Source: Verrucomicrobiales bacterium
Lineage (GTDB): Bacteria; Verrucomicrobiota; Verrucomicrobiia; Verrucomicrobiales; DEV007
Assembly: GCA_029213195.1 (NCBI GenBank)
Contig: JARGNI010000022.1
Location: 1-35,562 of the forward strand
Direction: 5' to 3'
Length of the DNA: 35,562 bases
A program made the translations under genes and the position numbers. How positions within the stretch are numbered: position 1 is the first letter of the stretch; each line of letters starts with the position of its first letter. Below the pieces are notes generated by a model that was given only the letters and a program-made list of their open reading frames with translations, had not been told where the DNA came from and searched no databases. Shown piece after piece: positions 1 to 35,562 of the stretch.

Positions 1-237
1 TTTTCACCAACGAGACGGAGGGACATCGTCCCCGATGTCCGCCGAGAAGGGAATGATGCGCGGTGAAGACCGAAAGCGGACCGCGAGGACGCGGTCCCTC
101 CCAGGCAGGCGAAATGGTCCTTCGATTTTTCACCAACGAGACGGAGGGACATCGTCCCCGATGTCCGCCGAGAAGGGAATGGCGCACGGTGAAGACCGAA
201 AGCGGACCGCGAGGACGCGGTCCCTCCTCGGCAGGCA
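1..237. repeat. Two tandem copies of a 126-bp repeat with paired hairpins
   Basis: The sequence from 1 recurs with a period of exactly 126 bases (position 5 matches 131), with few substitutions, and fades out near 237. Because 126 is divisible by three, an ORF runs through both copies, but its arginine-rich translation does not look like a protein. Each unit holds two perfect 8-4-8 hairpins: GGACATCG-TCCC-CGATGTCC at 21-40 and 147-166, and GGACCGCG-AGGA-CGCGGTCC at 78-97 and 204-223. The first is an inverted copy of the same element as the second. The left edge of the array is cut by the window, so the copy number is unknown. Confidence 0.9.
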
Positions 238-320
238 AAATTGTTCTCCGCCCTCATTCTCACCCATACAGTCGCCCGCACTTGACCTGGAGTCCTATGC
301 GGCCCTATCTTTTCTCCCCC

Positions 321-860
321 ATGATCGAACGTCGAACTGCCATCGAACGCATCTCCCTCCTCGTGGGAGGTGCCCTGTCTCCCCAACTCACCGCCGGCCT
401 CATGGGTCAGGTCCTCAACGAAGGAGACAGTGTCGAAATCACCGATGCGCAACGGGATCTTCTCGCCGAAGTCGCCGATGTCATCATCCCCGAGACCGAT
501 ACTCCCGGTGCCAAGGAAGCCGGGGCTCACGAGTTCATCATCCGCCTGATGCGGGACTGCTACGAGCTCCCTGCGCAGGAAAAATTCTACGCCGGTCTGG
601 CCCGGATCGATGAGCGCAGCCAGACCGCCTATGAGAAACCTTTCGTCGATCTTTCCCGGAAAGAACAAATCGCGATCATGACCGAGACCGGGAAGAAGGA
701 CAAAGGCTACTTCAAACAGATCAAGCAACTCTCCCAGGTCGGCTACTTCACCTCCGAAATCGGAGTGACGCAGAATCTCCAATACATGCCCATCCCCGGA
801 CGATTCGAAGGCGATGTCCCCTATGAGAAGGGCCAAGGCGTCATCATGAACGCCCGCTAA
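321..860 (+). CDS. Gluconate 2-dehydrogenase subunit 3-like protein (small subunit of GMC dehydrogenase)
   Basis: A 179-residue protein if started at the ATG at 321; an in-frame ATG at 297 is the alternative. It matches the Gluconate_2dh3 family by its core, where a stretch such as LLAEVADVIIPETDTPGAKEAG (about residues 45-66) is diagnostic. The N-terminus (ERRTAIERISLLVGGALS) has twin arginines before a hydrophobic stretch, a Tat-like signal. In this family the small subunit carries the signal and escorts a signal-less GMC catalytic subunit across the membrane. The GMC gene follows 72 bases downstream on the same strand and lacks a signal peptide, which fits that arrangement. An upstream ORF extension through the 126-bp repeat is not credible as coding. 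Confidence 0.82.
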   Translation: MIERRTAIERISLLVGGALSPQLTAGLMGQVLNEGDSVEITDAQRDLLAEVADVIIPETDTPGAKEAGAHEFIIRLMRDCYELPAQEKFYAGLARIDERSQTAYEKPFVDLSRKEQIAIMTETGKKDKGYFKQIKQLSQVGYFTSEIGVTQNLQYMPIPGRFEGDVPYEKGQGVIMNAR

Positions 861-874
861 TCGGCCCAACAGGG

Positions 875-930
875 TTCACCCCCCTCCCCTTCTTTCCTAC
901 TTTTCTTCTCTACTCCTTCCCTTCTCCTCC
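875..930 (+). other. Polypyrimidine tract leading into the GMC oxidoreductase gene
   Basis: In these 56 bases only three purines occur on the plus strand (A at 878, 899 and 912). The tract ends two bases before the start codon at 933, so the gene has no Shine-Dalgarno sequence. Confidence 0.75.
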
Positions 931-932
931 AA

Positions 933-2648
933 ATGCCCAATCTCAATATCGAAGCCAAGAAAGCCAACACCTACGACGCGATCGTGATCGGTTCGGGTGT
1001 TTCGGGTGGCTACGCCGCCAAGGAACTCACCGAGAAAGGGCTCAAAGTCCTCATGCTCGAGCGGGGACGAATGCTCAATCATGTCGCCGACTACGAAGCG
1101 GCGATGAAACATCCCTGGGAGTTCCAATACAACGGTCAGCTCACCAACGAGCAGAAGGAACGTTCCCCCAAGTTGGCGCGCGATTATCCCTACAACGAAA
1201 TGACCGCCGACTATTGGATGTGCGACCGCGACTCCATGTATGTCGAGAAGAAGCGGTTCGACTGGTTCCGCCCTGACATTGTCGGTGGAAAATCGATCAT
1301 GTGGGGTCGCCAGTGCTATCGCTTCAGCGACCTCGACTTCGAGGCCAATGCCAGGGACGGCCATGGAGTCGACTGGCCAATTCGATACAAGGACATCGCT
1401 CCCTGGTATTCCTATGTCGAGAAGTTCGCCGGGATTTCGGGAGAAGCACTCGGCCTCCCGCAACTCCCCGACAGCGAGTTCCTTCCGCCGATGGAGATGA
1501 CCTTTGTCGAGAAGGAAGTTCGCAAGCGAATCGAGAAGAACTTCCCCGGACGTCATATGACGATCGGTCGTGTCGCCAACCTCTCCGCGGCAAAGGAAGC
1601 CCAGCTCGGAGTGGGTCGTGGCCCTTGCCAGTTCCGCAATCGCTGCCAGTGGGGGTGCCCTTTCGGCGCCTACTTCAGCACCCAGTCCGCGACCCTCCCC
1701 GCCGCCACCGCGACTGGCAATCTCACGCTGCGCCCCGACTCCATCGTCCGGGAAATTCTTTTCGATAACGATACGCAGAAAGGCACAGGCGTCAGCGTGA
1801 TCGATTCCCAGACCCAGGAGGAGCGGGAGTTCTATTCCCCGATCGTCTTTGTCTGTGCGAGCACCGTTGGCACCACGGCGATTCTCCTGAACTCCATCTC
1901 GGATCGGTTCCCCAATGGCTTCGGAAACGATTCCGGAGAGCTCGGACACAACCTCATGGATCACCACTTCCGGGCCGGAGCACGCGGAACCTGGGAAGGA
2001 GATCACGATCGCTACATCTACGGTCATCGCCCCAACGGCATCTACATCCCTCGCTTTGCGAACATCGGTGATGACAAGCGTGACTTCCTTCGTGGCTTTG
2101 GCTACCAGGGTGGTGGTTTGCGCGGGAACTGGCGACGGGCCGTGGCCGAACTGAGCTTTGGCGAGGATTTCAAGAACACGGTGACGGAACCCGGCGACTG
2201 GTCGATGGGACTGGGCGGCTTTGGCGAAACCCTCCCCTACCACGAAAACCGAATGTGGCTCGACAAGGACAACCTCGACAAGTGGGGCATCCCCGTCGTT
2301 GCCTTCGACGCCGAGTTCAAGGAGAACGAGCAGAAGATGCGAGAGGCGATCAAAAACGACGCGGCCGAGATGCTCGAGTCCGCAGGACTCAAGAATGTGC
2401 GTACCTACGATGGCGAATCCTTTCCCGGCTCTGCGATCCACGAGATGGGAACGGCCCGCATGGGCAAGGATCCGGAGACCTCGGTCTGCAACGGCAACAA
2501 CCAGGTCCACGCCGCAAAGAATGTCTTCCTAACCGATGGCGCCTGCATGACATCCGTCTCCTGTGTGAATCCGTCGCTCACCTTCATGGCCCTGACGGCA
2601 CGAGCAGTGGACTTTGCGGTCGGTGAGATGAAGAAGGGGAATCTTTAG
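933..2648 (+). CDS. GMC-family FAD-dependent oxidoreductase
   Basis: A 571-residue flavoprotein. The N-terminal dinucleotide-binding fold shows GSGVSGG at residues 20-26 after a beta strand (YDAIVIG), and an acidic end to the second strand (VLMLERG). The C-terminal GMC domain has HEMGTARMG (His about 503) and CVNPSLTFMAL (Asn about 546), the expected catalytic His/Asn pair. A cysteine-rich stretch (CQFRNRCQWGCPFG, about residues 230-245) is typical of sugar-type GMC dehydrogenases that work with a Gluconate_2dh3 subunit. There is no signal peptide; export together with the upstream Tat-type subunit is inferred. The likely substrate is a sugar, sugar alcohol or glycoside, with electrons passed to a cytochrome or quinone; related two-subunit enzymes include glucoside 3-dehydrogenases. 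The exact substrate cannot be read from sequence. Confidence 0.92.
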   Translation: MPNLNIEAKKANTYDAIVIGSGVSGGYAAKELTEKGLKVLMLERGRMLNHVADYEAAMKHPWEFQYNGQLTNEQKERSPKLARDYPYNEMTADYWMCDRDSMYVEKKRFDWFRPDIVGGKSIMWGRQCYRFSDLDFEANARDGHGVDWPIRYKDIAPWYSYVEKFAGISGEALGLPQLPDSEFLPPMEMTFVEKEVRKRIEKNFPGRHMTIGRVANLSAAKEAQLGVGRGPCQFRNRCQWGCPFGAYFSTQSATLPAATATGNLTLRPDSIVREILFDNDTQKGTGVSVIDSQTQEEREFYSPIVFVCASTVGTTAILLNSISDRFPNGFGNDSGELGHNLMDHHFRAGARGTWEGDHDRYIYGHRPNGIYIPRFANIGDDKRDFLRGFGYQGGGLRGNWRRAVAELSFGEDFKNTVTEPGDWSMGLGGFGETLPYHENRMWLDKDNLDKWGIPVVAFDAEFKENEQKMREAIKNDAAEMLESAGLKNVRTYDGESFPGSAIHEMGTARMGKDPETSVCNGNNQVHAAKNVFLTDGACMTSVSCVNPSLTFMALTARAVDFAVGEMKKGNL

Positions 2649-2649
2649 A

Positions 2650-2671
2650 CCGGAAGGGGACCACCTGCCGG
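2650..2671. terminator. Imperfect hairpin between convergent genes
   Basis: CCGGAAGG and CCTGCCGG pair at 7 of 8 positions around a 6-base loop. It begins 2 bases after the GMC stop codon and ends 10 bases before the convergent DUF697-like stop. No T-run follows on either strand, so terminator function is only suggested by position. Confidence 0.4.
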
Positions 2672-2680
2672 CAAACACTC

Positions 2681-3322
2681 TTACATATTGCGAAAAATCT
2701 CTGCTGTCTTGGCTTCGAATTCTTCCTCGCTCAGGACTCCGGCGTCGCGCAGCTCTTCGAGTTTCTTGACCAGCTCGTAGTTCTTCTGCGCCACTTCTTC
2801 TTTCCCTTCAAACTTCTTCACGAAGTCCTTTCCTTTCTCGAGACAGTCACGATAGGTCTCCTTCGCCTTCTCGAGATCGACATCGAGGAAGTTGCCATGT
2901 TCCTTGAAATGATGGATCGCAACCTGGCAGACCGCATAGGTGGAAGCTCCTGACAAAGCCATCATGCTGAGTCCTCCAATGATGGATCCCACTCCCGGGA
3001 TGACCTTGATCATGCTCGCCCCGATCCGGGCAAAGGTTCCGCCTGCGAGGGCAGCGACGAAGCGTTTCCCAGTCGATTCCGAATAGTCGATCTCGTAGGT
3101 GTTGGCGAGTTGCTTCAGGGCATCCATCTGGATGGCCGTCACGGCAGCCACGTCGAAAAGCGGAACCGGAACGGCTCCCGCCCCCACGGACCAGAGGGTG
3201 TGGTTGCGCACGATGCGATCTGCAGCCGCATCCGGATCCCCGTTGGAAGGAATCGTAAGGTCCGTCGCAGTTTCGTCGGACGAAGAGGGAGTGGATTGGG
3301 TAGGATCTTCGGAGTCGCTCAT
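2681..3322 (-). CDS. DUF697-like membrane protein with C-terminal SHOCT domain
   Basis: Starting at the ATG at 3322 (MSDSEDP) gives 213 residues; an upstream ATG at 3334 is possible. After a Ser/Thr/Asp-rich N-terminus (about 1-35) comes a DUF697-like region: ADRIVRNHTLWSVGAGAVPVPLFDVAAVTAIQMDALKQLA, then KRFVAALAGG and a glycine-rich hydrophobic segment (IKVIPGVGSIIGGLSMMALSGASTYAV) likely to be membrane-inserted. DUF697 domains occur in YcjF-type proteins linked to GTPases and stress. The C-terminus (LVKKLEELRDAGVLSEEEFEAKTAEIF) is a clear SHOCT domain, a short module often fused to membrane proteins. The gene is divergent from the sulfatase at 3491 and convergent with the GMC gene. Cellular role is unknown. 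Confidence 0.8.
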   Translation of the reverse strand: MSDSEDPTQSTPSSSDETATDLTIPSNGDPDAAADRIVRNHTLWSVGAGAVPVPLFDVAAVTAIQMDALKQLANTYEIDYSESTGKRFVAALAGGTFARIGASMIKVIPGVGSIIGGLSMMALSGASTYAVCQVAIHHFKEHGNFLDVDLEKAKETYRDCLEKGKDFVKKFEGKEEVAQKNYELVKKLEELRDAGVLSEEEFEAKTAEIFRNM

Positions 3323-3423
3323 GAGAACCATCATTCTACAGACGGCCTCGAAAGGCGATTACAATATCCTGCCCAACTTGGAGCGGAGAAGCGGCCCTCG
3401 GCTCGGCAATTCCATCGATCCTT

Positions 3424-3441
3424 CGCAATCCCTCGATTGCG
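3424..3441. repeat. Perfect 7-4-7 hairpin in a divergent promoter region
   Basis: CGCAATC-CCTC-GATTGCG forms a perfect 7-bp stem with a 4-base loop. It lies in the 168-base divergent region between the DUF697-like gene and the sulfatase, 49 bases before the sulfatase ATG. It could be an operator or an mRNA leader hairpin. Confidence 0.55.
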
Positions 3442-3490
3442 TTCGAAAAGCGATGGAGATTCTCCGGGGAGCAAAGACATTGGCTGCCCT

Positions 3491-5008
3491 ATGAAATTTC
3501 GTCTCCTTTTTGCCGCCTTGCTTCTCAGCGGATTCCTTCACGCCGATGATCGGCCCGGCGATGATCGCCCCAACATCCTCTGGATCTTTTCGGAGGATCT
3601 TTCTCCCTACTTTGGTTGCTACGACGATCCCATCAACTCAGGCCACACCCCGGCGATCGATAAGCTGGCGGCAGAAGGAGTTCTTTTCCGTCGGGCCTTT
3701 ACTCCGGCTCCGGTATGCTCCCCCGCGAGATCCGCGATCATCACCGGGAAGATGCAGACGACGACCGGCACTCATCAGCATCGTTCGAGTCGGTCTCCGA
3801 ATGGAAACATCGTCCCCGAAGACACTCGGATTCATCTTCCGGAAGGAATGAAGACGATCCCTGAGCTGATGCGAGAAGCGGGCTATTTCACCTTCAACAG
3901 CGGGAAGGACGACTACAACTTTCACTACGATCGCCGGGATCTCTACTCCGTCGGGACCAAGGACGACTACGAGCCGGGAATGAATGGATGGCAGGGAAAC
4001 TTTGCCCGTCACAGCGGCTCCTTTACCGAAGATACCTGGAAGAGTCGCCCCAAGGAAGGCCAACCCTGGTTTGGACTGATCATGATCTGGGGAGGCAAAG
4101 CCAAGGCCAAGCATGTTCGGAAGGGCGAGAAGCTGGCCGATGGAGACGTCCCGCTCCCCCCCTACTATCCGGAAAGCCCCGAGCTCCAGCAATCCTGGAC
4201 CGAACACTACAATGCGGCGCGAGGCGCGGATGCCCAGATCGAGGAAATCCTCGCTTTGCTGAAGAAGGACGGAGAACTGGAGAATACGATCGTCTTTTTC
4301 TTTTCCGATCATGGCAACAACCAGAGCCTGCGTCACAAGCAGTTTTGCTACGAGGGCGGTGTGCACATCCCTTTGATCATTCGAGGAAACCATCCGGCGC
4401 TCAAAGCGGGAACGGTGCGCAAGGAACTCGTGAACGGATTGGATATCCCGGCCACGACCCTGGCTTTCGCCGGTGCCGAGTTGCCCGATCATCTCGATGG
4501 CCAGGATCTCTTTTCTGAGGACTACAAACCGGTCGATTTCGTGATCTCGGCGCGCGATCGCTGCGACTACACGATCGATCGCATCCGAACCGTCCGCACC
4601 GACAAGCTCCGCTACATCCGGAACTTCTTCCTCGATCGTCCCATGCTGCAGGCCCAGTATCGGGATCTGCGACCCCCTGTCCTCGCTCTGAAACGCCTTC
4701 GAGATGCGGGAGAACTGACCGAATACCAGCGGGAGCACTGGTTCGGAGAGCGCCCGAGGGACGAACTTTACGATCTCGCCAATGACCCTCACGAGGTCAA
4801 CAACCTTGCTGACGACCCGGCCTACGCCGAAGAGCTGAAACGCCATCGCGAGATCCTCGAAACCTGGATGAAAGAGACGGATGACCAAGGTCAATACCCC
4901 GAACCCGCCGTCCAACTCAAGGCCACCTACGATCTCTGGAAGGACAAGCCCATTTTCAAGAATGCGGAGGTCAATCCGGAATACGATCAGTTCAAGAAAG
5001 ACGAGTGA
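3491..5008 (+). CDS. Sulfatase (heparan N-sulfatase/S1-type), exported
   Basis: A 505-residue protein with a signal peptide (MKFRLLFAALLLSGFLHA). The ATG at 3491 is chosen because it begins this signal; the reading frame is open further upstream without a signal. The sulfatase signature CSPAR starts at Cys76, the residue converted to formylglycine. The N-terminal metal-binding loop reads FSEDLSPYFGCY (Ser-Glu-Asp rather than the usual Asp-Asp), and the second metal site reads FFSDHGNN. The SED variant and the C-terminal RDELYDLANDPHEVNNLADDP block resemble the N-sulfoglucosamine sulfohydrolase-like group common in Planctomycetota and Verrucomicrobiota. It probably removes sulfate from a polysaccharide or glycan in the periplasm; the substrate is not known. 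The HD-domain gene follows after 25 bases. Confidence 0.93.
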   Translation: MKFRLLFAALLLSGFLHADDRPGDDRPNILWIFSEDLSPYFGCYDDPINSGHTPAIDKLAAEGVLFRRAFTPAPVCSPARSAIITGKMQTTTGTHQHRSSRSPNGNIVPEDTRIHLPEGMKTIPELMREAGYFTFNSGKDDYNFHYDRRDLYSVGTKDDYEPGMNGWQGNFARHSGSFTEDTWKSRPKEGQPWFGLIMIWGGKAKAKHVRKGEKLADGDVPLPPYYPESPELQQSWTEHYNAARGADAQIEEILALLKKDGELENTIVFFFSDHGNNQSLRHKQFCYEGGVHIPLIIRGNHPALKAGTVRKELVNGLDIPATTLAFAGAELPDHLDGQDLFSEDYKPVDFVISARDRCDYTIDRIRTVRTDKLRYIRNFFLDRPMLQAQYRDLRPPVLALKRLRDAGELTEYQREHWFGERPRDELYDLANDPHEVNNLADDPAYAEELKRHREILETWMKETDDQGQYPEPAVQLKATYDLWKDKPIFKNAEVNPEYDQFKKDE

Positions 5009-5033
5009 TTTGTCTCACCTCCCAAGCCCGGAG

Positions 5034-5534
5034 ATGAAATCAGAGAAACTCATCAAGGCAGTGCGAAACGCTGCCATCGAGCGCTTCCCCATGCCACTGG
5101 GCGGAATTCATGGCCTGGCTCACTGGGAGAGAGTTCATGAAAATGGCATCATCCTCGCAAAACATTCCGGGGCGGATCTTCTTGTCGTGCGACTGTTCGC
5201 CTATCTCCACGATTGTTGTCGGGAATCGGATGGGAGTGATTTCGAACACGGTCTGCGAGCCGCCCGATATGCAGAGATCCTGAAAAAGGAATTCCTCTCG
5301 ATCTCGGAGGAGCAATTCGATCTCCTCTACCACGCCTGTGAATTCCACGAGCGAGGGCGCGTCACCGATGATCCTACCGTCGGCACTTGCTGGGATGCGG
5401 ATCGACTGGACCTGGGAAGAGTTTTCATCAAGCCAGCCCCGAAATTACTTTCGACGGATCGCGCCAAGTCAAAGTCCGTTATCCATTGGGCCACTCAACG
5501 CAGCCGAGGTCACAAGGCCAAACTGAAAGCGTAG
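5034..5534 (+). CDS. HD-domain phosphohydrolase-like protein
   Basis: A 166-residue soluble protein starting at ATG 5034, preceded by GGAG at close spacing. The frame is open upstream into the sulfatase gene, but that part is not protein-like. HD-type metal ligands are visible: GLAHWERV (His about 24), YLHDCCRES (adjacent His-Asp about 51-52), YHACEFHERGR, and a distal acidic pair in CWDADRLDLGR. This pattern matches small HD proteins of unknown substrate. It lies 25 bases after the sulfatase and may be co-transcribed, though nothing connects the two functions. The C-terminal tail after STDRAK is basic and less conserved-looking. Confidence 0.82.
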   Translation: MKSEKLIKAVRNAAIERFPMPLGGIHGLAHWERVHENGIILAKHSGADLLVVRLFAYLHDCCRESDGSDFEHGLRAARYAEILKKEFLSISEEQFDLLYHACEFHERGRVTDDPTVGTCWDADRLDLGRVFIKPAPKLLSTDRAKSKSVIHWATQRSRGHKAKLKA

Positions 5535-5549
5535 CCGAATACGACAGGA

Positions 5550-5634
5550 AGAACATCGACGGAGAATCGCCTTCGTTCGCCATGATTGCTTCACTCGCCG
5601 GCTCGATTCCAAGCATTGAGTAAATCGATGTTCT
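5550..5634. repeat. 10-bp perfect inverted repeat with nested arms
   Basis: AGAACATCGA at 5550-5559 is the exact reverse complement of TCGATGTTCT at 5625-5634, 65 bases apart. A second pair, GAATCG at 5564-5569 and CGATTC at 5603-5608, is nested inside. The element fills most of the gap before the lipoprotein gene at 5688. It could be a structured leader or a small mobile-element relic; no target-site duplication is visible. Confidence 0.5.
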
Positions 5635-5687
5635 CAGTCATTTTATCGATTCGGAAACAAAGACCAGATACCCTAGGCTCTTTCACC

Positions 5688-6083
5688 ATGAATCCTATTC
5701 GCCTCTTTCTCGCCCTGACTGTTGCCCTCACTCTCGCATCCGTATCCTGTTCACGAGAGGAATGGACGGTCGAATATGGCACCCCCAAAGCGCAATTGGT
5801 GGAAGCAAATCTTGCGACAAAAGGGGAAGCCTTCATCGGTGACAAGGTCACCGTCAAAGGAGTGGTATCTGCAGTCGACACTTCTCAACCGGATGCAGCC
5901 TGGGTTCAGCTATCGGAGGGAACCCGATGCAACCTCAGACATCTCAAGGTAATGGCAGAAAACTGCGAAGTTGGCGAAGAGATCGACATCAGTGGAATTC
6001 TCAAGCGGACAATAAATGGCGAACTCATTCTCGACCCAGCAGTCGTCGGAGATCCGAAAATGAAGTTTCAGCCTACCGATTAG
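5688..6083 (+). CDS. Small OB-fold-like exported protein, probable lipoprotein
   Basis: A 131-residue protein started at ATG 5688, the codon that begins a signal sequence (MNPIRLFLALTVALTLASVSC). The Cys at about 21 is a plausible lipid-attachment residue, although the preceding residues S-V-S fit the lipobox consensus imperfectly. The mature part (GDKVTVKGVVSAVDTSQPDAAWVQLSEG, then GEEIDISGILKR and ELILDP) has the strand spacing of an OB-fold of the tRNA-anti/DUF4920 kind. Such periplasmic OB domains have no firmly known function. It stands alone between the 85-base inverted-repeat region and a convergent ferredoxin-like gene. Confidence 0.7.
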   Translation: MNPIRLFLALTVALTLASVSCSREEWTVEYGTPKAQLVEANLATKGEAFIGDKVTVKGVVSAVDTSQPDAAWVQLSEGTRCNLRHLKVMAENCEVGEEIDISGILKRTINGELILDPAVVGDPKMKFQPTD

Positions 6084-6107
6084 GGGACCCCGAAGGATTG
6101 ACTGATT

Positions 6108-6359
6108 TCATCTCACTCCTTCCGCGAGCATTTCTTCCAAGCTTTCAACTGTAAGTCGGTGCAATCTCTTCTTGTTTGGCAAGAGAAGCGCGTTGGGACC
6201 CTTCTTGCATTTCCCGAGGCACTTGCAGGGAACGACTTCGACAGGAAGATCGTCTCGATCGGCGAGAACCCGGCAGAGATTCTTCCCTTTTCTCGGGTGT
6301 CCTTCGACCCTTTTGCGACTGGGTTTGTCACACTTGCGACAGATCAATAGCTTTTCCAC
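6108..6359 (-). CDS. Thioredoxin-like [2Fe-2S] ferredoxin family protein
   Basis: An 83-residue protein. CRKC near the N-terminus and the later CKCLGKCKKGP (about residues 45-55) supply cysteines in the order seen in thioredoxin-like [2Fe-2S] ferredoxins and related DUF1636 proteins. In these families a CLGxCxxGP turn is followed by a strand and VTVESLEEML-type helix; here NALLLPNKKRLHRLTVESLEEMLAEG fits well. It is rich in lysine and arginine. The role would be electron transfer or cluster handling in the cytoplasm. It converges on the OB-fold lipoprotein gene, with 24 bases between the two stop codons. The family is reasonably clear; the partner is unknown. Confidence 0.72.
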   Translation of the reverse strand: MEKLLICRKCDKPSRKRVEGHPRKGKNLCRVLADRDDLPVEVVPCKCLGKCKKGPNALLLPNKKRLHRLTVESLEEMLAEGVR

Positions 6360-6537
6360 GTAGAAATGCTATCGCTACTGGGACCGAATCGCAATAAAAG
6401 ATCTCTTCTCAGGGATCCCCGAATTACGGGATCGATTTCGGAGCCTTTTCTTCTCCTCCTTGGAATCAAAAACGGATCCGTCAGAACCAAGAAAGAAGGA
6501 TTGACCATTGCCAGCAGATCCAGAACACTTTTCGCCT

Positions 6538-7125
6538 ATGGAAATTAGCCGCAACAAGGGTTCGTTTGGTTCGTTGGGAGGGGGCTGTTTTCTGCTCGTT
6601 TTTGTGGGTGTGGCATGGGCCATCTGTGCCGCGATCTTTCCAAAGCTTCCTGACTACGAAAAGGTCATGCAGGACGGCGAAGTCGTCGCGGGCGAGGTGG
6701 TTCGCGTGGAAACGGTGGACAATGTCACGATCAATGGAAAGAACCCTCGTCGCGTTCACTACCACTATGGGGAAGGAAAAAAGGGCTCCATGACCCTCGC
6801 GTTGGGCCAATCGGCCTCCAAGGGAAAGATCGAGGTGCGGGTGCTGGGAGACATCGCCTATCCTGTCGGGCTTCGCCCCCTCGCCCAACCGAAATGGTTG
6901 AAGTATGCATTCATCGGCGGACTGATCTTTGCCTCACTCATCCTCGTAGGCGGAATCATTCGCCTTCTGTTTCTCGGAGGCATTCTCGTCACCGCCGGAC
7001 ATGCTCTGCTGAAAGACAAGAATTCAGAAAAACCGCCACCACTCTCTCCAGGGCCTCCTCCAAGTTCACCTCCCGGACCTCCTCCGAGCACTCCACCCGG
7101 TCCCCCTCCCGGACCTACTGCGTAG
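6538..7125 (+). CDS. Membrane protein with proline-rich C-terminal tail
   Basis: With the ATG at 6538 the protein has 195 residues (an in-frame ATG at 6508 would add ten). It has two membrane segments: one near the N-terminus (GGCFLLVFVGVAWAICAAIF) and one around 130-155 (YAFIGGLIFASLILVGGIIRLLFLGGILV). The soluble loop between them (DGEVVAGEVVRVETVDNVTINGKNPRRVHYHYGEGKKGS) recalls the DUF3592-type pattern of short beta strands, but I do not assign it firmly. The tail is a degenerate PPGPPPS-type repeat ending GPPPGPTA. Function is unknown. Confidence 0.68.
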   Translation: MEISRNKGSFGSLGGGCFLLVFVGVAWAICAAIFPKLPDYEKVMQDGEVVAGEVVRVETVDNVTINGKNPRRVHYHYGEGKKGSMTLALGQSASKGKIEVRVLGDIAYPVGLRPLAQPKWLKYAFIGGLIFASLILVGGIIRLLFLGGILVTAGHALLKDKNSEKPPPLSPGPPPSSPPGPPPSTPPGPPPGPTA

Positions 7126-7193
7126 AATCGCGAGAGAAGACAGAATCGTCATCCTTGAGCGCGGCCTTTGCTCGTCCGAGCATTTCCGCCGAC

Positions 7194-7211
7194 TCCTCTC
7201 CGTAGAGAGGA
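7194..7211. terminator. Hairpin between convergent genes
   Basis: TCCTCTC-CGTA-GAGAGGA is a perfect 7-bp stem with a 4-base loop, placed between the ends of the proline-tailed membrane protein (7125) and the minus-strand sulfatase (7228). There is no T-run, so a role as bidirectional terminator is inferred from position only. Confidence 0.45.
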
Positions 7212-7227
7212 ATCTTCCGTCATCGCA

Positions 7228-8667
7228 TTATCGATCGGGATAGTCCTCTCCCGACCAACTCTCCAGGACAGAACGCTGCCAGTCTTCGAGAGCTTGCTGC
7301 ATGGCTTCGACTCGTTCCGGATTTTCCGAGAACACGTTCGTCGCCTCCATCGGGTCGTCCTCCAGGTGATAGAGCTCCCAGGTCACCTTGGCTCCCTTGG
7401 AACCCTGGATGCGATGCAACTTCCACGGCCAGTCGGTCCAGGCAGCGTGACCGTGCAGATCCTCGGGATCGCGACGGGGAAATTCCGCGGTGTTCTTGAG
7501 AATTCTCTCAGGGTGGGGATTGGCCGCACCCGCTTCACGAGCCTCGAGCAGTGCCTTGATGATGCGATCGCTGTGAGTCGATTGCCCTGACATATACCCA
7601 TGCCAGAACCCCATGGGCGGGTGATCCTCCTCTTCTCCATCGAGAATAGCGACAAGGGAAACCCCATCGAGTCGGGGCTGGGGATCGACCTTCGCTCCTG
7701 CGATCTCCAGCAGGGTTGGGTAGAGATCGGAGGAATTGACCGGAGTATTGATCTCACCGGCCTCATACCGGCTTGGCCATTCCAACACCGCAGGGACGCG
7801 AAGTCCTCCCTCATAGATCGAGCCTTTCTTCTTCCGTCCGCCGGAGGAAGCCTCCACGAGTCCCCCGTTGTCGCTGTGATAGAGAAACAAGGTATTCTCC
7901 GCGATCCCGAGGTCCCGTAAGCTCTGTCGGAGTCTCCCGATCTGCTCGTCGATCAGGGTGATCTCTCGGAAGTAGCCGGCAGACTTGGAATTCTTCTCCT
8001 CGTTGTAGAGAGTCGAAGCGTTGTCCACTTCCTGGGGGAGCTCTCCAAAAGGAGCGTGGGGCGACGGGAACCAGGTCACGGTGAACATCGGCTTTCCTCC
8101 ATCATGGTGTTTTTCGAGGAACTCGACAGTCGCATCCATACTGACGACCGTACCGGGCCCCTCGATCTTCTCGTAGTCCCCGTTGCGACTGAGGTAGGGA
8201 TCGTTGTCGAAGAAGTTCAAACCGGAGAGCCATTCGTCGAACCCCTGTCCTCCGGGAGAGGTAGGGCTCCCTGGCTGCACCGATCCGATATGCCATTTCC
8301 CGAAGTGCCCCGTCACATAGCCGGCTTCCTTCAGCGCTTCCGCAATCGTGATCTCATCGGGTCTCAGATAATGACCATGATTCGGAACATTTCCTCGAAA
8401 CGGATGCCGTCCTGTCATGACGCTGGCGCGAGTCGGAGAACACACCGGAGCCGCGGCGTAGAAGCGGTTGAACACCACTCCCACCTTCGCCATGTCATCG
8501 AGGTTCGGCGTCTGAACAAACGGGTGCCCGGTGAATCCACAATCCCCGTAGCCATGGTCGTCTGCCATGACCAGCACGATGTGGGGTCGTTCGGAGGCGA
8601 TCCCGGCGGAAGCAAAAAGCAGGGAAAAAGAGACCAGGCAGAATCGGAGAAGACGGAAGGGAGTCAT
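7228..8667 (-). CDS. Arylsulfatase A-type sulfatase, exported
   Basis: A 479-residue protein from the ATG at 8667, which begins a signal peptide (MTPFRLLRFCLVSFSLLFASAGIA); an upstream ATG at 8730 adds a non-signal-like extension. The catalytic signature is CSPTR with Cys76. The first metal loop is ADDHGYGD (about 35-42) and the second is HSDNGG. KWHIG and the C-terminal ELYHLEDDPMEATNVFSENPE block are also typical. It probably hydrolyses sulfate esters of a glycan in the periplasm. It is divergent from the exported protein at 8794, with 126 bases between the starts that hold an 8-bp inverted repeat. Confidence 0.93.
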   Translation of the reverse strand: MTPFRLLRFCLVSFSLLFASAGIASERPHIVLVMADDHGYGDCGFTGHPFVQTPNLDDMAKVGVVFNRFYAAAPVCSPTRASVMTGRHPFRGNVPNHGHYLRPDEITIAEALKEAGYVTGHFGKWHIGSVQPGSPTSPGGQGFDEWLSGLNFFDNDPYLSRNGDYEKIEGPGTVVSMDATVEFLEKHHDGGKPMFTVTWFPSPHAPFGELPQEVDNASTLYNEEKNSKSAGYFREITLIDEQIGRLRQSLRDLGIAENTLFLYHSDNGGLVEASSGGRKKKGSIYEGGLRVPAVLEWPSRYEAGEINTPVNSSDLYPTLLEIAGAKVDPQPRLDGVSLVAILDGEEEDHPPMGFWHGYMSGQSTHSDRIIKALLEAREAGAANPHPERILKNTAEFPRRDPEDLHGHAAWTDWPWKLHRIQGSKGAKVTWELYHLEDDPMEATNVFSENPERVEAMQQALEDWQRSVLESWSGEDYPDR

Positions 8668-8728
8668 GGGAGAAGGCTGCCAGATGTCCCCCTTTGAGGC
8701 AATCTCATCTCTCACCGACTGGTGGCGC

Positions 8729-8773
8729 ATATCTCAACGACATTTTTCCGTGGAGCATTTCATTCTGAGATAT
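8729..8773. promoter_or_regulatory. 8-bp inverted repeat in a divergent intergenic region
   Basis: ATATCTCA at 8729-8736 is the exact reverse complement of TGAGATAT at 8766-8773, with 29 bases between. It lies between the sulfatase start (8667, minus) and the exported protein start (8794, plus). It is a candidate operator; no regulator gene is adjacent. Confidence 0.4.
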
Positions 8774-8793
8774 ACTCCCCTCGAAAGTTCTGG

Positions 8794-9513
8794 ATGAATT
8801 TCTCTCCCAAAAGAATCCGTTGCGGTCATCGGCGACACCCCCGAAGCCTCGAGTTTCTCGGTGCCACATTGGCGTTCCTGCTCGTGAGCGGTTCCCTGCA
8901 GGCCAGCGACCTCCCCGCTTCCGGAGTGCCCCTTCCCGAAGTCCTGGAAGAGACCGACTTTGACGAGTTGAAAAATCAGTCCCCCTTTGTCAGAACCCTC
9001 GACCCCTCGGAGTCCTTGATCCTCGTTGGCCTTGCGAAGATCGATGGAGAACTGGTGGCGACTTTGCGAGAGCGGGTGACAAAGAAGACTCACATCCTGA
9101 CCTCCAAGGACAACGAAGAGGGCTGGCGAATCGTGGGCGTCGACGGAGACCTCTCCGACCTCGGCACCGTCGAAGCGCAGATCTCCTTCGCGGAGCAAGT
9201 CTACGCCATCCGCTACGACCAGCAGATGATCACTCCTCCGACCCTCCCCAAGTGGCGGAGGACGATCAAGCTCTCCGAGAAGGAGCAGAAATACGTGGTC
9301 TACCAGGCGCAGAATTTTCGACGAGGAATCAGCGGAGACGGCTATCGAGGAGCAACCCCGCCAGCCCTGGCCGACAAATTGTCCCGTATCTCTCAGGGCC
9401 AACGGGAAGAGATCATTGCCCGACTCCGGGACATGGACAATCGAGGAATCAGTAGCGAAGACCGTCAAAAGGCGGCTCACCAGATGACCGATCGCGCAAT
9501 TCGAGCCCGCTGA
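8794..9513 (+). CDS. Exported protein of unknown function
   Basis: A 239-residue protein from ATG 8794 (MNFSPKRIRCGHRRHPRS); an in-frame ATG at 8722 would put 24 residues ahead of the basic region. A basic N-terminus is followed by a hydrophobic core (FLGATLAFLLVSGSLQAS), a signal peptide ending about residue 38. The middle (ESLILVGLAKIDGELVATLRERVTKKTHILTSKDNEEGWRIVGVDGD) resembles the regularly spaced strands of small periplasmic domains found in Verrucomicrobiota, with no family I can name. The C-terminal third is charged and helical. Nothing in it identifies an enzyme. Confidence 0.7.
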   Translation: MNFSPKRIRCGHRRHPRSLEFLGATLAFLLVSGSLQASDLPASGVPLPEVLEETDFDELKNQSPFVRTLDPSESLILVGLAKIDGELVATLRERVTKKTHILTSKDNEEGWRIVGVDGDLSDLGTVEAQISFAEQVYAIRYDQQMITPPTLPKWRRTIKLSEKEQKYVVYQAQNFRRGISGDGYRGATPPALADKLSRISQGQREEIIARLRDMDNRGISSEDRQKAAHQMTDRAIRAR

Positions 9514-9651
9514 TCGAGAGCCTGCAGCCAGTACAACCTGCGAGTTTCGCTCTCATCGATTCTTACAAGTGCCTGACAATTTCACGGGATTGATGGGGTA
9601 GTATTGGATATCGTTCATGTTCAATCCTCGATTCTCATAAGACATCCACCC

Positions 9652-10164
9652 ATGAAACTCCCAGTTCTATCCTTACTTCTTTGCCTTTTTCTGACTTCTT
9701 GCACCGAAGAGGAATCCCAGCTGCAAGCCGACCTCAATGCGCAAACCTGGAATCTCACGAAATTGACGCTCGACGGAAAGGACGTGGACCTCTCTCCCTC
9801 GCCACTGGAAGATCGCACCTTGCATTTCCACGGTGGACGTGTGGCCGGAACTGCAGGAGTGAATACCTTCCAAGTCACCTTCAAGATCACCGATCCTGAC
9901 ATCCTTTCACCGACTCCCGACGGTGGCGGGATGACCGAAATGGACGGCCCTCCCCACATCATGGAACTGGAAAGCGTCTATCTTTCAGCACTCTGGAAGG
10001 TGAGAAAGGCTGAGATAAAAGATGAAACCTTGACCTTGTCAGGTGATGGAGTCCTGATGAAGCTCGTAGGCACCCCTGCTCCACCTATCGCTCCCGTAAA
10101 TCCCGAGGATACCGATTCGCGCAGCGTCGATGACGAGGATCTCAACAGCGCCGAAAGGCCGTAA
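9652..10164 (+). CDS. META-domain-like lipoprotein
   Basis: A 170-residue lipoprotein from ATG 9652. The signal MKLPVLSLLLCLFLTSC ends in a good lipobox (L-T-S-C, Cys17). The mature part shows the META/HslJ pattern: W-N-L-T-K-L-T-L-D-G, then a strand LHFHGGRVAGTAGVNTFQVTF, in which G-x-x-G-x-N-x-F is the usual core. META domains occur in heat-shock or stress-related lipoproteins (HslJ) whose function is not fixed. The C-terminal end (APPIAPVNPEDTDSRSVDDEDL) is proline-rich then acidic and probably disordered. It lies after a 138-base gap and is convergent with the SGNH-like gene. Confidence 0.72.
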   Translation: MKLPVLSLLLCLFLTSCTEEESQLQADLNAQTWNLTKLTLDGKDVDLSPSPLEDRTLHFHGGRVAGTAGVNTFQVTFKITDPDILSPTPDGGGMTEMDGPPHIMELESVYLSALWKVRKAEIKDETLTLSGDGVLMKLVGTPAPPIAPVNPEDTDSRSVDDEDLNSAERP

Positions 10165-10178
10165 GGTTCCCCGTCCCT

Positions 10179-10892
10179 TTACCGATCGAGGACCTCGAGA
10201 ATCTCCTCGACCAGGGGAGTGTGGAGAGGAGCCTCTTTCCCCGAAAGCGCCTTGGCATAACCATTGAAGGGCGGGTGTCGCTCGTCGCCTTCGAAATGCT
10301 CCATGACATGGCGATGGAGATCCACGATGGGGATTTCCTCCCGCTTCATGACCCGTGAAGCAATGGCATTGTAGTCGGCGGGGGAACCCCCATCGAAAAG
10401 GTTCTCCTGAAAATTCCGGTATGGGCCTTTCGAGGTTTCTCCGGAAATCAGGGGAGTCGTATGTCCCCAGATCACCTTCGCACCGGTAGCCCGGAGCCGC
10501 CTCGTGAGACGAGACAGGTTCTCCTCATACTGCTCTGGTGAGGTGACTCGCACTCCCCCGGAAAATTTGCTCATTGCCCGAATCTCGCGAGTGCCGGGAT
10601 CCTTGTAGAAAAGATCGCCGAGACCGAAGCTCAAGTAGATCATGTCCCACTCACCTGAATCGAGAATTTCTTCGATCCTTTCGAGAGCACTGCCCGTGTC
10701 GTAGACTTCCACCTTGGGGAAGACCATCTTTGCCTTCCCCTTGAGTTCCTTTCCAGCCGGAGTGACGACTTGATTCTTCTGAAACGAATCCACAAGACAC
10801 AGAACCTGAGGCACCGCCGTCTCATCCGACTGAACTCTTACGTAAGAGCCGAACGAAAGCGCCAGGACGAATAGGGTGGCGAGACGAGACAT
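10179..10892 (-). CDS. SGNH/GDSL-hydrolase-like exported protein
   Basis: A 237-residue protein with an N-terminal signal (MSRLATLFVLALSFGSYVRVQS). SGNH-type blocks can be placed: VLCLVDSF in place of the GDS block (Ser kept, preceding Gly replaced by Val), YLSFGLGDL in place of the G-x-N-D block (Asn replaced by Gly), and IVDLHRHVMEHFEGDERHPPFNGYAKAL, which carries the Asp and His expected at the end. The weakened oxyanion positions leave activity uncertain. It is the last gene of an operon: its start codon lies 3 bases after the stop of the DUF1552 gene. SGNH esterases often deacylate sugars, but the substrate here is unknown. Confidence 0.75.
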   Translation of the reverse strand: MSRLATLFVLALSFGSYVRVQSDETAVPQVLCLVDSFQKNQVVTPAGKELKGKAKMVFPKVEVYDTGSALERIEEILDSGEWDMIYLSFGLGDLFYKDPGTREIRAMSKFSGGVRVTSPEQYEENLSRLTRRLRATGAKVIWGHTTPLISGETSKGPYRNFQENLFDGGSPADYNAIASRVMKREEIPIVDLHRHVMEHFEGDERHPPFNGYAKALSGKEAPLHTPLVEEILEVLDR

Positions 10893-10895
10893 GAA

Positions 10896-12239
10896 TCAGC
10901 CCAGGATCTCGGTCAGCTCGCCGGTGCTATCGGCAAATTCCTCGACCGGGGTGTCCACCGCATTGAGCATGGAGACAAACAGGTTCGAGAGGGGAACCTT
11001 GCGACTCTCGTCGAAGGCATGGAGATGCCCATGGCGAAAGCCAAGTCGATTTCCACCTGCCACCTGGATGGGATAGTCCCGGGTGCTGTGAGATCCATGC
11101 GGATGCGCCGATCCCCAGAGCACGACGGTGGAATCGAGCATATTTCCCTCGCCCTCCGGAGTATCGCGGAGACGCTGAAGGAAGTAGGAATGCTGCTCGG
11201 CCCGCCATTTTTCCCAGAGTCCGGAAGCTTCCTCGGGGCGTTTGTGAGCGATGTCGTGGGTGGCACCAGTGTATCCGAAAAGCTTGTTGGCAAAGTTCCC
11301 CACGAGGTTTCCCGTGGAATGCTCGCTCTCGGTCATGAAGGTCGCGAAGCGGGTCGAATCCGTCTGGAGCGCCAGGTAGAGAAGGTCATACATGCAACGG
11401 ATGTATTCCGTCGGGTCCTCGTAGGTAGCATCGAGATTCAACCCTTCCGAATCAATCTCCGGGAGGGGTTCGTGAGTCCAGCGACTGGTGCGCTCGACCC
11501 GCTGCTCGAGGGCTCGGACCGACTCGAGATATTCGTCCATCTTTTCGCGGTCTTCCGCTCCCAGTTTCCCGTGCAGAGAACGATAGTTCTCCATCATGAG
11601 GTCGAGGACACTGGCCTCGCGTTTCAACTCGGAACGCACATCGCCGACTGTCTTGTTCGCATAGGGCTGGAAGAGGCGATTGAAGATTTCCTGGGGACGT
11701 TTCAGGGCCGGAATAGGTCGACCGGGCCCGGCGTGAGAAAGCGTCTTGGACATCCCGTAGGATCCGGTGCCCCCTTCGCTGCCCAACACGAGCGAGGGGT
11801 AACGCGTCTTGTGCCCATTCACCTTGGCAGCGAGCTGATCGACGGAGATATTGTTGGTTTTCTCCGGACCCGTCATGTCGGCTCCCGTGGCAAAGACATC
11901 GCCACAGCTGTGTCCTCCGAGGCCATAACCTCCTGCATGATCGAGCCCTCGCAGGTAGGTGAGCGAGTCCTGGACCGGTTCGAAAGGAGCGGAAGCCCGA
12001 TTCAGGGTGATCGGCCCATTGTCGTGCCGGGGATACCAGCTCCACTCGTGCGCCTTCCCGTCTGCAGTTTTCGGGTCGTAAATTCCGTAGGCAATGTAGC
12101 TGACCACCAATCTCTTGGGACGTCCTTCGCCGGCAAGCCCCTTGGCCCAGCTCATGCCATTGAGGAAGGGGAGTCCAAGGGCGAGTCCTCCACCGCGGAG
12201 AACGTCTCTTCGGTTCAAATGCCAGGATTTCATTTTCAT
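10896..12239 (-). CDS. DUF1552 Tat-exported protein
   Basis: A 447-residue protein. Its Tat-type signal is NRRDVLRGGGLALGLPFLNG at residues 9-28. The body matches DUF1552 (PF07586), a family of secreted proteins of Planctomycetota and Verrucomicrobiota almost always encoded beside DUF1592-type cytochrome proteins. Recognisable stretches are PFEPVQDSLTYLRGLDHAGG, GGHSCGDVFATGADM and DSTVVLWGSAHPHG. It begins with ATGA overlapping the stop of the DUF1592 gene (12236-12239) and ends 3 bases before the SGNH-like gene, so all three are translationally linked. The biochemical activity of the family is not established. Confidence 0.93.
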   Translation of the reverse strand: MKMKSWHLNRRDVLRGGGLALGLPFLNGMSWAKGLAGEGRPKRLVVSYIAYGIYDPKTADGKAHEWSWYPRHDNGPITLNRASAPFEPVQDSLTYLRGLDHAGGYGLGGHSCGDVFATGADMTGPEKTNNISVDQLAAKVNGHKTRYPSLVLGSEGGTGSYGMSKTLSHAGPGRPIPALKRPQEIFNRLFQPYANKTVGDVRSELKREASVLDLMMENYRSLHGKLGAEDREKMDEYLESVRALEQRVERTSRWTHEPLPEIDSEGLNLDATYEDPTEYIRCMYDLLYLALQTDSTRFATFMTESEHSTGNLVGNFANKLFGYTGATHDIAHKRPEEASGLWEKWRAEQHSYFLQRLRDTPEGEGNMLDSTVVLWGSAHPHGSHSTRDYPIQVAGGNRLGFRHGHLHAFDESRKVPLSNLFVSMLNAVDTPVEEFADSTGELTEILG

Positions 12240-14827
12240 AGGTCTGGGGTGGATGGAGAGGGAAAAAGAAAAAGGTCACTGAGGCAAACGGAAAGAACCA
12301 GGTCTCGCCACCGAGCATCCCGGCCCTGGGCTTCCTTGACAAGCGCTTCGATCGCATAGCGATCGCGATACGTGAGTTCTCTGCCGATACCGTAGGTTAC
12401 GAGACGTTCCGTAACATTCCGAACGATGTCTTCGGCGCGATCCCTGAGAAGATAATTCTTGAGCTCGTCGACTCCGTCGATCTCGGGCCCATGAGGCACT
12501 CGAGCCGAGGCTTCCACCGGAACGGTGAGGAGTTTCTCAAGGGCTTCTTCGTAACCTTGCAGATCGCGGTGCACCGTTTCGCTGAACCGTGGAATGCGAG
12601 TCCCTGGCCCGGGGACAACCGGCTGAAACTGGCCCGCTGCATTGTATTCCTCAAAAGGAATGCCCCAGGGATCGAGACGGACATGACAATCATTGCAACC
12701 TTCCTGGGTCCTGTGCTGACGGAGCAGATCCTTGATCGAAACGGCCGTCTCCGCCGACTCTCCGGTCGTATCGCTCAGGGCAGGAACTTCCGCGGGAGGT
12801 GGCTTGACCTTGTCCCCGAGAATCGCCTCGCGGAGCCAGACCGCCCGATAGATCGGGTGAGGCGCCGACCCGGTGCCATTTCCTACCAGGATGGACCCAT
12901 GCGTAAGCAATCCGCCCAATCGATCCTCCTTCTCGAGAGGAACCCGGCGAAAGCCGATCCCCTTGACCCCGTCGACTCCGTAGTGGGCTGCGAGCGGTTC
13001 GTTGAGCCAACCAAAATCCGAGTCGACAATGTCGAGGACCGGGCGGTTCCCCCGGATCAATTCGGCAATGAAGCCGCTCGTTTCCTGCAGCATGTAATCG
13101 CGGATCGTCGGTCGAAAGAGCACCTCCTGCCCTCGACGCTCGCCGTTGGGCACGGTGTAGAGAAACCGGGGAAACAGGTCGCGATTGATATTGATCGCCT
13201 TCGCTTTTTCGAGGCTCAACCACTGCAAAGAGAAATTCTCCACAAAGTCGGCACTGCGCTCGTCGTCGAGGAGGCGCTGGACTTGCTTCTCGAGGATCGC
13301 TGGATTCTTCAGGTTTCCTTTTCCGGCCAGGACCAGCAACTCTTCATCCGGCATCGAGCCCCAAAGAAAATAGGACAGGCGCGAAGCGAGTTCGTAATCC
13401 GCGATTGTCACCCCATCCCCCGCCACGGTGTGATACAGAAACTGCGGAGCAATCAGCACCATCGACAGGGTTTCCCGCATCGTTGCTTCCAAGGTTCCGA
13501 ACTCCGGCTCCAGCATTTGATAGAGTCGGAAAAAGCGCTCCAGTTCCTGGGCCGAGGGCGGTCGGCGAAAGGCTCGCCCCATGAATCGTTCGAGAACGAG
13601 ACGCACGTATTCCTCGGGATCGCTTTCCCTTTCTGGCGAGTCAAAAAGAATCCGGGTGTGGTGGTGAGGAGGCCACGTATCGGCAACCGGCGCTTCGAAC
13701 TCGATCGACCGGACGACCACCCGCGGAGCGTCGAATTTCCAGTCGTTGTCGAGATGGTTCCTCCGATGATCGTTGAGACGCCCATTGTCGAACAGATTCT
13801 GGGCGTAGAGATAACGAGTCGATGGTAGCTGCCCCTTGTCGGTGACCTTGCCTACCTGGATCGGATGATTCTCGATCCGACCGCGAAACTCGAATTCCTG
13901 GAGATCATCGACCTTGTTCTTCAACAAGACCGACCCCACCGGTTCGTAGTCACCTGTGCCAGCATCGCTTCGAAGATGCGACCCCATGACGAGACGAAGA
14001 GGAACTTGGTCGTGGCCAAGGGGAAGAATCGCAGCCGCCTTGATGCGAATCCGGTACTCGCCCCTCTCGGGCCACTGCTTCAGAACGACTCCGTTTCCAA
14101 CCGTTCCCCGCCGAGTCCCATAGACCCCGACCTCGTCCGGCTGACTCTCCGCGAGAATGGATCCCCGAGGGTCGAAGGTCCATTCCTGTCGCACAACTTG
14201 CGGTTCACCCGGGTCGACAATGGCGCTGGCGAGAGCCTCCCGGGCATTGTCGAGATAGCGATCGACCTGGTCCGGCCCAAGCAGCATGAACTCTGCTGTA
14301 TTGTTGAAATGATAGGGTTTGTGAGGATCTTCAGGAAGCTTCTCCGCCAGGTTGAGCTCGAAACCGAAGAGATCCCGCATCGTATTCTGGTATTCGAAGT
14401 TGGTCAGTCGACGCGCCGTCGGCTCGGGGGCAACCTGACTGGCACTTCGGATCGCTTCGCGTAGACCCGCATCGATCCACTTCGCCACCGCGCTCTTCCG
14501 CTCATCGGAGGGTTGGAGTTCGTCTTCCGGAGGCATCTCCCCCGACTTCAGGACTTCCAACACGAGTTCCCATCGCTCCAACTCGAGCCCCGCAAGAAGG
14601 TCTCCGTCGAGGGAGTGCAGGGTGATATCGCCCTTGCTCTTCTCTGGACCGTGACATTGGAAACAATGCTCCTCGAAAAAGGGCTTCACGTGATCCGCAT
14701 ACCCGGCCAAACCCGCGGGAATTTCGGTGCCCTGCCCGGGGACCAGGAACCCAACCACCGAAAAGAACAAGATTGCTCTCCGAAACAAAGGCAAACGCGG
14801 TAGGAGAGCCAGGCAGGAGGCGAACAT
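12236..14827 (-). CDS. Planctomycete-type cytochrome c / DUF1587-1595-1592-1588-1585 protein
   Basis: An 863-residue exported protein. After the signal peptide (about 1-33) comes a planctomycete cytochrome c domain with a haem motif CFQCH (Cys55, Cys58, His59). Then follow the usual domains in order: DUF1587 (RRLTNFEYQNTMRDLFG), DUF1595, DUF1592 (YELASRLSYFLWGSMPDEELL), DUF1588 (LTHGSILVGNGTG) and DUF1585. A second CxxCH-type motif, CNDCHVRLDP, sits at 711-720 just before DUF1585. The length is normal for the family. It is the first gene of the three-gene operon. A periplasmic electron-transfer or oxidative role is inferred from the haem motifs; the substrate is unknown. Confidence 0.94.
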   Translation of the reverse strand: MFASCLALLPRLPLFRRAILFFSVVGFLVPGQGTEIPAGLAGYADHVKPFFEEHCFQCHGPEKSKGDITLHSLDGDLLAGLELERWELVLEVLKSGEMPPEDELQPSDERKSAVAKWIDAGLREAIRSASQVAPEPTARRLTNFEYQNTMRDLFGFELNLAEKLPEDPHKPYHFNNTAEFMLLGPDQVDRYLDNAREALASAIVDPGEPQVVRQEWTFDPRGSILAESQPDEVGVYGTRRGTVGNGVVLKQWPERGEYRIRIKAAAILPLGHDQVPLRLVMGSHLRSDAGTGDYEPVGSVLLKNKVDDLQEFEFRGRIENHPIQVGKVTDKGQLPSTRYLYAQNLFDNGRLNDHRRNHLDNDWKFDAPRVVVRSIEFEAPVADTWPPHHHTRILFDSPERESDPEEYVRLVLERFMGRAFRRPPSAQELERFFRLYQMLEPEFGTLEATMRETLSMVLIAPQFLYHTVAGDGVTIADYELASRLSYFLWGSMPDEELLVLAGKGNLKNPAILEKQVQRLLDDERSADFVENFSLQWLSLEKAKAININRDLFPRFLYTVPNGERRGQEVLFRPTIRDYMLQETSGFIAELIRGNRPVLDIVDSDFGWLNEPLAAHYGVDGVKGIGFRRVPLEKEDRLGGLLTHGSILVGNGTGSAPHPIYRAVWLREAILGDKVKPPPAEVPALSDTTGESAETAVSIKDLLRQHRTQEGCNDCHVRLDPWGIPFEEYNAAGQFQPVVPGPGTRIPRFSETVHRDLQGYEEALEKLLTVPVEASARVPHGPEIDGVDELKNYLLRDRAEDIVRNVTERLVTYGIGRELTYRDRYAIEALVKEAQGRDARWRDLVLSVCLSDLFLFPSPSTPDL

Positions 14828-14932
14828 GGAAGGGATTGAAAAACGGGAAGTCGAGAAATGAAAGAACCCTGACCTGACTCGCCCCGAATTCAGGTCCGCC
14901 GCCTCAGGATCTCACGCAAAGGGACCATGGCT

Positions 14933-14960
14933 GAAAGCGGACCACCCAGGCCCTTGGGAA
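14933..14960. repeat. Possible decayed copy of the 126-bp repeat hairpin element
   Basis: The string GAAAGCGGACC that begins the second hairpin of the 126-bp repeat recurs here exactly, but the right arm is lost and no stem forms. It lies in the 162-base gap between the DUF1592 gene and the L,D-transpeptidase gene. Eleven identical bases could be chance. Confidence 0.3.
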
Positions 14961-14989
14961 CCCTCTTCGAAGACCCAAAGGCGAGACCG

Positions 14990-15481
14990 TCACGACCGGT
15001 AAATTCGAATCGGGGTTCCGACGTCAAGCCAACGGAAGAGCTTGCGAGCGGGGTTCATGCCACTGATCGGCACACGGATGCAGCCCTTGGACGCTGGATA
15101 GTTGGGCACCTCCGTGAAACCGTGGATGAAGATATTCCCCGTCACCTGGACGCTCCAGGGCATCGGAGCATTGTGATAGAGACTCGAATAGTGAGTGGCG
15201 GACTTGTAAGGGCCAGCACGAAACCGCCCGGTCGGGGTATTTCCCGTGCGACCAGAGCTGATTCGGGTCTTCATGTAGAGACGGTTGCCGTTGTAGGCGT
15301 AGAGCCGCTGCTTGCTCAGATCGATCTCAACCCGCTTGCCGACATGATTCGTCTGCGAGGAACTGGAACTCGTGGAACCGAATAGGGTGTTCAAAAGCGG
15401 TCGGTCCTGCGCGCCCGAATGGGAAACGCTGAATGCCATCGCCACGGCGAAAAGAAGGAAGGAGGCTCGAGAAAGTTTCAT
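14990..15481 (-). CDS. L,D-transpeptidase (YkuD domain), exported
   Basis: A 163-residue protein from ATG 15481, which starts a signal peptide (MKLSRASFLLFAVAMAFSVSHSGA); an upstream ATG at 15517 is less likely. A short serine-rich linker (STSSSSSQ) precedes the YkuD domain: EIDLSKQRLYAYNGNRL, then the catalytic block with His120 and Cys134 (IHGF, then SKGCIRVP). YkuD enzymes cross-link peptidoglycan stem peptides through the 3-3 bond or attach proteins to the wall, acting in the periplasm. The domain is complete. It stands on the minus strand, with its start 161 bases from the plus-strand lactonase-like gene. Confidence 0.92.
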   Translation of the reverse strand: MKLSRASFLLFAVAMAFSVSHSGAQDRPLLNTLFGSTSSSSSQTNHVGKRVEIDLSKQRLYAYNGNRLYMKTRISSGRTGNTPTGRFRAGPYKSATHYSSLYHNAPMPWSVQVTGNIFIHGFTEVPNYPASKGCIRVPISGMNPARKLFRWLDVGTPIRIYRS

Positions 15482-15642
15482 GGGGGAATCATCACGCAAT
15501 CTTGATACCAAGAGCAAGCGTTTCTTTGTCGCATCTTCGAGCGAAGCAAACGACTCATGCTTTCAATCCGGCATCCATCTCTTCCCCCACTCCGAATGAC
15601 CGTAACTTGACCACTCGTCCGGAAATGGGGATGGTTCCCCCG

Positions 15643-16767
15643 ATGAATCGACTACTCTCCCGTCTCCTTCTCTGCCTCGGCTCCCTCACCCTCACAATTT
15701 CCCTCCAGGCGGAACCGCTGCATGTCTATTTTGGCACCGGAGGAAAGGGGGCCGAAGGGATCTACCAGGCTACCTTTAACCCGGAAACAGGCAAGCTGAC
15801 CCCCTCCCAACTTGCCGCCAAGATCGAGAGCCCCGGATTTCTCGCCCTCCATCCCAACGGAAAACTGCTCTACGCCGCCGCCACGATGGACAAGGAAGGA
15901 GGGGCTGCCGCCTATGGGATCGAGGAAGACGGCTCCCTCAAATTCCTCCACCATGTTCCCAGTAGCGATGGACGGGGAGCTCATATCGCGGTTCACCCTT
16001 CCGGAAAATTCCTTCTCACCGCTCAGTACGGAGGAGGTTCTGTCGCTCTCTTCCCCCTCGATGAGGATGGAAAGCTGGGAGCGCCTACGGTCACGAAACA
16101 CGAGGGAGGGTCCGGCGTCGTCGAGCGTCGCCAGGAGGCACCCCACCCCCATTGGTGTGGATTCTCTCCCGACGGGCGCTTTGCCCTGATCCCCGATCTC
16201 GGAATGGACGGCATCGTGATCTACCGCGTCGATACCGAGACTCCGTCGATCACGAAGCACGGGTTTGCCGAATCGGTACCCGGCGGAGGACCGCGGCACA
16301 TGCGCTTTTCTCCTGACGGAAAATTCATCTACCTCCTCAACGAGCTCTCCCTCTCGGTGACGACCTTCTCATGGGATGCCGAATCCGGAACGACGGAGAA
16401 ACTCTCGGTGACCCCCGCGATCAGCGAGGAAACCAAGGCAGGCGAGAACTTCAACTCCGCCGCGGAGATCCTCGTTCATCCTTCCGGAGAGTTCGTCTAT
16501 TCTTCCAATCGCGGTCACGATACCGTGAGCGTTTATGACGCTGACCCCGCCACCGGCAAGCTCTCCGTGATCCAGGTGCAACCGATCCGAGGAGCCTTCC
16601 CCCGAAACATCAATCTTTCTCCCGATGCCCGTTGGCTTCTCGCCGCGGGAGCCGACTCCAATACCGTATCCGTGCATGCTCTCGATGAGGAGACGGGGAA
16701 ATTGACCTACCAGAGAGGACACATCATCAACGTCCCCTCACCGATCTGTATCCTTTTCGCTCCCTGA
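15643..16767 (+). CDS. Lactonase-family beta-propeller protein (6-phosphogluconolactonase-like)
   Basis: Begins at ATG 15643, giving 374 residues with a signal peptide (MNRLLSRLLLCLGSLTLTISLQA). The mature protein has repeated propeller blades marked by LALHPNGKLLYAA, IAVHPSGKFLLTAQYGGGSV, CGFSPDGRFALIPDLG, MRFSPDGKFIYLLNE, ILVHPSGEFVYSSNRGHDTV and INLSPDARWLLAAG, which is the Lactonase (PF10282) pattern. Cytoplasmic relatives hydrolyse 6-phosphogluconolactone. The signal peptide argues for a periplasmic lactone or a sugar-derived substrate here. Pairing with the GMC dehydrogenase, whose product could be a lactone, is an attractive but distant link, since the genes are 13 kb apart. Confidence 0.9.
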   Translation: MNRLLSRLLLCLGSLTLTISLQAEPLHVYFGTGGKGAEGIYQATFNPETGKLTPSQLAAKIESPGFLALHPNGKLLYAAATMDKEGGAAAYGIEEDGSLKFLHHVPSSDGRGAHIAVHPSGKFLLTAQYGGGSVALFPLDEDGKLGAPTVTKHEGGSGVVERRQEAPHPHWCGFSPDGRFALIPDLGMDGIVIYRVDTETPSITKHGFAESVPGGGPRHMRFSPDGKFIYLLNELSLSVTTFSWDAESGTTEKLSVTPAISEETKAGENFNSAAEILVHPSGEFVYSSNRGHDTVSVYDADPATGKLSVIQVQPIRGAFPRNINLSPDARWLLAAGADSNTVSVHALDEETGKLTYQRGHIINVPSPICILFAP

Positions 16768-16816
16768 CCTGCCCATGTTCTTCGTCTGATTCGTTGGCAC
16801 TTCCCGCAACCCCCTC

Positions 16817-16830
16817 GACGATCGATCGTC
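16817..16830. promoter_or_regulatory. Perfect 14-bp palindrome upstream of a sulfatase
   Basis: GACGATCGATCGTC is a perfect palindrome ending 15 bases before the sulfatase start at 16846. It is a candidate operator. Confidence 0.4.
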
Positions 16831-16845
16831 TCACTTTCTCTTCTC

Positions 16846-18471
16846 ATGAAAAAACGGTTTCTGACCCTCCTTCTCTTCGTTGCCGCCCAGGCATTCTCCT
16901 CGGCGGATGACCGCCCCAATATCGTCTTCATCTTTTCCGATGATCACGCCACCCAGGCCATCAGTGCCTATGGAGGCCCACTTGCGGAAATCGCACCGAC
17001 ACCTCACCTCGATGAGATCGCCCAGGAGGGCATGCTCTTCCAGCGCTGCATGGTGACCAACTCGATCTGCGGCCCCAGCCGGGCGACCATTCTGACCGGA
17101 AAATACAGCCACAAGAATGGGTTCTTCATGAACGAGAAGACCCGATTCGACGGATCGCAGCAAACCTTCCCGAAGCTCCTGCAGAAAGCCGGGTATGAAA
17201 CCGCCCTGATCGGAAAATGGCATCTCGCCAGTGATCCCACGGGGTTTGATCACTGGGACATTCTCCCCGGACAAGGCAGCTACTACAATCCGGACTTCAT
17301 CAATCCCGAGGGCAAATACCGGATCGAGGGCTACGTCAGCGAAGTCATCACGGAGAAAGCCAAGCAATGGCTCGACAAGGAGCGCGACCCTGACAAACCC
17401 TTCATTCTCATGGTCCAGCACAAGGCTCCTCACCGGGCCTGGGATCCTGCTCCGAAATACCTGACCGCTTTCGACGACGTCACCATCCCCGAGCCGGACA
17501 CCCTCTTCGATGACTATTCCGGGAGAGGAACCGCAGCCCGGGATCAGGACATGACGATCGAGAAAACGATGACAATGGGTCGCGACCTCAAGGTCAAGGA
17601 ACTCGATGACACGGGAAATTTTGTCATCGGAGCATTGGGACGCATGACCGAGGAGCAAAGGGCGACCTGGGATGCGGCCTACCAGGCGAAGAACGAAGCC
17701 ATGCTCGCTGCGAAGCTCGAGGGAAAAGAACTCGTGCGGTGGAAATACCAGCGCTACCTCAAGGACTACCTGCGTTGCATCAAATCCGTCGACGACAGCG
17801 TCGGGGAGATCCAGGCTTTCCTCGAAGCCAGCGGATTGGCCGAGAACACGGTCTTCATCTACTCGAGCGACCAGGGTTTCTACCTGGGCGAGCATGGGTG
17901 GTTCGACAAGCGATTCATGTTCGATGAATCCTATCGCACTCCCCTCCTCGTCCGCTGGCCTGGAGTCGTCGAGCCCGGATCGGTGAACACCGATCTCGTT
18001 TCCAATCTCGATTTCGCCCAGACGTTTCTCGATATCGCGGGAGCCGAGATTCCAGAAGACATGCAGGGAGGGAGCCTCGTGCCCATTCTAGAGGGTACAG
18101 TTCCAAAGCACTGGCGGATGACTCACTACTACCACTACTACGAGTATCCGGGCTGGCACATGGTCCACCGGCACGAAGGGGTCTACGACGGGAGATACAA
18201 ATTGATGAACTTCTACGACCTCGAAGAATGGGAACTCTACGACCTCGAGACCGATCCCCAGGAGATGAAAAACCAGTATGAGAATTCGGAACTCGCCGGC
18301 GTTCGGAAACGACTTCACGGAGAGCTGGATCGTCTTCGCGAACAGTATGAGGTCCCCGAAAATGAGAAGCAGGATCTTACGAACGTGAATATGCACTTTC
18401 ACTCCGAAGAGATCCGGAAGCGCGGGATCGAGCGGATGAAAAAGCGCCAGGAGAACGCAAAGAAGCCCTGA
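16846..18471 (+). CDS. Sulfatase (GlcNAc-6-sulfatase/S1_11-like), exported
   Basis: A 541-residue protein with a signal peptide ([20 protein letters not shown]). The catalytic motif CGPSR has Cys75 and Arg79; the metal sites are FSDDHATQ (about 30-37) and [22 protein letters not shown]. The GEHGWFDK and [12 protein letters not shown] blocks are typical of the N-acetylglucosamine-6-sulfatase-like and choline/heparan-type groups, so the likely substrate is a sulfated amino sugar or other glycan. The C-terminus is a charged helix rich in Lys, Glu and Arg. Its start is preceded by a pyrimidine-rich stretch without a Shine-Dalgarno site. It lies 78 bases after the lactonase-like gene and may share its transcript. 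Confidence 0.93.
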
Positions 18472-18595
18472 CGACATCGGCATTCCACTTTCCCCGTTGA
18501 CCGGACCAGCCATTCCATGAGAGCCTGAAACTCTCATGAGAATGCGATCCGCCTCCGTTCTTCTCGCGCTCGGAATCTCCCTGATTCCCATTCTT

Positions 18596-18650
18596 TCGGA
18601 ATCGTAGCCGATTCCGCTACAGAAAAGTAGCCCCCTTCGGAAGAAGGGGG
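18596..18650. repeat. Pair of 8-4-8 hairpins (dispersed palindrome family)
   Basis: Two perfect hairpins with 8-bp stems and 4-base loops lie 14 bases apart. The first is CGGAATCG-TAGC-CGATTCCG at 18597-18616; its reverse complement shares its outer sequence with the hairpin at 27219-27238. The second is CCCCCTTC-GGAA-GAAGGGGG at 18631-18650, with a GNRA-type loop. A third, longer inverted repeat (GTCCCA at 18698-18703 with TGGGAC at 18716-18721) follows. They fill the 291-base gap between the sulfatase and the phosphatase; no other gene is visible there. Confidence 0.8.
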
Positions 18651-18762
18651 TCCAGGAAGGCCCGGTGCGCAGACCTTCCACGCTATCCCGAGCAACCGTC
18701 CCACTTCCTCGAGGATGGGACTTGCCAAAGATTCGTGGATAGCGAATCCTGCTCTCTTGTAG

Positions 18763-19626
18763 ATGAGCCATTCAGATCCAACCACTCGAGACTCAGAAGA
18801 GGAAGTCCCTCTTGCCCAGGGGGTCACCTGGTCCGCGATATCCGATGTGGGACGATATCGGAGCACCAACGAGGATGCTTTTCTCGCGCTGAGAATGGAC
18901 GCTCGGGAGGTACGTCGTCTCGGCAAACTGGGCGATGGTTCCCTCGCGGATGGCGATTTCATCTTCGCGGTCAGCGATGGCATGGGCGGCCACAATGCAG
19001 GAGAATTTGCCAGTCGGATCGCGGTGGAGAAAATTACCGAGCTTTTGCCCAGCGCCTTTCGACTCGACTTCCAGGGGATCCAGAAAGGTGCACACGATCT
19101 CCTCGACCAGGTTTTCCACGAGATTCACGAAGAGATCAAGCGCCTTGGGGAAGCCTACGAAGAAATTGCAGGGATGGGCGCGACGCTGAGCCTGTGCTGG
19201 ATCGGCTCCGAGTGGATGAATTTCTGCCATATCGGTGACAGCCGGATCTACTACCTCCCTGCAGCCGGAGGAATCAAGCAGATCTCCGAGGACCACACCT
19301 ATGTCGGATGGCTGGAGAAGACGGGAAAAATCACAGCTGCCCAGGCCCGGATTCATCCCAAGAAGAATCAGCTGACCCAGGCTCTCACCGCCACCCGCAG
19401 GAACATCGAGGTGCAGGTCGGTGCCGTGGGATTCGAGCCCGGCGACCGTTTCGTGATCTGCTCGGACGGACTCTACGAAGGGCTCTCCGACCCCAATATC
19501 GATCATTTCGTCCGGACTCCCCCGGCTCATCTTGCTGACCGAACCGAGGCGCAGCGCATCGTCGACGAGAGCCTCCTCAATTCGGGAAAGGACAACACCA
19601 CTGCCGTGGTCGTCGTGATCCAGTGA
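18763..19626 (+). CDS. PP2C-type serine/threonine protein phosphatase
   Basis: A 287-residue cytoplasmic protein. PP2C motifs appear in order: SDVGRYRSTNEDAF (Asp38 and neighbours), FAVSDGMGGHNAGE (Asp72 and Gly73), GATLSLCWI, FCHIGDSRIYY, QISEDHT, FVICSDGLYEGLSD and the final DNTTAVVVVI. The metal-binding aspartates are all present. Such proteins reverse Hanks-type kinase phosphorylation; no kinase gene is in the window. It has no membrane segment or sensory domain. It is transcribed toward, and convergent with, the STN-like gene. Confidence 0.94.
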   Translation: MSHSDPTTRDSEEEVPLAQGVTWSAISDVGRYRSTNEDAFLALRMDAREVRRLGKLGDGSLADGDFIFAVSDGMGGHNAGEFASRIAVEKITELLPSAFRLDFQGIQKGAHDLLDQVFHEIHEEIKRLGEAYEEIAGMGATLSLCWIGSEWMNFCHIGDSRIYYLPAAGGIKQISEDHTYVGWLEKTGKITAAQARIHPKKNQLTQALTATRRNIEVQVGAVGFEPGDRFVICSDGLYEGLSDPNIDHFVRTPPAHLADRTEAQRIVDESLLNSGKDNTTAVVVVIQ

Positions 19627-19666
19627 CTCTTCGGAACCCTGGAAGTCCCCAGAAAAACCGATTCTC

Positions 19667-20056
19667 CTAGGGACGAATCACGATCGCGTGCGGATCGACC
19701 TTATATTTGAATTTCGCCAGGCTGGTCGTGTAGCGAAGCGCTTCCCCGAGCGGCACGTTCTTGAGCTTCAGGGTGATCAACACTTGAGTTGCTTCGGGAT
19801 TCTCTCCCGGGATCAGGAGAAAATTCAATCCCTTGAGATTTTCATCATCTGTCGTCTCGTCGAGCGCTCGGGACCGATCTCTGAGAAAGGCGATCGCGTC
19901 GCCGAATGGCACATCGACGAAATCGACTTCGGGAATCACGATCTCGGCGAGCTTGAGTTCACTCTGTGCAATCAACCGCTTCTCTTCTGTCGACTGTTGC
20001 CCGAGAAGAAAAGGAGTCGTGACGAAACAGAATATAACAAGGAGCGCGACTTTCAT
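19667..20056 (-). CDS. Small exported STN-like domain protein
   Basis: A 129-residue protein from ATG 20056, chosen because it starts a signal (MKVALLVIFCFVTTPFLLGQ); the frame is open further upstream without a signal. The rest contains the STN-type pattern (secretin and TonB N-terminal domain): IPEVDFVDVPFGDAIAFLRDRSR, a helix, GLNFLLIPG, then ITLKLKNVPLGEALRYTTSLAKFKYKVDPHAIVIRP. STN domains are beta-alpha-beta folds of outer-membrane and secretion proteins. Short free-standing versions are common in this phylum and have no defined role. It is convergent with the phosphatase gene. Confidence 0.75.
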   Translation of the reverse strand: MKVALLVIFCFVTTPFLLGQQSTEEKRLIAQSELKLAEIVIPEVDFVDVPFGDAIAFLRDRSRALDETTDDENLKGLNFLLIPGENPEATQVLITLKLKNVPLGEALRYTTSLAKFKYKVDPHAIVIRP

Positions 20057-20221
20057 GCAGAGAAGAATAGCAAAACCGGAACGCCCGAAGAAGCCTAAAC
20101 TGCCATGGGAAGCCCCGTATACGGCTCTGAGAGACACGGCCTGAAAAAGGGCAATCGCTGTGAACTCCTCGTTGCAGGATTCTCCAGGAATGCTCGCCTC
20201 TCCTCACGTCGGATTTGGATA

Positions 20222-20308
20222 CACAACGCCGTCAAAATTAAATAATATGAAAATTGATTTGAATATTATTCAATTTTATTCTTAATTTCATTTTAATAAA
20301 TTAAAATG
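20222..20308 (+). promoter_or_regulatory. AT-rich regulatory leader with stacked palindromes
   Basis: This stretch is strikingly AT-rich in a GC-rich neighbourhood. It has an 8-bp inverted repeat (AATAATAT at 20242-20249, ATATTATT at 20264-20271), a 15-bp palindrome TTGAATATTATTCAA at 20260-20274, AAAATTGA at 20251-20258 pairing with TCAATTTT at 20271-20278, and a perfect palindrome CATTTTAATAAATTAAAATG at 20289-20308. The last one includes the start codon of the DUF2089 gene, and there is no Shine-Dalgarno sequence. It is a candidate autoregulatory operator or a start-codon-sequestering hairpin. Confidence 0.65.
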
Positions 20309-20638
20309 GGGATCGAACAGGAACAGCGCAACCGGGAATGGATCGAGGCTCTGGAGAACGAGGACCTTGGATTTCTGAAGCGGTTTCTCCTCGTCTCCGG
20401 ATCGCTCAAGGACCTTGCCAAAGCGTATGGGGTTTCCTACCCGACGGTTCGGCTTCGACTCGATCGACTGATCCAGAAAGTCAAAGTCAGCGACGAATTT
20501 CACTCCCAGGAAATCGGGCCTTTCGAGCGCCAGCTCCGACTCCTCCTCGCCGATGGCGCCCTGGATCCCGAGACCTTTCGCAAGCTCCGTGATGCTCACC
20601 TCGAAGAAACAAAAACTCATCCCCCCACCGAATCATGA
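20306..20638 (+). CDS. DUF2089-like helix-turn-helix regulator
   Basis: A 110-residue protein. The core LENEDLGFLKRFLLVSGSLKDLAKAYGVSYPTVRLRLDRLIQKV (about residues 16-59) matches DUF2089-like HTH proteins, in which SYPTVRxRLDxxI is the recognition helix. The remainder is acidic and helical. It probably binds DNA and regulates its own operon. Its ATG lies inside a 20-bp palindrome, and the next gene starts in the overlapping ATGA at 20635-20638, so the two are translationally coupled. The paired layout of a DUF2089 regulator and a membrane protein suggests a sensor or effector link, but the signal is unknown. Confidence 0.85.
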   Translation: MGIEQEQRNREWIEALENEDLGFLKRFLLVSGSLKDLAKAYGVSYPTVRLRLDRLIQKVKVSDEFHSQEIGPFERQLRLLLADGALDPETFRKLRDAHLEETKTHPPTES

Positions 20639-21339
20639 ATCAGGTTTCGATCTCCTTTCTCTCTCTTCTCCTTCTGGCCTCCTGCGGCTCGGTCTCAGCC
20701 GAGGGACTGGCAGCCACGAAACGAGGAACTCCCATTGATCTTACGACCCAGGAGCTTGGTCCGGAAGTGAGCCTCGATTCCGCCAATCCCGATCACGCAA
20801 TAATCCGAGTTTCCGGGGAGAACGAGAAGCAAAAGACCCTCCATCTCTTCGATCTCGACCGGCCCATTATCGAGACCGAAAGCTACGCGATCACCGGAGA
20901 GGTTCGCTACGAGGGAATCGAGGGCGATGGCTTTCTCGAGATGTGGAATCATCTTCCCGGCGAAGCGGGAGAAACCGATATCGCTGTCAGCTTCTTCTCA
21001 CGCACCCTGGGAATTTCGGGACCGATGGGAAAATTGACCGGCACTTCGGACTGGCGACCCTTTCAGCTTCCCGCCTACGTCAGTGACGACTCCGGTCGTC
21101 GCCCTTTAAGGCTCACCCTGAATGTGGTTCTGCCAGGAAAGGGAAATGTCGAGATTCGAAACCTCAAGCTAAGAAGCCTCCGCACGCCTCGCACCTTTTC
21201 CCCGTGGATGATTCAATCCGCCATCGGGATGTCCATCGCCGCCTTCGTGCTCGGAGTTGTTGCAATCACCTTCTTCTTCGTTCTGCGAAAGCGGCGCTCC
21301 GCCAACGAGCTGCGTCGGATCCAGGCTCTCGATTCCTGA
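20635..21339 (+). CDS. Exported membrane protein coupled to DUF2089 regulator
   Basis: A 234-residue protein overlapping the preceding stop by ATGA. The N-terminus (MNQVSISFLSLLLLASC) is a signal with a plausible lipobox (L-A-S-C). The middle (about 50-180) has many short strands (IIRVSGENEKQKTLHLFDL, YAITGEVRYEGIEGDGFLEMWNHL, LRLTLNVVLPGKGNVEIRNLKL) in a beta-sandwich-like pattern resembling carbohydrate-binding modules. A single membrane helix (IGMSIAAFVLGVVAITFFFVL, about 196-218) is followed by a basic tail. The protein may present a periplasmic sensory domain. No family is assigned. It is convergent with oxyR, with 6 bases between the ends. Confidence 0.75.
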   Translation: MNQVSISFLSLLLLASCGSVSAEGLAATKRGTPIDLTTQELGPEVSLDSANPDHAIIRVSGENEKQKTLHLFDLDRPIIETESYAITGEVRYEGIEGDGFLEMWNHLPGEAGETDIAVSFFSRTLGISGPMGKLTGTSDWRPFQLPAYVSDDSGRRPLRLTLNVVLPGKGNVEIRNLKLRSLRTPRTFSPWMIQSAIGMSIAAFVLGVVAITFFFVLRKRRSANELRRIQALDS

Positions 21340-21345
21340 CCGCTC

Positions 21346-22236
21346 TCATCCGCTGTATTCTTCTCGCAGGTGAGACCGCATCGCCTCGACCCATCGGCTC
21401 TGGTAACGATAGGGATTCCACAGCATCGCCACGGTTCGCTTCGGAGGAGCCTCGGTAAACGAACGGTAGACTCGGCGATCACTCTGATCGAGAACTCGTG
21501 CCATTGCAGGGATGATCGAAACTCCATGCCCGAGGGCAACCAGCTCCTGCACCGTCGCAAGTTGGCTGATCTTTTCGACCGAGACCGGCTGCACGGACTG
21601 CTGGCGGCAATACGATTCGATATTCTCCGAGAGACAATTCGCCTCGTTCAGCATGACAAAAGGATAGTTCTCCACCTCTTCCGCCGTGATTATTTTTGAC
21701 TTTGTCAGGGCATGACCTGCCGGGAGGACGAGGAACAGCTCTTCATCGAAGAGAGATTCGGTTTCCAAATACTTGGCGATGATCGGCTCCGCCAGGATCG
21801 CGAGATCGATCTCGCCGTGACTGCAGCGTCGAATCAGGTTCTCCGTGGTGTCTTCCTGCACGACCACGGAGATATTCGGATGAAGATCGGAAAAACTCCG
21901 GAGCAGCCGAGGAAGAAAGTAGGGGGCGATCGTAGGAATCGCACCCAGACGAATTCGCCCATGGCGGCCCGCATCGGATAGAGCCGAGCAGGTGTCCTCG
22001 ACCAGCTTGAGGATCTCCCTGGCTCGATCGAGAAAGAGCTCTCCAAGGTCGGTCAGAACGACCTCGCGAGGCTTTCGCTCGAAGAGCGGCTCTCCGAGTT
22101 GATCCTCGAGCCTCTGGATCGCGCGGCTCAAGGCAGACTGCGAGAGATTCAATTCCTTGGCCGCTCGCGTGAAATTCTTCGCACGGGCCAAGGCCACAAA
22201 TTGCTCCAATTGCTGAATCTCGAGATCGTTTCTCAT
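21346..22236 (-). CDS. oxyR: LysR-type regulator, OxyR-like
   Basis: A 296-residue LysR-type protein from the ATG at 22236, the start that gives the standard N-terminal HTH (LEQFVALARAKNFTRAAKELNLSQSALSRAIQRLEDQLG, about 10-48). The substrate-binding domain follows. The pair Cys201 and Cys210 in NEANCLSENIESYCRQQ matches, in spacing (9 residues) and position, the redox cysteines 199 and 208 of Escherichia coli OxyR, which form the peroxide-sensing disulfide. Together with the divergent katG gene this supports OxyR function. An upstream ATG at 22404 would add an unlikely extension running over the katG start. The distinction from other LysR regulators rests on the cysteine pair. Confidence 0.9.
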   Translation of the reverse strand: MRNDLEIQQLEQFVALARAKNFTRAAKELNLSQSALSRAIQRLEDQLGEPLFERKPREVVLTDLGELFLDRAREILKLVEDTCSALSDAGRHGRIRLGAIPTIAPYFLPRLLRSFSDLHPNISVVVQEDTTENLIRRCSHGEIDLAILAEPIIAKYLETESLFDEELFLVLPAGHALTKSKIITAEEVENYPFVMLNEANCLSENIESYCRQQSVQPVSVEKISQLATVQELVALGHGVSIIPAMARVLDQSDRRVYRSFTEAPPKRTVAMLWNPYRYQSRWVEAMRSHLREEYSG

Positions 22237-24689
<2,453 letters not shown>

Positions 24690-24710
24690 TCCCTGCCACC
24701 CCGGCTCCTC

Positions 24711-24764
24711 CTCCTCACCCGGTCTCGATCAGATTTCTGATCGGTCCGGGTCGAGGAGTTTTTT
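24711..24764 (+). terminator. Rho-independent terminator after katG
   Basis: A long stem starts 22 bases after the katG stop. The outer arm CTCCT and ACCCGG (24711-24722) pairs with CCGGGT and AGGAG (24746-24758), and the inner arm GATCAG-ATTT-CTGATC (24727-24742) adds a second stem. Six T residues at 24759-24764 follow. This is the clearest intrinsic terminator in the window. Confidence 0.8.
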
Positions 24765-24994
24765 CATGCGGAATTCTCCTCCACATGGATGAAGCATCCA
24801 AGGTTTCTTCCAGAACCCGGAAGTGGCCAGCGCCCCGGTCGATGACCACCAATCGATCGGAACCCTGACCACTGGCGAGTCCTACCCCATCGAAAATCCG
24901 CAGCGTAGCCTGCGGCTTCTTCGTGTCGACGCGGAACCCTCGAAACCCGTCTGATTTCTTTGACCGCTTCTTTCGAGGATGATAGGAATACACC

Positions 24995-25160
24995 ATGGAC
25001 GAGTCCAGAGAACGCCATCAGGAAGTCGACCGCATCGCCGCGAAGGACTCCCCTGCTGTATTAGCTCTCCGGATTCGTTGTCCTGGAAGGAAGGAGTGCT
25101 GGAAACAGGGATAAAGAGTTCGCCTGCCCTGCTTGCAAACCTCGTTTCGGCATTCGATGA
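24995..25160 (+). pseudogene. Possible frameshifted small gene ahead of the TPR-like protein
   Basis: The ATG at 24995 has a good Shine-Dalgarno sequence (AGGA with 7 bases to the start). Its frame reads MDESRERHQEVDRIAAKDSPAVL and then breaks down. A different frame just downstream reads LSGFVVLEGRSAGNRDKEF and CPACKPRFGIR, and its stop overlaps the ATG of the next gene in an ATGA. Dropping one base near 25064 would join them into about 55 residues with a CPAC motif. This is an inference from how the two halves read. The rest of the 24690-25156 gap shows only the katG terminator. Confidence 0.3.
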
Positions 25161-25696
25161 ATTTTGGCCACCAGAACACGACCCCTGGAGAAAGGATCTC
25201 TTCGATCGTGTCGGGCATCATCGCACTGGCTCTCATCGCCTGGTGTGTCACCGACTTTGTTTCCATCAGCACAAAAGGCGGATCCCAACTCTCGATCTTT
25301 GCGAACGCCCTCTTCGCCTTTGCCAAGGGCATTGCCGGAGTCATCATCGCCGCCCCTTCCCTGGCTCGATGGGCATTGAGCCCCGCCTTCCGATGCATCG
25401 ACTGGATCTACTCGCCGGGAGGCTACGCCAAGCGCCCCCCGCTCGACTATCGCCTGGCGAACCTCTACCGAAACGAACGCAAATTTGATCAAGCCATTGA
25501 ACGCTATTCGGAGATCATCCGCTACTACCCCAAGGAGGTCTCTGCCCACGCCTGGCTTTTCGTTCTCATCTCTCAGACAAGAGGATCGCGAAAGGCTCGA
25601 AAGGTGTATCGGTCCGCCCGCAGAAGACTGCGCAAGGCGGACGACTGGAAAAAGTTCAAGACCCTGGTCTCAGAGAGAACCAGGGAGTGGTGTTAG
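25157..25696 (+). CDS. Membrane protein with TPR-like tail
   Basis: A 179-residue protein from ATG 25157, overlapping a preceding TGA; an ATG at 25133 is the alternative. It has two hydrophobic stretches near the N-terminus (SGIIALALIAWCVTDFVSI and ANALFAFAKGIAGVIIAAPSLARWAL), then a cytoplasmic tail. The tail contains a TPR-like unit (LDYRLANLYRNERKFDQAIERYSEIIRYYPKEVSAHAWLFVL, about 95-137), followed by a basic end. It may be a scaffold that ties a partner to the membrane. No specific function can be assigned. Stop codons are convergent with the esterase gene. Confidence 0.7.
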   Translation: MNFGHQNTTPGERISSIVSGIIALALIAWCVTDFVSISTKGGSQLSIFANALFAFAKGIAGVIIAAPSLARWALSPAFRCIDWIYSPGGYAKRPPLDYRLANLYRNERKFDQAIERYSEIIRYYPKEVSAHAWLFVLISQTRGSRKARKVYRSARRRLRKADDWKKFKTLVSERTREWC

Positions 25697-25780
25697 GATC
25701 GCATCGATCAGCCAACTCGTTCTCGTCGGCGCGCTCTGTCGCTTGCTCTCCCTGGAACTCCCAGGCGGAAACCAATGCCC

Positions 25781-26656
25781 TCACTTCGCCAGCTTCAGCC
25801 ATTTCTCCGCGTAAAGCTTTCCGTGCTTCTGCTGGGTCGCGGTATCGAAATGAACCGAATCTCCGATGTCCTCCGCAAAGGATCGGGAATCGACACAATC
25901 GGTGTGGGGAACCTGGTTCGGCAGATCGAGGAGGATCTCGTTGATCGCCGCCCGAGCCTCCTTGGAATCTTCCCGCAGTTCTCCGATGGTGCAGGCGATG
26001 AAAGGCAGATCTGGAATCCCCAGGTCCGATCGCAGATCCGAGATCATTTTCTCGAGACCTTCGGCATACTTGGCAATGCGCTCGGGACTCCCTGAATCGG
26101 CCTCGCCCTGCAACCAGAGCGCACCCGCGATGCGAGTCTTCCCTTCAGGCCCCTTCTCCATCGCCAGCTTCGCCCGCCGGATCGCTTCCTCATAGAGCCG
26201 CTCTCCTTTCTGCCATTTGGCCAGGCTCGTTCCTCCCACCGCGCAGGGAATCAGGGCAATGCGGGAATTCGGTTTGGCCTCCAAGATCGCTCGGGCAAAG
26301 GCGAGTCCTGGTCCGACGCCGGCATTGTCGGAGCCGGTGAAATCCTTGGGATTTCCGACATGATGAATCGGATGACGAGCGAGAAACCATTCGTCCGTTC
26401 GCTTGTGGAGCATGATGATCCGCGGATCCTCTCCCAACTCCGCCGGCATCACCCCTCGCCCTTTCATATTCGATTGCCCGACCAGCAGAAAGATCTCGAG
26501 CTGATCCGTCTCCGCAGGAAACTGTTTCACATCCGCTGGAACAAAGGGGATCTGAACGAGATCTTTGGGAGCAGGTTTCTTCCGTTTTTGATTCTGGGAG
26601 AATCCAGGGGCACAGAGGAGCAGGGAGAAAAAGAGAATCGCAGTCAGGATCTTCAT
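25781..26656 (-). CDS. SASA-type carbohydrate esterase (sialate O-acetylesterase/CE6-like)
   Basis: A 291-residue protein from ATG 26656 with a signal peptide (MKILTAILFFSLLLCAPGFS); the earlier ATG at 26746 gives no signal. Catalytic signatures are LLVGQSNMKGRG (nucleophile Ser62), CAVGGTSLAKW, GALWLQGEAD and the C-terminal DSVHFD (Asp266, His269). These are the blocks of the SASA domain and of CE6 acetyl xylan esterases, SGNH-fold enzymes that remove acetyl groups from sugars. Secretion suggests action on an extracellular or periplasmic polysaccharide, which fits the sulfatases. It is divergent from the monooxygenase gene, with 171 bases between the starts. Confidence 0.9.
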   Translation of the reverse strand: MKILTAILFFSLLLCAPGFSQNQKRKKPAPKDLVQIPFVPADVKQFPAETDQLEIFLLVGQSNMKGRGVMPAELGEDPRIIMLHKRTDEWFLARHPIHHVGNPKDFTGSDNAGVGPGLAFARAILEAKPNSRIALIPCAVGGTSLAKWQKGERLYEEAIRRAKLAMEKGPEGKTRIAGALWLQGEADSGSPERIAKYAEGLEKMISDLRSDLGIPDLPFIACTIGELREDSKEARAAINEILLDLPNQVPHTDCVDSRSFAEDIGDSVHFDTATQQKHGKLYAEKWLKLAK

Positions 26657-26748
26657 CAGAAAGTCGGTGGGGTGTTTCCCGAATCCTATTTGGGTTCTCA
26701 ACTTCCTTCCAGAAAAATTCCCCACCGCTAACCCGTCACGGCCCATCC

Positions 26749-26779
26749 AACAGGGTTGCCTCCTCGACCGGACCCTGTT
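26749..26779. promoter_or_regulatory. 8-bp inverted repeat between divergent genes
   Basis: AACAGGGT at 26749-26756 pairs exactly with ACCCTGTT at 26772-26779, with 15 bases between, in the region that separates the esterase and monooxygenase starts. It is a candidate operator; no regulator gene is adjacent. Confidence 0.4.
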
Positions 26780-26827
26780 AGGGCTATGATACGTTTTCCA
26801 CCCTCAACCCAGCCCGCTCTTCCACCC

Positions 26828-27118
26828 ATGTCCAAGCTCACCATTGTTGCCAATATTTTCGCGAAACCCGATCAAGTTGATCTCGTGAGAACCGAACTCG
26901 CCAAGCTCATCGCGCCAACGCTCGCCGAGGAAGGTTGTCTGCAATATGATCTCCACCAGGACAATGAGGACCCTGCTCATTTCCTGTTCTACGAGAACTG
27001 GGCTTCACGCGATCTTTGGCTTGTCCATATGGAGCAGCCCCATATCAAGGCGTATGCCGAAGCTACGGAAGGAGCGGTCGATCACTTCACGCTTCACGAG
27101 ATGACGCATCTCGATTGA
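26828..27118 (+). CDS. Antibiotic biosynthesis monooxygenase (ABM)-domain protein
   Basis: A 96-residue protein from ATG 26828 (MSKLTIVANIFAKPDQVDLVRTELAKLIAPTLAEEGCLQYDLHQDNEDPAHFLFYENWASRDLWLVHM). This is the full ABM/ferredoxin-like dimeric alpha-beta barrel pattern, with the typical GCLQYDLHQD and YENW signatures. Family members include quinone-type monooxygenases (YgiN) and haem-handling proteins. The substrate is unknown. An open frame begins upstream at 26756 but lacks family residues. It is not clearly in an operon. Confidence 0.9.
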   Translation: MSKLTIVANIFAKPDQVDLVRTELAKLIAPTLAEEGCLQYDLHQDNEDPAHFLFYENWASRDLWLVHMEQPHIKAYAEATEGAVDHFTLHEMTHLD

Positions 27119-27168
27119 TGCCGCAAAGCGAAATCGGTTTTGGTATGGCCAATCGCGGCCGGAAAGGG

Positions 27169-27240
27169 CCCGACAACGGGGACGTTGTCCCTCCATTGAG
27201 AGAAAAGGTCTGATGTAGCGGAACTTGCAAAAGTTCCGAT
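27169..27240. repeat. Pair of hairpins from two dispersed families
   Basis: The first is GACAACG-GGGA-CGTTGTC at 27172-27189, followed by CCTCC; it keeps the loop, the closing CG pairs and the GTCCCTCC right end of the 126-bp repeat element, but has a different inner pair. The second is CGGAACTT-GCAA-AAGTTCCG at 27219-27238, with TGTAG upstream, matching the reverse complement of the 18597 hairpin outside the central ten bases. They lie between the ABM gene end and the sulfatase end. Confidence 0.8.
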
Positions 27241-27267
27241 GATTGTTCGACCGACTTCTCGGTCCTT

Positions 27268-28659
27268 CTATTTTTTCTCACCGAACTTCCAGACGTGACC
27301 TTCGGCCACAATCTCGGTGTGCAACGCTTTCATCTCGCGACTCATTTTTTTGAGTATGTCAGGGTGGGAAGCGGAGAGTTCATTCTCCTGCGCGAGATCA
27401 TCTCCGAGATGATACAGTTCGAACTGGGTCAGGGGCGCACTCTTGATCATGGGCATGTCGGGAGCCGTGAGGGGATGAGTGTGCTTCTTGATCGGGTCGT
27501 CGAGATACCCGATCACGACGAACTCGCCCTTCCGCATCGCTGCCGCGGGCACAACGCGATAGAAGAACCACATCAGGGGGGTCTTTCGCTCGATCGGGTT
27601 TCCGGAAAACAAGGGAACCAGGCTGACTCCGTCGATAGGACGGTCGTCGGGAATTTTCGTATGAGTAAGCTCGCAGATCGTGGGAAGAAGATCGAGATGA
27701 CTGATCAAGGTGTCGTCCACCTTCCCCACCGGAACCCTACCGGGCAGACGAAGGATGCCCGGTTCGCGGTGTCCGCCCTCCCAGACAAAAGATTTCCGAC
27801 CTCGCAATCCCTCGTTGGACCACGAATTCACGCCTCCGTTGTCCGAAGTCAGGAAGACGAGAGTGTTCCCGGCACGACCTGATTTCTCCAGCTGGTCAAG
27901 AATTCTACCGACGGCGATATCGACGTTTTCGATGTTGGCGTAATACTCGGCTTGTTTCCGACTCTTCTTCCCGCCACCGAGGCGCTCTTGATATTTCGCC
28001 ACCAGTTCGGGTGGGGATGCGATCTTGGAATGAGGTTCATGAAACCAGACCACTCCGAGGAAGGAAGAATGCACGTCGATACCGCTCAGCCACTCGTTGA
28101 ACTCATCGGCGACGATCTGGCAGGAATACCCTTCCTGCTTCCCGATTTTTTCGCCGTTGCGGACGAAATTAACCGGATCGAGATGGGAAGGTTCCGCATT
28201 GTTGCTCGTTCCGAGGGAATGATCGAATCCCTGGTCACCCGGTTGCGGCTGTCCCTCCGTTTTGCCATCGAGATCGGACACATGCCACTTTCCGAAATGC
28301 CCCGTCGCGTATCCTTTCTCTTTGAGCAGTTCCGCAATGGTGATCTCTTCATCTCGCAGGTGCATGGGATGAGCGGCCGGAACATACGAATACATCCCGG
28401 CCCGCGTCGGCATGCGACCCGTCAACATGCCGACCCGTGAGGGGGAGCAGTTCGGCGCTGCTGAATGACAGTCCGTAAAACGAATCCCCTCTGCGGCGAG
28501 GGCATCGATCCTCGGCGTATCGATCTCACTCCCATAACAGCCGAAATCCGTATAGCCCGAGTCATCGAGCATGATGAGGAGAATGTCAGGCGTCGCACGC
28601 TCCTCTCCCAGACCGATGACGGTGAAAAGTGAAAGGAGACCAACGAGACCAGTTTTCAT
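27268..28659 (-). CDS. Sulfatase (arylsulfatase-like), exported
   Basis: A 463-residue protein with a signal peptide (MKTGLVGLLSLFTVIGLGEE). The formylglycine motif is CSPSR (Cys71, Arg75); the metal loops are LDDSGYTDFGCYG (about 31-43) and FLTSDNGGVNSW. HFGKWH and WEGGHREPGILRLPG are also family blocks. It probably acts on a sulfated glycan in the periplasm. It lies 60 bases downstream of the CelD-like acetyltransferase gene on the same strand and could be co-transcribed with it. Confidence 0.93.
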   Translation of the reverse strand: MKTGLVGLLSLFTVIGLGEERATPDILLIMLDDSGYTDFGCYGSEIDTPRIDALAAEGIRFTDCHSAAPNCSPSRVGMLTGRMPTRAGMYSYVPAAHPMHLRDEEITIAELLKEKGYATGHFGKWHVSDLDGKTEGQPQPGDQGFDHSLGTSNNAEPSHLDPVNFVRNGEKIGKQEGYSCQIVADEFNEWLSGIDVHSSFLGVVWFHEPHSKIASPPELVAKYQERLGGGKKSRKQAEYYANIENVDIAVGRILDQLEKSGRAGNTLVFLTSDNGGVNSWSNEGLRGRKSFVWEGGHREPGILRLPGRVPVGKVDDTLISHLDLLPTICELTHTKIPDDRPIDGVSLVPLFSGNPIERKTPLMWFFYRVVPAAAMRKGEFVVIGYLDDPIKKHTHPLTAPDMPMIKSAPLTQFELYHLGDDLAQENELSASHPDILKKMSREMKALHTEIVAEGHVWKFGEKK

Positions 28660-28719
28660 AGCGAAAGTGAACCCGTTGGCACAGCTTTGAGCAAGCCGGC
28701 GTCTCTCCCGGTTCGCGGA

Positions 28720-29877
28720 CTAACCTGAATGCCCGAGCAGGCCGTCTTTGAATCGTAAAGAGCGTCCACGAACTTCCTTCGCAAAAGGTCCCAACTGAGA
28801 AGTGGACACCCAGCGTCTCGCTCGATAGAGACGTGGACGCAGCAATGCATTGATCCGCTTTCTCTCGTATCCCCCCACTGCGACGGAGTGGGATCCGGAC
28901 TTCCACATTTGCTTGTATCGCTCGTCTCCTTTCCCCATGTGGATGCGGACGATTCCTTCGGTCTCCAGTTCCTGGACCATTTTCAGAACGAGAATCATCC
29001 CCGGACTGTGAGCGGCGTATTTCCGATCAAATCCGAAGAAGAGTCCATGCAACCGATCCCGGGAACGGAGGGCGAAGTGGGCTGCCACGACTGCCCCATC
29101 AACCGTCAGGGCTGACAACATTCCACGAAACGCAGGATCCTTCTTCTCAAGAGATTCGCGAAGAAAAGACAACACCCAGGGAGCCTGGGAAAAAAGGTCC
29201 CGCCGCCCCGTCAGTGCCATTTGCTGTTGCTTCCATCCGACCAGGGTATCGAGAACGGAAACATCGCGGCAGTCCGACAAGAGCTGCACCGGCCCCTTTT
29301 CCTCCTGCAGTCTTCGAGCCTTGCGACCGAGCTCGGCAAAGGCGCGATTTGAATGACCCTTTGCCTTCCTGCGTTCTCGATAGGCATCGAACCCGCCCTG
29401 CAGATCGATGTAGGGAGAGTCGAGAACTTCGTAGTGCCAGGGAGAGAACCAGGGTTGCGAGGCAAGAAGATGATCAAAAGGAATCGATCGAAACCCGGGA
29501 TGATGAATAAGCTGTCCCACGTCGAAGTTCGACTCGCGTGCACAGACAACCCCGTGGAAACATCCGATCTGGTCTCCGACAGGACTGGCGACCGAGTTCT
29601 CCTTCCTTTGATAGGGATAAAAGGCGATGGGATCGTCACCCCGATACCAGACCGCTACCTCGCCACCGGGGTGAAGCCGCGCCACCGATTCCGCAAACTC
29701 GATACGAAAATAGGGGTTTTGAAGATCTGGATTCGCTTCCTGGATCTCGATCCACCGCTTCCGTTGCGTCGGAGAAAGTTCGGTTGTCGGATGGATTTCC
29801 ATTCGTTCAGGAGAATGCTCTTGCTCTCCCAAAGCGGATGGTTGAGCAGGAGTCGCGACTGTCTGACCAGGATGCAT
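28720..29877 (-). CDS. GNAT-family acetyltransferase, CelD/BcsL-like (Acetyltransf_6)
   Basis: A 385-residue protein. The ATG at 29877 is preceded by GGAAGGG at close spacing, so it is preferred over the in-frame ATG at 29802. The N-terminal half shows RIEFAESVARLHPGGEVAVWYRGDDPIAFYPYQRKEN; the second half has LSALTVDGAVVAAHFALRSRDRLHGLFFGFDRKYAAHSPGMILVLKMVQELETEGIVRIHMGKGDERYKQMWKSG, the hallmark of the Acetyltransf_6 GNAT group (CelD, BcsL). These enzymes are linked to exopolysaccharide and cellulose-like polymer synthesis. The C-terminus is basic. It precedes the sulfatase by 60 bases. Confidence 0.85.
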   Translation of the reverse strand: MHPGQTVATPAQPSALGEQEHSPERMEIHPTTELSPTQRKRWIEIQEANPDLQNPYFRIEFAESVARLHPGGEVAVWYRGDDPIAFYPYQRKENSVASPVGDQIGCFHGVVCARESNFDVGQLIHHPGFRSIPFDHLLASQPWFSPWHYEVLDSPYIDLQGGFDAYRERRKAKGHSNRAFAELGRKARRLQEEKGPVQLLSDCRDVSVLDTLVGWKQQQMALTGRRDLFSQAPWVLSFLRESLEKKDPAFRGMLSALTVDGAVVAAHFALRSRDRLHGLFFGFDRKYAAHSPGMILVLKMVQELETEGIVRIHMGKGDERYKQMWKSGSHSVAVGGYERKRINALLRPRLYRARRWVSTSQLGPFAKEVRGRSLRFKDGLLGHSG

Positions 29878-29914
29878 TTCGCCCTTCCGTTGCGAGCTAG
29901 AGATATGCCCAACG

Positions 29915-29933
29915 AATTATATTGAGTATAATT
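29915..29933. promoter_or_regulatory. AT-rich palindromic promoter region for the acetyltransferase
   Basis: AATTATA-TTGAG-TATAATT is a perfect 7-bp inverted repeat 38 bases before the acetyltransferase start (29877, minus). Read on the minus strand it contains TATAAT, a consensus -10 box; a matching -35 box is not obvious. It may be both promoter and operator. Confidence 0.5.
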
Positions 29934-30045
29934 TCCACTATCTTGGTTTATTTGGCAACCTACGAATCTCCCTGCCACTCTACCCGAACAACGCTTTTTC
30001 CTGCCGAAGAAACGAGGTGGGTCATCCCCATCTGCTTGCTGCCAC

Positions 30046-30861
30046 CTAGAAGCTGCCCAACAGGCGGTCAAACATCCGATCGCTGAGAAGCCAACGCAGG
30101 AAGATGAGGGGACGGGAAAATTTTCCAGTCGCGTAACGAGTTTTGGGACGCCTCGCCTCGACCGCTTTCTGAATCGTGTGGGAAACGACTTCGGGAGGAG
30201 AGGAGTTCTCCGGAGTGTAGAATCGCTCGAGTCCCCGGACGACCGAGTCGACCTGCTCGGCGTACGCCCCCTGACCCGAACGCTCTTTCATAGGACCCGC
30301 CATGACTTCGTCGAAGTTCGTGTCGATCGCACCGGGTTCGATGAGGACGACATCGATCCCATGGGGTTTCAGCTCGAGCCGAAGACTGTCCGACCAACCT
30401 TCGAGAGCGTGCTTGGTCGCATGATACCAGGCTCCGAGCAGGGTATAGATTTTTCCCCCGACCGAGGAGATGTTGATGATCCGACCGCTTCCCTGCTCTC
30501 TCATCGGTGGTAGGACCGATTTGGTGAGTTGAGCGAGTCCGAAAAGATTGACCTCGAATTGGTAACGGGCCTCCTCGATCGAGATGTCCTCTACCGCGCC
30601 ATAGAGTCCGTAGCCCGCATTGTTGATGAGAACATCGATCCGCCCTTGTTCCTCGAGGATTTGATCGACCGCTTTCTCGATCGCGGGATGATCGGTGACA
30701 TCAAGGGCGATGACTCCCACTCCGGAAGGGCGAAGATCTTCCATCTGGTCGACGCGGCGAGCCGCCCCATAAACGATATGACCGGCTTCGGCGAGTTCTC
30801 GGGCGGCCGATTTCCCAATGCCTGAGGAAGCTCCCGTGATCAAAATGACTTTCTTTTCCAT
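30046..30861 (-). CDS. Short-chain dehydrogenase/reductase
   Basis: A 271-residue SDR. The cofactor motif TGASSGIG is at 9-16, NNAG at about 84-87, INISSVGG carries the catalytic serine, and YHATK the tyrosine and lysine (about 150-154). EPGAIDTNFDE gives the usual substrate-lid region. It is a classical NAD(P)-dependent oxidoreductase with a C-terminal extension (FLRWLLSDRMFDRLLGSF). Substrate is unknown. It is divergent from a TetR-type regulator, with 115 bases between the starts, suggesting control by that regulator. Confidence 0.93.
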   Translation of the reverse strand: MEKKVILITGASSGIGKSAARELAEAGHIVYGAARRVDQMEDLRPSGVGVIALDVTDHPAIEKAVDQILEEQGRIDVLINNAGYGLYGAVEDISIEEARYQFEVNLFGLAQLTKSVLPPMREQGSGRIINISSVGGKIYTLLGAWYHATKHALEGWSDSLRLELKPHGIDVVLIEPGAIDTNFDEVMAGPMKERSGQGAYAEQVDSVVRGLERFYTPENSSPPEVVSHTIQKAVEARRPKTRYATGKFSRPLIFLRWLLSDRMFDRLLGSF

Positions 30862-30976
30862 AAGTAAACGGCGGTCGGCTATTTTAAATAAACGATGGTT
30901 TGTTAAAACAAGAGAACGTTAGTCACTTATTTCTGGCTTGTCAATCGAGGAACGGCTACAGTGGCTGAAACCACGC
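30862..30976. promoter_or_regulatory. SDR-TetR divergent control region
   Basis: The region is AT-rich in its middle. AATAAAC at 30887-30893 and GTTTGTT at 30898-30904 form an imperfect inverted repeat (6 of 7) around GATG, a plausible TetR operator. Other candidate half-sites are weaker. Confidence 0.45.
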
Positions 30977-31675
30977 ATGGGTCAGCCAACTACAGCTTCT
31001 TCTGATTGGGAAAGAGCGCGAAAACCCGAACAGATCGAGGAACGTCGCGATGCCATCCTCTCGGCCGCGCGTCACCTCCTCGAACAAGGCGGGGTCGATG
31101 CTTCCGGGCTCTCCGCCATTGCCCGCGAAGCCGGGCTCTCCAAGGCCAATCTCTATCGCTACTTCGAAAGCCGGGAGGCCATTCTCCTGGCTATTCTCAT
31201 CCAGGAAATGCAGGAATGGACAGAGGCTCTTGGGAGAAGCCTGTCAAAACTCCCAGGCTCGGGTGACGTCACTGCCGTAGCCCAGGAAGTAGCGGACTCC
31301 CTCCAGGGCCGCGACCGACTCTGCAAACTGCTTGCTTCTCTTGCTTCGGTCCTCGAGCAGAATCTTTCGGTGGAAACCATTGCTTCCTGGAAACGGGAAC
31401 TCCGAGAGCTCTATGTCGGTCTGATTCCGCCGCTCTGCCACGCGCTTCCTCAATTCTCCAAAGCACAGGCCAACGAGTTCTGGGTCATGCATGCGCTTTT
31501 CCAAATGGGACTGTGGCCTCACACCCAACCCTCGCCAGACGTCGAGGAGGTGCTCGGTCGAGAGGAGTTCGCCGACATGCGGATGGATTTTTCCGAGCGA
31601 ATCCGCTGGCACTCCCTGATCCTGCTACGGGGCCTGGAGAGTGTCGAACCTCCGAGAATTCGTCCTCAGTCGTGA
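30977..31675 (+). CDS. TetR-family transcriptional regulator
   Basis: A 232-residue protein from ATG 30977; a TTG at 30938 is a possible alternative start. The HTH is near the N-terminus: RRDAILSAARHLLEQGGVDASGLSAIAREAGLSKANLYRYFESREAILLAIL (about 24-75). The rest is an all-helical ligand-binding domain. It probably represses the divergent SDR gene. The ligand is unknown. Its stop codon overlaps the end of the broken minus-strand gene below. Confidence 0.92.
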   Translation: MGQPTTASSDWERARKPEQIEERRDAILSAARHLLEQGGVDASGLSAIAREAGLSKANLYRYFESREAILLAILIQEMQEWTEALGRSLSKLPGSGDVTAVAQEVADSLQGRDRLCKLLASLASVLEQNLSVETIASWKRELRELYVGLIPPLCHALPQFSKAQANEFWVMHALFQMGLWPHTQPSPDVEEVLGREEFADMRMDFSERIRWHSLILLRGLESVEPPRIRPQS

Positions 31676-31844
31676 TCCATGCGAAGAGGCCCCGCAAACT
31701 GCGACTCCGACCGCAACACTTCCTGCAGCCAGGCACGAAGCTGCTCGGGTGACATCACTGCCGGATCGCCGAAATCCTTTTCCCCCGCTTCTTCCGCTCG
31801 ATACCGACTGCGATAAATCTTCCGCTCGGATCACGTTTCGACAC
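31666..31844 (-). pseudogene. Small gene broken by an apparent 1-base deletion
   Basis: A GTG at 31844 has an AAGGG sequence 6 bases upstream. Its frame reads VSKRDPSGR and then runs off; the next frame, from 31821, reads KIYRSRYRAEEAGEKDF and continues to MSPEQLRAWLQEVL, ending at 31666. One extra A at 31821 joins the halves into a 59-residue acidic, helical protein. It ends 10 bases inside the convergent TetR gene. The family is not recognised. Confidence 0.55.
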
Positions 31845-31862
31845 GGCCGCCCTTTGAGCAAG

Positions 31863-33280
31863 CTAGGGCGAGGCAACATCAATCTCGGGAGCTCCGTTCT
31901 CCTCGATCCAGACGACGTAGCTGCTATTGAACTTGTCTTTCTTTTGGGGAAACTTGAGAAAGAACTCGGCGTCGATCGTCTCCTTGCGATTCAGCACGGT
32001 GCGCAGCGTCTCCAACTCGCTGCCCGGTGGATCCCCCCCGCAAAGACATGCCACTTGCCCTCGAGGTCGAGGATGGCAGACATCAATCCACGGGCCGTCG
32101 CCTTCTGAGCCTTCCCCGTCCAGTCCTGCGGCTTCGTGCCGTTGAGATGGTAGAGGTCGTTGGTCTCGGTCAGAACAAAGGTCGTGTGATGGCGCGAGAT
32201 CGAAATCTCCCGCACTCCGGTTCGAATGGGTGACGGAACGGAGAATTCACCCTTGTCATTCCAGCCAATCAGTTCCCCCGTCTCCGTCAGCACATACTCG
32301 TTGTCCCAGTTCATCGCGACGCGTCGGATGCCCTGGCGGGCCCGTTCTGGAATGACACGCGAACCCGTGGTGTAGGCGTCGCCCCAGGCAACCGTTTCCC
32401 CTTTTTCGTTCCTGCCCAGGACCCGATCATACATGAAGGCGATGTCGCGCAGAGGTTGCGCATCGTCGGGCACCGACCATTCTTCCAGGGTCTGGTATTG
32501 TCCGGACGAATCGAGGTAACCCGACGGGAAAATTTTCGTTGCTCCGGAACCGACCACCTCTCCGTCCAGATTGAGAACATCTCCGTTCTCCAATAGAAAA
32601 AGAAGCCGCGCCTGGTCTCCTGCCACGTCCACAAAGGTGTCGAACTTTTGCAGCTTTGCCAGGTCCAGTCTCGCGGTCCAGGGCTCCATTCCCGAGAGCC
32701 GACCAAAACCTCGAACCCGCCCGCTGCGCGGCTTTCCCGTTTCTTCCGCCGGCGGCACCGACAAACTCTCCGGCTCATCAAAATCCGCCAACTTCACCGA
32801 CCGCAACGCCTTCACCTCGTCTCTCACCAGAACAGCTTCTTCGATCTTTCCGGCGATCGTCAGGTTCTGCTGGAGGGTCTGGAGGAAACGACCATACTCG
32901 GATTTCAGGGCCTCGAACTTCTTCTCGGTTTCGGTTTCGATCCGACTTTCCTCCTCGATGTAGATTTCCCGTAATCTGGCCAGTTCCCGGTTAGCCGGAA
33001 GCGAGGTGGTATCAGGTGCGCCATTCTCCCTCAAGGCATCGAGCTCCTTCTGGAACTCGAGTACGGCTTCGAGCTTCCCGGCGCTCTGGGCTTTCGCCTT
33101 GGCCTTGGCCAGCCCGGCAAAGTAGCTCTCGCTGAGCTTGTTCATTTCCGGTTCGGAATCGATCTTCCGTACTTCCGATTCGAACTTGTCTTTTGCCGCC
33201 TGCAGCTGTTGGGAGACTTCCTCACCAAGAAAGGTGCTGCTCAGCGCGATGAGAGAGAGGGAAAGGATAGGCACTTTCAT
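31863..33280 (-). CDS. Exported coiled-coil protein with RCC1-like repeats, frameshifted at a G7 run
   Basis: The gene starts at ATG 33280 with a signal peptide (MKVPILSLSLIALSSTFLG). A long charged helical region (about 22-165, probable coiled coil) is followed by RCC1-like blades: LLFLLENGDVLNLDG, RVLGRNEKGETVAWGDAYTTGSRVIPE, YVLTETGELIGWNDKGEFSVPS and FVLTETNDLYHLNGT. As sequenced it reads into IHRAASWRRCAPC and stops at 31991. A seven-G run at 32034-32040 (plus strand C7) shifts the frame; the next frame continues with GDPPGSELETLRTVLNRKETIDAEF and ends at a TAG at 31863. With one more G the product is about 472 residues. The continuation reads much more like natural protein than the in-frame tail. 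Confidence 0.82.
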
Positions 33281-33406
33281 GAGGGCTCACGAACCGGATC
33301 TGGAGGAATGCTTTTTCTGAATCGAAAAAGCGAGTGCGTTTCTACCAGAACGATCCCCAGAGAACAAGCCTGACGTTCCCCGATCGATGCCGAGCTCCAG
33401 GCGAGC

Positions 33407-34186
33407 CTACTTCTTCTCGATCACCGCATAGGCGTTGTGATTGTGGATCGATTCGAAGTTCTCCGCTTCGACTCGATACCATGCAATCCCGCTCTGCTTC
33501 TCGGAAGCCGCCGCGACATTTCGGACGAGGTCCTCGACAAAGACGGGATTGTCGTAGGCTTCTTCGGTGACGTGCTTCTCGTCGGGACGCTTGAGGAGAC
33601 TGTAGAGTTCGCTGCTCGCACAGGTCTCGACGAGACGAATCAAATCCTCGATCCAGATCGGCTCGCCGGTGAAACGCACGGTATAGGTGACGACACCGCG
33701 CTGGTTGTGCGCTCCATAGGCGCTGATCGCCTTGGAACACGGGCAAAGGGTCGTCACGGGGACGAGGACGGTGACCGTGAAATCATCTTCCTCCCGCGAA
33801 CCGTCGAAGTCGAAGATGACCTCGTAGTCCATCATCCCGACTTTCTTGGTCACGGGAGCGGGTTTCTCAAGGAAAAAGGGAAACCGCAGTTCGACGTGGG
33901 CACGCTGGGCATCGAGACGCTCCAGCATCTCAGCAGGCAGCGCGGCGATGGAGTGCACATCGAGGACCGGTCCGTGAGAATTCAACACCTCGACGAACCG
34001 ACTCATGTGTGTGCCCTTGTACTCCTTGGGCAAGTCGACAGCCATCGACACGGTCGCGACCGTGCTCTGCTCGGACTTCTCCTTGTCCCGAATTCGAATC
34101 GGGTATTTGAGATCCTTCACCCCGACTCGATCGATATCGAGGTTTCGTGAATCCGGCTGGCTTTGAATATCGGTTAAATTCTCCAT
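33407..34186 (-). CDS. folE2: GTP cyclohydrolase FolE2 (GCYH-IB)
   Basis: A 259-residue enzyme; ATG 34186 (MENLTDIQSQPDSRNLDIDRVGVKDLKYPIRIRD) is preferred to an upstream GTG. Diagnostic blocks are DRVGVKDLKYPI, KGTHMSRFVEVLNSHGP and LCPCSKAISAYGAHNQRG, where the Cys and His bind the metal. FolE2 converts GTP to 7,8-dihydroneopterin triphosphate, the first step of folate and queuosine-type pathways, and replaces the zinc enzyme FolE in many bacteria. It lies 52 bases after the aldo/keto reductase-like gene and 126 bases before the coiled-coil protein, all on the minus strand. Confidence 0.95.
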   Translation of the reverse strand: MENLTDIQSQPDSRNLDIDRVGVKDLKYPIRIRDKEKSEQSTVATVSMAVDLPKEYKGTHMSRFVEVLNSHGPVLDVHSIAALPAEMLERLDAQRAHVELRFPFFLEKPAPVTKKVGMMDYEVIFDFDGSREEDDFTVTVLVPVTTLCPCSKAISAYGAHNQRGVVTYTVRFTGEPIWIEDLIRLVETCASSELYSLLKRPDEKHVTEEAYDNPVFVEDLVRNVAAASEKQSGIAWYRVEAENFESIHNHNAYAVIEKK

Positions 34187-34238
34187 TCCCACGGCGCTCC
34201 CTTCGCGCCACGGGCGAGAAGGGTCGTAGATTCGGGCC

Positions 34239-35357
34239 TCACCAAGCCGGATTCAAGTTCCATTTGTCCGCGAGCGGTTGAAGCTCAGGACGCATCGGCC
34301 AGTGATCGGGTTGAGGATCGATGCCTTCGTAGCGAGTGCTGGCCCCCTTGAGAGGCATGCAGCCTTCGTTGTTTCCGATCTCGCGGATCGTCTCGATCTC
34401 TTCGTTCGTCAGGGTGACATCCGGGAGAGCAGCAAACTCGGCGATCTTTTCCTCAACGGGACGGGCGTCGTCGCCGGCTTCCTGGATAAAGGTCGGACCG
34501 ACGGAAACGACCGGCTTCTGGCTGAGATCCCAGACACAGGCAAGCTGGAGCATGGTCAATCCATACTTCTCGGCGATCGGACGCATTTTCTCGAGCTTCT
34601 CGTTTCCATGCTCGATCCAACCCTCTGGACGGTAGGTCCGGTGATCGCCATCCTTGAAGTAATGACCCGGCTTCACATCGTCGTGAAAGATGCCGCCAAA
34701 GTCGACGACCCGAGCGAGGATATCGATATCGAACTCCTGCGCGATCGGCAGAACATAACGTCCCGGCCAGGGCTCCATGGGATTCAGGATGATCATCGCG
34801 GAGTCGATCTCCTCGTGGAAATTCTCCATGCAGTAGGCCATATCGATAGCAAATCCGTTGGCAGGACCCGGAGCGATTCCAGTCGTCTCAGCGAGCCCTT
34901 TTTCCCGGAGAGTAGCGATCGCGGACCAGACCTCGGGACTGGAATAACCAATCGAATCGGGATTGTGCAGCATCACGATATCGAAGTGATCCGTTCCGCA
35001 GCGCTCCGCACATTGCTTCGTGGCGCGCTCGAGATACTCCTCGTAGCCATCCGGGCCTCGAAGTTCGGGATTGGTGAAGCGAGCATACCCCTTGGCGCCG
35101 TTTCTCTGCCCGTCATAGATGTCGTGCCCGATCATCGCGGCGAGGCAATAGGTATCGCGATCGATGCCTTCGAGTGCCTTGCCGAGCAGCTCGTCGCCTT
35201 TTCCGACGCCATAGACATCCGAAGTGAGAAAGGTGCGAACCCCCTCGTCGTAGGCTTTTCGCGCCAGGTTGATCCAGCGATCCTCCTCGAGGCGCTGTCC
35301 AAAGTGCATAAACCGTCCGCCGCTCCAGGAGCCAAATGCTGTTTTCGTGAGATCCAT
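34239..35357 (-). CDS. Aldo/keto reductase-like protein with altered active site
   Basis: A 372-residue protein of the aldo/keto reductase superfamily: SDVYGVGKGDELLGKAL, DIVMLHNPDS and VWSAIATLREKGLAETTGIA follow the order of that fold. The usual tetrad (Asp-Tyr-Lys-His) is only partly kept. The Tyr (in DVYG) and His (in MLHNPDS) are present; the Asp of the FDTA position is Leu (FLTS) and the Lys of the TK position is Met (AAMIGHD). The C-terminal half carries family-type helices. Whether it still reduces carbonyls is uncertain. It is the most upstream gene of the minus-strand cluster with FolE2. Confidence 0.85.
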   Translation of the reverse strand: MDLTKTAFGSWSGGRFMHFGQRLEEDRWINLARKAYDEGVRTFLTSDVYGVGKGDELLGKALEGIDRDTYCLAAMIGHDIYDGQRNGAKGYARFTNPELRGPDGYEEYLERATKQCAERCGTDHFDIVMLHNPDSIGYSSPEVWSAIATLREKGLAETTGIAPGPANGFAIDMAYCMENFHEEIDSAMIILNPMEPWPGRYVLPIAQEFDIDILARVVDFGGIFHDDVKPGHYFKDGDHRTYRPEGWIEHGNEKLEKMRPIAEKYGLTMLQLACVWDLSQKPVVSVGPTFIQEAGDDARPVEEKIAEFAALPDVTLTNEEIETIREIGNNEGCMPLKGASTRYEGIDPQPDHWPMRPELQPLADKWNLNPAW

Positions 35358-35515
35358 GGTCTACTGATCGGCAAGATTGGACTCCCCGTCAAGAGGCGCA
35401 CCCCACTATGATTCTGGAACCCCTGCGGTTGGTCGCCTGACCTCCGCATCCTCATCCTCATCCCAACTCTTCTGGTATAGGCCTGCCCAGCCACCCAAGT
35501 GAGGGAGATGAGGAT

Positions 35516-35562
35516 TAAGAGTAAGAGTAAGAGTAAGAGTAAGAGTAAGAGTAAGAGTAAGA
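35516..35562. repeat. Hexanucleotide repeat at the right edge
   Basis: TAAGAG repeats perfectly about 7.8 times to the window end, in the same direction, so its true length is unknown. It is preceded by short near-repeats (CTCATC and GAGGATG types) at 35440-35515. Confidence 0.95.

Follow-up and report, generated by a model that had tools for sequence, protein, structure and literature searches.

The BIMEs of Escherichia coli combine two types of REP sequences. In Pseudomonas fluorescens SBW25, inverted REP doublets predominated (93% of 430), with preferred spacings of 71 and 110 bp; these extragenic doublets, the REPINs, carry compensatory changes, have a cognate RAYT and were proposed to be the replicative unit (accessible text of PMC3116915). 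The REPs of E. coli are characterized by a GTAG tag and a required stem bulge, and selection of the CT cleavage site is ascribed to the guide bases A3G4 of the tag (accessible text of PMC8266576), while H101 of the E. coli enzyme TnpA_REP is listed among the guide-contact residues (accessible text of PMC6006769). Perfect short stems with loop bases that matter were described for the Group 3 REPtrons of Stenotrophomonas (Sm) and Marinomonas (Mb), which use GTAG and other loop sequences than those reported below, and in Sm the tag is located directly at the foot of the hairpin (accessible text of PMC8266576). Tagged GTAG/CGTC palindromic repeats forming homo- and heterodimers are known from the phylum of the DNA studied here, namely from Opitutus terrae (Verrucomicrobia), and hairpins with a CnGA foot accompany the Class 3 TnpA_Y1 transposases, which have a Y----Q signature (accessible text of PMC3733652 and PMC6006769, respectively). 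In the accessible text of PMC3686654, PMC6006769, PMC8266576, PMC3733652 and PMC2817692, REPs were defined or listed with GTAG or GTGG, the other published tags being the degenerate GYAG, GYRG and GTMG and the CGTC and CnGA classes. A word starting with GGAG was not found in the main text of these five papers, nor was GGAG found in a RAYT or extragenic-palindromic context by a full-text literature search, which mostly did not cover subscription journals.

The window, which is the whole analyzed stretch of 35,562 nucleotides from contig JARGNI010000022.1 (C44) of a Verrucomicrobiales bacterium, started with a tandem array of two 126-bp units (1-250), each consisting of a REPIN and its flanks. 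The units (1-124 and 127-250) were 93% identical at a spacing of 126, and the assembly may have truncated the array, which starts at base 1 of the contig. The first REPIN (17-101) was a tail-out doublet, in which a minus-strand hairpin (17-40; GGAG tag at 17-20 on the plus strand, stem 21-28/33-40, inner triplet ATC, loop GGGA) was separated by a 37-nt spacer from a plus-strand hairpin (78-101; stem 78-85/90-97, inner triplet CGC, loop AGGA) ending in CTCC at 98-101, that is, GGAG on the minus strand. The second REPIN (143-227) formed the second unit of the array, and its hairpins at 143-166 (minus) and 204-227 (plus) were 24-mers identical to the first and the second hairpin, respectively. 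All four matched the family pattern GGACNNNGRGGACNNNGTCCCTCC exactly. A lone copy with one mismatch (27171-27194, plus strand; inner triplet AAC, loop GGGA) was located between predicted genes ending at 27118 and 27268. These five matches were obtained with up to three mismatches allowed, whereas 100 shuffles of the window gave a mean of 0.12 and never reached five. DNA folding gave both main hairpin types an 8-bp stem closed by a loop of 4 nt (-8.5 and -11 kcal/mol), and a folding z of -4.2 was obtained for the doublet at 15-105. The Rfam search of the window gave no match.

The initial annotation had described a 126-bp repeat with hairpins of a shared design, and this was confirmed. The outer arm that it had given as GCGGAC was paired in the GGAC/GTCC part only, the 5' GC and the 3' CTCC being outside the stem. 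The one variable inner pair set was refined to three variable inner pairs (ATC/GAT, CGC/GCG and AAC/GTT), whose bases indeed change together, and a G-C pair beside the loop. The third copy, placed at 27169-27194, was real with slightly different borders, and its outermost pair was lost. As for the surroundings, the tandem array was followed by the genes of a gluconate 2-dehydrogenase subunit 3 and a GMC oxidoreductase. Four sulfatase genes were present among the ten ORFs of the window that were scanned (3110-5008, 7228-8730, 16846-18471 and 27268-28659), and a PSD/PSCyt-type cytochrome gene was located at 12236-14827.

Further, the family was searched for in the assembly of the same genome. 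With at most one mismatch to GGACNNNGRGGACNNNGTCCCTCC, 99 copies were found and none of the reversed pattern; with at most three, the numbers were 126 and 33. The 24-nt unit was present in 81 exact copies, and a covariance model gave at least 104 matches at E≤0.1 when 150 of 5838 first-look candidates were scored. The tens of copies expected by the initial annotation were thus present, and a 24-nt palindrome in 99 copies is within the 20-50 nt size and the high copy number of REPs. The family was nearly confined to its own genome, copies with at most one mismatch being recorded in three of 35 other genomes (one in G001, four in G011 and six in G027).

The covariation of the inner bases, claimed from the window, was assessed on 28 distinct copies, in which 93.8% of the pair cells were standard. 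Two-sided changes were recorded in 33 cells, shuffling giving 11.2 and slid partners no more than 4, and were confined to the pairs 5-16, 6-15 and 7-14. The copies are related, and the 3 pairs that changed on both sides did not exceed what the shuffles gave (2.5); therefore, the covariation is to be understood as maintained pairing and not as a tally of independent events.

The intergenic bias, which had been proposed as a check, was strong: 70 of the 99 copies were intergenic against 11.4 expected for random places, a count that depends on a home-made codon and gene model. An earlier, poorer model, which placed genes on the wrong strands, had given 45 of 99 against 13.7 and was replaced. Among the 29 non-intergenic copies, 20 were in ORFs that scored 8 or less or had over-extended starts, and 9 were located otherwise.

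The 99 copies occupied 42 places, 18 of which held a single copy. Neighbours at most 250 nt apart were arranged as -+ in 35 cases, +- in 21 and -- in one, so that 56 of 57 alternated in orientation. Two inverse REPs with a short spacer, the layout of a REPIN or BIME, were thus seen in 35 tail-out pairs; their starts were 58-64 nt apart in 24 pairs, one loop was GGGA and the other AGGA in 30, and the inner triplets differed in 32. The family therefore resembles the REPINs of SBW25 in its inverted doublets, preferred spacing, extragenic location, compensatory changes and, as described below, a likely cognate RAYT (PMC3116915, accessible text), but differs from them in the tag and in the unlike halves of the doublet (inner stem in 32/35, loop base in 30/35). 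The alternating REPs in arrays, each with a tag and a stem-loop, are like the REP/BIME elements processed by TnpA_REP (4er8), to which the enzyme described below is homologous; in E. coli the tag is GTAG and the bulge is required, whereas here a GGAG tag is combined with a perfect stem (PMC8266576, accessible text). The perfect short stem is shared with the Group 3 REPtrons, and the tag directly at the foot with Sm. The likeness to REP or BIME elements proposed by the initial annotation consequently stood with respect to copies, layout and RAYT, and was amended in two respects: the unit, a tail-out doublet, is better named a REPIN, and its tag is outside the GTAG/GTGG definition.

Conservation dropped beyond the GGAG...CTCC borders, except for a G at -5 and a mirror C at +5 (22 doublets, one per place), and among 80 distinct outer flanks the +5 C was present in 47. 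GA was likewise conserved 4-5 nt 5' of GGAG, mirrored by TC 3' of CTCC, and is possibly a target preference or a part of the recognised end. Arrays such as those at C57:99932-100539 (spacing 167) and on C113 (spacing 124) resemble products of local amplification. On four contigs (C20, C32, C44 and C92, the last one twice), at least five ends were within 80 nt of a copy; the repeats fit the breaks of the assembly, and the true number of repeat units is probably larger than the assembled one, contig ends falling in arrays.

The initial annotation had stated that no RAYT was present. This was correct for the window, but the genome harbored an intact RAYT gene (G000:C57:221602-222081) with the family on both sides. 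It filled a gap in an array, between copies at C57:221281-221595 and 222129-222344 (seven to one side, five to the other), the nearest of which were at most 60 nt from the frame on either side. The gene was found by tblastn with a 227-aa RAYT of another genus (G027) as the query (match G000:C57:221674-221892, E=6.9e-5). The predicted protein of 160 aa from ATG contained PDHLH (HuH), WQ and AYVRNNP with the catalytic Tyr, that is, the complete RAYT signature of HuH, a single catalytic Tyr, WQ and YVxNNP. It scored 80.9 bits against NCBIfam NF047646 (REP_Tyr_transpos), 0.9 bit above the cut-off of 80, and 16 bits against Pfam Y1_Tnp, below the cut-off of 23; the match to PDB 4er8 (labelled TnpArep, the E. 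coli TnpA_REP) had an E of 1.7e-8. H70, H72 and Y130 were invariant across this protein and four homologues, whereas the Q of WQ varied. Among the matches listed, the enzyme was present at the C57 array only, out of 42 places, and thus is not carried within the mobile copies as in IS200/IS605 elements.

RAYTs 48% identical to the C57 enzyme were recorded, among the matches listed, in two genomes of the same genus, G126 and G142. They adjoined hairpins with an RGGA loop and a CTCC tail that had different, yet paired, stems: five in G142 and one in G126, where the contig ends near the RAYT gene. This is what would be expected from an enzyme and an element evolving together. At L134 (G142:C146), a second hairpin type with the 6-nt loop TTCCAC was found beside the RGGA type, both GGAG-tagged and within one RAYT array. 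In G027 (L082:6955-8406, C1), a 227-aa RAYT was flanked by two REP types in alternating orientation, GACGGTG-RGGA-CACCGTC-ACTCC and TCGACG-GGGA-CGTCGA-CCTCC.

The search of the own genome with PF01797 (Y1_Tnp) returned three genes, none with the window hairpin family, and missed the C57 gene at E≤0.001. Each of these Y1/RAYT genes was framed by palindromes of its own: GCCGC-GAA-GCGGC with GACAGCA at G000:C88:12936-16277 (L001), GGCCTGAAGGGCC (GGCC..GGCC) at G000:C81:164464-167796 and GTAG-tagged inverted pairs at G000:C71:3548-6760. The genome apparently holds four REP-like systems. The existence of three further transposase genes raised the question whether one of them mobilised the window family, with the C57 gene as a bystander. 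This is very unlikely, as their palindromes differ from the window hairpin, which was absent within the 3.2-3.3 kb around each of them, while the C57 gene has the family on both sides.

A role in the host, such as mRNA stabilisation, transcription end or protein binding, with spread by duplication and an incidental RAYT neighbourhood, would fit the compensated stems and the intergenic places, both of which are compatible with a fold selected at the RNA or DNA level, and such roles have been reported for REPs (accessible text of PMC6006769). Such an explanation is nevertheless improbable. No terminator-like T run was present 3' of the stems at positions 1-400 of the window, the near confinement of the family to one genome is unlike a conserved host role, and the polarity and the doublets match REPINs. 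REPINs and MITEs are alike in size and organisation, and yet a remnant of a defunct IS200/IS605-like element, or of another MITE, with no relation to a RAYT hardly comes into consideration, given the open RAYT frame with catalytic motifs inside the family and the many identical copies.

It was concluded, with a probability of about 0.86, that the hairpins are REPs arranged as REPINs, which are palindromic DNA elements that are not autonomous and depend for their multiplication on a RAYT (TnpA_REP), likely the one encoded on C57. By analogy with TnpA_REP of E. coli, the C57 enzyme would most likely bind the single-stranded hairpin with its 5' GGAG tag, recognise it by the tag, the loop and the outer GGAC/GTCC pairs whatever the inner triplet, provided that this is paired, and nick and join next to the hairpin. 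The REPINs would thereby be copied by the enzyme, and the tandem arrays may have arisen later by local duplication. We proposed that the tag GGAG represents a variant form of the GTAG guide, common to several RAYT lineages, with base 2 presumably read by residue 116. Since GGAG keeps A3G4, the CT cleavage site is predicted to be unaltered, the change being limited to how base 2 is read.

Read 5' to 3' on the strand that a RAYT would process, the element is GGAG-stem-loop-stem. The foot is GGAG and not the published GT[A/G]G, so the family was filed as a GGAG variant working like a REP rather than as a canonical GTRG REP. It shares tagged palindromes and both homo- and heterodimers with the repeats that include those of O. 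terrae, but the tag degeneracy given for them was GYAG, GYRG, GTRG, GTMG and GTGG, with no GGAG word (accessible text of PMC3733652). With Class 3 TnpA_Y1 it has in common that hairpins next to a Y1 transposase have a foot other than GTRG, the foot sequence and the enzyme signature being different (accessible text of PMC6006769).

The tag was then called at 232 RAYT loci, which were the best-scoring part of longer match lists, from hairpins repeated on both sides of the RAYT whose foot 4-mer was read. When any tag was allowed, GGAG (66) and GTAG (60) ranked first among the foot 4-mers. The guide labels were GGAG in 66 loci, GTAG in 59 and GTGG in 10, with one tie and 96 unlabelled (31/96, 30/60 and 35/76 in the three sets). 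The reversed-sequence control of the same loci gave GGAG 4, GTAG 1, GTGG 7, one three-way tie and 219 unlabelled, and random places, mostly devoid of a RAYT, gave 8 labels in 420, GGAG accounting for 6/420. The GTGG calls were considered unreliable (10 against 7 in the reversed control) and the final table was restricted to GTAG and GGAG. In the first set a RAYT was found with the seeds used in 123 of 132 loci, and 96 remained when 6 duplicates and 21 IS200-like loci of the L001 class were left out; two of these RAYTs, shorter than 90 aa, were omitted from the tree and the table (94). The named set contained 76 loci, that is, 80 less 4 duplicates of earlier ones. Its GGAG-labelled members included Verrucomicrobia, Opitutia and Opitutaceae, Cerasicoccus maritimus, Spartobacteria, Methylacidiphilum, Lentisphaeria, Kiritimatiellae and Pontiellaceae. 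C. maritimus NBRC 105382 (L289) is a cultured bacterium whose RAYT adjoins GGAG hairpins. GGAG was also found in MAGs titled Pirellulales, Ignavibacteriales, Fimbriimonadaceae and Anaerolineales, although MAG titles can be wrong. At four loci (L316, L320, L326 and L328) the RAYT matches were approximately 60-140 nt longer than usual, beside 3 to 10 GGAG hairpins, and the domain of these RAYTs may hold insertions.

In the 4er8 alignment, R116 of the C57 enzyme aligned with H101 of E. coli TnpA_REP, and column 116 was the best separator of the tags in both RAYT classes at once when the alignment columns were ranked. Over all sets, the GTAG loci (n=58) had H in 52, R in 5 and N in 1, and the GGAG loci (n=66) had R in 43, T in 18, V in 2, S, K and a gap in one each, and H in none. 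Among loci labelled GTAG or GGAG, all 52 that had His were thus GTAG and none was GGAG, whereas Arg occurred with either tag. Arg at the guide position is insufficient for GGAG, because five GTAG loci carry it; subclasses whose REPs carry GT[AG]G are also reported to have R at 101 (accessible text of PMC6006769). Over all rows, the correlation of column 113 (Tyr) with GGAG was similar to that of column 116 (phi of 0.83 each); column 113 was set aside, since Tyr was present in only one of six rows (L138) of the own GGAG clade, while column 116 separated both classes.

The prediction that R goes with GGAG and H with GTRG was fixed before new loci were fetched. In the first test (60 held-out loci) 30 were labelled, 22 of them with R or H, and 21 of the 22 were predicted correctly, the miss being a GTGG call; the other eight had T, S, K or N, and seven of them were GGAG. 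In the second test (76 named loci), which was not a random sample because it was fetched with a GGAG-clade query, 41 were labelled and all 28 with R or H were correct; the other 13, with T, V or a gap, were all GGAG. GGAG and GTRG interchanged three times on the tree of 94 RAYTs, while a tree of 123 rows (one gap row left out) had six guide changes, three of them forced by well-supported branches; the total was 3, 4 or 6 according to the tree used. When independent pairs were compared, the residue changed in the same direction in a mean of 2.7 out of 3 and in the opposite one in 0.0, a number with which the sign test cannot reach 0.05. As the guide changed only 3-6 times on the trees, this is an association and not a proof: the GGAG tag goes with the absence of the guide-contact His, which may have contributed causally to the change of tag, and the chemistry of Arg and guanine suits the association.

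Taken further, these data may point to a large GGAG-guided REP/RAYT branch, centred on Verrucomicrobiota and extending to MAGs of other phyla, in which the residue at position 101 reads base 2 (His demanding T, Arg or Thr permitting G) and the guide was switched several times with A3G4 constant. We regard the odds of this broader proposal as about even; it includes the suggestion that the branch was overlooked because REPs were searched for as GTRG. The annotation of REPs leans on the GTAG/GTGG tag, and GGAG was as common in the RAYT loci sampled. The natural guide switches, together with a candidate specificity residue, would make the reading of the tag by RAYTs testable by single-residue swaps.
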